Assembly: GCA_001880285.1 (NCBI GenBank)
Contig: CP016269.1
Location: forward strand, 248,001 to 312,000
Length of the DNA stretch: 64,000 nucleotides
From: Flavobacteriaceae bacterium UJ101
GTDB taxonomy: Bacteria; Bacteroidota; Bacteroidia; Flavobacteriales; UJ101
Direction: 5' to 3'
Under the pieces are notes generated by a model. The model was not told where the DNA came from, did not search any database, and saw only the letters and a list, made by a program, of their open reading frames with translations. The position numbers and the translations under genes are program-made. Shown piece by piece: positions 1 through 64,000 of this stretch (position 1 is its first letter; each line of letters starts with the position of its first letter).

Positions 1-732
1 TCCTTCTCCATCACCAGAAGTATTGTCACAAGCAGCAGATGAAGAACCTTGCCCAATCTGAAAAGAACCATCTATGGTGCTATCATATGAAGAAAAGAAT
101 ACAGCATTGGTAACAGCTGTAGCACTTGGAAAACCTGCTACAATATTTAAATCAAAATCTTGATCATCAAAATTTTCAGCTCCGGTAAGCTCATATTCTA
201 AATCTCCATTCGAACTTGCATTAGAAGCTATATAAATTTCTGAATAATAACTTGATTGTGGAATCGATATATACTCAATTAAATTAGTGCTTGTTGTTTT
301 TAAATGTCTATCATTACCTGATAAATCAGATAACTGTTCAACATTATTTGAATTAAACCCTGTTTGGGCCGCATTCGTACCACTAAAATCTATTACAGAT
401 GTTGCTTCACTAGCATCTATGTATAAAAATTTAGTTAATGTACTTGGAAAATTAGCTGCTACCTTCGCTGCACAACAATAATTAAACCAAGTACCATCTG
501 TGGCATTATACGATTCCATACATCCAAGTTCTGTATTGTATACTAACAATCCGTTAGCTGGACTTGAAATATTGGCTCTTTGGCTATTAGTTAATTGAGG
601 AATAACAACTCCTTTGTCTGAACTTTTAATCTCAATAAAAGCTGACGGATCAATTACTTCTGTACCGATACCTACTTGCGCATGTAAAGAAGAAGCTCCT
701 AGAATACTTATAAATAAAAATTTCCCCCTCAT
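1..732 (-). CDS. Secreted surface protein, partial (C-terminus beyond window)
   Basis: An open frame runs from an ATG at 732 on the minus strand through the left edge (244 codons visible), so the C-terminal part is missing. The first 19 or so residues form a signal peptide ending in LHAQ. It is followed by a segment (roughly residues 20-75) of the type found at the start of many Bacteroidota surface proteins: an AFIEIKSSDKGVVIPQ-like stretch, then ANGLLVYNTE. The rest is rich in Ser, Thr, Asn and Asp and may be a beta-sandwich, but I do not recognise a domain. Function unknown; export and surface location are inferred from the signal peptide and the leader domain. A type IX sorting domain cannot be judged because the end is not visible. 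Confidence 0.8.
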   Translation of the reverse strand, partial: MRGKFLFISILGASSLHAQVGIGTEVIDPSAFIEIKSSDKGVVIPQLTNSQRANISSPANGLLVYNTELGCMESYNATDGTWFNYCCAAKVAANFPSTLTKFLYIDASEATSVIDFSGTNAAQTGFNSNNVEQLSDLSGNDRHLKTTSTNLIEYISIPQSSYYSEIYIASNASSNGDLEYELTGAENFDDQDFDLNIVAGFPSATAVTNAVFFSSYDSTIDGSFQIGQGSSSAACDNTSGDGEG

Positions 733-900
733 TTGTTTATTTTATATATTTAAATTTCCCTTTTTGTAATCATTTCATAATTAAATGTCTCATATAACTT
801 TATTACAAAACTACAAAAATAACACCAAAAAAAACACATTATTTTAAATTCATAAAATAAATACGTATTTTGAATATATAAATATATACAAAACAGGAAT

Positions 901-936
901 AAAAAAACCATTCTATTCGATGAATAGAATGGTTTT
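901..936 (-). terminator. Terminator of the tRNA-Ser transcript
   Basis: A 15-bp perfect stem (904-918 with 922-936, three-base loop) is followed on the minus strand by a run of T. It begins at the CCA end of the tRNA and would end its transcript. Confidence 0.8.
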
Positions 937-1023
937 GGCGGAGAAAGAGGGATTCGAACCCCCGGACCTGTGACAGTCAATGGTTTTCAAGACCACCGCA
1001 TTCGACCACTCTGCCATTTCTCC
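936..1023 (-). tRNA. tRNA-Ser (anticodon TGA)
   Basis: The minus strand reads GGAGAAATGGCAGAG at the 5' end, an anticodon loop CTTGAAA with TGA, a long variable arm, the T-loop GGTTCGAATCC, and TTTCTCCG followed by an encoded CCA. The acceptor arm GGAGAAA pairs with TTTCTCC. The long variable arm and TGA anticodon identify a class II serine tRNA reading UCA-type codons. Without the CCA the gene spans 939-1023. Confidence 0.95.
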
Positions 1024-1125
1024 GTTGCGGTTGCAAATATATTGTTAAATCTTAATTTTACAAACTTTATTCTTTTAAAAATTAAGTTAGATTCACTATT
1101 TTATCAAAAATCAGCCTTTTCTATT

Positions 1126-3177
1126 CTAATTTTGATACAAAATAGTGGCTGAATAATTCGGTATCTGAACCTTTCCTACAAACTGTTTTTGTAAATCTTT
1201 TTCAAATGAATAATTCCATAATGCTGGTATCCAATCTCCATTTGGTAAAATAATTTCTTTTTCCTTATCAGAACCATTAAAAATTAACAGGATATTTTTC
1301 CATTCATCATGATTTGCATGGTCTTTCAATTCATATACAATTAACTGTTCATCATCTACCTCAATAAATTTCAACTTATTCTGAACCATTTCATTGCTTA
1401 TCATCCTAAATGCAGGGTGATTCTTTCTTAATGCAATTAAATCTTTATAATATTGTACCAACTCTTTGTTTTTAGACTTTAAATTCCAATCAATTTGGTT
1501 AATAGAATCAGGAGATTTATATGAATTATGTTCTCCTTTCTTCGTTCGTTTCATTTCAACTCCTGCATGTAAAAAAGGAATACCTTGAGAAGTCATCACA
1601 ATGGTATTAGCTAGCTTATGCATTTTAATAATATCATCTTCTGATACATCCTCTCTAGAGACTTTTAATTTATCATATAATGTATGATTATCATGACATG
1701 AAACATAATTCACTACATCAGTTGGATTATTCGCATACGGTTGTTTTGCATAATATCCTTTTTCATACTTAATTTGTGGATGTTTCCCTGCTGCAACAAT
1801 TCCAATTTTTACAGCTTCTTTCATTTCTTTATTTCCACTTATAAATCCTGTACTTTTTTCGTCAAATACATTTCCTTTTACTGCATCACGAATATCATCA
1901 CTAAAAACAGCAACATCTTTCATTTGATTAGCATGCATTTTTAAAGCACGGTATTTTTCAGGTAATGGAGAATCTTGTGCAGTCCATCCTTCTCCATAAA
2001 TAATAATAGAAGGATCTATTTTTTTTAGTGCTGCAGCTAATTGATTCATCGTTTCTATATCATGTATAGCCATTAAATCAAATCGAAAACCATCAATATG
2101 GTATTCTTTTGCCCAATATAAAACAGATTCAATCATAAACTTTCGCATCATTTCTCGGTCTGATGCCGTTTCATTTCCACAGGCAGCAGCATCACTATAT
2201 TTTTCATCTTTTTCCCATTGACGATAATAATAACCGGGTACTAATTGATCAAAATTAGAATCATGTGTATAACCTGTATGATTGTATACAACGTCCATCA
2301 CAACTCTCAACCCATTTTTATGCATGGACTGCACCATTTCTTTAAATTCCTTTATTCGAACTTTTCCATCTTCTGGATTGGTTGAATAAGAACCTTCTGG
2401 AGCATTATAATTTTGAGGATCATATCCCCAATTAAATTGAGCAGAATCTAACTTGGTTTCATCAATACTTCGATGATCAAAAGCAGGCAAAAGATGAACA
2501 TGTGTTACCCCCATATCTTTGATATGATCCACTCCTGTTGTTTCTCCTTTGTTTTGTGTTCCTTCTTCTGTAAATGCAGTATACTTCCCTTTATTTTTAA
2601 TCCCTGAATTAGGGCTTATGGATAAATCACGAATATGCAATTCATAAATAATGGCATCGGTTGGATTTTTCAATTCAGGACTTTTATCTTCTTCCCAACC
2701 CTCAGGATTTGTCTCAGAAAAGTCAATAATTTGCCCTCTCTTTCCATTTACACCAATTGCTTTTGCATAAGGATCTACATTTTCTGTATTCCATTTTCCA
2801 TGAAATTTTGCTTGAAAAGTATAATAGCGATCTTTTTGGTCTCCATCTAATTCAGCTACCCAAACGCCTTGATCATTTTTCACGCAATCTATTTCTTCAA
2901 TTACATCATCTCCTAAAGAAGTTTTATACAATTTTAGCTTTACTTGTTCAGCTTCAGGTGACCATAATTTCAATACTGTATTTTCCTTTGCATATTGAAC
3001 ACCTAAATCATTTCCTTCATATATAGGGTAATCTTTGTAAGGATTAAATGCCAAATTATTATTTGTTGTCGAATTAACTTGATCATCTTGAGCTTCCATT
3101 GTATTATTTTGCTTTGAATTACACGATATAATCATAAATCCAATCAATAGAAGTTTGATACTATTTTTTCTATCCAT
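1126..3177 (-). CDS. Type I pullulanase-like GH13 lipoprotein
   Basis: Glycoside hydrolase of family GH13 that should cut alpha-1,6 branches in pullulan, glycogen or starch. The N-terminus is a lipoprotein signal with lipobox MIISC (Cys at residue 19), so the protein is probably anchored to the outer or inner membrane. A CBM48-like beta-sandwich (about residues 50-150) precedes the barrel. The pullulanase type I signature NWGYDPQNY is present. Catalytic residues are visible as D367 (GFRFD), E396 (YGEGW) and D496 (CHDNH). At 683 residues it has the normal family length. It is a single-gene unit with a TAAATTTG promoter box just upstream. No susCD pair is adjacent, so the polysaccharide source is not shown. 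Confidence 0.9.
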   Translation of the reverse strand: MDRKNSIKLLLIGFMIISCNSKQNNTMEAQDDQVNSTTNNNLAFNPYKDYPIYEGNDLGVQYAKENTVLKLWSPEAEQVKLKLYKTSLGDDVIEEIDCVKNDQGVWVAELDGDQKDRYYTFQAKFHGKWNTENVDPYAKAIGVNGKRGQIIDFSETNPEGWEEDKSPELKNPTDAIIYELHIRDLSISPNSGIKNKGKYTAFTEEGTQNKGETTGVDHIKDMGVTHVHLLPAFDHRSIDETKLDSAQFNWGYDPQNYNAPEGSYSTNPEDGKVRIKEFKEMVQSMHKNGLRVVMDVVYNHTGYTHDSNFDQLVPGYYYRQWEKDEKYSDAAACGNETASDREMMRKFMIESVLYWAKEYHIDGFRFDLMAIHDIETMNQLAAALKKIDPSIIIYGEGWTAQDSPLPEKYRALKMHANQMKDVAVFSDDIRDAVKGNVFDEKSTGFISGNKEMKEAVKIGIVAAGKHPQIKYEKGYYAKQPYANNPTDVVNYVSCHDNHTLYDKLKVSREDVSEDDIIKMHKLANTIVMTSQGIPFLHAGVEMKRTKKGEHNSYKSPDSINQIDWNLKSKNKELVQYYKDLIALRKNHPAFRMISNEMVQNKLKFIEVDDEQLIVYELKDHANHDEWKNILLIFNGSDKEKEIILPNGDWIPALWNYSFEKDLQKQFVGKVQIPNYSATILYQN

Positions 3178-3197
3178 TATGTAGTAGTTTTGATTCT

Positions 3198-3231
3198 CAA
3201 ATTTACCTATTTATTTGCAAATGTGTATCAA
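3198..3231 (-). promoter_or_regulatory. Putative promoter of the pullulanase gene
   Basis: On the minus strand TAAATTTG (3198-3205) matches the Bacteroidota -7 box TAnnTTTG, with a possible TTG at 3229-3231 (spacer 23). Confidence 0.4.
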
Positions 3232-3271
3232 AAACACTTTATTTTAACCTAAAACAAGATTCTTATCATTT

Positions 3272-4003
3272 TTATTTAGATTCTTCTTTTTCTATTAATG
3301 CTATCGTATGAGGAATTAATTCTAATCCTCCTACACTCCCATGGCCTGGGATAACATATTGTGTATGTTTAAATTCATTTTGAACTTCTCTCAATGATTT
3401 TCCCCATTTTTTCAAATTGGCCTCTTTTATATATCCCATATGTTTAGCTCCAGCACTTTTTATAAAACATCCTCCAAAAAGAATTTGATCTTTAGGATTA
3501 TATACAATCAAATTATCAATTGTATGTCCATGTCCTGGATAGTAAATTTGTAATGAAACATCATCCATTGACACTTTCATCTTCTTGCGAATACGCTGTT
3601 TTTTTACTTTTGATAAATCATATTGATCTTTAGCTAAGGAATACGTTTTTTTGCTTATAACTACTGGAATATCATTTTCTAAAATCACATCAATTCCTCC
3701 CATACGATCACGATGCGAATGTGTAGGCACAAATTGTTTTACTTTCTTTCCATAATCATGTTCAATTTTTTCAAGCAGTTTTCTAGTTTGATTACTATCC
3801 CATGGAGTATCTATTAAAACAATACCATTCTTACCAATCACAAACATACCATTAGCCGGATATATTTTCTCTCCTACTTTTCCATAAGTTGTATGCGTAT
3901 ATACATTATCCGAAATTTTTTTTACTTCTATTTTTTCTAAAATATCTTGACTAAATAATCCAAAATGGACGAATGTAAAAAAGATTAAAATGTTAAATCG
4001 CAT
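3272..4003 (-). CDS. Subclass B1 metallo-beta-lactamase
   Basis: Zinc hydrolase expected to open the ring of beta-lactams, including carbapenems. I start it at the ATG at 4003 rather than an in-frame one 25 codons upstream, because MRFNILIFF...LFSQ is then a clean signal peptide and the total (243 residues) fits the family. Zinc ligands are visible: H95, H97, D99 (motif HSHRDR), H160, C179 (FGGCF) and H221 (IPGHG). A Cys at the second-site position marks subclass B1, and R100 matches the Arg common after the Asp in that group. Chromosomal B1 enzymes (BlaB, IND, EBR, MUS types) are typical of Flavobacteriia. The sequence does not look identical to any of these that I can recall. Divergently placed from the thioredoxin-fold gene at 4084; no mobile element nearby. 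Confidence 0.88.
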   Translation of the reverse strand: MRFNILIFFTFVHFGLFSQDILEKIEVKKISDNVYTHTTYGKVGEKIYPANGMFVIGKNGIVLIDTPWDSNQTRKLLEKIEHDYGKKVKQFVPTHSHRDRMGGIDVILENDIPVVISKKTYSLAKDQYDLSKVKKQRIRKKMKVSMDDVSLQIYYPGHGHTIDNLIVYNPKDQILFGGCFIKSAGAKHMGYIKEANLKKWGKSLREVQNEFKHTQYVIPGHGSVGGLELIPHTIALIEKEESK

Positions 4004-4083
4004 ATATTTTAAAATTAATTTTATATTTATGCTACAAATTACAAAAAATCTAATACATCGTATTGATTTAACAGACAAAAAAA

Positions 4084-4668
4084 ATGAAAAACATAGAATA
4101 TTACATTAAAAAAAGTTTAGATTTTGATACTTTTATCCAACTAACTAACAAGTTATTAGAACAAAATCAAACAACTAACCAACTTAATGATGAATCACTT
4201 TTAGATCATACAAAACTCAACATAACTCGAATTAATCGATTATTAAAAACCATTTCTATTCCTTCTGAAATTATTGCTAAAATTGAACCCTATCAAAATT
4301 CGTATACATTTTTAGTACTTACAGAAGGTTGGTGTGGTGATGCTTCACAAGTTCTACCGGTATTACGAAATCTAGAATTAGCTTCTCCTTTTATCAGTTT
4401 AAAAATTATTTTAAGAGACGAAAATTTAGAACTAATGGATCAATTTCAAACCAATGGGACACGATCTATTCCAAAAGTTATCATTATTAAAGACAATCAA
4501 ATTATAGGTGATTGGGGGCCGCGTCCAAAAGAATTAATGGATTTAACAGCTACATTTAAAAAGGATGATCAATATACAAAAACTGAGTTTATGAAAGATG
4601 TTCAAAAATGGTTTAATAAAGACAAAGGTGAAACCATTTTAAAAGAAATCATAGCTCTATTAAAATAA
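4084..4668 (+). CDS. Thioredoxin-fold protein with WCGD site (Thioredoxin_9-like)
   Basis: A 194-residue protein without a signal peptide. Its second half has a thioredoxin fold, with the active-site loop EGWCGDASQ at residues 81-89: one Cys (C84) remains and the second Cys of a CxxC pair is replaced. This pattern is known in a Bacteroidota/Firmicutes thioredoxin-like family whose role is unclear. A cis-Pro motif (RSIPKVII) follows in the right place. The N-terminal 70 residues are helical. Three bases separate it from the next thioredoxin-fold gene, so they are probably co-transcribed. Likely cytoplasmic; substrate unknown. Confidence 0.75.
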   Translation: MKNIEYYIKKSLDFDTFIQLTNKLLEQNQTTNQLNDESLLDHTKLNITRINRLLKTISIPSEIIAKIEPYQNSYTFLVLTEGWCGDASQVLPVLRNLELASPFISLKIILRDENLELMDQFQTNGTRSIPKVIIIKDNQIIGDWGPRPKELMDLTATFKKDDQYTKTEFMKDVQKWFNKDKGETILKEIIALLK

Positions 4669-4671
4669 ATT

Positions 4672-5268
4672 ATGAGTCCACAAACAAGAAATAACTTAAT
4701 TCTTTTCTGCATTTTAGGTGTTTTATTTTTTTCTCCTTTAGGTAATTTTATTCGTGAAAAAGTAGCCTCTTGGTCAACTCCTATAAGTAAATTTATGCTT
4801 TCTGCTCCTAATTTATCTCAAATGGATTTTGAATATAGAAATCGGAAAGGAGCTTATGTTTTAAATTGGAATGTAAAAGATGTACATAATCAAACAATAG
4901 ACTTAAATTCTTTAAAAGGACATGTCATTTTTTTAACTTTTTGGGATTACTCTAATACAAGTTCAAAAGCTATATTACCTTATATACAAAACCTATATTC
5001 TAACTATAAACATAACGACCAAATTGTTTTTTTAACTATTTCACAAAATAGCAATCTCAAAGCATCTCTTGAATTTATACAAAATGAACATTATACTTTC
5101 CCTATTTATACTACAAAAAAAACAGACCCTAATTTAAAGACTGATAGTACTCCTACAACAATTTTAATTAATAAAAAAGGAGAATTAGTTTATATGAGTA
5201 CTGGAGCAAAAAAATGGGATGACCAAAAAGTTAAAATTGCTCTAAATATTCTAATTAATCAAGAATAA
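4672..5268 (+). CDS. TlpA/AhpC-like thioredoxin-fold protein lacking the CxxC pair
   Basis: 198 residues with an N-terminal membrane anchor (about residues 9-24), then a TlpA-like fold. The strand and helix where TlpA proteins carry FWATWCxxC here reads FWDYSNTSSK (residues 90-99), so both active-site cysteines are missing. The cis-Pro region (STPTTILINKKGELV) is intact. The protein faces the periplasm by the usual topology but cannot do dithiol redox chemistry itself. It may be a binding or scaffold form. Its end overlaps the converging ABC ATPase gene by ten bases. Confidence 0.7.
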   Translation: MSPQTRNNLILFCILGVLFFSPLGNFIREKVASWSTPISKFMLSAPNLSQMDFEYRNRKGAYVLNWNVKDVHNQTIDLNSLKGHVIFLTFWDYSNTSSKAILPYIQNLYSNYKHNDQIVFLTISQNSNLKASLEFIQNEHYTFPIYTTKKTDPNLKTDSTPTTILINKKGELVYMSTGAKKWDDQKVKIALNILINQE

Positions 5269-6245
5269 GAACCTTCAACCTGAATTAACTTAATATAGTT
5301 GATCAAATTTTCAAAATTATCTACATATTCAATTACACCGTTAACATGTACTGAAATTACATCTCCTAAAACTTTCACTAAAATTGGAGCATTTTCTTTT
5401 ATATCAATTGCATTTCGATATAAAGCATGTCTAACCCAATATAACAAAGCTCCCTCACCTTCTAACTGGACATGTCTAATACCTCTTCTAACCGATGTGA
5501 ATTTCCCCAATGTATAATCAAATCGCATTTGTTCATTTGAAAAATATTGAAAAATCTGATGTTTCCAACCTATTTCTTCAGGAGTATCTTCTATCAATTG
5601 ATTTCCCTTAATAAATAGAATCTTGTCAGAATGAGGCAAAGCTAAATCAATTTGATGAGTAGACAACAAGATCGTTTTATTTGTAATTTGGGCTAACCTT
5701 CTTAATAATTGAAAAATGGTAAATTTTCCTGAAAGATCTAAATGTGTAGTGGGTTCATCTAAAATAATTAAGCCCGTATCTTGAACCAATGCACGTCCAA
5801 TCATAACACGTTGTTTTTGTCCATCACTTAATTCCCCTATACGTTTTTCTTTTAGATCCTCGATTTCCAATAACTGTATGGTTTGATTAATTTTTTCCCA
5901 ATCTTTTACATTCAACCTAGAAAAAATATTTTTATAAGGTGTTCTTCCAAGCCCTAAAACTTCTACAACCGATAATATAGGGTTCACTTCCTGATTCGTT
6001 AATACTACAGAAACTTCTCTCGCTAATTCAACTGAATTGTATTTTTTTATATTTTCTCCTCCAATTTTAATTACGCCTCCTTTTGATGGAATTAATCCTA
6101 AAATAGTTTTAATTAAAGTAGACTTTCCTACCCCATTTTTTCCGATTAAAGAAACGACTTCTCCTTCCTCAATTGAAAAATTGATGTTTTTTAAAATCGT
6201 TTTATCATATCCAATAGATAAATTTTTAACCGTGATTGCTCTCAT
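5259..6245 (-). CDS. Iron-siderophore type ABC transporter ATP-binding protein
   Basis: ATPase of a FecCDE/BtuCD-type importer. Walker A is GKNGVGKST (residues 35-43), the signature is LSDGQKQR, Walker B is LIILDEP, and a switch His follows (STHQ). At 328 residues it is about 70 longer than usual; the extra C-terminal domain (from about residue 250) has no motif I recognise, though such tails occur in Bacteroidota. The start codon follows directly on the stop of the permease gene, so the two form one transcript. No substrate-binding protein or TonB receptor is adjacent, so the cargo (ferric siderophore, heme or cobalamin) is not decided. Confidence 0.88.
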   Translation of the reverse strand: MRAITVKNLSIGYDKTILKNINFSIEEGEVVSLIGKNGVGKSTLIKTILGLIPSKGGVIKIGGENIKKYNSVELAREVSVVLTNQEVNPILSVVEVLGLGRTPYKNIFSRLNVKDWEKINQTIQLLEIEDLKEKRIGELSDGQKQRVMIGRALVQDTGLIILDEPTTHLDLSGKFTIFQLLRRLAQITNKTILLSTHQIDLALPHSDKILFIKGNQLIEDTPEEIGWKHQIFQYFSNEQMRFDYTLGKFTSVRRGIRHVQLEGEGALLYWVRHALYRNAIDIKENAPILVKVLGDVISVHVNGVIEYVDNFENLINYIKLIQVEGSYS

Positions 6246-7274
6246 TTACATAAACTTTGATTGTTTTACAATGATAAAAATGGCCAAAGGAGCTCCAATA
6301 AAAGACGTTATAATATTAATAGGTAAAGCGACAGTGAAGAATGTACTTGATAAATTAATCAACAAAGTAAAGGCAATCCCTATTAAAATATTGGCTGGTA
6401 AAAGCCAATTATGATTCGTTGTTTTAAATAATAATCGAGAAATATGTGGAATTATTAATCCTAAAAATGCAATAGGCCCTACAAATGAAGTTACTACAGC
6501 CGTTAATAAACCTGATATTACAATCGTTATGATCCTTAAACTTCCTACCTGAACACCCGATGTCTCTGCATAACTTTCTCCCAAGTGCAATACATTAAGT
6601 TGCTTTAAAATCAATACACAGAATATCAAACACAAAACAATAACAATAAAAAATACACCTATCTGATTCCAAGACAATCCTTCAAAAGAGCCTAAAGTCC
6701 ACATAAAATAATCTTTAATTTTATCTGAACTTGAAAAATATTGTAAGGTACTAATTATAGCACTTGACAAGCTTGCCAAAATCAATCCTATAACCAAAAT
6801 AGAAGCATTATTATTGATTTTATATGAAATCATACTGATCAAAAATAATCCGAAAATAGCACCTAATGCAGAAAATAGAACGATAATCCATGAATTGGTA
6901 ATAATACCTCCTGCAATAAAAAATTCCGAAACAAAAATTAGTAGAGCAGTTCCTAAACCTGCCATTGAAGAAATTCCTAAAATAGAAGGTGATGCTATCG
7001 GATTTTGAAATAATGTTTGCAATAACATACCCGCTACAGGTAAACTAGATCCTACTAAAATTGCAGTAATCATTTTAGGTAATCGAATATTGTATAAAAC
7101 AGAATACCATTCATGATTAGGATCTGTCAATGCAGAAAAAACTTCTGATACAGATAAAGATTCACTCCCAAAAAGCAAATTCAACATAGCAAAAGTTAAA
7201 CCTAATACAATAAATAATACTACTAATAAACTTTTATTCAATACGATAAGATTTAATCGTGCAAATATACGCAA
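6246..7274 (-). CDS. FecCD-family ABC permease
   Basis: Polytopic inner membrane protein of 342 residues with about nine to ten hydrophobic segments. It carries family hallmarks such as RLPKMITAILVGSSLPVAG near residue 63 and GPIAFLGLIIPHISR near residue 270. It should form the channel for import of ferric siderophore, heme or vitamin B12 together with the ATPase that follows it. It is divergent from parA with about 108 bases between the starts; no Fur-like palindrome was recognised there. Confidence 0.88.
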   Translation of the reverse strand: MRIFARLNLIVLNKSLLVVLFIVLGLTFAMLNLLFGSESLSVSEVFSALTDPNHEWYSVLYNIRLPKMITAILVGSSLPVAGMLLQTLFQNPIASPSILGISSMAGLGTALLIFVSEFFIAGGIITNSWIIVLFSALGAIFGLFLISMISYKINNNASILVIGLILASLSSAIISTLQYFSSSDKIKDYFMWTLGSFEGLSWNQIGVFFIVIVLCLIFCVLILKQLNVLHLGESYAETSGVQVGSLRIITIVISGLLTAVVTSFVGPIAFLGLIIPHISRLLFKTTNHNWLLPANILIGIAFTLLINLSSTFFTVALPINIITSFIGAPLAIFIIVKQSKFM

Positions 7275-7382
7275 TAGAAAACAGATCTTTTCGTTTTCAT
7301 TAAATAAAAAATGATTAAATACTTATTATTCATTATAAGAATAAAAAAAATCGTATTTTTACAGCTGATTTTTTTATAACCT

Positions 7383-8162
7383 ATGGGAAAAATAATTGCA
7401 ATAGCAAATCAGAAAGGAGGTGTTGGAAAAACGACTACATCGGTTAATTTAGCAGCTTCTCTGGGTGTTTTAGAGAAAAAAGTATTATTGATTGATGCTG
7501 ATCCACAGGCTAACGCCACTTCGGGGTTAGGAATTGATGTTGATACACTAGAAGCAGGAACCTATGAAGTTTTAGAACACACACAAAAAGTTTCTGATGT
7601 TATTGTAACAACCGATTCTCCAAATGTTGATTTAGTAGGTTCTCATCTTGATTTAGTTGCAACTGAAATTGAATTAGTTGATAGTCCTAATCGAGAGTAT
7701 ATGTTAAAAAATGCTTTAGAAGAAATTAAAGATCATTATGATTATATCATTATTGATTGTGCACCTTCTTTAGGTTTAATCACTTTAAACGCATTAACAG
7801 CTGCGGATTCAGTTATCATCCCAATTCAATGTGAATATTACGCTTTAGAAGGATTACGAAAATTACTTAATACAATCAAAAGTGTACAAAAAATTCACAA
7901 TAAAAGTTTGGATATAGAAGGATTATTACTCACTATGTATGATTCACGTTTACGTTTATCTAATCAAGTAGTTGAAGAAGTTAAAAATTATTTTCCTGAA
8001 ATGGTTTTCGAAACCATCATCCAACGAAATGTACGATTAAGTGAAGCTCCTAGTTATGGAGAATCCATTATAAAATATGATGCTAATAGTAAAGGAGCAA
8101 TCAATTACTTAAATTTGGCAAACGAATTATTAGAAAAGAATAAAGACGCAATAAATGGCTAA
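7383..8162 (+). CDS. parA: Chromosome partitioning ATPase ParA/Soj
   Basis: 259 residues with the deviant Walker A motif KGGVGKTT (residues 11-18), the DADPQ motif and the DCAPSLG Walker B region of ParA ATPases. With ParB bound to parS it segregates or organises the chromosome origin region. The absence of an N-terminal HTH domain marks the chromosomal Soj type rather than a plasmid ParA. It overlaps parB by eight bases, and the operon continues into the DUF5683 gene and dapB. No convincing parS site was found in the window. Confidence 0.95.
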   Translation: MGKIIAIANQKGGVGKTTTSVNLAASLGVLEKKVLLIDADPQANATSGLGIDVDTLEAGTYEVLEHTQKVSDVIVTTDSPNVDLVGSHLDLVATEIELVDSPNREYMLKNALEEIKDHYDYIIIDCAPSLGLITLNALTAADSVIIPIQCEYYALEGLRKLLNTIKSVQKIHNKSLDIEGLLLTMYDSRLRLSNQVVEEVKNYFPEMVFETIIQRNVRLSEAPSYGESIIKYDANSKGAINYLNLANELLEKNKDAING

Positions 8163-9042
8163 AAAAAGAGCTTTAGGAAGAGGATTGTCTGCTTTATTAT
8201 CAGCAGATCATAATGAAATCAATTCTGCACAAGACAAAAATGCAGATCAGGTTGTCGGAAATATCATGGAAATATCACTTTCCGATATTGAAGTGAACCC
8301 TTTCCAACCTCGAACTCAATTTGACTCTACCGCTCTTGAAGAGTTAGCTGGTTCCATCAAAGAATTAGGTGTTATTCAACCTATTACGGTTCGTAAAAAT
8401 GGATCTATTTTTCAATTAGTTTCTGGTGAAAGACGTTTCAGAGCTTCTAAACTGGCAGGGTTGGAAACCATTCCTGCTTATGTTCGTTTAGCCAACGATC
8501 AGGAAATGCTTGAAATGGCTTTAGTTGAAAACATTCAACGTCAGGATTTAGATGCCATTGAAGTAGCCTTATCGTACCAACGAATGATTGATGAAATCAA
8601 TTTGACTCAAGATGAAATGAGTAAACGTGTTGGGAAAAAACGGTCTACGATTACCAACTATTTACGTCTTTTAAAACTAGATCCAATTGTGCAAACCGGA
8701 ATTCGTGATAAAATGATTTCCATGGGACACGGTCGAGCTTTAATTATCATTGAAGATCCTACTGATCAAATTGATGTTTACGAACAAATCATAAAAAACA
8801 ATCTATCGGTTCGTCAAACAGAAGACCTTGTAAAACGATTCAAAGAACAAGATGATATTGAAAGTTCAAAACCTAAAAAGTCAGGATTAACGAATAGTCA
8901 TAAAAAAGCGATAAAAGATTTTTCTAATCACTTTAATACTAAAATTGCTATTAATCGAAATACCTCAGGAAAAGGAAAAATAACGATTGAATTTAAAAAT
9001 GACGAAGATTTTGAACGTATCAAAAACTTAATCAAACCATGA
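8155..9042 (+). CDS. parB: Chromosome partitioning protein ParB
   Basis: 295-residue ParB/Spo0J protein, a CTP-dependent clamp that loads at parS. The N-terminal part has the arginine-rich CTP-binding motif GERRFRA (residues 91-97), preceded by the NPFQPR box. A helix-turn-helix domain follows at about residues 130-220, then a short dimerisation tail. It starts inside the end of parA and overlaps the next gene by four bases, showing tight coupling. Confidence 0.95.
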   Translation: MAKKRALGRGLSALLSADHNEINSAQDKNADQVVGNIMEISLSDIEVNPFQPRTQFDSTALEELAGSIKELGVIQPITVRKNGSIFQLVSGERRFRASKLAGLETIPAYVRLANDQEMLEMALVENIQRQDLDAIEVALSYQRMIDEINLTQDEMSKRVGKKRSTITNYLRLLKLDPIVQTGIRDKMISMGHGRALIIIEDPTDQIDVYEQIIKNNLSVRQTEDLVKRFKEQDDIESSKPKKSGLTNSHKKAIKDFSNHFNTKIAINRNTSGKGKITIEFKNDEDFERIKNLIKP

Positions 9043-9659
9043 TCAAAAAAATAGGCCTATTCTTTTTTTTAAATCTTTTTTTATTTTCTTTCTCTCAAGA
9101 AATAACCGATTCTATTTCAGAGAAAGAAACTCTTATTGTAGAAGAAAGTTCGCCAATTATTGCAAAAGATACGATTGAATTTACTGGAAATATAGCAAAA
9201 GATATTGAAGAAAAATTTCGTTCTCCACAAAAAGCAGCACTCTATTCAGCTGTTTTACCTGGATTAGGACAAATTTATAATAAAAAATATTTAAAAGCAG
9301 GAGCGGCATTAGCCTTAATTGGTACAGGAATTGGTTTTACAGCCTATTATCAAGGACAATATCAAGATTTTCGTGATGGATACATTAACAAACTCAATGA
9401 TCCTAATTACTTATACAACGGATTGGATATTTCAGCAGAGGCTTTAGCAAGTAATATGGATGATCGTAGACGTTCACGTGATTATGCCATTCTTCTAACA
9501 GCACTCGCTTATATTTTAAATATTGTAGATGCAACAGTTGATGCACACTTAGATCCTGTTCGAAAAGATCCAGATTTAAGTCTCTCACCTGTTATTATTC
9601 AACAACAAAGTCTTAACTTTGAACCTCAAGTAGGAATTGGATTAAATTTTAAGTTTTAA
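9039..9659 (+). CDS. DUF5683 membrane protein
   Basis: 206 residues with a signal peptide (ends LFSFSQ). A domain typical of Bacteroidota DUF5683 begins near residue 58: SPQKAALYSAVLPGLGQIYNKKY, followed by a hydrophobic segment. A second hydrophobic segment lies near residues 150-165. The function is unknown; it is almost always found between parB and dapB in flavobacteria, as here. It overlaps parB by four bases and is two bases from dapB. Confidence 0.85.
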   Translation: MIKKIGLFFFLNLFLFSFSQEITDSISEKETLIVEESSPIIAKDTIEFTGNIAKDIEEKFRSPQKAALYSAVLPGLGQIYNKKYLKAGAALALIGTGIGFTAYYQGQYQDFRDGYINKLNDPNYLYNGLDISAEALASNMDDRRRSRDYAILLTALAYILNIVDATVDAHLDPVRKDPDLSLSPVIIQQQSLNFEPQVGIGLNFKF

Positions 9660-9661
9660 AT

Positions 9662-10375
9662 ATGAATATAGCACTTTTAGGATATGGAAAAATGGGGCAA
9701 GCCATTGAAAAAATTGCAAAAACCAGAGGACATCAAATTGTTTTAACAAAAGAAGAAACTCCAACTAAAGAAGAATTACAAAATATTGATGTAGCAATTG
9801 ATTTCAGTACTCCAGAAGCTGCTTTTGATAATATAAAGACCTGTCTTGAAAATCATGTGAAAATTGTTTCTGGAACAACAGGTTGGCTTGAAAAATATAA
9901 TCAAGCAGTAACCATTTGCAATCAAAATAATGGAAGTTTTATTTATGCATCCAATTTTAGTGTAGGTGTAAATATTTTCTTTCAACTCAACCAAATATTG
10001 GCCAAAATGATGGCACCTCACAACGAATATCAAGTTGAAATGGAAGAAATACATCATACTCAAAAATTAGATGCTCCTAGTGGAACAGCCATTACGTTGG
10101 CTAATGGAATTATCGAAAACTCGAATTATTCTGATTGGTATTTAGAGGGAACAACTCCCAAAGAAAATGCTATTCCTATTAAAGACAAGCGTATTGGAAT
10201 CATTCCAGGCACACACTATATTCATTATCAATCTGATATTGACAGTATTGAAATTAAACATACAGCTCATAAACGTGATGGATTTGCTTTAGGTGCTGTA
10301 ATTGCTGCTGAATGGCTACAAGAAAAAACAGGTGTATTTGATATGCAAGATGTTTTAAATTTAAAAAATATGTAA
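9662..10375 (+). CDS. dapB: 4-hydroxy-tetrahydrodipicolinate reductase
   Basis: DapB reduces hydroxy-tetrahydrodipicolinate with NAD(P)H in the diaminopimelate/lysine pathway, feeding peptidoglycan and protein synthesis. The Rossmann motif LGYGKMGQ is at residues 5-12. The catalytic signature EIHHTQKLDAPSGTA is complete, with the His pair and Lys. 237 residues is the normal length for the Bacteroidota form. Cytoplasmic, co-transcribed with the parAB block. Confidence 0.95.
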   Translation: MNIALLGYGKMGQAIEKIAKTRGHQIVLTKEETPTKEELQNIDVAIDFSTPEAAFDNIKTCLENHVKIVSGTTGWLEKYNQAVTICNQNNGSFIYASNFSVGVNIFFQLNQILAKMMAPHNEYQVEMEEIHHTQKLDAPSGTAITLANGIIENSNYSDWYLEGTTPKENAIPIKDKRIGIIPGTHYIHYQSDIDSIEIKHTAHKRDGFALGAVIAAEWLQEKTGVFDMQDVLNLKNM

Positions 10376-10457
10376 CAAAATAGTCGCTAAAAAGACTTAT
10401 TAATCATAGATTAGTATATCGGTTTACTTCCGATACAATAATAAAATATAGAATATT

Positions 10458-12050
10458 ATGAGTTGGACAACTTGGCTTATTATCTTAGTAATTTTACAAG
10501 TCATTCATTTCTTAGGAACATGGAAACTATACGTACGTGCTGGTAGACAAGCATGGGAAGCTGCTATACCCGTGTATAGTGTTGCCATTTGGTTAAAAAT
10601 TATAAATCGCCCAATGTGGTGGTGTTTCATTCCTTTTTTACCGATTATCGGACCTATTTTATTAGGTGTTTTATGGTATGATACTCCTAAAAGTTTTGGA
10701 AAACCACAAAAAGATTCCATTTTGGCAGTAGTCACATTAGGTTTTTATTTATTTTACTTAAACTATGTTGACCAATCTCCTTATCAAAGAATTGAAGATG
10801 ATGAACGCAAAGAAACCTTTGTCTCAGCTATTTTATATGCTGTTGTAGTGGCTACTTTTATTCATGTATTCGTCATTCAACCTTTTATTATCCCTACGGG
10901 ATCTATGGAAAAAACACTATTAGTAGGTGATGGTCTTTTTGTAAACAAATGGACGTATGGATACCGAGTTCCTCAAACACCCATTGGAATTCCATTTCTA
11001 CAAAATTATATTCCTTTTACAGGATCAAAAGTACCTAATGTTGGTCAAGCAACGTTATGGCAAAAAGATAAAAAACCTGTTAAAAACTATGTAGACGCTA
11101 TCCGTTTACCTTATGAACGAATTGGACAATTTAAAGACGTTAAAGCTAATGATATTGTAGTTTTCAACTATCCTACTGACTCTTTAAATACAGCTACCGA
11201 TCGTAAAGATCCTTATGTAAAACGTTGTATTGGTACACCAGGTTCTACTTTAGAAATCAAAAAAGGAGTTGTATATATTAACGGAAAAGAATTTCAATAC
11301 CCAAAAGATGCTCAGATATGCTCTTCTTATTATATAAAAACTTCTAGTCCTTTTAGAAAACAATTCCTTCTAGAAACTCCTTATTTAATTACAGACCCTC
11401 AAAATTTTGAACAAGTTAGAGGTCAAAATAATCTTTATAAATTTACTTCTTTAACCAAACAAGAAGTTGAAATGTTTAAAAAACTTCCTATAGTAGTTGA
11501 TATTAAAGAAAATTTAATGCCTATAGAACAAACCCAACAAGGGCATTTTTTAGGTGAGAGTTTTGATATTTTCCCTACAGGATCTACTTGGAATCAAGAT
11601 AATTATGGACCTTTATATATTCCTAAAAAAGGAGATGAAATACAGTTAACATCTGATAATTATAATCAATACAAAAATCTTATTACTAAATATGAAGGAA
11701 ATACTTTAGAAAATAAAGACGGTGTTTTTACAATAAATGGAAAAATAACTAATACCTATAAAGTAAAACAAGATTACTATTTTATGATGGGAGATAATCG
11801 TGCCAATTCACTTGATTCTCGCTTCTTTGGTTATGTTCCTTTTGATCATATAATCGGATCTCCTGTTTTAACCTGGTTAAGTGTTGATTGGAAAAAAGGG
11901 TTCTTTAGTTTTAGACCTGATCGAATGATGACCATCCCTAATAATGGGAATCCTGATAAAACTTCCTATTTATGGTTAGTAGGTCTTTTAATTGCTGGTT
12001 ATTTTGGCTATTCTTTTGTAAAAAACAAAAAGAAAAAAGAAGAAGAATAA
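10458..12050 (+). CDS. lepB: Signal peptidase I (long flavobacterial form)
   Basis: Membrane serine protease that removes signal peptides from exported proteins. Two to three N-terminal membrane segments (about residues 5-90) precede the S26 domain. The nucleophile is S149 in TGSMEKTL and the general base is K255 in YVKRCIG. The box MMGDNRANSLDSRFFG appears late (near residue 440) because about 150 residues are inserted between the catalytic Lys and this box, a known trait of Bacteroidota LepB. The C-terminus has another hydrophobic stretch and a KKKKEEE tail. A hairpin terminator follows. Confidence 0.93.
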   Translation: MSWTTWLIILVILQVIHFLGTWKLYVRAGRQAWEAAIPVYSVAIWLKIINRPMWWCFIPFLPIIGPILLGVLWYDTPKSFGKPQKDSILAVVTLGFYLFYLNYVDQSPYQRIEDDERKETFVSAILYAVVVATFIHVFVIQPFIIPTGSMEKTLLVGDGLFVNKWTYGYRVPQTPIGIPFLQNYIPFTGSKVPNVGQATLWQKDKKPVKNYVDAIRLPYERIGQFKDVKANDIVVFNYPTDSLNTATDRKDPYVKRCIGTPGSTLEIKKGVVYINGKEFQYPKDAQICSSYYIKTSSPFRKQFLLETPYLITDPQNFEQVRGQNNLYKFTSLTKQEVEMFKKLPIVVDIKENLMPIEQTQQGHFLGESFDIFPTGSTWNQDNYGPLYIPKKGDEIQLTSDNYNQYKNLITKYEGNTLENKDGVFTINGKITNTYKVKQDYYFMMGDNRANSLDSRFFGYVPFDHIIGSPVLTWLSVDWKKGFFSFRPDRMMTIPNNGNPDKTSYLWLVGLLIAGYFGYSFVKNKKKKEEE

Positions 12051-12067
12051 ATTTTTAAATACATGAT

Positions 12068-12104
12068 AATATTAAGCTGATCATCAAATCAGCTTAATAT
12101 TTTT
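12068..12104 (+). terminator. Terminator after lepB
   Basis: A 14-bp stem (12068-12081 with 12088-12101, six-base loop) ends in a T-run before the WbqC-type gene. It lies only seven bases before that gene's start, so the WbqC gene may be expressed by read-through. Confidence 0.7.
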
Positions 12105-12110
12105 CCTATT

Positions 12111-12725
12111 ATGACCCCTATTTTTTTTCCCATACATCTCTTCCCTTCTATTGAATATTATGCCTATTTAGTACGGGCTGACCACTATATTTTTGAAGGA
12201 GAAGATCATTTTCAAAAACAAACCTATCGAAATCGATATTCAATTTATGGAGCTAATGGGAAGCTTAATCTTAACATTCCTATTATACATAAAACAGGCT
12301 CTCGATTTTATAAAGACACTCCTATATCATATGATATGGATTGGCAACGCAATCATATTAAATCATTAAAATCAGCTTATCAATCATCTCCTTATTTTGA
12401 ATTTTATGAGGATGAAATCACCCCTCTTTTCACTTCAAAAGAAAAATATTTAATAGATTTTAACATAAAATCGTTTATTTTGGTCAATGATTTGCTACAA
12501 TTAGATGTAGATATAAAAAAAACAACAGAATATATACCTAATCCTGAACAGCAAGACCTTCGAAACTATTTCCATACGAAAAAAGAAAGTCAACAGGAAT
12601 TTGATTCATATATTCAAGTTTTTTCACCAGAAAAAGGATTTATAAAGAATTTAAGCATTTTAGATCTCTTATTTAACGAAGGTCCCAATGCTACAACCTA
12701 TTTAGAAAACATAAAATTACTATAA
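12111..12725 (+). CDS. WbqC family protein
   Basis: 204 residues. It starts with IFFPIHLFPSIEYYAYLV, the typical opening of WbqC-like proteins, and contains QKQTYRNRYSIYGANG and the DWQRNHIKSLKSAY segment. WbqC proteins are linked to polysaccharide or sugar modification, but their chemistry is not settled. The family is regularly found beside lepB in flavobacteria. Its stop codon abuts the start of the S8 peptidase, so translation is probably coupled. Confidence 0.82.
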   Translation: MTPIFFPIHLFPSIEYYAYLVRADHYIFEGEDHFQKQTYRNRYSIYGANGKLNLNIPIIHKTGSRFYKDTPISYDMDWQRNHIKSLKSAYQSSPYFEFYEDEITPLFTSKEKYLIDFNIKSFILVNDLLQLDVDIKKTTEYIPNPEQQDLRNYFHTKKESQQEFDSYIQVFSPEKGFIKNLSILDLLFNEGPNATTYLENIKLL

Positions 12726-14432
12726 ATGAAGAAAATCATCATACCACTACTAGCAGTGGGATTCTCAATGAGCACTATTGCTCAAGAACACGGTCACCAA
12801 CATGAACCAGCTCCTTTAGATTGGTTTCATCAAAGTATAGATAATGGAACTTACGGTGTAAATACTAAAAAAGCTTATGATTTTTTAAAAGAAACAGGAC
12901 GTACACCACAAACCGTTATTGTAGGGATACTAGATTCAGGTGTTGACGCTGAACATGAAGACTTAAAAGAAATCATGTGGGTTAACCAAGGTGAAATTGC
13001 AGGAAATGGCCTTGATGACGATCAGAATGGTCATATTGATGATATCCATGGATGGAATTTTCTTGGAAATGCAGATGGAACCAATGTAAACGGTGATAAC
13101 TTAGAAATCACTCGTTTATATGCCCAATATCGTCCTAAATTCGAAGATCTAAAAGAACGAAAAATTAAAAAGAATATCAAGAAATACCCAGAAGAGTATG
13201 AAACTTATTTAGAAGGGAAAAAATTAATTGATGAAAATACCATTCAAAATAAAGCTAAACTTTCTGAATTAAAAGCGCAACGAGAACAGTTTGCTGTTTA
13301 TGAGTCTCAATTTGCTATAGCTTTTAAAGATGTAAAAAAATTACTTAAAACAGAAACCATTACAGCAGATCAATTAAAAGATTTTATCAAAGAGAATAAA
13401 ATTGAAGATCAACGAACATATGCTGCTTTAGGAATGCTTTACGAAGCTGCTGAAAAAGCACCTAATAAGACTATTAATTTGGATGAAGTTCAAAAAGGGT
13501 TTAATGAATTATTAAAAGCTGACACTCAAAATCTAAACGATTACATCAATTATCTCGAATCAAAAGTTAAATACCATTATAATCCTGATTTAAATACACG
13601 TAAAACTATAGGAGATGATTATGATAATAAAAAAGATTCTAACTATGGGAATAACGATGTTGAAGGACCTGACGCTATGCATGGAACCCATGTTGCAGGA
13701 TTAGTAGCAGCTGTTCGTAATAATGGAATTGGTATGGATGGTGTTGCAGATAACGTTCAAATTATGGGAGTTCGTGTTGTTCCTGATGGTGATGAACGTG
13801 ATAAAGATGTAGCTAATGGGATCATTTATGCAGTAGATAACGGAGCTAAAATATTAAACATGAGTTTTGGTAAAAAATATTCTCCAGACAAATCTGTGGT
13901 AGATGATGCTATTCGTTATGCTGAGAAAAAAGGTGTTTTACTAATGCATGCAGCAGGAAATAATGGTGAGAATTTAGATTTACAACCTCATTATCCAGTG
14001 AATGTTACAAAAAATGATACTATTGCTACTAATTGGATTACGGTAGGTGCTAATACGCCTTACAAAGATCATTTAGCTGCTGATTTTAGTAATTATGGAT
14101 CAAAAACAGTTGATTTATTCTCTCCTGGAACTGAAATTTATTCTACTATTCCAGATAATCAATACAAAAACTTACAAGGAACTTCTATGGCTACACCTAT
14201 TGCCACTGGAGTTGCTGCTTTAGTTTGGTCTTACTACCCAGAGTTAACCGTTCATGAATTACGTGATATATTATTAAAATCTGTGAATGTTTATAACGGA
14301 ACAGTTCCTACTCCTACTGAAAAAGAAAAAAAGCCAGCACAATCATTTGCCAACTTATCAACAACAGGAGGAGTTATTGATGCTTATAATGCTGTAAAAC
14401 TTGCAGATCAATTTGTAAAAACAAAAAAATAA
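12726..14432 (+). CDS. Secreted S8 (subtilisin-like) serine peptidase
   Basis: 568 residues with a signal peptide (ends STIAQ). The catalytic triad is D70 (GILDSGVD), H319 (HGTHVAG) and S487 (GTSMATP). About 200 residues of charged, helical sequence lie between the Asp and His blocks, an insertion seen in Bacteroidota S8 peptidases and probably a regulatory or surface domain. The likely location is the periplasm or outer surface, with a role in protein turnover. A terminator follows. Confidence 0.92.
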   Translation: MKKIIIPLLAVGFSMSTIAQEHGHQHEPAPLDWFHQSIDNGTYGVNTKKAYDFLKETGRTPQTVIVGILDSGVDAEHEDLKEIMWVNQGEIAGNGLDDDQNGHIDDIHGWNFLGNADGTNVNGDNLEITRLYAQYRPKFEDLKERKIKKNIKKYPEEYETYLEGKKLIDENTIQNKAKLSELKAQREQFAVYESQFAIAFKDVKKLLKTETITADQLKDFIKENKIEDQRTYAALGMLYEAAEKAPNKTINLDEVQKGFNELLKADTQNLNDYINYLESKVKYHYNPDLNTRKTIGDDYDNKKDSNYGNNDVEGPDAMHGTHVAGLVAAVRNNGIGMDGVADNVQIMGVRVVPDGDERDKDVANGIIYAVDNGAKILNMSFGKKYSPDKSVVDDAIRYAEKKGVLLMHAAGNNGENLDLQPHYPVNVTKNDTIATNWITVGANTPYKDHLAADFSNYGSKTVDLFSPGTEIYSTIPDNQYKNLQGTSMATPIATGVAALVWSYYPELTVHELRDILLKSVNVYNGTVPTPTEKEKKPAQSFANLSTTGGVIDAYNAVKLADQFVKTKK

Positions 14433-14453
14433 GTCATAACTTGATTATTATAC

Positions 14454-14485
14454 AAAGCGTTTGAATTAATTTCAAGCGCTTTTTT
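14454..14485 (+). terminator. Terminator after the S8 peptidase gene
   Basis: A 12-bp stem with one G-T pair (14454-14465 with 14471-14482) is followed by Ts. Confidence 0.8.
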
Positions 14486-14582
14486 ATTATATTATAAATT
14501 AACCTCAACACTTTTCAACCCTTTATCAAAGAAAGAATTTACATTCCAAAAGTTTAAACACACAACCCAAAACCAAAAACAC

Positions 14583-14590
14583 TATCTTTG
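14583..14590 (+). promoter_or_regulatory. -7 box of the DEAD-box helicase gene
   Basis: TATCTTTG, an exact TAnnTTTG match 15 bases before the ATG. No TTG is visible at the right distance upstream. Confidence 0.55.
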
Positions 14591-14604
14591 CAAAAAAATA
14601 GAAC

Positions 14605-15984
14605 ATGAGTAGTACATTCCAAGAGCTGAATCTAACTGATTCTTTGTATCAAGCTTTAGAACAATTACAATTCACAACACCAACTCCTATTCAAACATTA
14701 TCGCACAAACCGATACTTTCAGGAAGTGATGTAATTGGTATTGCTCAAACGGGTACAGGTAAAACCTTTGCCTATCTTTTACCTATTATAAAAAATCTAA
14801 AGCCTACTTTAGATATTCCACCTAAGGTAATCATTATGGTTCCTACACGTGAACTCGTTTTACAAGTGGTTGAAGAAGTTGAAAAATTAACTCAGTTCAA
14901 TAAAGTTCGAGTGGGTGGTGTTTATGGAGGAACTAACATTAATACACAAAAATTCGTCGTTTTAGAAGGGCTCGATATTTTAGTTGCCACACCAGGTCGG
15001 TTGTATGATTTAGTGGTCGCACAACATCTAAATTTAAAATTAGTTCGTCAATTTGTAATTGATGAAATTGATGTGATGATGGATTTAGGTTTTCGATACC
15101 AAATAACCAATATCATGGATTTACTTCCCAAAACACAAAATATTTTGTTTTCAGCAACCATGACAGAAGAAGTTGAAAACTTAATTCAACGTGAATTTAA
15201 AAGTCCTATTAAAATATCCGTGGCAAAATCAGGAACTCCTCTTGAAAACATTGAACAACGTAGTTATGAAGTACGTAATTTCTATACTAAAATTAATTTA
15301 GTAGAACATTTACTCTCTAATCATGAAGAATATAGTAAAGTTATTCTCTTTACAGCCCATAAACGTATGGCTGATTTAGTTTATAGAGAACTTAGTGAAC
15401 GTATTCCTGACGAATGTGTTATCATTCATTCCAATAAATCACAAAATTACCGTATTCGATCTATCAAACAATTTTCTGAAAACGAAAAGCGTATTTTAAT
15501 CTCTACAGATATTATTGCTCGTGGTTTGGATATCGATGCTATTTCACACGTGATTAATTTTGACACGCCTCAATTCCCTGAAAATTATATGCATCGTATT
15601 GGACGTACTGGACGTGCAGAGAAAAAAGGAGTTGCCATTACTTTGTCTACTGAAAAAGAATGGTACTATAAAGAACAAATTGAACGTTTAATGGAAATTG
15701 AAATTCCATTACTCCCCTTTCCTGAAGAAGTTGAAATTACCACTAAACTTACCTTAGATGAAAAACCTCGACAAATCGAAATACAAAATAAATTAAAACA
15801 AAAGAAAAAGAAGAAAGAGGAAGAAAAAGGTGCCTCTTTTCATGAGAAAAAAGATAAAAATAAAAAAGTAAACTTAGGAGGCAAATATCACAGAGAAATT
15901 AAAAAGAAATATAAAAAGGCCAAAACAAAAGGAGATAAGGCTCGAAATCAACGCAATAAAAACGTAAAAAGAAAATATAAATAA
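14605..15984 (+). CDS. DEAD-box RNA helicase (DEID variant)
   Basis: 459-residue ATP-dependent RNA helicase, probably in ribosome assembly or mRNA turnover. The Q motif and Walker A AQTGTGKT are followed by PTRELVLQV, motif II (here DEID, not DEAD), motif III SAT, and the C-terminal domain motifs ARGLDI and HRIGRTGR. From about residue 390 the tail is very rich in Lys and Glu and should bind RNA. The DEID change keeps the metal- and ATP-contacting residues, so activity is expected. Monocistronic, with its own promoter. Confidence 0.9.
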   Translation: MSSTFQELNLTDSLYQALEQLQFTTPTPIQTLSHKPILSGSDVIGIAQTGTGKTFAYLLPIIKNLKPTLDIPPKVIIMVPTRELVLQVVEEVEKLTQFNKVRVGGVYGGTNINTQKFVVLEGLDILVATPGRLYDLVVAQHLNLKLVRQFVIDEIDVMMDLGFRYQITNIMDLLPKTQNILFSATMTEEVENLIQREFKSPIKISVAKSGTPLENIEQRSYEVRNFYTKINLVEHLLSNHEEYSKVILFTAHKRMADLVYRELSERIPDECVIIHSNKSQNYRIRSIKQFSENEKRILISTDIIARGLDIDAISHVINFDTPQFPENYMHRIGRTGRAEKKGVAITLSTEKEWYYKEQIERLMEIEIPLLPFPEEVEITTKLTLDEKPRQIEIQNKLKQKKKKKEEEKGASFHEKKDKNKKVNLGGKYHREIKKKYKKAKTKGDKARNQRNKNVKRKYK

Positions 15985-16019
15985 TTGTTTTAGTATTTAG
16001 AATTTTAATATAACCTTCA

Positions 16020-16430
16020 ATGCTCGTTTTTATACTTTTAGTTATCATTATTGTAGCATTCCTCGTTTTAAAATCAAACAAAAAAGTTTGGATGCACCAT
16101 GGTCATCACACCAGAAATCAAACTATTTTAATAAATGATCATACTTATTATATAGAAGAAGTTGTATTTAAAAGTTATCAAAGTGCCTTAACAAATTATT
16201 ATAAAATTGTTTCTGATGTTGCAGAATACGGTGAAATTCTGGAGTCTGACTACGATTTATATGATTGGACTTACAATTATATTCGTTTTGAAGATACAAC
16301 CATTTGCATCAAACATTATAGAAGTTATAATACAATACAATTATCCAAAAGTCAGTATCCTATTTCCATAGAACAAATGAAACTGGATAATCCAAAATTA
16401 GGATTAAAAGAAGACTATTTAAATTCATAA
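16020..16430 (+). CDS. Small membrane-anchored protein of unknown function
   Basis: 136 residues. Residues 1-17 form one hydrophobic anchor, followed by a basic stretch and a soluble domain of about 110 residues rich in Tyr, Asp and Ile. No known domain recognised. The start at 16020 gives the complete anchor. It sits alone between the helicase and the carboxylase with no clear terminator. Its codon and base use match the surroundings, so it is probably a real gene. Confidence 0.6.
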   Translation: MLVFILLVIIIVAFLVLKSNKKVWMHHGHHTRNQTILINDHTYYIEEVVFKSYQSALTNYYKIVSDVAEYGEILESDYDLYDWTYNYIRFEDTTICIKHYRSYNTIQLSKSQYPISIEQMKLDNPKLGLKEDYLNS

Positions 16431-16532
16431 CACCATATCGCCTACTTACAACCTAATAATTACTACTTACTCTTTTTATAATTCTTCAATACTCATTAAT
16501 TTTACTTATATTTAGTCAATAAACAATACAAT

Positions 16533-18161
16533 ATGAATCAAGACTTCAATAAGAACGAAGACCATAATAAATTATTAGCAAGCGACTTACGACGAAAACT
16601 ACAAAAAGTATATTTAGGAGGAGGCGAAAAAAGAATTGAGAAACATAAGAGTAAAGGCAAATTAACAGCCCGTGAACGTATCGATTATTTGTTTGATGTG
16701 GATACAGACTCTATTGAAATTGGTGCTTTTGTTGGAGAAGGTATGTATGAAGAACACGGTGGTTGTCCTTCTGGAGGTGTTGTTATTAAAATTGGTTATT
16801 TATCAGGTAAACAATGTATTGTAGTAGCTAATGATGCTACTGTAAAAGCAGGTGCTTGGTTTCCTATTACAGGAAAGAAAAATTTACGAGCACAAGAAAT
16901 TGCTATGGAGAATCGTCTCCCTATTATTTATTTAGTCGATAGTGCTGGGGTTTACCTTCCTATGCAAGACGAAATATTTCCCGACAAAGACCATTTTGGA
17001 CGTATTTTCAGAAACAACGCTCAGATGTCCTCTATGGGTATTACTCAAATTGCTGCTGTTATGGGAAGTTGTGTGGCTGGAGGAGCGTATTTACCTATTA
17101 TGAGTGATGAAGCTTTGATTGTCAACAAAACAGGTTCTATTTTTTTAGCAGGATCCTATTTAGTAAAGGCCGCTATTGGTGAAAATATCGACAATGAAAC
17201 CTTAGGTGGTGCTACAACCCATTCTGAAATATCAGGTGTGACTGATTATAAATGTGAAAATGACGAAGCTTGCTTAGACCAAATTAAACGTCTAATGGAC
17301 AAGATTGGAGATTATGATAAAGCAGGATTTAATCGAAAAGAAGCTGCTCTTCCTCAATTAGATGAAAAAGAAATTTTTGGAATATTACCCGCTTCACGTT
17401 CCGATCAATACGATATGATGGATATTATTCATCGTGTTGTAGACAACTCTGAATTTGATGCATACAAAGAAGGTTACGGCCAATCCATTATTTGTGGTTA
17501 TGCTCGAATAGATGGTTGGGCTGTCGGAATAGTAGCCAATCAACGTAAATTAGTTAAATCTAAAACAGGTGAAATGAAATTTGGAGGTGTGATCTACTCT
17601 GACTCAGCTGACAAAGCCACCCGATTCATTTCAGTATGTAATCAAAAGAAAATTCCTCTAGTCTTTTTACAAGATGTTACCGGTTTTATGGTAGGAAGTA
17701 AATCAGAACATGGTGGTATTATTAAAGACGGAGCTAAAATGGTCAATGCCATGAGTAATTCTGTTGTTCCTAAATTTACTATTGTGATTGGAAATTCTTA
17801 CGGCGCAGGAAATTATGCTATGTGTGGACGTGCTTACGATCCTCGTTTTATGATTGCCTGGCCTTCTGCAGAACTCGCTGTAATGGGAGGAGCTCAAGCA
17901 GCAAAAGTGTTACTTCAAATTGAAAAAGGAAAATACAAAGCACGTGGTGAAGAAATCTCTCCTGAAAAAGAAAGTGAATTATTAGCTAAGATCCAAGAAC
18001 GATATAACCAACAGATTTCACCTTACTATTCGGCCTCTCGCCTTTGGACAGATGCTATTATTAATCCTCTTGAAACACGTAAATGGATCAGTATGGGAAT
18101 TGAAATGGCCAATCATGCTCCTATTGAAAAACCTTTTAATGTTGGCGTTATTCAGACCTAA
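16533..18161 (+). CDS. Acyl-CoA carboxylase, carboxyltransferase (beta) subunit
   Basis: 542 residues with the two-lobed crotonase-like carboxyltransferase fold. Hallmarks are the N-terminal KGKLTARERIDYL, the GGCPSGG and GSCVAGGAYLP blocks, and the C-terminal GNSYGAGNYAM and WPSAELAVMGG blocks. It moves carboxyl from biotin to an acyl-CoA. Length and motifs fit the methylcrotonyl/propionyl-CoA carboxylase group; the exact substrate cannot be told apart by eye. The biotin carboxylase (alpha) subunit is not adjacent and must be encoded elsewhere. A terminator follows. Confidence 0.9.
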   Translation: MNQDFNKNEDHNKLLASDLRRKLQKVYLGGGEKRIEKHKSKGKLTARERIDYLFDVDTDSIEIGAFVGEGMYEEHGGCPSGGVVIKIGYLSGKQCIVVANDATVKAGAWFPITGKKNLRAQEIAMENRLPIIYLVDSAGVYLPMQDEIFPDKDHFGRIFRNNAQMSSMGITQIAAVMGSCVAGGAYLPIMSDEALIVNKTGSIFLAGSYLVKAAIGENIDNETLGGATTHSEISGVTDYKCENDEACLDQIKRLMDKIGDYDKAGFNRKEAALPQLDEKEIFGILPASRSDQYDMMDIIHRVVDNSEFDAYKEGYGQSIICGYARIDGWAVGIVANQRKLVKSKTGEMKFGGVIYSDSADKATRFISVCNQKKIPLVFLQDVTGFMVGSKSEHGGIIKDGAKMVNAMSNSVVPKFTIVIGNSYGAGNYAMCGRAYDPRFMIAWPSAELAVMGGAQAAKVLLQIEKGKYKARGEEISPEKESELLAKIQERYNQQISPYYSASRLWTDAIINPLETRKWISMGIEMANHAPIEKPFNVGVIQT

Positions 18162-18181
18162 ATCATTTATTATAAAAATCT

Positions 18182-18212
18182 AAAGCTGAGTGTTTTACTC
18201 AGCTTTCTTTTT
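18182..18212 (+). terminator. Terminator after the carboxylase gene
   Basis: A 10-bp perfect stem (18182-18191 with 18197-18206) is followed by a T-rich run. Confidence 0.75.
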
Positions 18213-18230
18213 ATCTATCATTTTCTTTTA

Positions 18231-18238
18231 TAAATTTG
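18231..18238 (+). promoter_or_regulatory. -7 box of the TPR-protein gene
   Basis: TAAATTTG, an exact TAnnTTTG match 20 bases before the start; no clear -33 TTG. Confidence 0.4.
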
Positions 18239-18258
18239 TACTTTGAAAATCAATTTGC

Positions 18259-19416
18259 ATGAAAAAAATATTACTTCTTTCTGGACTATTTTTTACAATA
18301 TTCCTTTCAGGACAACAAATAAAAACACTTTTAGATCAAGGAAAGATTGACGAAGTATTAGATCTTATTAGCCAAGATGAAAATCTAACCGCTGAAGATT
18401 ACTATTATGCTTCTATGCTTTATCATCAAAAAGGCCATTCTCAAGAATCGATGAATTATATTCAAATGGCACTTGAAAAAGAAAAAACAGCTGAATACTA
18501 TCAATTCTTAGCTTTCTTACAAAACAAAAATGGTGACTGTTGGAAAGCTTTAGAATCATTAAATGAAGTGTATAAATTAGAACCTTCTAATCAAACGCTT
18601 TTAATGAAGGCAAAAGTTTATAATTATTGCTTTAAAGAACCAAACTATGATAAAGCAATTTCTACTTACCAGAAAGTTCTAAAAACAGAAGCCAATATGG
18701 AAGCTGTTCAAAGTCTTTCATTACTTTACACTAGTCAAAATCGTTACAAACAAGCACATAGTTATCTAGAAGGCTTATTAAAGAACCAACGGTTTACAGA
18801 ACACAAAGACTATATTCAATTTATCAATGCAACCTTATATTTTGAACAAAAAGATTATGAAAAAGCTGAAGAACAATTAAATGAATTATTAATTCGAGAT
18901 CCAAAAGATTTCATTTCTATAGCCAAGTTAATTCAAATTCGTTATGCCCAAGAGCGCTCTGAGGAAACAGAAACTCTACGTAAACGATTATACGAAGGCT
19001 ATGATACCAAACAATTACCCGAATTCATAAAAGACAAATATCAATTTGATCAATTTTCAGTGGATAACTATACTGTAAAAGCATTTGAAGCATTTGCTGA
19101 TGAAAAAGACTACAAAGAAGGAGATCAAGTCTTATATAAGTATATTTTTGAAGTCTATGATGATGCTGATCAATTTCTATATACAATTCAAGCTGAGTAT
19201 AGTTCTGCTATTCCTATGTATGAACGTTATAATCTTGATTATAATTATTACCTAGGTAAAACAGTTTATGGTGAAAAATACCAGCATTATAATTATGGGC
19301 CACAAAAAATCAACGTCACAACATTATACCCTAAAACAAAACAACTTGTTACAGATATTATTGAAGAAAAAATTAAACCTCAGAAAAATTCTAAAACAGT
19401 TGTAGAAAAATTCTAA
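18259..19416 (+). CDS. Periplasmic TPR-repeat protein
   Basis: 385 residues with a signal peptide (ends FLSGQ). Several degenerate tetratricopeptide units run from about residue 40 to 240 (for example EDYYYASMLYHQKGHSQES and DYEKAEEQLNELLIRDPKD). The last 130 residues form a different domain rich in Tyr, with a DQFLYTIQAEYSS segment. TPR units bind partner proteins; the partner is not known. It is the last gene before the sulfur leader, with no clear terminator directly after it. Confidence 0.75.
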   Translation: MKKILLLSGLFFTIFLSGQQIKTLLDQGKIDEVLDLISQDENLTAEDYYYASMLYHQKGHSQESMNYIQMALEKEKTAEYYQFLAFLQNKNGDCWKALESLNEVYKLEPSNQTLLMKAKVYNYCFKEPNYDKAISTYQKVLKTEANMEAVQSLSLLYTSQNRYKQAHSYLEGLLKNQRFTEHKDYIQFINATLYFEQKDYEKAEEQLNELLIRDPKDFISIAKLIQIRYAQERSEETETLRKRLYEGYDTKQLPEFIKDKYQFDQFSVDNYTVKAFEAFADEKDYKEGDQVLYKYIFEVYDDADQFLYTIQAEYSSAIPMYERYNLDYNYYLGKTVYGEKYQHYNYGPQKINVTTLYPKTKQLVTDIIEEKIKPQKNSKTVVEKF

Positions 19417-19458
19417 TGTTAACAAAAGGTTAGTTAAAAGCCATTTATCGATATTTTT

Positions 19459-19489
19459 TTGGTTTTTTCGTGTATAAAATCTATATTCG
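19459..19489 (+). promoter_or_regulatory. Putative promoter of the sulfite reduction operon
   Basis: TTG (19459-19461), a 20-base spacer and TATATTCG (19482-19489), which differs from TAnnTTTG by one base. Transcription would start near 19495 and leave a leader of about 430 bases before the first full-size gene. Confidence 0.5.
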
Positions 19490-19567
19490 CATCAAATGTT
19501 TCAAACAAAATCACATAATATTCAATTAAATTTTCTTTCAAATAAAGGGAATGTAACTTCATATACT

Positions 19568-19621
19568 ATGATGAACAGTACTTGTATGTGTTGTCAAACG
19601 CATCTGCTGTGCTGTATATAA
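19568..19621 (+). CDS. Cysteine-rich leader peptide 1 of the sulfur operon
   Basis: A 17-codon frame, MMNSTCMCCQTHLLCCI, holds five Cys codons: TGT at 19583, 19589 and 19592, TGC at 19610 and TGT at 19613. It lies upstream of a strong terminator and of genes that make sulfide for cysteine synthesis. Seen: the frame, the Cys clusters and the terminator. Inferred: it senses charged tRNA-Cys by ribosome stalling, as in classical amino-acid attenuators. Translation could also start at the second ATG (19571). Confidence 0.65.
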   Translation: MMNSTCMCCQTHLLCCI

Positions 19622-19682
19622 AGTTTAAAGAGAACGAACAAATTATATAAATCCAGCACTAAAATTAGTGTTGGATTTTTTT
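19609..19682 (+). promoter_or_regulatory. Putative transcription attenuator (antiterminator and terminator)
   Basis: The terminator is a stem of about 13 bp (19649-19662 with 19665-19678, one G-U pair) with a T-run to 19682. GTGCTG at 19609-19614, inside the late Cys codons of leader peptide 1, is the exact complement of CAGCAC (19654-19659) in the 5' arm of the terminator. Next to it TATATA (19615-19620) can pair with TATATA/TTATATAA at 19643-19650. A ribosome stalled at the early Cys codons (19583-19594) would leave GTGCTG free and block the terminator. A ribosome reaching the stop would cover it. This is the expected logic for induction by cysteine shortage, inferred from pairing only. Confidence 0.6.
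19649..19682 (+). terminator. Intrinsic terminator in the sulfur operon leader
   Basis: Long stem with a single G-U pair followed by seven Ts, located between the two leader reading frames and not after any full-size gene. Confidence 0.85.
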
Positions 19683-19704
19683 ATTAATATAGAAATCAAA
19701 AGAT

Positions 19705-19836
19705 ATGGAATCTTCGCATTCGAAAACAAATCAGAAAAGGCGTGATCAAAATCACTTCAAAACCCTACTATCTAAATCTATTACTACTTTCAATACTTCT
19801 TCTCGAATGTTTTGTTGCAGCTGCTGTTGCTGTTAA
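19705..19836 (+). CDS. Cysteine-rich leader peptide 2 (ends CCSCCCC)
   Basis: A 43-codon frame ends in RMFCCSCCCC, with six Cys codons in the last seven positions (TGT TGC AGC TGC TGT TGC TGT, 19813-19833). Starting at the internal ATG at 19807 the peptide would be only nine residues. So dense a Cys run in front of sulfur assimilation genes argues for a sensing peptide rather than an enzyme. No second terminator is visible between it and the next gene at 19928, so any control here would be at translation or by another factor. Confidence 0.55.
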   Translation: MESSHSKTNQKRRDQNHFKTLLSKSITTFNTSSRMFCCSCCCC

Positions 19837-19927
19837 TTTCCCTTTTACCATAATACTTTTTACATAATAAATAAATCAATCAAAATTAGAGTAGGTTGAT
19901 ACACCTCCTCATATACCAAATTAAAAA

Positions 19928-20212
19928 ATGACGATAACACAAATGTTTGTAAATCCATTATTTAGAAAAAATAAATTAAAAAACTTTGAACAGGACAAAG
20001 CCTCAGAAACACCCATTCGAAGTGTTCTAAAATCATTCAGCTGGCGCGCAATCGGTACATTAGATACCATTCTCATTTCATGGTTTGTAACAGGTAAACC
20101 TGAGTTGGCCTTGTCCATTGGTTCAATAGAATTATTTTCTAAAATGATTCTCTACTTTTTTCATGAAAGAATTTGGAACCAAGTAAAATGGGGAAAGCAA
20201 AAAACGGATTAG
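19928..20212 (+). CDS. DUF2061 small membrane protein
   Basis: 94 residues. The DUF2061 core is seen from about residue 34: SFSWRAIGTLDTILISWFVTG, a membrane helix, then a second helix and the end HERIWNQVKW. Proteins of this family often sit beside sulfate or sulfite assimilation genes, and here it is the first full gene of the sulfite reductase operon. A role in sulfur-anion transport or a membrane step has been guessed from such context; the sequence does not prove it. 60 bases separate it from the reductase gene. Confidence 0.8.
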   Translation: MTITQMFVNPLFRKNKLKNFEQDKASETPIRSVLKSFSWRAIGTLDTILISWFVTGKPELALSIGSIELFSKMILYFFHERIWNQVKWGKQKTD

Positions 20213-20272
20213 TTCATAAGAGTACACACAATCGCTTATAGTTTATAACTTAAAAGCACAAAGCATAAAAAA

Positions 20273-22369
20273 ATGGAAAGTTTTAGATCTGAAATAGAAA
20301 ACCCAATTGTCGCAAAAGAAATTATCGAATTAGATAAAAAAATTCGTTTATATAAAGATGGGAAACTAGACGATACTCAATTTAAAAGTCTTCGTTTAGC
20401 AAGAGGAATTTACGGTCAACGCCAACCGGGTGTACAAATGATTCGTATTAAGATACCGTATGGGAAGTTCACCTCAGAACAACTACGAAAATTAGCTGAT
20501 ATTTCTGATGAATACTCAAGAGGACGTTTACACATTACGACACGACAAGATATTCAAATACACTATGTTAACATTGACAGAACACCTCAATTATGGGAAG
20601 ATTTAGAAAAAAGTGATATTACATTACGTGAAGCCTGTGGAAATGTAGTTCGGAATATTACAGCCTCAGAAACGGCTGGAATCGATCCTGATGAACCATT
20701 TGACGTTTCTCCTTATGCTCATGCTTTATTTGAGTATTTACTTCGTAACCCTGTTTGTCAAGAGATGGGGCGTAAAATTAAAATTTCGTTTTCTGCTTCT
20801 GATAAAGATCTAGCCGTAAGTTTTGTTCACGATTTAGGATTCATCGCCAAAATAAAAGATGGTAAGCGTGGATTCAAAGTTATGTTAGCCGGAGGAATCG
20901 GAGCGCAACCTCATCATGCGCAAATTGCTCACGAGTTTCTACCTGAAGATCAAGTCATTCCTTTTACAGAAAGTGTATTGCGTGTATTCGATCATTACGG
21001 CGAACGTGCTAAGCGTATGAAAGCCCGTATGAAATTCTTATTAAAAGAAGTAGGTTTAGACGAATTTCTAAAATTGGTTAAAAATGAAGAAAAGGCATTA
21101 CCGTATCACACATACCCTGTGGATACCTCAGCATTTGATCAAGAACCTCAACTTCCTTCTTTCAAATCTACACCAGTAGAAATTGAAAATCAACAAGCAT
21201 ACGAATCATGGAAAAAAACCAATGTAATTCCTCAAAAACAAGACGGTTTATTTGCTATAGGTATTAAAATTTTCTTAGGAGATTTTTACACAAATGAAGC
21301 TCGAAAATTGGCTCATATTATTGAAAAATATAGTAGTGATGAAGCTCGTTTCACCATAGGACAAAGCATTTTATTACGTAATATCAAAGAAGAATATTTA
21401 CCTGAGGTTTATAATGAATTAAAAGCCATAGGATTTTCAAAATCAGGTTATAAATCAATTGTGGATATCACTGCGTGCCCTGGAACGGATACATGTAATT
21501 TAGGTATTGCTAGTAGTACTGGAATTACTCGAGAACTTGAAAAAGTTATTGAGAACGAATATCCAGAATACTTATCTAATCGAGATATGAACATTAAAAT
21601 AAGCGGTTGTATGAATGCTTGTGGTCAACACAGTTTAGCACAAATTGGGTTCCAAGGAATGACCATTAAATCAGGACAACTTATTGCACCTGCTCTACAA
21701 GTTTTATTAGGTGGTGGAATATTAGGTAATGGTCAAGGTCGTTTTGCTGACAAAGTAATCAAAATACCTAGTAAAAGAGGTCCTCAAGCGTTACGTTTAC
21801 TACTAGACGATTATCAATCTCAAAAAGAAACGGATGAAACCTTTTTGAATTATTACGATCGTCAAGGAAAGATTTATTTTTTCGATTTGCTAAAAGAATT
21901 ATCTCAAACCGATAACCTAGTTGAAGATGATTTTATTGATTGGGGACACGAAAAGCCCTACATTAAAGCCATAGGTATTGGTGAATGCGCTGCTGTAATT
22001 ATTGATTTGGTGACCACTCTATTATTTGAAAGTGAAGAAAAAATAGGTTTTGCACAAGAAAACTATGAAGCAGGGAATTGGGCCGATAGTATCTACCACT
22101 CCTACTCTTCTTTGATAAATAGTGCCAAAGCTTTATTAACTGCTGATCAACATAAAACCAATCGTTACAATATGATTATCAAACAATTTGATGAACATTA
22201 TGTACAAACAAGTAAAATTCAATTAGATCATTCATTCGAAGATTTAGTCAACCAAATCAAAAACAACGAGCCAACAGAAGCTTTTGCTGTTAATTATCTT
22301 GCTCTAGCCAAATCTTTTTACAAAAAGGTAGATCAATTTAGAGCCAAAGAATTGAAAAGTAAAAAGTAA
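20273..22369 (+). CDS. Siroheme nitrite/sulfite reductase with C-terminal HEPN-like domain
   Basis: Hemoprotein that should reduce sulfite to sulfide with six electrons. Two ferredoxin-like and two siroheme/4Fe-4S halves are seen in about residues 35-520, including GRLHITTRQDIQIHY and the cluster ligands C402, C408 (ACPGTDTC), C446 and C450 (GCMNAC). From about residue 560 there is a helical extension ending near 698 that resembles HEPN domains (for example YHSYSSLINSAKALL). The reductase part alone is the normal family length. Neighbouring siroheme enzymes and the Cys leader point to sulfite rather than nitrite, though the family as such handles both. Electrons probably come from the ferredoxin at 24942. 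Confidence 0.9.
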   Translation: MESFRSEIENPIVAKEIIELDKKIRLYKDGKLDDTQFKSLRLARGIYGQRQPGVQMIRIKIPYGKFTSEQLRKLADISDEYSRGRLHITTRQDIQIHYVNIDRTPQLWEDLEKSDITLREACGNVVRNITASETAGIDPDEPFDVSPYAHALFEYLLRNPVCQEMGRKIKISFSASDKDLAVSFVHDLGFIAKIKDGKRGFKVMLAGGIGAQPHHAQIAHEFLPEDQVIPFTESVLRVFDHYGERAKRMKARMKFLLKEVGLDEFLKLVKNEEKALPYHTYPVDTSAFDQEPQLPSFKSTPVEIENQQAYESWKKTNVIPQKQDGLFAIGIKIFLGDFYTNEARKLAHIIEKYSSDEARFTIGQSILLRNIKEEYLPEVYNELKAIGFSKSGYKSIVDITACPGTDTCNLGIASSTGITRELEKVIENEYPEYLSNRDMNIKISGCMNACGQHSLAQIGFQGMTIKSGQLIAPALQVLLGGGILGNGQGRFADKVIKIPSKRGPQALRLLLDDYQSQKETDETFLNYYDRQGKIYFFDLLKELSQTDNLVEDDFIDWGHEKPYIKAIGIGECAAVIIDLVTTLLFESEEKIGFAQENYEAGNWADSIYHSYSSLINSAKALLTADQHKTNRYNMIIKQFDEHYVQTSKIQLDHSFEDLVNQIKNNEPTEAFAVNYLALAKSFYKKVDQFRAKELKSKK

Positions 22370-22390
22370 ATTTTTTAAAACAAGAATTAA

Positions 22391-23212
22391 ATGAAAAAAA
22401 ATAGAATCCCAAAATTAACCGTAATTGGTGCTGGCCCCGGTGATCCAGACTTAATTACTTTGAAAGCTTTTAAAACTTTAGCCTCAGCCAATGTTGTTTT
22501 GTATGATGCTTTAGTTAACGAAGAATTGTTAAAACATGCTCCTGATGCAATCAAAATTTTTGTTGGAAAACGTTTTGGAAAACATTATTGTAAACAAAAT
22601 CATATAAACGAATTGATTGTTAAAAATGCCTTAGAATACGGTCATGTAGTTCGTTTAAAAGGTGGTGATCCTTTCATTTTTGGTCGTGGATCTGAGGAAA
22701 TTCAGTATGCTGATTCTTTTGGTATTGAGACTCAAATTATTTCAGGAATTTCTTCTTCAAGTGCTGTTCCTGCCAGTATTGGAATTCCCTTAACACATAG
22801 ACGCGTTGCTGAAAGTTTTTGGGTTATTACCGGAACTACCCAAAATCATAAATTAAGTAAAGATGTTTATCTAGCAGCTGAATCAACTGCTACTGTAGTT
22901 ATTTTAATGGGGATGAATAAAATCAATCAAATTGTTTCTATTTTTGAAAATGCAGGCAAAAAAGATACACCCGTAGCCATTATACAAAACGGAACTCGAA
23001 AAGATGAAAAAGTAGGCATTGGCACGGTTGAAACCATTATTGATGAAGTACATGCTAAACAACTATCAAGCCCAGCTATTATAATCATTGGTGATGTAGT
23101 AAAAGAAAGTGTTCAATTGAAATCTTTTTATCAAAATTTCACTGAAGTCCACAAAGAAAACATAAAACCTCACCCAACTATTATCAAAAAAACCCAGTAT
23201 CCAACATACTAA
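22391..23212 (+). CDS. cobA: Uroporphyrinogen-III C-methyltransferase
   Basis: SAM-dependent enzyme that methylates uroporphyrinogen III twice to precorrin-2, the first step to siroheme. Motifs: GAGPGDPDLITLKA (residues 13-26), LKGGDPFIFGRGSEE, and the ITGTT block. 273 residues is the normal single-domain SUMT length; the oxidase/chelatase part of CysG is a separate gene just downstream. It starts 21 bases after the reductase gene, in the same operon. Confidence 0.93.
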   Translation: MKKNRIPKLTVIGAGPGDPDLITLKAFKTLASANVVLYDALVNEELLKHAPDAIKIFVGKRFGKHYCKQNHINELIVKNALEYGHVVRLKGGDPFIFGRGSEEIQYADSFGIETQIISGISSSSAVPASIGIPLTHRRVAESFWVITGTTQNHKLSKDVYLAAESTATVVILMGMNKINQIVSIFENAGKKDTPVAIIQNGTRKDEKVGIGTVETIIDEVHAKQLSSPAIIIIGDVVKESVQLKSFYQNFTEVHKENIKPHPTIIKKTQYPTY

Positions 23213-23226
23213 AATACACTAGTAAA

Positions 23227-23796
23227 ATGAACGAATTATATCCGATATTCTTAAAAGTACATCAACTCCATGTTTTAATTGTTGGAGGTGGTTTTGTTGG
23301 ACATGAGAAACTTTTTTTTTTATTAAAATCAAGTCCCAATGCTCAAGTAACAGTCGTAGCTAAAGAATTTGGTAAAGATTTACTAGAATTAGTTGAAGGA
23401 AAAAAAACAATCCAATTAATTCAAGATACTTACCATCCTGATTACTTAAAAAACAAACAATTGGTTATTGGTGCTACTAATTTTGAAGAAATTAATCATC
23501 AAATCTATCATGATGCCAAAAAACAAAACATTTTAGTCAATATAGCCGACACACCTGATTATTGTGATTTTTATTTAGGTGGAATTGTAACCAAAGGAAA
23601 TGTAAAACTCGCTATCTCAACAAATGGGAAATCCCCAACGATGGCTAAACGTTTGCGTCAATTCTTTGAAGATGTAATCCCTGAAGACATTAATGAATTA
23701 GCTGAGAATCTGAACCATTATCGTAAAACACTTCGTGATGATTTTGAACATAAAGTTCAAGAATTGAATAAAATCACGAAACAATTGATTAATTAA
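23227..23796 (+). CDS. Precorrin-2 dehydrogenase / siroheme ferrochelatase (Met8/CysG N-terminal type)
   Basis: 189 residues with the Rossmann glycine motif VGGGFVGHEK near residue 19 and the block ISTNGKSPTMAKRLR typical of Met8/CysG. It oxidises precorrin-2 to sirohydrochlorin with NAD and inserts iron to give siroheme for the reductase two genes upstream. At this length it holds both activities in the known family members. 14 bases separate it from cobA. Confidence 0.9.
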   Translation: MNELYPIFLKVHQLHVLIVGGGFVGHEKLFFLLKSSPNAQVTVVAKEFGKDLLELVEGKKTIQLIQDTYHPDYLKNKQLVIGATNFEEINHQIYHDAKKQNILVNIADTPDYCDFYLGGIVTKGNVKLAISTNGKSPTMAKRLRQFFEDVIPEDINELAENLNHYRKTLRDDFEHKVQELNKITKQLIN

Positions 23797-23870
23797 GGAA
23801 GTATACGTAAATTTACAAATTATTTATAATCACTTTAAATAAAAGTGAGAACCTTTTAAAGAAAATAAAC

Positions 23871-24923
23871 ATGATTAAAACAGATATTCTTATTATTGGA
23901 GCAGGCCCTGTAGGGATGTTTGCTGTATTTGAAGCTGGCTTATTAAAATTAAAATGTCATCTAATTGATGCTTTGCCACAACCAGGAGGACAATGTTCTG
24001 AAATATATCCTAAAAAACCCATCTATGATATTCCTGCTTATCCAGAAATTTTGGCAGGTGATCTTATCGATCAATTAGCAGAGCAAATTAAACCTTTTCA
24101 ACCAGGTTATACCTTGGGTGAGCGTGCTGAAACAATTGATAAATTAGAAGATGGAACTTTCAAAGTAACAACGAATAAGGGAACAGAACATTTTGCACCC
24201 GTTGTTGTAATTGCTGGTGGATTAGGTTCTTTTGAACCTCGAAAACCACCTATTCCTAATTTAGTTGATTTCGAAGATAAAGGAGTAGAATACATTATTA
24301 AAGATCCTGAAATCTACCGCAATAAGCGTGTAGTAATCTCTGGAGGAGGTGATTCTGCCTTAGATTGGTCAATTTATTTAGCTAATGTTGCAAAAGAGGT
24401 ATCATTAGTACATCGAAGAAGTGAATTTAGAGGAGCTCTAGACTCTGTTGAAAAAGTAGCTGAATTAGCTGAAGAAGGAAAAATCAACCTTATTACTGAA
24501 GCAGAAGTTAAAGAAATCCATGGAAATGGAAAAGTAGAATCTGTTCTAATCAAACATAAAAAGAAAGGTGATATTACCGTAGAAACAGATCATTTTATAC
24601 CTCTATTTGGATTAGCTCCTAAATTAGGTCCTATCGCTAACTGGGGGTTAGAAATTGAGAAAAACGCAATAAAAGTAAACAATGCACTCGATTATCAAAC
24701 CAATATTCCAGGAATCTTTGCTATTGGAGATGTTAATACCTATCCAGGTAAACTTAAATTAATTTTATGTGGATTCCATGAAGCGGCTATTATGATCCAA
24801 TATGCTTATAATATCATCAATCCAGAAAAGCGTTACGTGATGAAATACACAACGGTTAACGGTGTTGAAGGATTTGATGGAGAGAAAAAAGAAGCAAAAA
24901 AAGCCGTTGTTAAATCGATTTAA
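23871..24923 (+). CDS. Ferredoxin-NADP reductase (thioredoxin reductase-like type)
   Basis: 350-residue flavoprotein with the FAD motif GAGPVGMFA (residues 10-18), the NADPH motif SGGGDSALDW and the C-terminal FAD block GIFAIGDVNTYPGK. The redox CxxC of thioredoxin reductase is absent, and the CSEIYPKKPIYDIPAYP segment matches the YumC/type 2 FNR group. It should pass electrons from NADPH to ferredoxin. Being next to a 2Fe-2S ferredoxin and downstream of sulfite reductase, it is the likely electron source for that enzyme. Confidence 0.9.
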   Translation: MIKTDILIIGAGPVGMFAVFEAGLLKLKCHLIDALPQPGGQCSEIYPKKPIYDIPAYPEILAGDLIDQLAEQIKPFQPGYTLGERAETIDKLEDGTFKVTTNKGTEHFAPVVVIAGGLGSFEPRKPPIPNLVDFEDKGVEYIIKDPEIYRNKRVVISGGGDSALDWSIYLANVAKEVSLVHRRSEFRGALDSVEKVAELAEEGKINLITEAEVKEIHGNGKVESVLIKHKKKGDITVETDHFIPLFGLAPKLGPIANWGLEIEKNAIKVNNALDYQTNIPGIFAIGDVNTYPGKLKLILCGFHEAAIMIQYAYNIINPEKRYVMKYTTVNGVEGFDGEKKEAKKAVVKSI

Positions 24924-24936
24924 TCTTGTATTTTTG
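24907..24936 (+). promoter_or_regulatory. Promoter of the ferredoxin gene, inside the reductase coding end
   Basis: TTG (24907-24909), a 19-base spacer and TATTTTTG (24929-24936) match the full Bacteroidota consensus. The ATG follows at 24942, so the transcript would have an extremely short leader. The ferredoxin gene may thus be expressed apart from the operon. Confidence 0.65.
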
Positions 24937-24941
24937 CGAGC

Positions 24942-25268
24942 ATGTCAGAATCTATAATCAACGTAAAAGTTATTGATCGAGAAGGAGTTGAACATACTTT
25001 AGAAGCTCCTACCGATATGAATATGAATTTAATGGAACTGTGTAAGGCTTATGAATTACCGGTTGAAGGTACTTGTGGAGGAATGGCCATGTGTGCTTCT
25101 TGCCAAGTTTATGTTCAGTCAGGTCACGACCTTCCTGAAATGAGTGAAGATGAAGAAGATATGTTAGATCAGGCCTTTAATGTAGAAGATAACAGTCGTT
25201 TAGGTTGCCAGATTTATTTAAAAGATGAATTAGATGGTTTAACTGTAGAACTGGCTCCTGAAGCGTAA
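24942..25268 (+). CDS. 2Fe-2S ferredoxin (adrenodoxin-like)
   Basis: 108 residues. The cluster ligands are C45, C51, C54 (TCGGMAMCASC) and C89 (LGCQI), the spacing of vertebrate/bacterial type adrenodoxin-like ferredoxins. The protein is acidic (SEDEEDM) as expected for an electron carrier docking to a reductase. It follows the ferredoxin reductase by 18 bases and ends the operon, before a bidirectional terminator. Confidence 0.92.
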   Translation: MSESIINVKVIDREGVEHTLEAPTDMNMNLMELCKAYELPVEGTCGGMAMCASCQVYVQSGHDLPEMSEDEEDMLDQAFNVEDNSRLGCQIYLKDELDGLTVELAPEA

Positions 25269-25289
25269 ATTATAACTTTTTATATACTA

Positions 25290-25324
25290 AAAAAATATCC
25301 CGAAATGAATTCGGGATATTTTTT
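25290..25324. terminator. Bidirectional terminator between ferredoxin and HdeD-like genes
   Basis: A 15-bp perfect stem (25290-25304 with 25310-25324) has A-runs on one side and T-runs on the other, so it works for both converging genes. Confidence 0.85.
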
Positions 25325-25345
25325 ATCTTTTTATTTTATACTTTC

Positions 25346-25915
25346 TCAATCATCTAAAGCTTCTTCTACCTTATCCTTTATTGACTTTAATTCAAAAGCC
25401 CACACAATCGTTGCAGTACCAAATATAATGGCAAAAACACCAATTAGAACTGTTAATGCGACCATATTAGCAAATGGATTGGTAATAATCGCCCATCCAC
25501 AAATAACCGTTAAAATACCTCCTAATAAAATTAATCCCCATTTACTTCCTTTTACTTTTCTATAACGAAAAGCATTTCCTACTAATGTAAAACCTCCAAA
25601 AAGAGCCCAAAAACCTAAAAATATAGAGAAAATTGTAGCGGCTGCTACCGAACTACCAAATGGATACGTTAATACAATAATACCAAAGAGTACATCGAAG
25701 ATTCCTTCTGCAATAGTCCAACCTGAACCTTTTCTTTTTGAATTGCTTAAGCCTGCAATTACTAAAAACACTCCTGTAATTAAAGAAACAATTCCAGTAT
25801 ATGTAACCAGTGTCATAATAGCTGCACCAGGTTTTGTAACAGCAAATAACCCGAATAATAGCAATAATAAACCTTTAAGTGCTACCATCCACCAATTTTT
25901 AAAAAGTACTTTCAT
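25346..25915 (-). CDS. HdeD family membrane protein
   Basis: 189 residues with six hydrophobic segments in pairs and the repeated G-rich pattern (for example WMVALKGLLLLLFGLFAVTKP and GLILLGGILTVICGWAIITNP) of HdeD/DUF308 proteins. HdeD helps acid resistance at high cell density in E. coli; the mechanism is not known. It is a single gene with terminators on both sides. Confidence 0.85.
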   Translation of the reverse strand: MKVLFKNWWMVALKGLLLLLFGLFAVTKPGAAIMTLVTYTGIVSLITGVFLVIAGLSNSKRKGSGWTIAEGIFDVLFGIIVLTYPFGSSVAAATIFSIFLGFWALFGGFTLVGNAFRYRKVKGSKWGLILLGGILTVICGWAIITNPFANMVALTVLIGVFAIIFGTATIVWAFELKSIKDKVEEALDD

Positions 25916-25976
25916 TTTAATATGTTTTAATTGATTTTCATCTCAAAGATAAAATAATGAATCTTATAATAAACAA

Positions 25977-26008
25977 AAAAGGTTAGAATATTTAAATTCT
26001 AACCTTTT
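25977..26008 (-). terminator. Terminator after the SulP transporter gene
   Basis: A 13-bp perfect stem (25977-25989 with 25996-26008) is followed on the minus strand by Ts; it lies just past the stop codon of the SulP gene. Confidence 0.8.
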
Positions 26009-26019
26009 GTTCTATTCAT

Positions 26020-27675
26020 TTAAGAAGCACTAAAAGCTTCCGGATCTTCTAAAACATGATAACGTGGATCATCAATATCTTCTATAATAATTTCAGCAAA
26101 TTTAGGATTTGCTTTATTCAATAAAAACTTACATTCTTCACTCAAATGTTTTAGTTTTACTGACTTACCAATTGCTTCATATTTATTTACAATTCCACGT
26201 ACCGCTTCTATAGCCGAATGATCTGCTACTTTACTTTCAATAAAATCGATTTCTATAGTATCTGGATCTCCTTTTACATCAAATTTTGTATTAAAATCAG
26301 TAATAGAACCAAAAAATAGAGGTCCCCAAATTTCATATACTTTTGTCCCATCTTCTTTTAAAGACTTACGAGCTCGAATACGTTTTGCATTTTCCCATGA
26401 AAAAACCAACGCACTAATAATAACCCCTGCAATAACAGCAACAGCTAAATCTTGCCATACAGTTATGGCTGATACCAAAATAATTACCAAGGCATCGGTT
26501 ACTGGAATTTTATTCAAAATACGAAAACTAGACCATGCAAAAGTTCCTATTACTACCATAAACATTACTCCTACTAATGCTGCTATTGGTACTTGCTCGA
26601 TATATTGTGATCCAAAAAGGATAAAAAACAATAGTCCTAATGCTGCTACAATTCCTGACAAACGACCACGACCACCTGATTTTATATTGATAATGGATTG
26701 TCCTATCATAGCACAACCACCCATTCCTCCAAAAAGACCATTTAAAATATTCGCACTTCCTTGTGCTAAACATTCACGGTTTCCATTTCCACGTGTTTCG
26801 GTTAAATCATCAATTAAGTTTAATGTCATCAATGATTCAATTAAACCAATTGCAGCTAAAATTGCCGCATAAGGTAATATAATCTTCAGTGTTTTAAAAT
26901 TCCATAAGGAAGCATTGGTAAACAAATCAAACTGAAATGATGGTAACAAATCTAAAAAGCCACCTCGTTCACTTAGGGGAACTCCTCCTCCATCTTTAAT
27001 AAACGAGCCCACTGTATCTACATCTAATCCCCCAAAAATCACAATAGCTGAAACAATTAAGATGGCAATTAATGCTTCAGGAACTTTTTTTGTAATTCTA
27101 GGAAGTCCAACCATGATGAACATTGTTAAAGCAACCAAACCTATCATTAAAAATAAATCATTTCCTTGTAACCATTGTTTTGTAGCCTCGCCTGTTATTG
27201 GGTCCGTCGCCATTTTTTTAAACATTCCCAATTGAGACAGAAATATTACAATAGCTAAACCATTTACAAACCCCATCATTACAGGATGTGGAATTAGACG
27301 AACAAACTTCCCTAATTTAAAGACACCTGCAAATATTTGAATCAAACCTGCAAAAAGTAATGTTACAAACAAAAATTGTAGTCCTAGCTCTCCTACTCCT
27401 TTTTCTATACCATAGGTATTTCCTTCTCTTACTAAATTAACCATTACCACAGCCATAGCTCCTGTCGCTCCTGATATCATCCCTGGTCTTCCACCAAAAA
27501 TTGAGGTAACAATTCCCATCATAAAAGCTCCATATAATCCAATTAAAGGATCGATTCCTGCTACAAAAGCAAAAGCTACTGCTTCAGGTACTAATGCTAA
27601 AGCTACTGTGATTCCAGAAAGAATATCATCTTTAGCATTGGCGACTTTTTTTGTTATAAGTTTAAATTCTGCCAT
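26020..27675 (-). CDS. SulP family anion transporter
   Basis: 551 residues. The N-terminal half has about 12-14 membrane segments with the SulP signature ALVPEAVAFAFVAGIDPLIGLYGAF near residue 25 and GGRPGMISGATGA. A C-terminal STAS domain follows from about residue 440. SulP proteins carry sulfate, bicarbonate or other anions. Its placement a few hundred bases from the sulfite reductase operon makes sulfate plausible, but bicarbonate transporters share this architecture. It has its own promoter. Confidence 0.88.
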   Translation of the reverse strand: MAEFKLITKKVANAKDDILSGITVALALVPEAVAFAFVAGIDPLIGLYGAFMMGIVTSIFGGRPGMISGATGAMAVVMVNLVREGNTYGIEKGVGELGLQFLFVTLLFAGLIQIFAGVFKLGKFVRLIPHPVMMGFVNGLAIVIFLSQLGMFKKMATDPITGEATKQWLQGNDLFLMIGLVALTMFIMVGLPRITKKVPEALIAILIVSAIVIFGGLDVDTVGSFIKDGGGVPLSERGGFLDLLPSFQFDLFTNASLWNFKTLKIILPYAAILAAIGLIESLMTLNLIDDLTETRGNGNRECLAQGSANILNGLFGGMGGCAMIGQSIINIKSGGRGRLSGIVAALGLLFFILFGSQYIEQVPIAALVGVMFMVVIGTFAWSSFRILNKIPVTDALVIILVSAITVWQDLAVAVIAGVIISALVFSWENAKRIRARKSLKEDGTKVYEIWGPLFFGSITDFNTKFDVKGDPDTIEIDFIESKVADHSAIEAVRGIVNKYEAIGKSVKLKHLSEECKFLLNKANPKFAEIIIEDIDDPRYHVLEDPEAFSAS

Positions 27676-27728
27676 ATCCTTGTTCTTTTGATAAGTTCGT
27701 TTTTCTTTTTTACCTTTTTTAAAAGGCG

Positions 27729-27758
27729 CAAAGATATCGTTTTAAATTGAATTGCTCA
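27729..27758 (-). promoter_or_regulatory. Promoter of the SulP gene
   Basis: On the minus strand TTG (27756-27758), a 19-base spacer and TATCTTTG (27729-27736) match the Bacteroidota consensus exactly. Confidence 0.75.
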
Positions 27759-27834
27759 ATACTCTTCGTTCAAAAGTTAGGTTTTGAAAATTTAAAGATT
27801 TAAAAAATATAGAAAACGAATCATACCTTTTAAC

Positions 27835-27842
27835 TACCTTTG
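27835..27842 (+). promoter_or_regulatory. -7 box of the CvfB-like gene
   Basis: TACCTTTG lies only five bases before the ATG at 27848, so the transcript may be leaderless or nearly so. Confidence 0.5.
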
Positions 27843-27847
27843 CCTTT

Positions 27848-28684
27848 ATGATAGAATTAGGAAAAATAAATACCTTAGAAGTTCTAAGAGAAGTTTCTTT
27901 CGGATTATACTTAGGAAAAGATGATGATGAAGTCTTATTACCTATTAAATACGAAAAAGAAGAGTTTGAATTAGGTGACTGGATTGATGTTTTTGTTTAC
28001 TTAGACAATGAAGGACGAACTATTTCAACTACACTAAATCCTAAAATTTTATTAGATCACTTTGCTGTTTTAAAGGTAAATCAAGTGACACAACACGGTG
28101 CATTTTTCGATATGGGCATTGACAAAGATCTTTTTGTCCCTTTTAAAGAGCAACGAGAAAAAGTACAAGAATCTGAATATCATTTGGTTTATATGTATTT
28201 AGATGAAAAGACCGAACGTTTAGTTGGTAGTACAAAAACAAACAAGTTTATTAATTTTGATAAAGTTGATTTAGAAAAAAATCAAGAAGTATCCCTCCTG
28301 ATTTATGAAAAAAATCAATTTGGTTATGCGGCTATTGTTGATAACCAATATAAAGGTATGCTCTTTGAAAGTGATATTTTTGAACCACTACAAATTGGAA
28401 GTATCATAACAGGTTTTGTTAAAAATATCCGTGACGACAATAAAATAGATCTTCGCATACAAAAAGTAGGCATGCAAGGAATTGAAGACCATGCTCAAAA
28501 GATTCTAGACCTCCTCAAAAAATCAAATGGATTTTTAAATCTAAATGACAAAAGCAACCCTGAGGATATCAAAAATCACTTAAAAATGAGTAAAAAGGCT
28601 TTTAAAAAAGCGATTGGAACATTGTATAAAAAGCGATTGATCAAAATTACAGATCAAGGAATTGAATTAGTGAGTGAGACATAA
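27848..28684 (+). CDS. CvfB-like S1 RNA-binding protein
   Basis: 278 residues. Several S1-type OB folds are visible (for example GAFFDMGIDKDLFVPFKEQ near residue 82 and a second near 165-215), then a C-terminal winged-helix part (about residues 215-278, FLNLNDKSNPEDIKNHLKMSKKAFKKA). This is the layout of CvfB, an RNA-binding regulator first named in Staphylococcus aureus. Cytoplasmic; RNA target unknown. Single gene, bounded by a bidirectional terminator. Confidence 0.85.
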   Translation: MIELGKINTLEVLREVSFGLYLGKDDDEVLLPIKYEKEEFELGDWIDVFVYLDNEGRTISTTLNPKILLDHFAVLKVNQVTQHGAFFDMGIDKDLFVPFKEQREKVQESEYHLVYMYLDEKTERLVGSTKTNKFINFDKVDLEKNQEVSLLIYEKNQFGYAAIVDNQYKGMLFESDIFEPLQIGSIITGFVKNIRDDNKIDLRIQKVGMQGIEDHAQKILDLLKKSNGFLNLNDKSNPEDIKNHLKMSKKAFKKAIGTLYKKRLIKITDQGIELVSET

Positions 28685-28727
28685 GAAAAAAGAATAAAAG
28701 AGAAAAGACATCGTTATTACATTATAA

Positions 28728-28760
28728 AAAAACATCCCAAAGTTAATTTGGGATGTTTTT
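28728..28760. terminator. Bidirectional terminator between CvfB-like gene and rocD
   Basis: A 14-bp perfect stem (28728-28741 with 28747-28760) with A- and T-runs on its flanks. Confidence 0.85.
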
Positions 28761-28781
28761 TATTCAATATTTTATTTCTTC

Positions 28782-30011
28782 CTATTTTTCAAAAGAAAGA
28801 ATCGTCTTTTTAATAATTTCAACACACTCCATCAATTGTTCTTCAGTCATTACTAAAGGAGGTGCAAAACGAATAATGTTACCATGTGTTGGTTTGGCTA
28901 ATAATCCATTATCTTTTAATGCAACACAAATATTCCACGCTAAACTTCCCTCTTCAGAATCATTAACTACTACTGCATTTAGTAAACCTTTTCCTCTTAC
29001 TAAAGTTACGATATTGGTTTCTTCGACTAATTTTTGCATTTCACTACGGAAAATTTTACCTAAACGGTCTGCATTTTCAGTTAAGTTTTCTTCTTGAATA
29101 ACTTCTAATGCTGCTTTTGCTACTGCACATGCTAATGGATTTCCTCCAAAAGTAGAACCATGTGACCCTGGAGTAATTACTTCCATTACTGAATCATCTG
29201 CTAAAACAGCTGAAACAGGAAATACTCCTCCTGAAACGGCTTTCCCTAAAATTAAAATATCAGGTTTTACATTTTCATGATCCACAGCTAATAATTTTCC
29301 TGTACGTGCTATTCCTGTTTGAACTTCATCCGCTATAAATAAAACATTATGAGCTTTACATAATTCATAAGCTCCTTTTAAGTAACCTTCATCTGGAACA
29401 AAAACACCAGCTTCACCTTGAATTGGTTCAGCTAAATAAGCTACCACTTGATCATCTTTTAGTACTTCCTCTAATGCTTTTAAATCATTATAAGGAATTG
29501 ATTCAATTCCAGGAGTATAGGGACCAAAATTATTACGTGCTATTGGATCATTAGAAGCCGAAACAATAGAAATCGTTCTCCCATGAAAATTATTTAAACA
29601 TGTAATAATCTTTGCTGATTGAACACCTTTCTTCTCATATCCCCATTTACGAGCTAATTTTAATGCCGTTTCAACAGCCTCAGCTCCTGTATTCATTGGT
29701 AGTACTTTATCAAATCCAAAATACTCTGTAATAAATTTCTCGTAATGCCCTAATTGACTATTATAAAAAGCACGAGATGTTAAGGTTAATTTATCCGCTT
29801 GATCTTTTAACGCTTTGATAATTTTAGGGTGACAATGTCCTTGATTTACTGCTGAATAAGCAGAAAGAAAATCATAATATTTTTTTCCTTCAACATCCCA
29901 AACATATACTCCTTCTCCTCTATCTAAAACCACAGGTAACGGATGATAATTATGAGCTCCGTATTTATTTTCTATTTTAATTAATTCTTCTGATGAATAT
30001 TGTACTGACAT
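28782..30011 (-). CDS. rocD: Ornithine aminotransferase
   Basis: 409-residue class III PLP aminotransferase, turning ornithine and 2-oxoglutarate into glutamate semialdehyde and glutamate. The PLP Lys is K257 (LGKAVSGG); [24 protein letters not shown] and [13 protein letters not shown] are ornithine aminotransferase hallmarks. The length is typical. Single gene, ending at a shared terminator. N-acetylornithine aminotransferase is the main alternative; the [13 protein letters not shown] segment favours RocD. Confidence 0.9.
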
Positions 30012-30129
30012 ATCTTTAAAATTTGCCCCTAAAGTTACTATTAATTTGTCAAATTCCTAAATAATATTTTATTATCATGATAAGTTCAAATTTCTCATTC
30101 TTTTTTAGTATATTGAATCACAATTTTTA

Positions 30130-30212
30130 TTGTACTTAACTTTTTTGGTATTGAGTTAGTACAACTTTTTTCAAATAGCCACTTTGCCGTTATTGGTAAG
30201 TGGCTATCATTT
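30130..30212. other. Two tandem hairpins in the rocD-ribD divergent intergenic region
   Basis: Hairpin one: 30130-30141 pairs with 30154-30164 (one bulge) and is followed on the plus strand by six Ts. Hairpin two: 30175-30184 pairs perfectly with 30198-30207 and is followed by CATTTTT. Both look like plus-strand terminators, but no gene lies upstream in that direction. They could end a small RNA or mark a lost gene. Confidence 0.5.
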
Positions 30213-30228
30213 TTCACCCTTTTTTCTT

Positions 30229-30236
30229 TATCTTTG
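30229..30236 (+). promoter_or_regulatory. -7 box of ribD
   Basis: TATCTTTG, 22 bases before the ribD start; no clear TTG upstream. Confidence 0.5.
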
Positions 30237-30258
30237 AAAGATTATTGGCTTACGATTT

Positions 30259-31308
30259 ATGAATGAAGAGTTTTATATAAAACGTTGTATACAGCTAGCT
30301 CAAAATGGATTAGGTAGAACATACCCTAATCCTATGGTTGGGGCTGTAATTGTTTATCAAGACAGAATTATTGGTGAAGGTTGGCATCAAAAAGCAGGGG
30401 AAGCACATGCAGAAGTTCATGCCATTCAATCTGTAAAAGATCCTACACTCCTTAAAGATTCTGTTATCTATGTATCTTTAGAACCATGTTCTCATCACGG
30501 GAAAACACCTCCATGTTCAGATTTAATTATTAAACATCAAATACCAAAAGTAGTTATTGGCATTCAAGATCCTTTTGCAAAAGTGAATGGTTTGGGTATT
30601 CAAAAACTACAAAATGCGGGATGTGAGGTTGTTATTTCTACCTTACAACATGAATCCTTTGACTTAAATAAACGCTTTTTTACTTTTCATCAAAAAAAAC
30701 GTCCTTATATTATTCTAAAATGGGCTGAAACTCAAGATGGCTTTATTGATAAATTACGTGAAGATACTTCTCCAAAAATTAATTGGATCACCCATCCATA
30801 TTCTAAACAATTGGTACATAAATGGCGAACAGAAGAACAAGCTATTCTTATAGGAAAAAATACGGCTTTATATGATAACCCTCAACTGAATGTTCGTTTA
30901 TGGACTGGAGCAAACCCTATTCGAATTGTAATTGATCGAAAATTAGAAATACCCCATGATTACAAATTGTATGATCAATCTCAAAAAACCATTATTATCA
31001 ATCAAAACCTAACAAAAAAAGAAGACAATTTATATTATATTAAAGCTAATTTTGAGAATCTTCCTCAAGAAATCTGTGCTATTCTATACGATCAAGGAAT
31101 TCAATCGGTAATTATTGAGGGAGGAAAACGTACTACACAATCGTTTATTGATTCTAATTTATGGGATGAAGCTCGTATTTTTGTTGGAAGTAGCTTTTTT
31201 AAAGAAGGAATTACATCGCCTTCATTAAAAAATCACCAATTTATATCAAAGAAGTTTATTCAACAGGATACTTTATCTTTTTTTAAAAATAATTCACATT
31301 CTATATGA
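30259..31308 (+). CDS. ribD: Bifunctional pyrimidine deaminase/reductase of riboflavin synthesis
   Basis: 349 residues with an N-terminal deaminase (Zn site HAEVHA and PCSHHGKTPPC, about residues 50-85) and a C-terminal reductase (LKWAETQDGFID, then IEGGKRT). It performs the second and third steps of riboflavin synthesis on the GTP-derived pyrimidine. Its end overlaps the YigZ-type gene by four bases. No FMN riboswitch is seen upstream. Confidence 0.93.
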   Translation: MNEEFYIKRCIQLAQNGLGRTYPNPMVGAVIVYQDRIIGEGWHQKAGEAHAEVHAIQSVKDPTLLKDSVIYVSLEPCSHHGKTPPCSDLIIKHQIPKVVIGIQDPFAKVNGLGIQKLQNAGCEVVISTLQHESFDLNKRFFTFHQKKRPYIILKWAETQDGFIDKLREDTSPKINWITHPYSKQLVHKWRTEEQAILIGKNTALYDNPQLNVRLWTGANPIRIVIDRKLEIPHDYKLYDQSQKTIIINQNLTKKEDNLYYIKANFENLPQEICAILYDQGIQSVIIEGGKRTTQSFIDSNLWDEARIFVGSSFFKEGITSPSLKNHQFISKKFIQQDTLSFFKNNSHSI

Positions 31309-31907
31309 CTGATACCTTTTTTACCATAGAGCACGCTGTTGAAAATATTTTATATAAAGATAAGGGTAGTAAATTTTGGGGATTTGCTTTCCCTGTGTCT
31401 ACTATAGAAGATGTAAAAGATGTTTTACAAAAAATAAAAAAAGAACATCCTACTGCTGGACATCATTGTTATGCTTATAAATTGGGTACTGAAAAAACGA
31501 TACAATATCGTGCTAATGATGACGGAGAACCCAATGGAACTGCTGGAATTCCAATCTACAATCAAATATTATCACATAACTTAACAAACCTAGTAATTAT
31601 TTCAGTTCGTTATTTCGGTGGAACTAAATTAGGGGTTTCAGGTTTAATCAAAGCGTATAAAACCAACGCCAAAGAAACGCTTGAGGTAGCCCAAATTATA
31701 GAAAAGAAAATTGAAGATCAACTTACTATATCTTTTCAATATCCTCAACTATCTGAAGTAATGAACCGTATTAAAAAGAATGAAGCAACCATTTTGAAAC
31801 AAAAAATGGAGCTCTCATGTGAAATTCAAGTTTCCATCAGAAAATCTAAAACTGAATCCTTTATAGAAGAGTTGTCTTTATTAAAAAATGTCATCACTTC
31901 TTTATAG
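31305..31907 (+). CDS. YigZ/IMPACT family protein
   Basis: 200 residues. The IMPACT N-terminal domain is seen with DDGEPNGTAGIPIYNQI and VRYFGGTKLGVSGLIKAYK (about residues 70-120), followed by a small C-terminal DUF1949-like domain. The cellular role in bacteria is unclear; links to translation and peptide handling have been proposed for the family. Overlaps ribD at its start and the thioesterase gene at its end. Confidence 0.88.
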   Translation: MTDTFFTIEHAVENILYKDKGSKFWGFAFPVSTIEDVKDVLQKIKKEHPTAGHHCYAYKLGTEKTIQYRANDDGEPNGTAGIPIYNQILSHNLTNLVIISVRYFGGTKLGVSGLIKAYKTNAKETLEVAQIIEKKIEDQLTISFQYPQLSEVMNRIKKNEATILKQKMELSCEIQVSIRKSKTESFIEELSLLKNVITSL

Positions 31908-32300
31908 TCCTACTTTTTCTAATAATATTTCAGGGCAACGTGTAGGACGTTTTGTTTCGGCATTCATAAAAATTAATGTGGTTTGTGCTGTATTTAATAA
32001 TACTTCTTCTTCATTATAAATTTTATAATCAAAAATAATACGACTTCCTTTTATTTCACTAATAGAAACCTCAATCGATAATAAATCATCGTATACCGCT
32101 GGTCGAATATATTGAATATTCAAATTTAACACTGGCATCCAAATACCATCTTCTTCTAAACTTTTATAGGATATTCCTAATCCTCTAAATAATTCAACTC
32201 TAGCCACTTCAAAATACTGCGCATAGTTCCCATAATATACAAAACCCATTTGATCAGTTTCAGAATAACGAACTCTAATATTTATTCTATTTTTTATCAT
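31902..32300 (-). CDS. Hotdog-fold acyl-CoA thioesterase (YbgC/4HBT type)
   Basis: 132 residues. The active-site block RVRYSETDQMGFVYYGNYAQYFEVAR, with its Asp, is at residues 9-34, as in the 4-hydroxybenzoyl-CoA thioesterase/YbgC family. It hydrolyses an acyl-CoA or acyl-ACP; the chain is unknown. It converges on, and overlaps, the YigZ-type gene by six bases and is divergent from dnaA. Confidence 0.88.
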   Translation of the reverse strand: MIKNRINIRVRYSETDQMGFVYYGNYAQYFEVARVELFRGLGISYKSLEEDGIWMPVLNLNIQYIRPAVYDDLLSIEVSISEIKGSRIIFDYKIYNEEEVLLNTAQTTLIFMNAETKRPTRCPEILLEKVGL

Positions 32301-32473
32301 TTTTTTTATTAAAATTTTATGCTATGTAGTGATAAATTTTTTAAAAATCAATAGCAATTTAATTTTTTTTTTCAAAGAATTGTTCACATCTTTGAAGTAA
32401 ATTTACTAAGGATCTCCTTTAAAGAGCAAGTCTTTAAAAACCAATACATTAACGAGAATACATTATTATATAA

Positions 32474-33907
32474 ATGAGTAAAACAGCAGTGTCAGTCTGG
32501 GAAAATTGTCTTTTGTTTATTAAAGATAATATTAATCAACAAGCCTATAAAACTTGGTTTGTTCCCATACAGCCTATTGCACTAGAAAATGCCTCGTTAA
32601 AAATACAAGTTCCCAGTCGATTTTTTTATGAATGGTTAGAAGAACATTACATAAAATTACTTCGAATGGCTCTCATTAAAGAATTGGGTCCTGAAGCTAA
32701 ATTAATGTATAGTATCGCGATGGAAAAAACACTTTCCAATAAAAAACCGCACACACATACTATTCCAAGTTCCAATAAATCAAAAATTCGTCCTCAAGAG
32801 GTTAACGCCCCTATTTCTTTGGATAATGCTCAGGTTAAAAATCCTTTTATTATTCCTGGGTTAAAGAAATTAAGCATTGATCCTCAATTAAATCCTAATT
32901 ATTCTTTTTCTAATTTTATAGAAGGAGAAGCAAATCGTTTAGCACGATCTGCGGGTAAGGCGATATCCAATCGTCCAGGAGGAACTTCTTTTAACCCTTT
33001 GTTTATTTACGGAGGTGTCGGACTAGGAAAGACACATTTAGCTAATGCGATAGGATTAGAAGTGAAAGAGAAACATTCTGACAAAACAGTTTTATACGTT
33101 TCTGCAGAAAAATTCACTCAACAATACATTGATTCTGTTCGTAACAATACTCGAAATGATTTTATTCATTTCTATCAAATGATTGATGTTTTAATTGTAG
33201 ATGATGTTCATTTTTTATCAGGTAAGAAATCTACACAAGATGTATTTTTCCATATCTTCAATCATTTACATCAACGCAATAAGCAATTAATTTTTACTTC
33301 TGATAAATCACCTGTTGACATTCAAGACATGGAGCATCGTTTGATCTCTCGTTTTAAATGGGGACTTTCAGCTGATTTACAAACTCCGTCTATTGAAACA
33401 CGTATTTCTATCCTAAAGAATAAGTTATTCCGTGATGGAATTGAGATGGATGAGGAAGTTATTCATTACATTGCTTCAAAAATCACCAGTAACATTAGAG
33501 AATTAGAAGGTGCTTTAATTTCTATTATTGCACAATCTTCTTTAAATAAAAAGGAAATTACGATTGATCTTGTTCAAAAGACTTTATCACACTTTGTGAG
33601 TAACAAACAAGAGGAGATTTCAATTGATAAGATTCAAAAGACGATTAGTAAGTATTTTGATATTCCAATTGAGGCTATTCAATCAAAAACACGTAAGCGT
33701 GATATTGTACAAGCACGACAATTGGCTATGTATTTTGCCAAAAAATTAACTAAAAACTCTCTAGCCAATATTGGTAAACAAATTGGTAAACGAGATCATG
33801 CTACTGTTTTGCATGCTTGTAAAACGGTTGGGAACCTTGCTGAAACGGATAAAACGTTCAAAGGTTATATTGAAGATATTCAGTATCAGTTGACTCAAAA
33901 AAAATAA
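32474..33907 (+). CDS. dnaA: Chromosomal replication initiator DnaA
   Basis: 477-residue AAA+ initiator. Domain I lies at about residues 1-85, a linker follows, then Walker A GGVGLGKTH and Walker B DVLIVDDVHFLSGK. Domain IV binds DnaA boxes with the signature GKRDHATVLHACKTV near residue 440. It opens the origin and controls initiation. The 170 bases upstream hold only one poor DnaA-box match (TTGTTCACA, 7 of 9), so the window does not show an origin at dnaA. Eight bases separate it from the phosphatase gene. Confidence 0.97.
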   Translation: MSKTAVSVWENCLLFIKDNINQQAYKTWFVPIQPIALENASLKIQVPSRFFYEWLEEHYIKLLRMALIKELGPEAKLMYSIAMEKTLSNKKPHTHTIPSSNKSKIRPQEVNAPISLDNAQVKNPFIIPGLKKLSIDPQLNPNYSFSNFIEGEANRLARSAGKAISNRPGGTSFNPLFIYGGVGLGKTHLANAIGLEVKEKHSDKTVLYVSAEKFTQQYIDSVRNNTRNDFIHFYQMIDVLIVDDVHFLSGKKSTQDVFFHIFNHLHQRNKQLIFTSDKSPVDIQDMEHRLISRFKWGLSADLQTPSIETRISILKNKLFRDGIEMDEEVIHYIASKITSNIRELEGALISIIAQSSLNKKEITIDLVQKTLSHFVSNKQEEISIDKIQKTISKYFDIPIEAIQSKTRKRDIVQARQLAMYFAKKLTKNSLANIGKQIGKRDHATVLHACKTVGNLAETDKTFKGYIEDIQYQLTQKK

Positions 33908-33914
33908 ATTCCTT

Positions 33915-34373
33915 ATGAAAATCTTAATGGTTTGCTTAGGCAATATTTGCCGATCACCTTTAGCTGAGGGGATTATGAAAGCAAAAGCGATTCAGTATCA
34001 ATTTGATTTTGAAGTTGATTCTGCAGGTACTGCTGCCTATCATGTTGGAGAATTACCAGATGAACGTTCTATTGCGGTGGCGAAAAAATATGGAATTGAT
34101 TTAACAGATCAACGAGCACGTCAATTTATTAAAAGTGATTTTGCCAACTTTGATATTATTTTTGCTATGGATCAATCGAATTATAACAATATCTTGTCAT
34201 TAGCAACCGATTCTAGTGAACGAAATAAAGTCCATCTCATTCTAAATGAAAGTCATCCTAATCAAAATTTGGAGGTTCCAGATCCTTATTATGGAGGGGA
34301 TCAAGGTTTTGAAAATGTTTTCTCATTATTGGATAATGCTTGTGAAGCATTTATAAAAAAACAATCTTCATGA
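33915..34373 (+). CDS. Low-molecular-weight protein tyrosine phosphatase
   Basis: 152 residues. The P-loop CLGNICRS (C7 to S14) gives the C(X)5R active site, and the general acid Asp lies in VPDPYYGG near residue 122. Members remove phosphate from tyrosine, including on Wzc-type kinases, but here the gene sits in an operon with dnaA and an RsmI-like methylase far from the polysaccharide cluster. Overlaps the next gene by four bases. Confidence 0.93.
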   Translation: MKILMVCLGNICRSPLAEGIMKAKAIQYQFDFEVDSAGTAAYHVGELPDERSIAVAKKYGIDLTDQRARQFIKSDFANFDIIFAMDQSNYNNILSLATDSSERNKVHLILNESHPNQNLEVPDPYYGGDQGFENVFSLLDNACEAFIKKQSS

Positions 34374-35071
34374 AAGGGGCTTTATTTTTAATTCCTACAA
34401 CACTTGGGGAACAAGATCCTTTTCAAGTTCTACCTCAACAAGTTATTTCAACCATTCAAAAAGTGGATTACTATATTGTTGAAAATGAAAAAAATGCTCG
34501 AAGATTTATTAAAAAAGTGGCTCCTGAGAAGGTACAGGCTGATTTAAAGCTTTTTGTTCTAAACAAACATACGAATCCAAAGGATCATGCTTCTTTTTTA
34601 CAACCTATTGAGGCAGGGCATTCTATAGGTATTATTTCAGATGCGGGGGTTCCAGGGGTTGCAGATCCTGGTGCTGAAATTATTTCACTCGCACATCAAA
34701 AGAATATTACAATACATCCGTTAGTTGGGCCTTCTTCAATTCTTTTGGCTGTTATGGCTTCAGGTATGAATGGGCAAAGCTTTGCTTTTAACGGTTATCT
34801 TCCTATTGATAAGCAAGAACGTAAAAAAGCAATTAAAGAGCTTGAAAATCGAGCTAAACGTTTTAATCAAACGCAGGTTTTTATGGAAACACCTTATCGA
34901 AACAACAAAATGATTGAAGATGTTTTGAATTATGGGTCTTCTTCTACTCTATTTACCATTGCCTGTGATATTACGTTGGAAAGTGAATTTATTAAAACAC
35001 AGTCTTTACAAAGCTGGAAAAGGGAAAAGTTGGATTTTCATAAACGTCCTTGTATTTTTTGCATTTATTAA
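34370..35071 (+). CDS. RsmI-like SAM-dependent methyltransferase (tetrapyrrole methylase fold)
   Basis: 233 residues with the tetrapyrrole methylase fold. Motifs are FLIPTTLGE at the start, GIISDAGVPGVADPGAEI near residue 85, and VFMETPYRNNKM. It is shorter than RsmI (about 280 residues) and lacks the C-terminal RsmI tail; such short forms are common in Bacteroidota next to or in addition to RsmI. The substrate may be 16S rRNA but is not proven. Confidence 0.85.
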   Translation: MKGALFLIPTTLGEQDPFQVLPQQVISTIQKVDYYIVENEKNARRFIKKVAPEKVQADLKLFVLNKHTNPKDHASFLQPIEAGHSIGIISDAGVPGVADPGAEIISLAHQKNITIHPLVGPSSILLAVMASGMNGQSFAFNGYLPIDKQERKKAIKELENRAKRFNQTQVFMETPYRNNKMIEDVLNYGSSSTLFTIACDITLESEFIKTQSLQSWKREKLDFHKRPCIFCIY

Positions 35072-35098
35072 GATTTAGAAGATAGAAAAAGAATAAAA

Positions 35099-35136
35099 AA
35101 AAGACTATTTAGAACATAATCCAAATAGTCTTTTTC
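35099..35136. terminator. Bidirectional terminator between the RsmI-like and alcohol dehydrogenase genes
   Basis: A 13-bp perfect stem (35099-35111 with 35124-35136) with A/T runs on both sides serves the two converging transcripts. Confidence 0.85.
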
Positions 35137-35153
35137 TTTATTTTATTTCACTA

Positions 35154-36314
35154 TTAGTAAGCCATTTTTACAATTTTTTCTGCATCAGATGGTGTTAGCT
35201 TACCATATTCTCCAATTCCTTTCCATCCACGCTCTTCAAAACGTTTTGAAATGGTTTCACCTGTACCTTCAAATTCTTTAGTATAATCTGATAATTTTGT
35301 TTGAATTCCTAAAGACTGGAAAAAAGCTTCTGTTTTTTCAATTCCAGCTTTTGCTTTTTCTTCTAAAGTCCCTTCAGTAACATTCCACACACGTGTAGCA
35401 TATTGTGCTAGTTTTTCTTTTTTGTTTTCAAAATTATATTCGTAGTGGCTTTTAGTTAAAATAGCAAGTGTTCTGGCATGATCAATTCCATAAATAGCGG
35501 TTAATTCGTGTCCCATCATGTGGATGGCCCAATCTGTAGGCACCCCTTTTTGTATTAATCCATTTAAAGCCATTGTACAACACCACATAAAATTAGAAGC
35601 TGCATTATAATCACTTGTATCTTTCATGATTTTAGGAGCTGTTTCAATAATGGTTTGTAAGATACTCTCTGCAAAACGATCTTGTAGTGCTGCATCAACA
35701 GGATACGTCATATATTGTTCTAAAACGTGTGTAAATGAATCTGCTAAACCGTTTACAATTTGGCGTTCAGGAATTGATTTCACTACTTCAGGATCTAAAA
35801 TTGAAAACTTAGGAAATAAACCTTCTCCTCCCATTACAAGCTTTTCTTTTGTTTCATCACGTGTAATTACTGCTCCTGAATTCATCTCAGAACCTGTTGC
35901 AGGTAATGTTAACACTGTTCCAAAAGGCATACCTTTTAATGTAGGTATTTTAGAGGTTAAAATATCCCAAGGTGTAGTTCCTTCATACAATGCTGCTGAA
36001 GATAAAAACTTTGTCCCATCAATTACAGATCCTCCTCCTACAGCTAATAAAAAAGTAATGTTCTCTTTTTTAATAACATCTAAGGCTTTCATTAACGTTT
36101 CATACTCTGGATTGGCTGGAATACCTCCAAATTCTATCACTTCAAAATTTTTAAGTGCTGAAATTACTTGATCATAAATTCCGTTCTTTTTGATACTTCC
36201 TCCTCCATAAAGCATTAAAACTTTCGCATTTTGTGGAATTTCTTTTTCTAATTTTTCTATTTGATTTTTACCAAATAAAATTTTTGTTGGATTGATTAAT
36301 TCAAAATTATTCAT
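35154..36314 (-). CDS. Iron-containing alcohol dehydrogenase (YqhD/BdhA-like)
   Basis: 386 residues of the group III metal-dependent alcohol dehydrogenases. The nucleotide site GGGSVIDGTKF is near residue 95, and the metal-binding Asp and His residues lie in GLADSFTHVLEQ and the GHELTAIYGIDHA block. The closest type is YqhD, which reduces aldehydes with NADPH. As the last gene of a TetR-Ohr operon it probably detoxifies aldehydes formed in peroxide damage. Confidence 0.9.
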   Translation of the reverse strand: MNNFELINPTKILFGKNQIEKLEKEIPQNAKVLMLYGGGSIKKNGIYDQVISALKNFEVIEFGGIPANPEYETLMKALDVIKKENITFLLAVGGGSVIDGTKFLSSAALYEGTTPWDILTSKIPTLKGMPFGTVLTLPATGSEMNSGAVITRDETKEKLVMGGEGLFPKFSILDPEVVKSIPERQIVNGLADSFTHVLEQYMTYPVDAALQDRFAESILQTIIETAPKIMKDTSDYNAASNFMWCCTMALNGLIQKGVPTDWAIHMMGHELTAIYGIDHARTLAILTKSHYEYNFENKKEKLAQYATRVWNVTEGTLEEKAKAGIEKTEAFFQSLGIQTKLSDYTKEFEGTGETISKRFEERGWKGIGEYGKLTPSDAEKIVKMAY

Positions 36315-36325
36315 AAGATGTTTTT

Positions 36326-36637
36326 TTATATAATGACTTCACTTATTTGGATAACAGGTACGGTATTCGTGAAGTTAGGAATATCGTGCTGTACTTTCTC
36401 TCTATTCGGATGTTGTAAAAAATTCTTTTTAACCGATTCTAATGACTCAAAATACATATTGGTCATAGCAAGATACGGCATGTTTGGCATCCCTTTTTCA
36501 AGCGTTACATGAAGAATACCTTCTCCTAATAATTTTTGAACCATTGGAATGTGTTTCATAACGTAATAATCCATATCAAATGTTTTTCCTTCTCCAGAAG
36601 GATATAAAACACTTACTTTTATCGTTCCTGATTTCAT
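36326..36637 (-). CDS. EthD family protein
   Basis: 103 residues with the ferredoxin-like fold of EthD proteins: VSVLYPSGEGKTFDMDYYVMKHIPM near the start and IPNFTNTVPVIQISEV at the end. EthD was named from ethyl ether breakdown, but most members have no known role. It lies between ohr and the alcohol dehydrogenase, 11 bases from the latter. Confidence 0.85.
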   Translation of the reverse strand: MKSGTIKVSVLYPSGEGKTFDMDYYVMKHIPMVQKLLGEGILHVTLEKGMPNMPYLAMTNMYFESLESVKKNFLQHPNREKVQHDIPNFTNTVPVIQISEVII

Positions 36638-36651
36638 ATTCTATCTGTATT

Positions 36652-37077
36652 TTAAGAAACAAGCATCACTTTTGATGAAATATTACCTTTTGTCGCTTTC
36701 GAATATGGGCACACGTTGTGAGCTGATTTCATTATTTTTTCAGCATCAGCTGTTTCAATACCTTCTATTTTTACTTTGATTACAGAAGATAATTCAAAAT
36801 GACCGCTTTTATCAGGTCCGAAAGTAATTTCAACTGTAGTGGTTGGTGTAATTTCCAATTTTCGAGCTTTGGCAACTAATATTAAAGCATTATCAAAACA
36901 TGCAGCCCATGCTGATGCAAATAATTGCTCAGGATTGGTATGCCCCTCATCTTGTCCTCCAAATTCTTTGGGAGTAGAAACTTTTAAGTCTAAAACTCCA
37001 TCACTTGTTTTCACACGACCATTGCGTCCTCCTTGAGCTGTAGCAATGGCTGTGTATGTTGGTTTTTCTGTATTCAT
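36652..37077 (-). CDS. ohr: Organic hydroperoxide resistance protein (Ohr)
   Basis: 141-residue OsmC-fold peroxidase. The catalytic cysteines are C60 (SAWAACF) and C123 (NVCPYS), with the assisting R18 (GGRNGR) and a Glu near residue 50. It reduces organic and fatty acid hydroperoxides with lipoyl-type thiols. The length fits the Ohr rather than OsmC branch. It follows the TetR gene in the same direction. Confidence 0.93.
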   Translation of the reverse strand: MNTEKPTYTAIATAQGGRNGRVKTSDGVLDLKVSTPKEFGGQDEGHTNPEQLFASAWAACFDNALILVAKARKLEITPTTTVEITFGPDKSGHFELSSVIKVKIEGIETADAEKIMKSAHNVCPYSKATKGNISSKVMLVS

Positions 37078-37095
37078 AATGTTATATTTATTGTA

Positions 37096-37677
37096 TTATT
37101 TCATTTTAATACTATCCCATGCAGCTTGAAATGCATTTTTCAAACATGCGTCACTAAAAACGTATGCTTCTCGTTTTTGTATCGTCATTAAAAAAGCAAT
37201 GGGATAAATGCTATAAGCATAAAGTAAATAGGGTGAATAGGGTTTTATAACGTTCTCCTCTATTCCACGATTCCATAAATCTAGTAAAGGTTGTAGATTG
37301 ACCAATCCTTTTTCAATGGTTTGTTGGTCTACAATGGGTGTATTGTCTGCTTGAGATAAAAAATAAGCATACTCTACTTGATTTAGTTTATAACGTGCTA
37401 TATTGTGCCATATTAATTCAAATCCATCTTTAATGGACATCGAATCGGTATAGTTTTCAAAGGCTGCTTTTGAAAAGTCCTCCTTCACTTCTAAATACAA
37501 TTGATTGATTAAATCTTGTTTATTTTCAAAATACAAATAGATCGTTGCGGGTGATACTTTTGCCATTCGAGCAATTTTTGACATAGAAGCCCCTTGAAAA
37601 CCACTATTGTTTACAAGGTTTAAAGTTGCTTTAAGTAAAGCTTTACGTTTTTTTATACTTTTTTCTAATGTAACCAT
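37096..37677 (-). CDS. TetR/AcrR family repressor
   Basis: 193 residues. The N-terminal HTH is clear (RKALLKATLNLVNNSGF ... SKIARMAKVSPATIYLYFENKQDLIN). The C-terminal ligand domain has no family match that I can name. It lies two bases from the DoxX-like gene that starts the operon. It probably represses the operon through the AATGA-N4-TCATT palindrome at 38094 and responds to a small molecule or oxidant. Confidence 0.9.
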   Translation of the reverse strand: MVTLEKSIKKRKALLKATLNLVNNSGFQGASMSKIARMAKVSPATIYLYFENKQDLINQLYLEVKEDFSKAAFENYTDSMSIKDGFELIWHNIARYKLNQVEYAYFLSQADNTPIVDQQTIEKGLVNLQPLLDLWNRGIEENVIKPYSPYLLYAYSIYPIAFLMTIQKREAYVFSDACLKNAFQAAWDSIKMK

Positions 37678-37678
37678 A

Positions 37679-38056
37679 TTACTTTTTTAATGAAACAAAA
37701 TCTTTTACTTTATAAGCCCACGCTATAAATAAAAATTGAATTGGCAAGCGTATTAATGCTGCTTGGTGACTCCCTATTGCAGGGGTATCTGAGAATACAT
37801 CTCCAATATGGATCGGTAGAAAAAGAAGCATTAAAATAAGAATTCCTGTTGCAGCTATTTTACTATATTTAGGAATAAATAAAGTGATACCTAAAAGTAA
37901 TTCTAAAACACCTGAAGCATAAATGAAGAATGCTTTAAAAGGTATAAAATAAGGCACGAAGGGTATATAAAAATCAGGTTTTACAAAATGTTGGACTCCT
38001 CCATACATCATTAAAACACCCAGTAGTATTTGTAGTACTTTCCAAAATAGTTTCAT
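37679..38056 (-). CDS. DoxX-like membrane protein
   Basis: 125 residues with four hydrophobic segments and the DoxX-like pattern GVLMMYGGVQHFVKPDFY and YASGVLELLLGITLF. DoxX relatives are linked to redox balance in membranes. First gene of the DoxX-TetR-Ohr-EthD-ADH operon, with its own TACCTTTG promoter and an operator-like palindrome upstream. Confidence 0.85.
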   Translation of the reverse strand: MKLFWKVLQILLGVLMMYGGVQHFVKPDFYIPFVPYFIPFKAFFIYASGVLELLLGITLFIPKYSKIAATGILILMLLFLPIHIGDVFSDTPAIGSHQAALIRLPIQFLFIAWAYKVKDFVSLKK

Positions 38057-38077
38057 TTATTTTTATTTTATACAGCA

Positions 38078-38085
38078 AAGGTACA
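38078..38085 (-). promoter_or_regulatory. -7 box of the DoxX-TetR-Ohr operon
   Basis: TACCTTTG on the minus strand, 21 bases before the start codon of the DoxX-like gene. Confidence 0.55.
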
Positions 38086-38093
38086 AATAAAAA

Positions 38094-38107
38094 TGAACGA
38101 TCATTCT
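38094..38107. promoter_or_regulatory. Putative TetR operator
   Basis: AATGA-ACGA-TCATT is a perfect 5-bp dyad covering the -33 position of the promoter at 38078-38085. Size and symmetry suit a TetR dimer, and the only regulator in the operon is of that family. Confidence 0.5.
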
Positions 38108-38189
38108 TTTTTTTTTAAAGAATGAATATATATCAACATGATCTTGTTATTCTATAGCTAATATAATACCTTTATAACAATCAAACCAT

Positions 38190-38370
38190 AGCAAAGGATT
38201 CGTACGGTAAGATTATATTTACTAACAACTTACAAAAAAACCTCGTTACTACACTAAAAGATTTATGTGGTAACGAGGGTATCTATATTTCTGGTATTTT
38301 CAGTCTTATACTAACTCTGATTTATATTTGTTTTTTACTTTATACCACACGAAAGGATTCGTGTGGTAAC
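38190..38370. repeat. Degenerate repeats and hairpins between the stress operon and the acetyltransferase gene
   Basis: The 18-mer AAAGGATTCGTACGGTAA (38193-38210) recurs with two changes at 38352-38369. Two inverted repeats are present: 38241-38249 with 38270-38278 (nine bases), and 38344-38353 with 38358-38367 (ten bases, four-base loop). GTGGTAAC followed by (a)gAGG occurs twice on the plus strand, and a near copy on the minus. No gene is seen between 38057 and 38375. Confidence 0.55.
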
Positions 38371-38375
38371 AGAGG

Positions 38376-38900
38376 TTATTTTTCAGTATTCTTAATCATA
38401 ATATAGTTCTTATGCTTGTCATTGCCTAAAACAAAATCGGTTTCTCCAATATGGCTGAAATTCTGTCTTGAATAGAATTCTATTGCTTTTTCATTTTTAT
38501 AATATACAGATAGCCAAATTTTGTCAAAATTCAGTCTTTTAATTTCTTTTAAACATTCTGCAAGTAATTTCTTTCCTATCCCTTTGTTTTGAAATTTTTC
38601 AAGTATATAAAAAGTAGAAATTTCAATACATGGCTCAATTTCCTCTATGGGTCTTTGTGGTAGTAATATTATTTCCACACATCCAATAAGACAATTGTTA
38701 TAACTGGCTAATAATGTCATTGTATCAGTGTTTTGAATAGACATTTTTACGTTTTCAACTGAATATTCAGATAAGACATATCTTGAAAATTCATCTAATA
38801 ATCCTTCAGTGGCATATGTTGAAATCCATACTTGTTGTTTCAATACCGCTAAATTATTAATATCACTTAATTCCGCTTTTCGAATTTCTAGCTTCATCAT
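38376..38900 (-). CDS. GNAT family N-acetyltransferase
   Basis: 174 residues with the acetyl-CoA binding motif NKGIGKKLL near residue 110 and the C-terminal YKNEKAIEFYSRQNFSHIG block of the Gcn5-related fold. The acceptor is unknown; such enzymes modify amines of small molecules, antibiotics or protein ends. It lies in an accessory stretch next to degenerate repeats. Confidence 0.85.
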   Translation of the reverse strand: MMKLEIRKAELSDINNLAVLKQQVWISTYATEGLLDEFSRYVLSEYSVENVKMSIQNTDTMTLLASYNNCLIGCVEIILLPQRPIEEIEPCIEISTFYILEKFQNKGIGKKLLAECLKEIKRLNFDKIWLSVYYKNEKAIEFYSRQNFSHIGETDFVLGNDKHKNYIMIKNTEK

Positions 38901-38999
38901 TTTAGGTCAAGAATTTATGTTTGAATTGGGTATTCTTCATTGATTCATAACAGCATCATAAAAGGATTCAGTCGTTTTGTATTGGTTAAGTAAATTAAT

Positions 39000-39485
39000 T
39001 TAATCTTTTATCCCTTTATAGGCTTGAGAAACTTCGTAACTATCTTCAAACCAATTCCATAAAATTACTTTTCCATCTTTAACCTTTACTCTTAAAGCGT
39101 ATGTAAATTCAGAAGTCTCTTGGTTAGATTTAGTCAACAAACCAATCATTTGACCAAAGTATGCTGCGGTATTACCACTTGCAAATGTATCATTTGGTTC
39201 CCATTTCTTTGTGATGAAATTTTTACCAAAAACAGGAAAAAACTCTTCCAAAATTACTCTTTTACCCTTCCATGGTCCAATCCAAGGCAAGTTAGAATCT
39301 CCAGCATTTTGCCAAACCATATCTTCGTGCATTAAATTTTGCATTGCTTCCATATCTCCTTTTCCCATAGCTTCCATAAATGCATTTGCTATATTCAAAG
39401 TTTCCTGTGACTGAATAGTCATTTTATCATTTTCACTCATTTCTGTTGCTTTCTTGTTTCTTACTTTATTATTTTTGTTTTTCAT
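39000..39485 (-). CDS. SnoaL/NTF2-like protein
   Basis: Up to 161 residues. The NTF2/SnoaL-like cone fold is seen from NIANAFMEAMGKGDMEAMQNLMHEDMVW to the end (VILWNWFEDSYEV). The N-terminal 15-21 residues are Lys/Asn-rich, so the true start could be the Met at residue 16 (39440) or 22 (39422). Members include ketosteroid isomerase-like enzymes and many of unknown role. Single gene in an accessory region. Confidence 0.75.
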   Translation of the reverse strand: MKNKNNKVRNKKATEMSENDKMTIQSQETLNIANAFMEAMGKGDMEAMQNLMHEDMVWQNAGDSNLPWIGPWKGKRVILEEFFPVFGKNFITKKWEPNDTFASGNTAAYFGQMIGLLTKSNQETSEFTYALRVKVKDGKVILWNWFEDSYEVSQAYKGIKD

Positions 39486-39691
39486 TGCCTACAACTACCA
39501 TATAAACGCAATTACGTTTATTTCACTTATAAGGCGCATAAACAAATATACTCAATATATAATAAATAGTTCAAATAGCGTATGCTTAATGAACTGTTAA
39601 AATTCTAGATTTAGTTAGTTCACTTAATATAAAAAAGGACTTAAAATGTGCTATTTAAAAACAAGCTATTTTTATTAAATTAATAAAAGTC

Positions 39692-39907
39692 TTAGAATGA
39701 TACTAAATCTTTTAATTCTACCTCTAAAGCTTTGGCTATTTCTAAAAGTGAATAGATGGTTGGATTGACTTTTCCATTCTCCAACTTTTCAAGTGCTTGT
39801 CGATCTTTATCACAAGCTCTAGCTAAGTCAGATTGACTCCAACCTTTTTGGTTTCTTAATTCAACAATACGTTGACCTACTTTCTTTTTAAGCTGTTCTT
39901 TATCCAC
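39692..39907 (-). CDS. XRE-type HTH regulator paired with a SymE-like gene
   Basis: 71 residues, starting with GTG at 39907; no in-frame ATG fits. It is almost only a helix-turn-helix: QRIVELRNQKGWSQSDLARACDKDRQALEKLENGK. It is divergent from a SymE-like gene, and two TTGTCA-N10-TGACAA palindromes lie between them, so it probably represses that gene and itself. The small size is normal for an antitoxin-like regulator. Confidence 0.85.
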   Translation of the reverse strand: MDKEQLKKKVGQRIVELRNQKGWSQSDLARACDKDRQALEKLENGKVNPTIYSLLEIAKALEVELKDLVSF

Positions 39908-39938
39908 ATAACAAATGTCAATTAATTATACGACATTT

Positions 39939-39960
39939 TTGTCATATAAAAATTTGACAA
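39939..39960. promoter_or_regulatory. Operator 1 of the XRE/SymE pair
   Basis: TTGTCA-N10-TGACAA, overlapping the -33 TTG (39954-39956) of the SymE promoter. An imperfect third dyad, ATGTC-N12-GACAT, lies next to it nearer the XRE gene. Confidence 0.65.
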
Positions 39961-39983
39961 TTTGATTTAAAATATTATATTTG
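39954..39983 (+). promoter_or_regulatory. Promoter of the SymE-like gene
   Basis: TTG (39954-39956), a 19-base spacer and TATATTTG (39976-39983) match the Bacteroidota consensus. The start codon at 40003 leaves a leader of only about 12 bases. Confidence 0.65.
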
Positions 39984-40002
39984 TCATATAACTAATTGAC
40001 AA
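39981..40002. promoter_or_regulatory. Operator 2 of the XRE/SymE pair
   Basis: A second TTGTCA-N10-TGACAA, 42 bases (four helical turns) from the first, covering the end of the -7 box and the start site. Confidence 0.65.
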
Positions 40003-40200
40003 TTGAAAAAGTTTAGAGTTTTAAAAATACACCGTAAGTTTCGTTATCGAAGATGGAAAGGCCATTATACCGTTCCTGAAATTAGACTGGAAGGCCTTTG
40101 GCTTGAACAATTAGGATTTGAAAAAGGGAATCAAGTACTTATTGAACAGAAAAAGAACCAACTGATTCTAACAGTGAAGAAAGAAAAAGAGCTAAGCTGA
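40003..40200 (+). CDS. SymE-like toxin protein
   Basis: 65 residues, starting with TTG at 40003 because a stop codon lies two codons upstream and no ATG is in frame. The C-terminal part matches the SymE/AbrB-like swapped hairpin fold: PEIRLEGLWLEQLGFEKGNQVLIE and the end QLILTV. The N-terminus is highly basic. SymE in E. coli is an SOS-induced protein that condenses nucleoids or cleaves RNA and is held down by an antisense RNA. Here an XRE repressor seems to do that job. Toxicity is inferred from family only. Confidence 0.8.
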   Translation: MKKFRVLKIHRKFRYRRWKGHYTVPEIRLEGLWLEQLGFEKGNQVLIEQKKNQLILTVKKEKELS

Positions 40201-40220
40201 AGAACTTCTCTCTTCGGTAT

Positions 40221-40709
40221 TTATCTTTCTTTATTAAATAATGTTTCTAATACCGTATAACGGTATTCAAAAATATTCTGCAATTGTTTTTTAATAAACA
40301 TGCTTTGTGCTACACTTCCTAAAAACCCAAAAGGAATTTTATACGAGATTTTATCTCTCATCAAGGTTGTTTGATCGGATTGCTTATAAAAAAAGTGCTC
40401 ATGGTGCCACATTGTATAAGGCCCAAATCTTTGTTCGTCAATAAAGAATTTCTTTTCTTGAACTTGTGTTATTTCGGTTACCCAATTTTGTTTTATCCCA
40501 GGAAGGATACCTACTCTATATGTAATTATCTGACCTGCATACATATTAGCCGCAACTTCTGATGTGATTTGAAACTTCATATGTGGAGGTGTTATTTTTT
40601 GAAGGTTTTCCGGAGCACTAAAAAAGGTCCAAGCTTTATCAATTGGAATGTTTAATGTTTGTTCAGATACCAGGGTATAAATTCCTGCATGTTTTGTAAA
40701 ATGAATCAT
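40221..40709 (-). CDS. SRPBCC family protein
   Basis: 162 residues with the START/SRPBCC ligand-binding fold: LVSEQTLNIPIDKAWTFFSAPENLQKITPPHMKF at the start is typical of the Bacteroidota group often labelled cell division inhibitor without proof. It likely binds a lipid or other hydrophobic molecule. It lies 35 bases downstream of the TspO-like gene and is probably co-transcribed with it. Confidence 0.82.
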   Translation of the reverse strand: MIHFTKHAGIYTLVSEQTLNIPIDKAWTFFSAPENLQKITPPHMKFQITSEVAANMYAGQIITYRVGILPGIKQNWVTEITQVQEKKFFIDEQRFGPYTMWHHEHFFYKQSDQTTLMRDKISYKIPFGFLGSVAQSMFIKKQLQNIFEYRYTVLETLFNKER

Positions 40710-40744
40710 CTTTTTATACTTTTTGTTTGTTTTGGGTATTCTTT

Positions 40745-41218
40745 CTAATTATAAAAGAAAATATAAGCATTTAAACTTGTGGCAATGGTCATCCAGATCC
40801 AATAGGGTGCTATAAGAAGGGTATAGAATTTCATAATGCTTGTATATTCAAAAATAAAATAGCCTATTAAAAGCCAAAGGAGTACAATCATAATTAAACC
40901 TAAGATGATATTTTGATGGTTGAAAAAGGCTGCATTCCACATTACATTTAAAAACCACTGGATTGTAAATAAAAGGAGTAACTTTTTATTGAATAATTCA
41001 AACTGGAAACTCAATTGGGTCATATAAATTGCAAAGCATACCATAATCAACGACCAACTCAGTCCGAAGACCCAACCAGGAGGTGTCCATGGGGCTTTGT
41101 TTAGCATTAAGTACCATTCGCCTTTAGGACCGTTATTCATTAAAATATTTCCTAAGTATAAGGCTAAGAAATTGATTACTAGAAATAATCCAAATCGTAT
41201 AAAAATAGTATTTAACAT
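40745..41218 (-). CDS. TspO/MBR family protein
   Basis: 157 residues with five membrane segments. Hallmarks are NKAPWTPPGWVFGLSWSLI, QWFLNVMWNAAFF and APYWIWMTIATSLNAYI. TspO binds porphyrins and related ligands in the membrane and has stress and tetrapyrrole roles. First gene of a pair with the SRPBCC gene. Confidence 0.92.
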   Translation of the reverse strand: MLNTIFIRFGLFLVINFLALYLGNILMNNGPKGEWYLMLNKAPWTPPGWVFGLSWSLIMVCFAIYMTQLSFQFELFNKKLLLLFTIQWFLNVMWNAAFFNHQNIILGLIMIVLLWLLIGYFIFEYTSIMKFYTLLIAPYWIWMTIATSLNAYIFFYN

Positions 41219-41360
41219 CGTTTTTTAATTTAATAACTGGGTATGCTAGCCTACATTCTTTCCTAGCATATTTTGTTTGTTTAATAAATTTAATATAAAG
41301 TTAAACAAAATTATATTTATTAAAAAATAATACGATCAATTGAGGTATAAAAGGGATCAA

Positions 41361-41389
41361 AAAAAGGTTCCCGAATGGCAACCTTTTTT
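41361..41389 (-). terminator. Terminator after the two-gene envelope unit
   Basis: A nine-bp stem (41361-41369 with 41380-41388) plus an inner CC/GG pair, with Ts on the minus strand. Its loop region CCGAATGG is shared with the rpsA terminator. Confidence 0.7.
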
Positions 41390-41450
41390 AATATTATAAC
41401 TACCTTCATTAAGTAATTAGATTATAAAATACATAACTATTCTTTGAATC

Positions 41451-41843
41451 CTATCCATTTTCTTTAGTTAATAAATACGTTGTGATCATCATATTATCTG
41501 ATCCTGATGCAGTTGAATTTAACACTGTATAACCCAAAGAAAGAAGCTTTGCTAAGATATAATGTATACGAATGGTATTGATTTTAGAACGTGATTCTTT
41601 AGAATCTCTCATTTCAATAAACTCCGTTTTACCCGCTCCATAGGAAATCATAATGTGAGAATCTTTAAAACCAGTAGAAGACTCATAAACTCGAATAAAA
41701 ATGGTTTTATTTTCAGCAAAGAATGGCTGTTTTAAATAAGCCTCTTCATCTATTGAAACTGTATCAACTTTATTGTTGGCTTGAGCTTCACAAACAACTT
41801 GAAAGAATAAAAAGACAATACCTATATAATATTTTAATTTCAT
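41451..41843 (-). CDS. Secreted protein of unknown function
   Basis: 130 residues with a signal peptide (ends VVCEAQA). No domain is recognised; the mature part is a small mixed alpha/beta domain ending in a TYLLTKENG tail. Its start overlaps the stop of the upstream outer-membrane protein gene by four bases, so the pair is translationally coupled and may form a periplasm/outer membrane unit. Confidence 0.65.
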   Translation of the reverse strand: MKLKYYIGIVFLFFQVVCEAQANNKVDTVSIDEEAYLKQPFFAENKTIFIRVYESSTGFKDSHIMISYGAGKTEFIEMRDSKESRSKINTIRIHYILAKLLSLGYTVLNSTASGSDNMMITTYLLTKENG

Positions 41844-42580
41844 TTTCTTGGTTTTTTTAACATTCCAAAACGAAGACCTAATCCAATTTCTATTCCTATA
41901 TTATTATTAGTCGATTCTATTATGATTTCTTCTGAATCAGGCTCTACAACTAATGGAATACTAGACTTGTAATGCGTATAATCTATTTTTGACTGCAGGA
42001 AAAGATTCATAAAATCAGATGTTCTTAAGGAAATCATAAGTCCTGCTGCAATTGAAAATCGATCGTTATAATCACGTTCAAAATTATTTTTGATATTAAA
42101 AACTCCTCCTTCAACAAAAAAACCATACCCACTTCTACTTTCAGATAAAAATAATTCTCCTCTTAAAAAGTGTCTTGTCAATTCTGAGCTAATATGAACC
42201 TCCTTACCTATAATATCGAGATATGCAGGAGCACTATACCATTCATTTTCTATACCATACCCAAATAAAAGTCGCTTTCCCCTAGGTAGAAGACGTGTGT
42301 CAACCATAAATAGTAATCCTACATCCGCTTTAAAAACAAGGTCAAAATCATACGTTAAAACTTCATCTATAATTGTTCCTTGTTCAAATCCTTCTAATGA
42401 TCCAGTCTTATAAACATATCCTCCTACTCCTGTACCTACAACTGGGGTAATATAAAAAATACTTTCATTATTATTCTTAAGCTTAGGTAGTTCTTCAAAC
42501 ATTTGCCCTCTCAAATTAAAAAAGGGGAAAAATAAAACTAATAGTACTATACTTTTAAGGTAAGGTAAATTTTTATTCAT
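41840..42580 (-). CDS. Outer membrane beta-barrel-like protein
   Basis: 246 residues with a signal sequence (ends NLRGQ). Alternating strands with many Gly and aromatic residues (for example GYGIENEWYSAPAYL and IGIEIGLGLRFGM at the end) suggest an eight- or ten-stranded barrel. No family can be named. Coupled to the secreted protein at 41451. Confidence 0.65.
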   Translation of the reverse strand: MNKNLPYLKSIVLLVLFFPFFNLRGQMFEELPKLKNNNESIFYITPVVGTGVGGYVYKTGSLEGFEQGTIIDEVLTYDFDLVFKADVGLLFMVDTRLLPRGKRLLFGYGIENEWYSAPAYLDIIGKEVHISSELTRHFLRGELFLSESRSGYGFFVEGGVFNIKNNFERDYNDRFSIAAGLMISLRTSDFMNLFLQSKIDYTHYKSSIPLVVEPDSEEIIIESTNNNIGIEIGLGLRFGMLKKPRK

Positions 42581-42877
42581 ATACTTTTTTTACTCTAATA
42601 TTTGGCAAAGATATAAATCTCAACTTAAATTTATACTTATATTGAATTTTCATTTTCTCTCCCGATTTGTCGAGGTTTGAAATAGGAAATTACTACGTAT
42701 CATTCATTCTCGAAGCTCCATGCTTAACACTTACCTGTTGCCTTCTGCTTCTTCATTCATTATTTCTTTTTCAAACCTATTCGATCAAGTAAATCTTCTT
42801 TAATTCTACAAAACGAAATCATCATTATCAATAGTAGTATTTTAATAAAACTTTTAGAAGGTCTGGTTACATTATAA

Positions 42878-43309
42878 TTAAGGAACAGATATGACTTCTT
42901 CCAATTTTATTGTATCATTTTTTTCTTTAAAGATAAATATTAGATTTGATACTTCTGGATTAGGATTATTCAGCAAACGTGATACTATACTTTCTTTACC
43001 TAATCGATAGGAAACTATGTATACCTCTTCTCCATCAATATGTTCTTTAAATACATCGTACTCTTTATCTTTAATTGTTAAAAGTAAATTATTATAATAA
43101 ACCTTAAAAAACTCTTGTTTTATAACCTGATCATCACTTTTTCCACATTCTGTACACTTTATAGTATCTTTAGAATGATTTAATAAAAATTCAATATTAT
43201 TCGTTTTAAAAGCTTCCCATACATCCAATTTCTGCTTATTTGAAGTAACCTTGTCTTTACATGAAATCATTAGAAACAATACAGATAATAAGCTTATAAA
43301 AGTTTTCAT
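42878..43309 (-). CDS. Lipoprotein of unknown function
   Basis: 143 residues with lipobox LMISC (Cys at residue 17). The mature part holds CTECGK near residue 57 and is otherwise without motifs I recognise. It lies alone, with about 300 bases of featureless AT-rich DNA upstream (42581-42877) in which I see nothing. Confidence 0.65.
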   Translation of the reverse strand: MKTFISLLSVLFLMISCKDKVTSNKQKLDVWEAFKTNNIEFLLNHSKDTIKCTECGKSDDQVIKQEFFKVYYNNLLLTIKDKEYDVFKEHIDGEEVYIVSYRLGKESIVSRLLNNPNPEVSNLIFIFKEKNDTIKLEEVISVP

Positions 43310-43430
43310 ACTCTATCTAATCTTTTTATTTCCTAAAATACATTTTTTTAGATTTATATAATAAACTTATAATTGAAAAAACTAGATTAATTCTAATATA
43401 TCATCCCAAAATAAAATCTACCCAAACAAA

Positions 43431-43456
43431 AAAGGGCTGCCGAATGGCAACCCTTT
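43431..43456 (-). terminator. Terminator of rpsA
   Basis: An 11-bp stem with one G-U pair (43431-43441 with 43446-43456) is followed on the minus strand by Ts. Confidence 0.85.
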
Positions 43457-43478
43457 ATTATGTTCAGAAATTCAGAAA

Positions 43479-45260
43479 TTACTTTCCTCCTTCCATTTTC
43501 TTCTTTAATTCTGCTAAAGCGTCTAAATCACCTAAAGTTGATTTATCTGCAGCATTTGAAGCGTTATTCGCTTGAGCTTGTTTCGCTTGTCTTCTTTCTT
43601 CCTCACGGAATAAAGCGGTATGTGAAACTACTACTCTTTTGAATTCTTTGTTAAATTCAATTACTTTGAATTCTAACTCTTCTCCTTTTGATACTCTAGA
43701 TCCATCTTCTTTCTCTAAAGTACGTGCTGGAGCGAATGCTTCAACATCTTGGTCATCAAATTGAACAGTAGCACCTTTATCAAATACATCAACTGCTTTA
43801 CCAGTATGGATTGAACCAACTGCGTATTTTTCTTCGTATTTATCCCAAGGATTTTCAGTCAATTGCTTGTGTCCTAATGATAATCTTCTAGCTTCTACGT
43901 CTAATTCTAATACAACCACTTCCATTTTATCTCCTACTGAGCAGAATTCAGATGGGTGCTTGATTTTCTTTGTCCAAGATAAGTCAGAAATATAAACTAA
44001 ACCGTCTACACCTTCTTCTAATTCAACAAATACACCGAAGTTAGTGAAGTTACGAACAGAACCTGTGTGCTTAGAACCTACAGGATATTTCTCTGCAATC
44101 TTCGCCCATGGATCTTCTGTTAATTGTTTAATTCCTAAAGACATTTTTCTTTCTTCTCTGTCTAAAGTCAATACCACTACTTCTACTTCATCACCTACTT
44201 TTACAAAGTCTTGTGCTGAACGTAAGTGCGTTGACCATGACATTTCAGAAACGTGAATTAATCCTTCTACACCTGGTGCTACTTCAACAAATGCTCCATA
44301 GTCAGCTAATACCACTACTTTACCTTTTGTTTTATCACCTACTTTTAAGTCAGCATCTAAAGCTTCCCAAGGATGTGCATCTAATTGTTTTAAACCTAAT
44401 TGAATACGCGTTTTCTTATCATCAAAGTCTAAGATTACAACGTTTAATTTTTGGTCTAATTCTAACACCTCAGATGGGTGGTTGATACGACTCCAAGATA
44501 AGTCTGTAATATGGATTAATCCGTCAACTCCTCCAAGATCAATAAATACACCGTATGAAGTGATGTTTTTCACAACTCCTTCTAATACTTGACCTTTTTC
44601 TAATTGACCAATGATTTCTTTCTTCTGAATTTCGATATCTGCTTCAATTAAAGCTTTGTGAGAAACAACAACGTTTTTGAATTCGTGGTTAATCTTCACC
44701 ACTTTGAATTCCATTGTTTTTCCTACATATTGATCGTAATCACGAATTGGTTTCACATCAATTTGAGAACCTGGCAAGAATGCTTCGATTCCGAACACGT
44801 CTACAATCATACCACCTTTTGTTCTGGCTTTGATGTAACCGTTTACAATTTCTCCGTCGTCATGTGCTTTATTCACACGATCCCAAGCTTGTAACACACG
44901 TGCTTTTCTATGAGAAAGTACTAATTGACCCGTTTTATCTTCACGTTTGTCAACCATTACTTCAACTGTATCACCTACTTTTAAATCAGGGTTGTAACGG
45001 AATTCGTTTAAAGAAATAACACCTTCAGACTTAAAGTTGATGTCTACGATTACTTCTTTGTCCGTCATACGAACTACTTTTCCTTGGAATACTTCTGATT
45101 CATCTAAATCGGTAACTGCTTCAGCATAAATTGCTTCTAATTCAGCTCTTTCTTTTAGATCTACATCATTTAATCCTGATTCAAATGCTTCCCAATCAAA
45201 TTGTTCAGGAGCAATGTTTGCGTTTTCAAGCTCTACAGCTTTGTTAGTCTCTTCAGACAT
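43479..45260 (-). CDS. rpsA: 30S ribosomal protein S1
   Basis: 593 residues with six S1 OB-fold repeats (for example GVFIDLGGVDGLIHITDLSWSRI and GVFVELEEGVDGLVYISDLSW). It binds mRNA at the 30S subunit. Start, length and the C-terminal helical Ala/Lys tail agree with Bacteroidota S1. Bacteroidota depend little on Shine-Dalgarno pairing, so S1 is important for start selection. Strong consensus promoter, 5' leader of about 107 bases, own terminator. Confidence 0.97.
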   Translation of the reverse strand: MSEETNKAVELENANIAPEQFDWEAFESGLNDVDLKERAELEAIYAEAVTDLDESEVFQGKVVRMTDKEVIVDINFKSEGVISLNEFRYNPDLKVGDTVEVMVDKREDKTGQLVLSHRKARVLQAWDRVNKAHDDGEIVNGYIKARTKGGMIVDVFGIEAFLPGSQIDVKPIRDYDQYVGKTMEFKVVKINHEFKNVVVSHKALIEADIEIQKKEIIGQLEKGQVLEGVVKNITSYGVFIDLGGVDGLIHITDLSWSRINHPSEVLELDQKLNVVILDFDDKKTRIQLGLKQLDAHPWEALDADLKVGDKTKGKVVVLADYGAFVEVAPGVEGLIHVSEMSWSTHLRSAQDFVKVGDEVEVVVLTLDREERKMSLGIKQLTEDPWAKIAEKYPVGSKHTGSVRNFTNFGVFVELEEGVDGLVYISDLSWTKKIKHPSEFCSVGDKMEVVVLELDVEARRLSLGHKQLTENPWDKYEEKYAVGSIHTGKAVDVFDKGATVQFDDQDVEAFAPARTLEKEDGSRVSKGEELEFKVIEFNKEFKRVVVSHTALFREEERRQAKQAQANNASNAADKSTLGDLDALAELKKKMEGGK

Positions 45261-45373
45261 ACTATTTTAATTTGTATCTTCTATAACATTGGGCATTTAC
45301 GGAAGTTATAAAAGAGTTGTTAAACGTATTTAATTTGAGTGCTTTTTAAACCCAATTCACCGAAAAAGCGGTG

Positions 45374-45403
45374 CAAAGATACAAATTAACTATTGAAGTA
45401 CAA
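45374..45403 (-). promoter_or_regulatory. Promoter of rpsA
   Basis: On the minus strand TTG (45401-45403), a 19-base spacer and TATCTTTG (45374-45381): exact consensus. Confidence 0.8.
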
Positions 45404-45407
45404 AAAA

Positions 45408-45494
45408 TTACTTGTCTTTAATTAAAGTAATAATATTCGAAAAAATCCCTACTGTCAAGTACAAAATAAAAAGTAAAATCATTAATGTTTTCAT
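45408..45494 (-). CDS. Possible 28-residue membrane peptide upstream of rpsA
   Basis: A short frame, MKTLMILLFILYLTVG followed by IFSNIITLIKDK, gives one membrane helix with a charged end. It lies between the pilus-like operon and the rpsA promoter, ending four bases before the -33 TTG. Apart from this and the rpsA promoter the 342 bases between the two genes hold nothing I can name. No homology could be checked; it could be chance. Confidence 0.35.
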   Translation of the reverse strand: MKTLMILLFILYLTVGIFSNIITLIKDK

Positions 45495-45602
45495 AACCTA
45501 TGTTTTATATTCTAAGTGTTAAAAGTAAAATATTAATATCCTAATATATACATAAAAATGTTGAAATGCAAATTTTGACTGTTTAAAAAACATATCGTAT
45601 CG

Positions 45603-46064
45603 TTAATCGTCGTAAATCGTATATACCACTTGGGTACTATATGTTTTCGCAGGAAGTGTTACTGACATACCTGTAATACGGTATTCTAAAGGAATGGCAA
45701 AAACCCATCCGCTACCTCTAACAAAAGATCGTTCGTTATTTCTAATTCTGCTAAAACTTTCGCCTGATTCTACAAATCCTCCAAAAATTCCAAAACCTGT
45801 TCCTGATCTTCGTACTCTTAATTCTAAATCAGAATGCCATTCTATGTTAACTTTTTTTACGTTCACATACCAATCTGTTCCTCCAAAAAAACCTCCCATT
45901 GTTATGTCCATAGTGGATTGATTTGAAATCGTATAGGAATTGGCATGATCTTCTCCGGCTTCTGTTATTTGTGGCATATTTAATGTCCAGTTATTCCCAA
46001 CATATATTTGTGCGAAAAGAACGTTACTTACTATGATTAATATGTATTGATAAAATTTTTTCAT
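45603..46064 (-). CDS. Third secreted subunit of the pilus-like operon
   Basis: 153 residues with a signal peptide (ends VLFAQ). The mature start NWTLNMPQI and the end TQVVYTIYDD resemble those of the two larger subunits (LPEI.. / VTYTLTDN and IPNL.. / VTYTFIDS). It lacks their TGDGxNxGH block, so it is a divergent or minor subunit. It starts two bases after the stop of the preceding gene and is the last of the operon. Confidence 0.65.
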   Translation of the reverse strand: MKKFYQYILIIVSNVLFAQIYVGNNWTLNMPQITEAGEDHANSYTISNQSTMDITMGGFFGGTDWYVNVKKVNIEWHSDLELRVRRSGTGFGIFGGFVESGESFSRIRNNERSFVRGSGWVFAIPLEYRITGMSVTLPAKTYSTQVVYTIYDD

Positions 46065-46066
46065 AT

Positions 46067-46603
46067 TTAGTTATCGGTTAATGTATAGGTTACTTCTACC
46101 GATCCTACACTTTCATAATCTAATTGTGCATAATCTGAAATACTCAATCTAAAATTTAATTGATGGCCGTTGTTCACTCCATCACCTGTATATGCACCTC
46201 CTATACCATTGATAATAGTTTGTGGCATTGTATTGAGCGAAACGATACCTTCGGATATCCCCAATACTCCTTCTCCAAATCCAAAATACGATCCAATACC
46301 TAATTCTAACTCAATTCCAGGAGGTAGACTCCCTGCTGAAATACTGGCTTGAATTTTACGACTGGTTCCTCCTGGTACTATGGCAGATGTATAATTAATC
46401 CATTTTGAATTGTCTACGCTTTGAAGATCTAAGGCCTTTCCTGCGTCATTTGGAATTTCAGCATTGAGTGTTATGGTATTGTTATCGGATAAATCCATCA
46501 TGGAAATTTCAGGAAGATTTACTCCTGCAATAATAGACGCACTTGCTTGTGCTAAAATAGTATTGAATAATACTATAAAGGCTATACTGAATATTATTTT
46601 CAT
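46067..46603 (-). CDS. DUF4402-like secreted pilin-like subunit
   Basis: 178 residues with a signal peptide (ends TILAQ). It is clearly homologous to the subunit at 50172: WINYTSAIVPGGTSR against WLNYSSVIGSGVTSR, and TGDGVNNGH (residues 139-147) against TGDGANKGH, both ending in V-x-YT-x-x-D. The fold expected for this family is an Ig-like beta sandwich. Its ATG overlaps the stop of the usher-like gene (ATGA), so translation is coupled. Confidence 0.8.
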   Translation of the reverse strand: MKIIFSIAFIVLFNTILAQASASIIAGVNLPEISMMDLSDNNTITLNAEIPNDAGKALDLQSVDNSKWINYTSAIVPGGTSRKIQASISAGSLPPGIELELGIGSYFGFGEGVLGISEGIVSLNTMPQTIINGIGGAYTGDGVNNGHQLNFRLSISDYAQLDYESVGSVEVTYTLTDN

Positions 46604-49335
46604 GATGTTTTTAATTTAATATTTTTATTACTAAATCGTACTTTTCGCTTCTTTGGTATGATTTCAAAGTTTACTTCTTTTACTTCGTTTTGTTTTAAAA
46701 AGTATTCAAAACGTGCTGGTTTTGCTTTGTTTTTAGCTTCCCATCCGTTTTTCACTACTTCAACATTCCAATTACCTGGGCGAATTGATTTAAAACGATA
46801 TTCTCCTTTTTCATTTGTATCGGCGTAAAAAGTTTCGTCTTCGTTATATAATTTCACTACATAAAAAGAAGTATTGGATTCAAATTTTGAAGACGTTAAA
46901 TCTTTATCTTTTTTTGCAAAGGACACTTTCCCTTTAATTTCCGCTGATTTTATTATGGTCAAATCTACCTCACTAACTTCATTAGGCATGATTTTCACAA
47001 AATAGGGTGTCTTTTCGAGTGTGATATCTTTAAAATCCATTGATCCTCTATCTAATGAAAGATAATATTCATCTGGATAGATGTTCTTAAATTCAAATAT
47101 TCCTAATTCGTTTGTAATGGTTGAATAGGTTCCTAAATTGACAATTATGCCTTCTATTCTTTCATTGTTTTGAGGAATTAACCTTCCTTTTAAATGTCCG
47201 TATTCTTTTACTTTTTTTACAGGGATGTTAAATTTAACAGCATATTGGGCGGTTATATATAAATCTTCTTCATTTTTTTCTCCTGGGAAAATAGCATAGC
47301 TACTAAATAACGAGAAAGTATGCTTATTATTGATTGTATAATTGGTTGTTAAATCAAAAAAACTTCTTGTTTTATATAATTGGTCTGGGGTATAATTGTT
47401 TTTATAATTTAAACTAAAGGATAATTTTTTATTTAAATCATAACGAATATTTCCTCCGAAGAAAAAGAAATTTTCTTCTTCATTGGTTGTTGAATATCGA
47501 TTGGTTACCAAATATTCCACATTGGCTCCTACTCCTATTTTTTTTGAAAAGGCGTAACGAAGTCCTATTCTATTTCTATAGGTATTTCCATCTTGATTTT
47601 GCTCATCGGAAACTAAATAATTTTTCACTTTACCTAGTTCTCCATCAAGTTCTAATACTAGTTTTTCCCATGATTTGCTTAAACGGTATCGCAACAAGTA
47701 TTCTCTATAATCGTATTGTTTGTTTTCTAGGCGGTCTTTTCTATCTCTTACACTATAATTTAGTTGTACCCAATCTTGTCTTCCAAATTTATATTGGGTT
47801 CCTAAGGTATAGTTTTCAAAAAAAGGTGCTGTATTATATTGTATTGTATCTAATTTTGGATTAATACTACTCTGATTATGCGATAAAGAGAATACCCATT
47901 TCTTTCCTAGGTAATAGTCTAAATTATGATTATAATATTCACTATCTGAATAATAACCTTCAAAGTCTTCTCCTGCTTTAATAATACTTGATTGAATATT
48001 AAAATTGGCTAGTTGCAATGATAGGTTATTTCTTACAGCTAATTGATTTGATCCTTCAAAATCGGTTGCACTGGCTATTTCTGTTTCTAACTGAAAATTA
48101 TCTGTATTATATTCTCCTTCTAAACTCACCAAGTTTTGATCCTCTAAAAGGGGATCGTTAAATTGTTTCTGTATCCAGTTTCCTTTTAGTGTTATATTGG
48201 ATGCTACTTTTGTCTCTAATTGGGCTCCTAATTCTTTTTCAATTTCTGGATAAAAGCGTGGTTCATGATAAAATGTCTTTAATTTGAATGCTGAAAAATC
48301 ACGTTGTACAGAAAGTCCTCTACCAAAACGTCCTAATTCGGTTAAGGTACTTAAGTTTAACCCATAATCTCCTACTTGAACGTCCCATTTTTTATTTTTG
48401 TAATGGGCCATATAAGCATCATAATTTCCAAATCTTTCTAAATCGGTTTGATCGGGTCCTTGTACGTTGATTTCTAGAAAATGGTTTCTATCTTCATCTA
48501 AATATCCTTTACCTTTCAACGTATATTGCATAGATGAAAAGGATTTTTCTGAATTATTTCCATAATTAAACTGGGTACCTACTTCTACAGGAAAACGATG
48601 ATACACATCAACATCGGGAGTAGAATTTGGATAGATCGTTATGGGAACTCTTTTTACTATTTTTTTGTCATTGGATTCTAAATACGCAATTAATGTACTT
48701 ATGACGGTCGTTTTCTTCGTGATATTCTTTGGAGGAATTTGCTGAATGGTTACTACTTTTGAAGAATCAACTCCTAATTTTATTGTTGTTTTATCTAAAA
48801 TTTCTCCTGAAATGGTTTCTAAAAATACTTTCTCTTCCCGATTTCCTTTATTTTTTATTAAAAACGTACAATCAAATGTTTTCTCTTTATGGATATAATC
48901 GGGCTTTTTAAGTGGAATAATTTCTAAATCTGAAATTTCAGCAATATTCAATTTAGAACTAATTTTACGTACTGTTTTTTTATTACGTTTTACATTAAAC
49001 AGGATGTTATAGTTTCCACTTCGAGCTCCTAATGGAATTTTATAGGTGTAGTAAATCTTTTTTTCTTCGAAGGGTTTAAGTGATTTCACTTCTTTTTTTG
49101 TAATAAGCTTCCAGCCTATCGGTAAAATAATTTCGATATCAATATCAATATCGTAATTATTCGGATTGGAAACTTTATAAACTCCGGTATAAAAATTTCC
49201 CGGAATCATATCTTTAGGAACTTCAATTTCTTCGAAAAGAAACGAATCTTTATCAGCACCTTTAACAATGATGCTTAGCAAAATTGTACAAAGGAGGGAA
49301 AGAAAATATTTTTTATCTTTATAATCAATTGTCAA
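46600..49335 (-). CDS. Usher-like outer membrane protein
   Basis: 911 residues with a signal sequence near the N-terminus. Residues about 30-240 are two Ig-like (NEW3-type) domains, for example NFYTGVYKVSNPNNYDIDIDI. Residues about 245-710 are long alternating strands typical of a large barrel (QVGDYGLNLSTLTELGRFGRG lies near the start). Residues about 711-900 are two carboxypeptidase-regulatory-like domains (GIFEFKNIYPDEYYLSL; GEYRFKSIRPGNWNVEV). Barrel plus such domains, set between a chaperone-like gene and secreted subunits, suggests a usher-type exporter. Homology to PapC-type ushers cannot be shown by eye. It overlaps the upstream gene by 11 bases. Confidence 0.7.
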   Translation of the reverse strand: MTIDYKDKKYFLSLLCTILLSIIVKGADKDSFLFEEIEVPKDMIPGNFYTGVYKVSNPNNYDIDIDIEIILPIGWKLITKKEVKSLKPFEEKKIYYTYKIPLGARSGNYNILFNVKRNKKTVRKISSKLNIAEISDLEIIPLKKPDYIHKEKTFDCTFLIKNKGNREEKVFLETISGEILDKTTIKLGVDSSKVVTIQQIPPKNITKKTTVISTLIAYLESNDKKIVKRVPITIYPNSTPDVDVYHRFPVEVGTQFNYGNNSEKSFSSMQYTLKGKGYLDEDRNHFLEINVQGPDQTDLERFGNYDAYMAHYKNKKWDVQVGDYGLNLSTLTELGRFGRGLSVQRDFSAFKLKTFYHEPRFYPEIEKELGAQLETKVASNITLKGNWIQKQFNDPLLEDQNLVSLEGEYNTDNFQLETEIASATDFEGSNQLAVRNNLSLQLANFNIQSSIIKAGEDFEGYYSDSEYYNHNLDYYLGKKWVFSLSHNQSSINPKLDTIQYNTAPFFENYTLGTQYKFGRQDWVQLNYSVRDRKDRLENKQYDYREYLLRYRLSKSWEKLVLELDGELGKVKNYLVSDEQNQDGNTYRNRIGLRYAFSKKIGVGANVEYLVTNRYSTTNEEENFFFFGGNIRYDLNKKLSFSLNYKNNYTPDQLYKTRSFFDLTTNYTINNKHTFSLFSSYAIFPGEKNEEDLYITAQYAVKFNIPVKKVKEYGHLKGRLIPQNNERIEGIIVNLGTYSTITNELGIFEFKNIYPDEYYLSLDRGSMDFKDITLEKTPYFVKIMPNEVSEVDLTIIKSAEIKGKVSFAKKDKDLTSSKFESNTSFYVVKLYNEDETFYADTNEKGEYRFKSIRPGNWNVEVVKNGWEAKNKAKPARFEYFLKQNEVKEVNFEIIPKKRKVRFSNKNIKLKTS

Positions 49336-50092
49336 CCTCTATAGTAATATTGATTCCTATCAAATTTTCTCCATCATCAGCGACTATTACGCCGTCATAA
49401 TTTCCAGCTGCAAGATCGTCTATCACAAACGTGAAATCTTTACAACTGTTAGGGTACACTTTCTTAAAAGGCAATTCAACATTTTTTATTTTCTCTCCAT
49501 CTTTAAACAATTCAAGAATAACGGCTGGTTTTACCACAAAATTCCCATTATTTTTCACAATTGCTTCTACATGATGCTCTCCATTAATCTTTTCTATCTG
49601 GACTTCTTGAAAATCCATTTTTACATCATCTTCATTTCCTATATCATTGATAATTTGAATACCGTATCTAACTTTTGAACTAATACGTACTCCTCCTTGA
49701 ATTACCTCTTCTTTAATTGGTTTGGCAACTTCTACCAAAATCAATCCCCAATAAGATCCTGAATTAATCCCTCCTTCTGGTATTTTCAATGTATACTTTA
49801 TCGTATACTCTTCTTTCGGTAGAAGTGATTTTTGAGAAACATCAACTTCTAACCAATCTAATAATGATCGGGTCTTTAATTTATCATCTTCAAGACATGC
49901 ATTGGGTAAATCTTCTGTGTAAATGGTAATATTTTCTGTTTCTTCACCATTATTAATCACAATAATTTCTCCTGTTACAATATCGCCTTCTTTGGATACA
50001 TGATGGTGTGTTAGACCATTAGAAACGACAATATTAGAAAATGAAAGAAGTGGTATTAATACCAGAAATATGTTGATAATAATTCTCATCAT
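49325..50092 (-). CDS. Periplasmic chaperone-like protein, Ig-fold
   Basis: 255 residues with a signal peptide (ends LLSFSNI-type). Two Ig-like domains (about residues 22-130 and 145-255) are visible: GEIIVINNGEETENITIYTED and WLEVDVSQKSLLPKEEYTIKYTLKIPEG resemble the surface-protein chaperone/DUF916 style of bacterial pilus and surface assemblies. Its position between the first subunit and the usher-like gene, with an 11-base overlap with the latter, suggests it escorts the subunits. PapD-specific residues are not evident. Confidence 0.65.
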   Translation of the reverse strand: MMRIIINIFLVLIPLLSFSNIVVSNGLTHHHVSKEGDIVTGEIIVINNGEETENITIYTEDLPNACLEDDKLKTRSLLDWLEVDVSQKSLLPKEEYTIKYTLKIPEGGINSGSYWGLILVEVAKPIKEEVIQGGVRISSKVRYGIQIINDIGNEDDVKMDFQEVQIEKINGEHHVEAIVKNNGNFVVKPAVILELFKDGEKIKNVELPFKKVYPNSCKDFTFVIDDLAAGNYDGVIVADDGENLIGINITIEVDN

Positions 50093-50106
50093 ATGAAATT
50101 GTTATT

Positions 50107-50150
50107 AAAAAAAATCTGATTGATCGTTTACTGCTAAACTCTCAATCAGA
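50107..50150 (-). terminator. Intraoperonic hairpin after the first pilin-like gene
   Basis: A nine-bp outer stem (50115-50123 with 50142-50150) and a five-bp inner stem (50126-50130 with 50135-50139) are followed on the minus strand by eight Ts. It lies between the first subunit gene and the chaperone-like gene. Partial termination here would give more of the first subunit than of the export machinery. Confidence 0.75.
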
Positions 50151-50171
50151 CTAATCACATATTTAATTTAA

Positions 50172-50744
50172 TTAACTATCGATAAATGTATACGTAACTA
50201 CTAGAGTTTCTCCCGCTTCGTCTACTCGTATATCTCCATAATCAGCTCCTGAAGCTAAATCTAATGAGTACGTTAAATTATGTCCTTTGTTTGCTCCGTC
50301 ACCTGTATAACAACTTCCTACTGAAGTAATAATATCTTGATCGGTTTCAGTTAATTCAAATTTAGCTGCTGGTGTTCCAAAATTTCCAGCTCCACCTCCT
50401 GCATCAGAAGCTGCTACTACTGACAATGCTAAACCGTCTGGCATTGTTCCTGTATATTTTACTTTTACGTTTCTAGAAGTTACTCCTGAACCGATTACTG
50501 AAGAATAGTTTAACCATAGGTCACTATTGGTTCCGTTTGTAAAATCAATTGGTAATCCGGCTTCTGTTGGATTGGTTCCTGCTAAGTTAATGTCTAAACT
50601 TGAAGTTGTTTCGAGATCTAAGATTGCTAGGTTAGGGATTTTTATAATCACATTATGATTTGCTGTATTTGTATCTTGGGCAAATAATACTCCACTTAAA
50701 CAAACACCTATCCCCACTAGTGCCATTGAAATTTTTTTCATCAT
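50172..50744 (-). CDS. DUF4402-like secreted pilin-like subunit, first gene of the operon
   Basis: 190 residues with a signal peptide (ends VLFAQ). The mature start is HNVIIKIPNLAILDLE; the TGDGANKGH block is at residues 147-155, and the end is VTYTFIDS. The pattern matches DUF4402, a secreted Bacteroidota/Proteobacteria domain. The conserved N-terminal alternating strand and C-terminal V-x-YT-x-x-D strand are what donor-strand-linked subunits need, but that role is inferred. First gene of the operon, followed by a hairpin that may raise its level above the rest, as expected for a major subunit. Confidence 0.8.
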   Translation of the reverse strand: MMKKISMALVGIGVCLSGVLFAQDTNTANHNVIIKIPNLAILDLETTSSLDINLAGTNPTEAGLPIDFTNGTNSDLWLNYSSVIGSGVTSRNVKVKYTGTMPDGLALSVVAASDAGGGAGNFGTPAAKFELTETDQDIITSVGSCYTGDGANKGHNLTYSLDLASGADYGDIRVDEAGETLVVTYTFIDS

Positions 50745-50766
50745 GATAGTTTTTAAATTTATATGA

Positions 50767-50774
50767 CAAAAATA
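50767..50774 (-). promoter_or_regulatory. -7 box of the pilus-like operon
   Basis: TATTTTTG on the minus strand, 22 bases before the start of the first subunit gene; no TTG at the right distance upstream. Confidence 0.45.
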
Positions 50775-50866
50775 CCACTAGCTTTAAAATTTGATTGTTT
50801 TTTTGGCTAAAGGAAATCATTATACCGATAAATACAATATTTCAAACGACAATAAGTATATGTATT

Positions 50867-51550
50867 TTACACAGTTTCTTTTACTAACTTCAATACATAT
50901 TGAAACTGCTCTTCTCGTGTTAAGTTTGAATTATCTATCATAATAGCGTCTGAAGCAGGTTTCAAAGGGGCAATTGTTCTATTAGAATCTATTTCATCAC
51001 GTTCTATAACATTTTGCAAAACGTCATCATATAAAACAGTATCTCCTTTTTTAATTAATTCATCATAGCGTCTTTGGGCTCTTACTTCGGCTGAGGCTGT
51101 CATAAAAATTTTAAGTTCAGCGTTTGGAAAAACGACTGTACCAATATCTCTTCCATCCATTACAATACCTTTTTCATTTCCCCATGCTTGCTGAATTTCT
51201 ACCATTTTTTCTCTTACTTCAGCTATCTTAGCAATATAACTCACTTTTGATGAAACTTCCATTCCTCTTATCTCTTTCTCTATATTCTCTCCATTTAATA
51301 ATAAAATATAGTTATTAAGATTAGAATCATGATGTAATTCTAGATTTATAAATTCTAGGTTTTTAATTACTTTATCTTCGTCTAATACTTCTTTTTCAAA
51401 ATAATTATTTTTTATAGCATACCATGTGATGGCTCTATACATTGCACCTGTATCAATATATTTATAGTTTAAATACTTGGCTAATTGTTTAGCTAAGGTA
51501 CTTTTCCCTGTTGAGGAGTGTCCATCTATTGCTATAATAATCTTATTCAT
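50867..51550 (-). CDS. cmk: Cytidylate kinase
   Basis: 227 residues. P-loop GHSSTGKSTLAKQLA near residue 10, YIDTGAMYRA, and VMDGRDIGTVVFPNAE are the CMP kinase hallmarks. It phosphorylates CMP and dCMP for nucleotide supply. It starts one base after the sugar transferase gene stops, so it may be carried at the end of the polysaccharide transcript. Confidence 0.95.
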   Translation of the reverse strand: MNKIIIAIDGHSSTGKSTLAKQLAKYLNYKYIDTGAMYRAITWYAIKNNYFEKEVLDEDKVIKNLEFINLELHHDSNLNNYILLLNGENIEKEIRGMEVSSKVSYIAKIAEVREKMVEIQQAWGNEKGIVMDGRDIGTVVFPNAELKIFMTASAEVRAQRRYDELIKKGDTVLYDDVLQNVIERDEIDSNRTIAPLKPASDAIMIDNSNLTREEQFQYVLKLVKETV

Positions 51551-52135
51551 TTACTTAAAAAGTGTTTTATATAAAATAATTAAATCTTTCTTAAAAGACC
51601 AATTTAAAACATATTCTTTGTTCATTCTAATTTTATCTGGCCAAATCACCTCGTCATTATACTTTTTAGGATTTTCTACTTTTGAAAGTATCACCTCTTC
51701 GTTTCTATATTTTAATGATGCTGATGATGTTATCCCTGGTTTTACTGATAAGATAACTCGATCATCTCCTTTCAACTCATCAGCATAACCTTTTACATCA
51801 GGTCTTGGACCTACAAAAGACATATCCCCTACTATTATATTAATTAATTGAGGCAATTCATCTAATTTATATTTTCTAATTTTTTTCCCTATTGGGGTTA
51901 TTCTAGAATCTAATATGGTTGTAATATAACCTTCACTTTCATATTGGTTGGTCATCGTTCTAATTTTAAAAATTTTAAAAACCTTACTTTTTTTACCAAT
52001 ACGTTCTTGTTTATAGAATCCCCATTGTTTCGTATCGTAAAAGGAAATAATAAGTAAAATGACTATTACCCATCCTAATAAAATTAGGAGAATAATAGCC
52101 ATTGTATAATCAAACAATATTTTTATTGAATTCAA
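51551..52135 (-). CDS. Initiating sugar transferase (PglC/WcaJ type), second copy
   Basis: 194 residues, one N-terminal membrane segment, then the bacterial sugar transferase core: FKIFKIRTMTN, DELPQLINIIVGDMSFVGPRPDV. It moves a sugar phosphate from a nucleotide sugar to undecaprenyl phosphate. A second such gene lies at 61034. Both have the catalytic Asp-Glu of the small PHPT type. Four bases from the kinase gene. Confidence 0.9.
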   Translation of the reverse strand: MNSIKILFDYTMAIILLILLGWVIVILLIISFYDTKQWGFYKQERIGKKSKVFKIFKIRTMTNQYESEGYITTILDSRITPIGKKIRKYKLDELPQLINIIVGDMSFVGPRPDVKGYADELKGDDRVILSVKPGITSSASLKYRNEEVILSKVENPKKYNDEVIWPDKIRMNKEYVLNWSFKKDLIILYKTLFK

Positions 52136-52139
52136 ATTA

Positions 52140-54527
52140 TTATTTTCTACGCTTGAATAAACTTTTAATTTTTTCTAATATTCCACCGTATTCATATGCT
52201 TCATCTCCTTCAAAATAACCATATCCGTATCCATAGCCATAGCCGTAACCATAGCCATAACCATAACCATAACCATAACCATTATTAGAAGTATCGAAAT
52301 CATTTAAAACAATTCCAATATTCTTTACTTCTTTCTTATCAAATTTATTCGAAATTAATTCTAAGGAATTTCTAAACGAGTAATTATGTCTTGTTACGTA
52401 AAGGTTTGCATCAGTAAATCGCATTAACTCAAACGCATCAGCAACTAACCCAACAGGAGGGGTATCCAATACAATATAACTGTATTCTTTTTTTAACTCT
52501 TCCATTAGGTGATCTAATTCTTTACTCATTAAAAGTTCAGAAGGGTTTGGAGGAATAGGTCCTGCTGTAATAATATCTAAAGATGGAACTTTAGTTGTTT
52601 GAATAATTTCTTCTTTTGACTTTTGCCCTACTAAATAATTGGTAAGTCCTTTATCATTTTGAATTCCAAAATCACCAAAAATTTTAGGTTTTCTTAGATC
52701 CATACCTATCAGCAAGGTTTTTTTCCCACTTAATGATAAAACTGTTGCCATATTCATAGATACAAATGTTTTACCTTCACCTCCAATTGTTGAAGTTGTT
52801 AAAACGGTTCTATTTGAAGTATCTTCTTTCTTTTTGTATAAAAATTGAATATTGGAACGCAAGGCTCTAAAAGCTTCTGCTAATCCTGATTTTGGATTAT
52901 CTAATACGATTAAAGAACTATTATAACTATCGGCGTTACTTAAAACTGATATTAATGGTATTTTAGTTCTTTTAATTATATCGTTTATATTTCTAACTTT
53001 CGAATCTAATAGTTCTAAAATAAATATTATTATGGTAAATACTATTATTGGTAATAATAATGCTAGAATATAGTTTAATTGTCTATTAGGACCAATAGTT
53101 TTCATATCAACTAATACAGAAGGCTCTAAAACTTCTATATCAGAAGCATTCCCTGCTAAATATAGTTCTGCATCTGTTTTTTTCTTCAAAAGTTCATCAA
53201 ACTGAAATTTATTAAAGTCTAAATACCTATCTACTTTCAAATATTTTTGTTCTGTTTCAGGTAGTCGAGAAACCTTACTAGATACTCTATTTTTATTTAA
53301 ATTTAAATTATTTAATTCCATTGTCTTCTGTTTCATTAAATTTAAAACAACATTTCTAGCTACCGCTTGAGCACTCTGGATATCTATATTAATTTTTCGA
53401 ATATCTGGATGTTCTTCTGTTAGATATTCCAACATCTGTTTTCTTTCTTGATACAAATTACTCAATTTAGTAATACTTGAAACTACATTTTGATCATTAA
53501 TTTCAACAACTGTTGGAATTATCAATTTATCTATACTAACATTACTTAAAGAACTTTGGAATCCCTTTAAAATATTCAATTGTTTTCTAATTGAATAAAT
53601 TTCATTATCATATTTTATTAAATCTCTTTGAATAAAATCAATTTTTTGTTCTAGATCAATTATATTCTGATTCTTTTTTATTTTCCCTAATTCTTCTGAA
53701 GTACTATCAATTTGGTTATTAAACCTAATCAATTCTCTATCAATATATTTGACTGTTTTATCAGCTAAATAATTCGATTTATCTAATCGTTCTTCAATTA
53801 AAATTTCATTAGAACGATTAAGAACATCTTTCATTTCTAATTTATTCCCTCCTATATATGTTACATTTACAATTGCTGAACGTTCACCTATGGCTCTTGC
53901 ACTCATTTTTGCTTTTAAAGAAGAAGTACTATTTTCAATAGAATTACATACAACTAGATAAGTTCCATTAAAATTATTTTTAATTTTAATTTTAAATTCT
54001 ATAGCACCAATTTTAAATGGTTTATCATTATAAACTTCAAAACTTTCCTCCTCATTTTCTTCATTAATTACCATAGTTCCATCAACACTCGATATTGTAA
54101 ATCTAGCATTTCCTTTTTGCTCATTAATAATTTCAAATGGAACTTCTTTTCCATATACTCTAGTCTCTATTATATCTCCAATCTTATAAACTTTAATTCC
54201 TAAATTAAGTGACATAGAAACTTTATCAAGATGAGGTCTCGATATAATCCTATTCTCTATAAACTCAACTTTATCTGATACTCCTCCCCAAGTTAAATTA
54301 ACTCCTACATTAGATGCAAAAGGATTTTTAAGGTCTTTACTTACATATATTTTAGAACTAGCAGTATATACATTTTTAGCATATCTATTTTTAATCCAAG
54401 CTAATAAAAATCCTATAGTAAGAAATAATAATAAATATTTTAAATTTCTTACAGCTCGTGAAAAAAAACGTTGAAAATCAAATTCAATTACGTGATCAGA
54501 AGATGTACCTTCATTTATATTTTCCAT
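52140..54527 (-). CDS. Wzc-type polysaccharide co-polymerase and tyrosine kinase with (GY)11 tail
   Basis: 795 residues. An N-terminal Wzz domain has one membrane segment (about residues 36-50) and a long coiled-coil region; a second membrane segment lies near residue 500. A BY-kinase domain follows: Walker A GGEGKTF with K586, then LLIGMDLRKPK and VLDTPPVGLVAD. It controls chain length and export of polysaccharide. The usual C-terminal tyrosine cluster is here an uninterrupted run of 11 Gly-Tyr pairs (about residues 749-770), then FEGDEAYEYGG and a basic end. One base from the Wza-type gene. Confidence 0.92.
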   Translation of the reverse strand: MENINEGTSSDHVIEFDFQRFFSRAVRNLKYLLLFLTIGFLLAWIKNRYAKNVYTASSKIYVSKDLKNPFASNVGVNLTWGGVSDKVEFIENRIISRPHLDKVSMSLNLGIKVYKIGDIIETRVYGKEVPFEIINEQKGNARFTISSVDGTMVINEENEEESFEVYNDKPFKIGAIEFKIKIKNNFNGTYLVVCNSIENSTSSLKAKMSARAIGERSAIVNVTYIGGNKLEMKDVLNRSNEILIEERLDKSNYLADKTVKYIDRELIRFNNQIDSTSEELGKIKKNQNIIDLEQKIDFIQRDLIKYDNEIYSIRKQLNILKGFQSSLSNVSIDKLIIPTVVEINDQNVVSSITKLSNLYQERKQMLEYLTEEHPDIRKINIDIQSAQAVARNVVLNLMKQKTMELNNLNLNKNRVSSKVSRLPETEQKYLKVDRYLDFNKFQFDELLKKKTDAELYLAGNASDIEVLEPSVLVDMKTIGPNRQLNYILALLLPIIVFTIIIFILELLDSKVRNINDIIKRTKIPLISVLSNADSYNSSLIVLDNPKSGLAEAFRALRSNIQFLYKKKEDTSNRTVLTTSTIGGEGKTFVSMNMATVLSLSGKKTLLIGMDLRKPKIFGDFGIQNDKGLTNYLVGQKSKEEIIQTTKVPSLDIITAGPIPPNPSELLMSKELDHLMEELKKEYSYIVLDTPPVGLVADAFELMRFTDANLYVTRHNYSFRNSLELISNKFDKKEVKNIGIVLNDFDTSNNGYGYGYGYGYGYGYGYGYGYGYFEGDEAYEYGGILEKIKSLFKRRK
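52218..52283 (-). repeat. Hexanucleotide repeat coding (GY)11
   Basis: About 11 hexamers, mostly ATAACC, ATAGCC or GTAACC on the plus strand. Each encodes one Gly-Tyr pair, so gain or loss of units would stay in frame. Confidence 0.8.
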
Positions 54528-54528
54528 C

Positions 54529-55311
54529 TTATAAATTTTGTATAAAGTAATAAAATGTTACCATACTCATAATAAAACTTGTTGCAGTTAAAATTGTTTG
54601 TAGGCCACTTGTTCCTGTACCCAATGTTTTAGTTTTTATTGGATCGACTTGTATAATATCATTATTATCAATATAAAACTCAGTTAAATTTATAGTCGAC
54701 ATTTGGTTTAAATCTAATTTAACTAATCGATATCCATTATCTTGTTTTTTTAAAATCCGTATACTACTTCTATCAGCAGTTAAAGGCATTTTACCACTCA
54801 TTGTCAATGCTTCTATTAAATTTAGTTGTCTATATGAAGAAAATCGATTGGAAGAACCAACTTCACCTGTAACATAAAATTCATATTTAACTAAACCAAC
54901 TTTTACGTTAATATCTCCTTTATATAATTTTTTTAAACTATTTTTAATTAAGTCTCTAATTTCGTCAAATGTTTTTCCTCTAACATATAGTTCACCTAAT
55001 TTCGGAATATTAATGTATCCTTCACTATCAACAACACGTCCAGTAAAGCTTTCGGTCCCTATAGCTCCATCAACTCCTCTATCTACAAATTCTATTCCTA
55101 AATATTTTGCAATATTAGGATCCTCTGTTAAAATTTTGATTTTAATTTCATCATCAACTTTAACTTTATAGAGTTCTTTATTTGTCTCAATATATCCTTC
55201 ATCTGTTAAGACAACCCCTTCTTCTTCTATAAATGGTTTCAAATTCCTAACAGGTATGCATGACTGCAAGACTACTGCTAAAAGAATTGTATAATATATA
55301 ATCTTTTTCAA
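54529..55311 (-). CDS. Wza-type polysaccharide export lipoprotein
   Basis: 260 residues. Lipobox at C18 (VLQSC). The polysaccharide export domain (about residues 50-125, KVKVDDEIKIKILTED through GYINIPKLGELYVRG) is followed by an SLBB domain and a C-terminal membrane segment. It forms the outer membrane export channel with the Wzc-type protein at 52140. Confidence 0.9.
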   Translation of the reverse strand: MKKIIYYTILLAVVLQSCIPVRNLKPFIEEEGVVLTDEGYIETNKELYKVKVDDEIKIKILTEDPNIAKYLGIEFVDRGVDGAIGTESFTGRVVDSEGYINIPKLGELYVRGKTFDEIRDLIKNSLKKLYKGDINVKVGLVKYEFYVTGEVGSSNRFSSYRQLNLIEALTMSGKMPLTADRSSIRILKKQDNGYRLVKLDLNQMSTINLTEFYIDNNDIIQVDPIKTKTLGTGTSGLQTILTATSFIMSMVTFYYFIQNL

Positions 55312-55356
55312 TTTTCTATTTTTCTTTATTAAAATTTTAGCTACAAATATATAAAT

Positions 55357-57315
55357 TTAATTTTCATTCTCTTTATCTAATAATTCAAACCTTGAATTAT
55401 TACTCTTAAATTCAGGAACAATTTCTTTCATTAACTTTATCAATTCAAATTCTTGGTTTCTATTTAATAGTTGCATTTTTTGAATTAAATCATTAGTTAA
55501 AGCATTACTTTCTTTACGTATTTCTGCTATGAGAATTTTTTTATGATGAGTAGGTAATGTATTTTCTTTTGAATTTAACAATTCTTCATATAATTTTTCA
55601 CCAGGTCGTAAACCAACTTCTTTAACATCAATATCGACAAAAGGCTCTAATCCAGATAATTTTATCATATTAATTGCTAAATCATATATTTTAATACTAT
55701 CTCCCATGTCAAACACAAAGATCTCACCTCCTATACCCATTGCTCCTGCTTCTAAAACTAGATTACACGCTTCAGGTATTGTCATAAAATATCGTGTAAT
55801 ATCTTTATGTGTTAAAGTAACTGGACCTCCTGTTTCTATTTGTTTTTTAAAAAGTGGTATTACTGAGCCATTTGATCCTAAAACATTTCCAAAACGTGTT
55901 GTTATGAAATGTGTATTATTTTGGATCTCTTGAAGACTTTGAGTATAAATTTCTGCAATACGTTTGGTTGCTCCCATAACATTGGTTGGATTAACCGCTT
56001 TATCAGTTGATACCATCACAAATTTGCTAACATTATGAGCTACTGCCAAGTCAGCTAAATTTTTAGTTCCTACAACATTCACATTAAATGCTTCAAATGG
56101 AAAATTCTCCATTAATGGAACATGTTTATATGCTGCAGCATGGTAAATAATATCGGGGTTGTATTGATCAAATATTTCTTCTAATCGATCCTTTTCTTTT
56201 ACATTTGCAATTACAAAATCTATCAGTTCAAAAAGTTGGGGGGCATTTGTTTTAATTTCAACTTGTAAATCATATAAAAAAGATTCTGCTTGATCAATTC
56301 CAATAATTTTTTTAGGTTCAAAGTAAATTAATTGTCTTACAATTTCAGCTCCTATCGAACCTGCGGCTCCAGAGACTAAAATTGTTTTACCTTTTACTTC
56401 ATCAAAAATATTTTGGCTATCTAATTTAATAGGTTTTCTTCCTAAAAGATCTTCAACTTTTACTTTTTTAATTTGATTTGTTGTTAATTCCTCATTAATC
56501 CAGTTTTCTACTGGAGGTACATCTTTTATTTCTAAATCAAACTTTAAACACTCTTTTATAATTTCCCTTTTCTTTATTGTATCTAAATTTTGAATTGAAA
56601 TAATAATTTGATCAACTTCTTCACTTATAATTTTTTCAAAACCTTTTTTTCTATTAAAAATTGTAAATTCTTCAATTTTCTTACCTACTTTATTGGGATC
56701 ATCGTCAATAAAACCGATAATATTATATACTGTATTAAAATCATTTTTTAATGCATTTAAGGTTACCATACCTGATGATCCTGCTCCATAGATAATAACT
56801 TTATAATTTTCAGCCACTTGACTTTTAAAATACTTGGTAAAGACTTCTTTTATAATAATCCTATAAATTAATAATGCTGCTATAACACCTAATGAATGTA
56901 ATACCAAAACAATCTTCGGAAGATATAAAACAGAATCTTTATGTTCATTTAAATATCTACTAAATAAAAAATGAATTATTAATGAAAAGGACAATAAAAC
57001 TACTACAGAAAAAAAGCATGATTTTAGAATAACATAGGCTTCATGAATTGTTGTATGTCTTAAAATACCTCTATATGTTTTAAAAGAAAGAAAGAAAATG
57101 GCATATACAGCTGTTATAACAAAAGCTTTTGCTACAAGTCCTCCCCATCCAATATACAACCAATAAAATTCGTTTTCTAAAATTCCAAAATCAAATCGAT
57201 ATCGTAATAAAAATGAGAATATATATAACCCAAAAACTAAAATTAAGTCAAAAGCTAAAATAACCCATACTGATAGGTACTTCTTTGAGTAATTATTTAA
57301 AACTTTTTTTATCAA
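55357..57315 (-). CDS. FlaA1/PglF-type UDP-sugar 4,6-dehydratase, membrane-bound
   Basis: 652 residues. Four membrane segments in about the first 150 residues are followed by a Rossmann domain and the catalytic NAD-binding SDR domain (GAAGSIGAEIVRQL; YHAAAYKHVP; STDKAVNPTNVMGATKR, where Lys replaces the usual Tyr). It makes a 4-keto-6-deoxy sugar from UDP-GlcNAc. Together with the aminotransferase at 57327 it should supply an amino-deoxy sugar. Confidence 0.92.
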   Translation of the reverse strand: MIKKVLNNYSKKYLSVWVILAFDLILVFGLYIFSFLLRYRFDFGILENEFYWLYIGWGGLVAKAFVITAVYAIFFLSFKTYRGILRHTTIHEAYVILKSCFFSVVVLLSFSLIIHFLFSRYLNEHKDSVLYLPKIVLVLHSLGVIAALLIYRIIIKEVFTKYFKSQVAENYKVIIYGAGSSGMVTLNALKNDFNTVYNIIGFIDDDPNKVGKKIEEFTIFNRKKGFEKIISEEVDQIIISIQNLDTIKKREIIKECLKFDLEIKDVPPVENWINEELTTNQIKKVKVEDLLGRKPIKLDSQNIFDEVKGKTILVSGAAGSIGAEIVRQLIYFEPKKIIGIDQAESFLYDLQVEIKTNAPQLFELIDFVIANVKEKDRLEEIFDQYNPDIIYHAAAYKHVPLMENFPFEAFNVNVVGTKNLADLAVAHNVSKFVMVSTDKAVNPTNVMGATKRIAEIYTQSLQEIQNNTHFITTRFGNVLGSNGSVIPLFKKQIETGGPVTLTHKDITRYFMTIPEACNLVLEAGAMGIGGEIFVFDMGDSIKIYDLAINMIKLSGLEPFVDIDVKEVGLRPGEKLYEELLNSKENTLPTHHKKILIAEIRKESNALTNDLIQKMQLLNRNQEFELIKLMKEIVPEFKSNNSRFELLDKENEN

Positions 57316-57326
57316 TTTCTTCTTTT

Positions 57327-58445
57327 TTAAACTAATTTCTTAATAATTTCTACTACTCGATTTAAATCACTTTCAGTCATCTTCGAATCTGAAGGCAAAC
57401 ATAATCCTTTTTCGAATAATTTCTCGGAAACATTATTTACGTAAGCAGGGTACTTTTTAAATACAGGTTGCAAATGCATTGGTTTCCATAAAGGGCGTGA
57501 CTCTATATTATCTTCTTCTAATGCAATACGAACTGTTTCTCTTGTAACTTTTTCACTATCAATAATCACAGTTGTTAACCATCTATTTGAAAATAATCCC
57601 TCTGGTTCTTCTATGAACTGAATAGTATCAATTTCTGATAATTTCTCTTTATATGAGGTAAAAATTTCTCTTTTTTTATTTACACGATCATCTAACACTT
57701 CGAATTGTCCTCTTCCTATCCCTGCACAGATATTACTCATTCGATAATTATATCCTATCTCAGAATGCTGATAATGAGGAGCTTCATCACGTGCTTGTGT
57801 TGCTAAAAAACGTGCTTTTTTTATTAAATTCTCATCTGAAGACATTAATGCTCCTCCTCCTGAAGTCGTAATAATTTTATTTCCGTTAAATGAAAGTACT
57901 CCAAATTCACCAAATGTACCTAAGGCTTTTCCTTTATAAGTTGAACCTAATCCTTCGGCCGCATCTTCGATTAAAACAATATCATACGTTTTACAAATTG
58001 AAATTATTTCATCTATTTTAGCAGGCATACCATATAAATGCACTAAAATTAATGCTTTAGGCTTAACACCTTTTGAAATTCTATCTTCAATTGCTTCTTT
58101 AAGTAACTCTGGAGACATATTCCATGTATCTTCTTCTGAATCTACAAAAACAGGTATTGCTTTTTGATATATAATAGGGTTTACTGATGCTGAAAAAGTA
58201 AACGAAGAACATAATACCTCATCTCCTTGAGTCACTCCAGAAAGAATTAAAGCTAAGTGAATTGCAGAAGTTCCTGAGCTTAATGCAGCTGCATATCCGC
58301 AATTCGTATAATTCTCAATATCATGTTCTAATCCATTTACATTAGGCCCTAAAGGTGCTATCCAATTCGTATCATAAGCCTCTTTCATATAATTGAATTC
58401 ATTTCCTCCCATATGAGGTGATGATAACCATATTTTTTCTTTCAT
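57327..58445 (-). CDS. DegT/DnrJ/EryC1 aminotransferase
   Basis: 372 residues, PLP enzyme. The PLP Lys lies in FNGNKIITTSGGGAL, with the preceding DAAEGLGSTYKGKALGTFGEFG block. It aminates the 4-keto sugar made by the FlaA1-type enzyme (PglE/WbpE-like role). Four bases overlap the phosphoesterase gene. Confidence 0.92.
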   Translation of the reverse strand: MKEKIWLSSPHMGGNEFNYMKEAYDTNWIAPLGPNVNGLEHDIENYTNCGYAAALSSGTSAIHLALILSGVTQGDEVLCSSFTFSASVNPIIYQKAIPVFVDSEEDTWNMSPELLKEAIEDRISKGVKPKALILVHLYGMPAKIDEIISICKTYDIVLIEDAAEGLGSTYKGKALGTFGEFGVLSFNGNKIITTSGGGALMSSDENLIKKARFLATQARDEAPHYQHSEIGYNYRMSNICAGIGRGQFEVLDDRVNKKREIFTSYKEKLSEIDTIQFIEEPEGLFSNRWLTTVIIDSEKVTRETVRIALEEDNIESRPLWKPMHLQPVFKKYPAYVNNVSEKLFEKGLCLPSDSKMTESDLNRVVEIIKKLV

Positions 58446-59089
58446 CTTCTTTTTTTATTTAAATAATAATTTAAACATAATTCAGGATATTTTAGGGCTT
58501 TCATTTTTTCTATTACTAAATCAAAATTATTAATAAAATCCTTTTTTTGAACTTTTTCTTTATCTAAATCGTAAATAATATAATTTGATTCGTTAATAAA
58601 AACTCTATTTTGACCTAAACTACCTGTGTTTATAATTCTATTACCATTCTCAGTTCTATCAAACGCATAGTGAGAATGTCCAATGATATAATTTTTATTT
58701 AAGTTAAGTTCTTGTAAATCTGTATCAGGATAAACATACTGATCATTAATGGTATGTTGAATTGTAAAATCACCTAATGTGTAGGTTTCTTTATAATCTT
58801 TAATACGATCAAATTCTTTAAATTTGGGAAAACATACATCAAAAAATGTTTGAGCCACAATATGAGTTCCTTTATAGTTTTTATTTAGATAATTTACTTC
58901 ATGATTCCCTTTTAATAGTACTTTATTATCAATTGTATCTAACAATTGAACACACTCATTACTCCATGGTGCATAATTAACAACATCACCATGACAAACT
59001 AACAAATCAAAGTTATTGTGTTCTATTTTCAAAACTTTTTCTAAAGCGGGCAAGTTTCCATGAATATCACCTAAAATAATTACTCTCAT
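58442..59089 (-). CDS. Metallophosphoesterase of YfcE-like type
   Basis: 215 residues with GDIHGNLPALEKVL at the start, CHGDVVNYAPW, KGNHE and GHSHYAFD: the full calcineurin-like metal set. It hydrolyses a phosphodiester or phosphate bond. A phosphoesterase inside a polysaccharide cluster is unusual and its substrate is open. Confidence 0.85.
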   Translation of the reverse strand: MRVIILGDIHGNLPALEKVLKIEHNNFDLLVCHGDVVNYAPWSNECVQLLDTIDNKVLLKGNHEVNYLNKNYKGTHIVAQTFFDVCFPKFKEFDRIKDYKETYTLGDFTIQHTINDQYVYPDTDLQELNLNKNYIIGHSHYAFDRTENGNRIINTGSLGQNRVFINESNYIIYDLDKEKVQKKDFINNFDLVIEKMKALKYPELCLNYYLNKKRR

Positions 59090-59997
59090 TAATCTAAAAT
59101 CATTTTTTTTCTATACTCGATCGTTGAAAATAAACCTTGTTTATAATCCAATATTACATCTTCATCTTCACTAAAGTATTTTTTAATTTTTTCAATATTT
59201 ATAACCGACCTATTTTCTTTTATATTCGACAAATTATTATTAGTAATTAAACTCTTATCTACATCTAAATAGGTATAAATATCAAATGCTAATTCTTTTA
59301 GAAAAACTTCTTTTCCTGATGCTAAATTAATAATACCTTCAGCTCTATTAATAATTAATTTTTCAATCATTTTACATGCTAATGTTCTATGAAGAAAATC
59401 TGCTGACACTAAATCTCCATTAGTTATATCTAAAGGTTCTTTATGGATTGCTTTATCAATAAAATAGCTCATAACTCCATTCCATTCCATTTCTTCCCCA
59501 AATAGCGCAGAAAGTCTAGCATTGCATACTTTTACATTGGTACTTAAAGATAAAGTATTAAAAACTAATTCTTGATTTAATTTAGATATACAATAGCCTT
59601 GATGAGATGAATAGGGATATGTAGAAACTGATTCATCTAGAGAGATAGGCCAAGGTTTATTAACAACAGCTAAGGTTGATAAATTTAACACATACTCAAT
59701 AGAAGGTGTATCTTTAATCCAATTTGCCAAATTATAACTTCCCCAAAAATTAGTTTCAAAAATAGTTCTAAGATGTTTTTCATCCCAAAAATCACCTCCG
59801 GGTAACATTGAAGCACAATTAATCACTATTGTTGGTTTTATTTCAAGCTTTGAAAACAATTCTTTATTGGTAATATCCAATTGTATTTCTCCTTTCCTAG
59901 AAAGACTTAAAACTTCATATCCTACTTGATTCAAATATTTTTTTAATCCTTGACCTAAGAAACCTGTTGCACCAATTATAGCAATAGTGTCTTTCAT
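59089..59997 (-). CDS. SDR-family sugar nucleotide epimerase/dehydratase
   Basis: 302 residues with the NAD(P) motif GATGFLGQGL at residues 8-17 and the catalytic YxxxK in YCISK. It should act on a nucleotide sugar (epimerase, reductase or dehydratase). It forms TAATG with the phosphoesterase gene and is two bases from the ATP-grasp gene. Confidence 0.85.
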   Translation of the reverse strand: MKDTIAIIGATGFLGQGLKKYLNQVGYEVLSLSRKGEIQLDITNKELFSKLEIKPTIVINCASMLPGGDFWDEKHLRTIFETNFWGSYNLANWIKDTPSIEYVLNLSTLAVVNKPWPISLDESVSTYPYSSHQGYCISKLNQELVFNTLSLSTNVKVCNARLSALFGEEMEWNGVMSYFIDKAIHKEPLDITNGDLVSADFLHRTLACKMIEKLIINRAEGIINLASGKEVFLKELAFDIYTYLDVDKSLITNNNLSNIKENRSVINIEKIKKYFSEDEDVILDYKQGLFSTIEYRKKMILD

Positions 59998-59999
59998 AC

Positions 60000-61037
60000 T
60001 TATTTTTTAAAAGGATAGTAAATTGCTTGTGGAGCACTCAAATCATTCTCATACATCTTATCTATTTCATTATTTTCAATAAATAAATCTGAAAATGTTC
60101 TAAAAACCATTCCTTGTTTTAATTCAGGTTGTTTTATTTCTTTTCCTTCAAATATATAATCTAAATACGTTTTTACTTCATTAAACCCATAAAAAGATCG
60201 CAACGGTGTTGTTCCACTATAACGTCCATTAATTTCAAAAACAACAGGTTTCCCATTTTTAATTCTATATTGAAAATTACATGGTCCCTCCACTCCTAAT
60301 TTTTCAGCTATTTGTTTAATATAAGAATCATAAAGACTTGTTTCACTATCTCGATATGTTCTAAAAGTGTTTCCATCTCTCAAATCTCTCTTTAAACTAA
60401 TAATAGCTTTACATTGATTATCAACAACTAATGTTCCAGTTGTAAACTCTCCTTTATCATCTGATAGGAACTCTTGAATTACTAAATTTTTAGGTTCATT
60501 TAGTACTTGTTCTAAATCTTCTTCATTATTAATTTTCACTAATCCCATTGATCTAGCTCCATCAACAGGCTTTGCAAAAAAAGGAAAATTGTTTCTTTCT
60601 TTAAATTTTTTGACCCCTTCTTTATCATACGCCATTACAGAATCTGGATAAACAAATCCATTTTTTCTTAAAAATTCAGCTGTTTTAAATTTATCATTTG
60701 ATATTTCTATAACATTAGAATTTGATACTATAACTTCTACATTAAATTTTTCTTTAAAATAATCTTTTTTCTCAGCAAAGAAGGGTAATTCAACATCTGT
60801 TCCTACAAAAATAACTTCGATTTTATTATCTAGGACAATTTCTTCTATAGTTTGTTGGTAATTATGTTCTTTAGCCATTGGTATTATAAAAGGGTGATCT
60901 CCCAACCAATGTCCTGAAGAATATGGACTTGGATCTGCAGTATAAATTGTGTAGGAATCTTTGTAGGCTTCTAAACATCTCAAAATACCTTGTCCCAATA
61001 AAGCTCCAGCACCTGTTACTAATATATTTTTTTTCAT
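60000..61037 (-). CDS. ATP-grasp enzyme of the polysaccharide cluster
   Basis: 345 residues. The N-terminal GAGALLGQGILRCLE is a pre-ATP-grasp domain; the ATP-grasp core shows FFAKPVDGARSMGLVKI and PVVFEINGRYSGTTPL. Such carbamoyl-phosphate-synthase-like enzymes join an amino acid or other acid to an amine, often the amino sugar of a polysaccharide. Exact product unknown. Overlaps the sugar transferase gene by four bases. Confidence 0.85.
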   Translation of the reverse strand: MKKNILVTGAGALLGQGILRCLEAYKDSYTIYTADPSPYSSGHWLGDHPFIIPMAKEHNYQQTIEEIVLDNKIEVIFVGTDVELPFFAEKKDYFKEKFNVEVIVSNSNVIEISNDKFKTAEFLRKNGFVYPDSVMAYDKEGVKKFKERNNFPFFAKPVDGARSMGLVKINNEEDLEQVLNEPKNLVIQEFLSDDKGEFTTGTLVVDNQCKAIISLKRDLRDGNTFRTYRDSETSLYDSYIKQIAEKLGVEGPCNFQYRIKNGKPVVFEINGRYSGTTPLRSFYGFNEVKTYLDYIFEGKEIKQPELKQGMVFRTFSDLFIENNEIDKMYENDLSAPQAIYYPFKK

Positions 61038-61660
61038 TTTTTATTATTTTTTGTATTCATATAATCTGAAAACTTTGGCATTATTAATTGATCTGTTGGA
61101 GAAATACCTTCAGTTTTAACTACTTTTAATAATGTTTTCAATAATATTTGACAATCTAGCTTAAATGAAATATTCTGGACGTACCAAACATCCAATTCAA
61201 ATTTTTTTTCCCAAGAAATTGTATTGCGACCATTAATTTGAGCCCAGCCTGTTATTCCTGGTCTAACATTATGTCTTTTCTTTTGGTCGTCATTGTAATA
61301 GTCAAGGTATTCTACAAGTAATGGCCTAGGACCTATTAAACTCATATCTCCTTTTATTACATTCAATAACTGTGGTATTTCATCTAACGAAGTTTTTCTA
61401 ACCAATGTTCCTATTGTAGTCATCCTTTGCTCATCAGACAATAAATTTCCTTCAGAATCTTTTTTATCATTCATTGTTTTAAACTTGATGATTGAAAAGA
61501 TTTTTTCATCCTTACCAGGTCTTTTTTGAAAGAAGAATGGTTTTCCCTCATTAACAAAAAATAAAAAAACAGTTACTATAATAAAAACAGGGCTTACTAT
61601 AATAAATCCTACAAAAGCTATTAAAAAATCGATACTTCTTTTTATATACTTTTTATACAT
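61034..61660 (-). CDS. Initiating sugar transferase (PglC/WcaJ type), first copy
   Basis: 208 residues with an N-terminal membrane hairpin, KFKTMND, DEIPQLLNVIKGDMSLIGPRPLLVEYL and WAQINGRN. It links the first sugar phosphate to undecaprenyl phosphate to start the repeat unit. Paralog of the gene at 51551. Confidence 0.92.
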   Translation of the reverse strand: MYKKYIKRSIDFLIAFVGFIIVSPVFIIVTVFLFFVNEGKPFFFQKRPGKDEKIFSIIKFKTMNDKKDSEGNLLSDEQRMTTIGTLVRKTSLDEIPQLLNVIKGDMSLIGPRPLLVEYLDYYNDDQKKRHNVRPGITGWAQINGRNTISWEKKFELDVWYVQNISFKLDCQILLKTLLKVVKTEGISPTDQLIMPKFSDYMNTKNNKK

Positions 61661-62905
61661 TTAGTTTAGTACTCTTTTTTGAATTTCTTCAATGTATTTT
61701 TTTGCCAAATAATTTCTATCAAAATACTTCTTAGCATATTGATATCCATTATTACCCATTTCTTCCATCCTTTCAATAGGCATATCTATACATTCTTTTG
61801 TTTTAGAAACAATTTCTGCAATATTTTCTGGTTCTATATAAACCCCACAATCAGCTTGTTCGATCAATTCTCTAGATACACCATCAATTAATAAATAAAT
61901 AGGTTTCTTACAAGACATATAATCAAATGATTTATTAGAATATATTGTTTTGAATGTATCTACTTTTTTCAATACTGAAGCACCCATATCAGATGCTAAA
62001 ATATATTTAAATACTTCTGATTTTGGTACAGAATCTCGAAAAATCACATTACTTAACCCTCTTTTTTGAACTTCTTGTACCCATTCTTCTTTTTTCATTC
62101 CTCCTCCAATTAATTGGAATACAACATTTGTTTCTTGAAGTTGCTCAGCAGCATCTATCAACTGAATCAAATGATTGGCTACACCATGAGCTCCTACATA
62201 AGTAATAACAAAATTATTCTCTAATCCTAATTCTCTTCTAAAACTTTGAACATTAAAATCCTGCATTACTTTTTCAGCTAATGAAAAATCTGCAGCATTG
62301 GGTATCATAATTACCTTTTTTTCTGGTACTTTCTTTTCATTTATTAGTTTTCTTTCAAAAGCGGGTGTTAATGTATTAATTAGAGTTGCTTTTTTATATA
62401 CAAAAGCTTCAAACCAATAAGCAAATTTTATTATAGTTTTATTCGTCACCACACCTGTATCAATAGCAGATTCGGGCCATAAGTCACGTACTTCAAAAAC
62501 AAAAGGTTTTCGCTTAAAAATGGATAACACATAAGCTGTAATTCCTAAAAATAAAGGAGGAGAGGTCACAACTATTACATCATAATCATTTTTAATTTTG
62601 AACATTCCTGCCCAAATACTTGAAAAAACAAATGAAAAATACCCCCAAAGTCTTCCTAAAAATCCAGAGTTATATGATTCAGAAACATGGCATCTCATAA
62701 CTTCAATATCATTTTCTTGAAGTTGCTTTTTAAACCATTTCCCTTTATATTTAGACTTTTTTTCTAATCCATTCGCATGCATCATTCCTGCTATCACTTT
62801 AACTTCATGACCTTGTTCTTTCCAAACTTTTGTCATTTCATTAAAACGGGATCCACCATGATCATCATCTTCTAAATAGTATTGATGTATAAGTAATATT
62901 TTCAA
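61661..62905 (-). CDS. GT4-type glycosyltransferase (WbuB-like)
   Basis: 414 residues with a two-lobed GT-B fold: the N-terminal LLIHQYYLEDDDHGGSRF and VRDLWPES blocks and the C-terminal nucleotide-sugar block typical of WbuB-like enzymes. It adds a sugar, probably an amino-deoxy hexose, to the lipid-linked unit. Its ends overlap or abut its neighbours. Confidence 0.9.
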   Translation of the reverse strand: MKILLIHQYYLEDDDHGGSRFNEMTKVWKEQGHEVKVIAGMMHANGLEKKSKYKGKWFKKQLQENDIEVMRCHVSESYNSGFLGRLWGYFSFVFSSIWAGMFKIKNDYDVIVVTSPPLFLGITAYVLSIFKRKPFVFEVRDLWPESAIDTGVVTNKTIIKFAYWFEAFVYKKATLINTLTPAFERKLINEKKVPEKKVIMIPNAADFSLAEKVMQDFNVQSFRRELGLENNFVITYVGAHGVANHLIQLIDAAEQLQETNVVFQLIGGGMKKEEWVQEVQKRGLSNVIFRDSVPKSEVFKYILASDMGASVLKKVDTFKTIYSNKSFDYMSCKKPIYLLIDGVSRELIEQADCGVYIEPENIAEIVSKTKECIDMPIERMEEMGNNGYQYAKKYFDRNYLAKKYIEEIQKRVLN

Positions 62906-64000
62906 AATGTAATTTTCGTTTTTATTTTATTTCCTTGAACTTTATTATGCAAATTTATACTTTCATTTTTAATTCCATAGTAATTTGATACATAACTATT
63001 TGTTTTTTTCCATATTAATGGTTTTTCATTAAAAGAGCTTTCTATTTTAATTTGATTTTCACTAATTGGATTAATATGCCAGTTTATTTCTAATTCATGT
63101 TCAGGCTTTCCTTCTACACTATCTTTTATTACCCATTCTAATTTATTTTTCTTCTTTATTACAATCCTCTTATGGGTAATATTTCCTAATTCTTTAAAAC
63201 CACAAAATTCACCTTCAAAGATAAAAGCGTCTTCTTTTTCAATAATACTTCCCTTAGCTTTTTTAATCCAGTTATTCCAAATAAACCGAGCCCCTTTTTT
63301 CATTTGATCATAGTTTCCTATTCTTATTGTATTATGAGACTTAGTTCCATTGAAATATTTTAATTCTTCTTCTTTAGTATTATATTTATAAGATCCTGCA
63401 TCCCATAATACATTTATTCCCTTAACCCAAATATCTAAATGTAAATTATCAGCTTGAACGGGTCTATCTTTATAATAACCACATCGAAGAAAAGTAATAA
63501 CATCATTTTCTCTTATAATGTAATACCCACTATTTTTAAAAATAAACTTATTTGATTTATCAAAAGGTATTAGTTTAGCTTTTGATTGTATATGATACCA
63601 ATTAGCATCTTCTTTTTCTTCGTTTGAAATAGTTCCTTTAAACTCAATATTTAATAAAGATGCTAAAGCATATAATTGTGCTTTATAGTTTCTATAATCT
63701 GTATTGGATAATTTAAAAAATAATGCCCCATCATTTGCTCCATAATTAGGTAACCAACCGGTACTATCATCTTGGCACGTATTCAAAAACTCAACTGATT
63801 TCTTAGCTCTTTTATAAACAATAGAATCAAATTTTTCATTATTTAAATGAGCCAATTGTATTCCCCATGTTAAAAGTTGAATAACAACTCTATGATAATT
63901 CATTGAAAATTGTAAAAAAGTACCATCTTCATAAATTTGATACTTTATTTCTTGTTCAAACCATTTTTTTCCTAATTTCTTCCACTTTTTTGCATTTGGT
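62902..64000 (-). CDS. Heparinase II/III-like protein, partial (N-terminus beyond window)
   Basis: The frame is open through the right edge, at least 366 residues; the internal ATG at 63903 is not the start. A helical toroid end (QYQ-like FSMNYHRVVIQLLTWGIQLA) leads to a heparinase II/III-type beta-sandwich with SHNTIRIGNYDQM and the HITHKRIVIKKKNKLEW region. Such lyase-like genes are frequent in Bacteroidota polysaccharide clusters and may trim the polymer during assembly. Confidence 0.85.
   Translation of the reverse strand, partial: PNAKKWKKLGKKWFEQEIKYQIYEDGTFLQFSMNYHRVVIQLLTWGIQLAHLNNEKFDSIVYKRAKKSVEFLNTCQDDSTGWLPNYGANDGALFFKLSNTDYRNYKAQLYALASLLNIEFKGTISNEEKEDANWYHIQSKAKLIPFDKSNKFIFKNSGYYIIRENDVITFLRCGYYKDRPVQADNLHLDIWVKGINVLWDAGSYKYNTKEEELKYFNGTKSHNTIRIGNYDQMKKGARFIWNNWIKKAKGSIIEKEDAFIFEGEFCGFKELGNITHKRIVIKKKNKLEWVIKDSVEGKPEHELEINWHINPISENQIKIESSFNEKPLIWKKTNSYVSNYYGIKNESINLHNKVQGNKIKTKITF

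Follow-up and report, generated by a model that had tools for sequence, protein, structure and literature searches.

A short cysteine-rich frame (ORF1) and the intrinsic terminator behind it, which precede a sulfite-reduction operon of Flavobacteriaceae bacterium UJ101, very probably act together as a transcription attenuator of the classical, ribosome-mediated kind, with charged tRNA-Cys as the signal. As predicted from the sequence, the switch most likely lets the sulfur genes be transcribed only under cysteine scarcity, and putative switches of like design turned up ahead of sulfur genes in many other Bacteroidota families. The features of the window, by which we mean the whole analyzed stretch of 64,000 nucleotides, are collected in Table 1. 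The operon is made up of genes for sulfite reduction and for its sirohaem and electron supply. A SulP-type sulfate permease gene adjoins the operon on the opposite strand (26020–27675) and has no Cys leader; none was found at a second DUF2061-cysD-cysN-like cluster of the host (L110/L111, about 346–348 kb).

Table 1. Features of the leader and the operon (positions in the window)
Feature	Position	Strand	Remarks
Promoter-like site, Bacteroidota type	19459–19489	+	TTG-N-TATATTCG, relaxed match to TTG-N17-23-TAnnTTTG
Leader ORF1	19568–19621	+	MMNSTCMCCQTHLLCCI; 17 codons plus stop, five Cys codons
Possible 1:2 hairpin across early and late Cys codons	19575–19615	+	Minimum-free-energy fold of the window
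Antiterminator 5' strand	19609–19621	+	GUGCUGUAUAUAA; begins 14 nt past Cys codon 9
Antiterminator 3' strand	19643–19659	+	UUAUAUA (19643–19649) and CAGCAC (19654–19659); overlaps terminator 5' arm
Intrinsic terminator and T tail	19649–19682	+	13-pair stem 19649–19678, -15.9 kcal/mol
Leader ORF2	19705–19836	+	43 aa; ends MFCCSCCCC-stop; Cys codons 19813–19833; behind terminator
G-free stretch, 56 nt, at ORF2 stop codon	19833–19888	+	Possible Rho loading site
DUF2061 membrane protein, first operon gene	19928–20212	+	Pfam PF09834
Sulfite/nitrite reductase family hemoprotein, 698 aa	20273–22369	+	Pfam PF01077/PF03460
Tetrapyrrole methylase, CobA-like, sirohaem synthesis	22391–23212	+	PF00590
Sirohaem synthase N-terminal type dehydrogenase, MET8-like	23227–23796	+	PF13241/PF14824
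FAD pyridine-nucleotide oxidoreductase, ferredoxin-NADP reductase-like	23871–24923	+	PF07992
2Fe-2S ferredoxin	24942–25268	+	PF00111

The Cys residues of ORF1 are encoded by codons 6, 8, 9, 15, and 16, with the first cluster at 19583–19594 and the second pair at 19610–19615; the proportion of five in 17 codons compares with a Cys content of 0.6% in large ORFs. When Cys-dense small ORFs (sORFs) were defined as intergenic frames with at least four Cys in 10 codons, only ORF1 and a second frame, ORF2, were found in the window. A further 1.24 Mb of the host genome contained few others, and in each case the next same-strand large ORF was at least 824 nt away. The initial annotation had described a 17-codon frame with five Cys codons followed by a strong terminator, and both were confirmed. 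It had also pointed out the complementarity of GTGCTG (19609–19614) and CAGCAC (19654–19659). This pairing was found as described, but its extent had been understated, because the adjoining TATATAA (19615–19621) also pairs with TTATATA (19643–19649). The antiterminator comprises 13 pairs with a 4-nt bulge and surpasses those of shuffled sequences (p = 0.020). The ORF1 leader region is also predicted to fold much more stably than shuffles (z = -4.1, 0 of 200 shuffles).

For each ribosome position, the uncovered RNA was folded with and without the 3' arm of the terminator. Before the 3' arm exists, the antiterminator was predicted with a probability of 0.95 for a ribosome on Cys 6, 0.84 for one on Cys 8, and 0.87 for one on Cys 9; with the ribosome on Cys 15, Cys 16, or the stop codon, it was 0. 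The ribosome-free leader gave a probability of 0.74 before the 3' arm emerges, despite the predicted 1:2 hairpin, which in a classical attenuator would favor termination of untranslated RNA. At equilibrium, the terminator won in every case in the complete leader, and read-through must therefore depend on co-transcriptional timing, that is, on a kinetic decision. The earlier proposal that the early Cys codons are placed to free GTGCTG under a stalled ribosome agrees with this folding and with the 14-nt spacing. Cys 15 and 16 fall within the antiterminator strand, an arrangement uncommon among the relatives. We infer a transcription start, the translation of ORF1, and a response to cysteine, which would operate as follows. 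When cysteine is ample, the ribosome would pass codons 6–9 and cover GUGCUGUAUAUAA, and the terminator would form ahead of the operon. When cysteine is short, the ribosome would stall at Cys 6, 8, or 9 and leave GUGCUGUAUAUAA exposed, so that it could base-pair with the emerging 5' arm of the terminator. With the antiterminator formed, RNA polymerase would proceed to the genes for DUF2061, sulfite reductase, and the sirohaem and electron supply.

The comparison with relatives was made across the order and the class, the host's family having no second genome in the collection. Sulfite reductase was present in 95 of the 395 class genomes and 64 of the 396 order genomes. The loci that were read came from 80 class genomes outside Flavobacteriaceae, which were oriented by tblastn, from 14 genomes of Flavobacteriaceae, and from a few close genomes. 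At 98 sulfite-reductase loci of the class, 46 Cys-dense intergenic sORFs were found on the coding strand and five on the other strand, as against 1.4 expected from dinucleotide shuffles, with the Cys-density cutoff of the scan chosen after the data had been seen. The other residues mostly showed no comparable excess; the exception was Met, which was mixed with Cys. The check on Cys-codon conservation suggested in the initial annotation did not give the refuting outcome: about 15 other families have Cys-dense leaders ahead of this operon (examples are CCCTMTMCCCNCCC, MMCCMMCCC, MCMCMCMCCC, and CCCCCCC-stop). The leader sequences cannot be aligned between families; what is kept is the architecture. 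Three of the leader calls (L132, L169, and L191) look doubtful and lack a terminator.

An intrinsic terminator following the sORF stop was found for 29 distinct leaders from 22 genomes and 13 families, the window included, and it started 20 to 57 nt past the stop (median, 26). In 20 of the 29, the strongest pairing of leader RNA with the terminator's 5' arm beat shuffles at p < 0.05 (combined p about 1e-20, a value that is too small since related genomes are counted as independent). The control, gene-end terminators of the same loci, reached p < 0.05 in 2 of 58, with a median p of 0.50. The arm sequences are wholly different between many families, and the three-way complementarity is maintained. 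Measured from the last Cys codon of the first cluster, the antiterminator strand begins 7–15 nt downstream in 27 of the 29 leaders (14 nt in the window), compared with 14% of shuffles and 22% when shuffling was limited to the part after the Cys codons; the 7–15 nt range was fixed after inspection of the data. This is roughly as far downstream as a ribosome stalled at that Cys codon would reach. The sequence itself shows the frame and its terminator, the alternative pairing, and the spacing suited to a ribosome, as well as their recurrence among relatives, and the comparison supports, as a strong prediction, the classical attenuator layout for cysteine that had been claimed for this leader.

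Three other explanations of ORF1 and its terminator were weighed against this reading. The Cys-dense frames might encode genuine small cysteine-rich proteins (metal-binding, redox, or modified peptides), with the terminator being incidental. Some leaders share an N-terminal sequence within a family (f15 ORF-A), and ORF2 is as long as 43 aa. However, ORF2 has no Pfam match, neither ORF1 nor ORF2 matches NCBIfam, and only the Cys (and Met) codons recur between families. The fixed spacing to an antiterminator and terminator would moreover be needless for the function of a protein, and we consider this explanation very unlikely.

Riboswitches are common at sulfur genes, and the terminator could be governed by a riboswitch or a protein-binding RNA without sensing by a ribosome, a possibility to which the strong structure of the leader (z = -4.1) lends itself. 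Against it, Rfam gave no match up to an E value of 1 in the window region and none at the gathering level in the leaders of 13 relatives. No aptamer-like sequence is held in common; what recurs instead is Cys codons at a fixed distance, which makes such control highly improbable. A frame lying by accident close to a terminator that belongs to the upstream gene is the least credible origin: short frames occur often, and only 230 nt separate the end of the upstream gene (19416) from the terminator, but chance is already contradicted by the 46 Cys-dense frames seen against 1.4 expected and by the gene-end terminators of the same loci, which show no antiterminator excess.

In addition to the ORF1 attenuator, the leader contains ORF2, a Cys-dense frame absent from the initial annotation, which has no terminator of its own and is reached by transcription only after read-through of the ORF1 terminator. 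Its poly-Cys run (CCSCCCC-stop) adjoins the stop codon 92 nt ahead of the DUF2061 gene, a trait of the actinobacterial poly-Cys leaders. Cys leader peptides precede cys operons in Actinobacteria without conserved terminator hairpins (PMC1262725), and poly-Cys leaders are described for mycobacteria (Canestrari 2020, as cited in PMC9031893 and PMC13236596). ORF2 resembles these in its run of Cys codons at the stop before cysteine genes, whereas ORF1 differs from them in possessing a terminator and an antiterminator. The mycobacterial form has a leaderless translation start, whereas ORF2 would be preceded by about 210 nt of the expected transcript. Frames of the ORF2 type, with Cys codons at the stop and no terminator, were also seen in f15 ORF-A, L136, L137, and L201 and ahead of cobA in L164, L165, L184, and L185. 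The gaps after ORF2-type leaders are rich in C relative to G (median, 0.65, versus 0.52 for other upstream regions; p = 2e-5). In the host, a G-free stretch as long as the one at the ORF2 stop codon occurs upstream of about 3% of the genes.

Judging by where it lies and by the scarcity of G in its 3' flank, we guess that ORF2 probably checks cysteine a second time, once the terminator has been read through, and would do so via Rho or via translation of the next gene. The G-free stretch weakly suggests Rho loading at the ORF2 stop once the ribosome is gone. Translational attenuation like that of the mycobacterial poly-Cys leaders is about as likely for ORF2 as Rho, and we regard it as a serious possibility of somewhat less than even probability. 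It is favored by the poly-Cys run adjoining the stop and the lack of a terminator, as in Actinobacteria (PMC1262725; Canestrari 2020, via PMC9031893 and PMC13236596), and by f15, where pairing is possible between the ORF-A poly-Cys codons and the region around the ORF-B start (p = 0.04–0.14). In the window, however, the pairing between the poly-Cys codons and the next gene is weak (p = 0.076) and ends 23 nt before the start, most other ORF2-type loci show no such pairing, and the ORF2 region has no more structure than chance would give (z = +0.5). As a general property of terminator-less leaders, pairing of the poly-Cys codons with the next gene start does not hold; f15 alone is suggestive.

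The promoter-like site of the window meets only the relaxed pattern. The strict Bacteroidota promoter pattern was found upstream of 21 of 39 leaders, compared with 1.6% of mononucleotide shuffles. The gene for an Rrf2 regulator is common at leaderless loci and nearly absent from leader-bearing ones: two loci had both, 34 had a leader only, 27 had Rrf2 only, and 36 had neither, so that leader and Rrf2 rarely share a locus (p = 4e-5, phylogeny not corrected for). A first scan of the Flavobacteriaceae loci found no Cys leaders, because those operons mostly start with an Rrf2 gene.

The trp and his leaders of enterobacteria are the classical amino-acid attenuators. Like them, the ORF1 leader has a short frame in which codons for the product amino acid abound, an antiterminator just past the stall codons, and, upstream of the operon, an intrinsic terminator; it differs in the amino acid (cysteine), the phylum, and the presence of a second Cys-dense frame in series. 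In Rhodobacterales, the uORFC-8-2 motif ahead of cysS has been predicted to work by ribosome-mediated attenuation (PMC8632094). It shares with ORF1 the use of Cys codons together with an intrinsic terminator; uORFC-8-2 has two tandem Cys codons and precedes a tRNA synthetase gene in Alphaproteobacteria (PMC8632094), whereas the Cys clusters described here are longer and belong to sulfur-reduction operons. The window region has no Rfam match, which would count as a difference only if the motif is in Rfam. Tandem attenuators in a long leader with two short frames control transcription into the Salmonella mgtCBR operon (PMC3641672). Two short frames in one leader are likewise present in the window; the mgtCBR leader is not one for cysteine biosynthesis, whereas both window frames are Cys-dense. 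A transcriptome study of Flavobacterium psychrophilum reported leader-peptide attenuation of amino-acid operons, with cysteine unnamed in the main text (PMC9723704). In the main texts of the open-access papers that we searched, no cysteine attenuator was reported for Bacteroidota, and within this scope the earlier statement that no case is known from this phylum stands. Devices of this kind have been described before; their use for cysteine in Bacteroidota, how widely they occur, and their tandem arrangement seem to be novel.

We tentatively propose, at a little under an even chance, that Bacteroidota without Rrf2 at the operon use class-wide cysteine (perhaps also methionine) attenuators, often two in series. 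The window would then combine an intrinsic-terminator attenuator with a poly-Cys-stop leader acting via Rho or translation, making a two-step cysteine check on one transcript. If true, this proposal would supply a regulator of sulfur assimilation in many Bacteroidota without an apparent one and would account for the absence of the Rrf2 gene from leader-bearing operons. It would also offer 29 comparable natural attenuators in which the distance between the stall codon and the antiterminator can be measured, and an unannotated class of Cys-dense leader frames is brought to notice.

Several further arrangements were observed in the relatives. Met-dense intergenic sORFs numbered 24, with 0 expected, and Met and Cys were mixed in the leaders of L195, L196, L198, L202, L207, and L209; methionine may therefore be sensed as well. 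In L113, L166, L167, L170, and L211, one operon is preceded by two full Cys attenuators arranged in series, both of which have a terminator of their own. A Cys-dense frame without a terminator (e.g., YEYCCCC and MRCCCCCCCKYK) lies between the sulfite reductase gene and cobA, 54–82 nt before the latter, in L164, L165, L180, L184, and L185. Cys leaders were also seen upstream of sulfite reductase ahead of a homoserine dehydrogenase-like gene (f21; L139, L146, and L148) and ahead of a peroxiredoxin-like gene (f52; L159 and L174), both named from the start of the sequence only.
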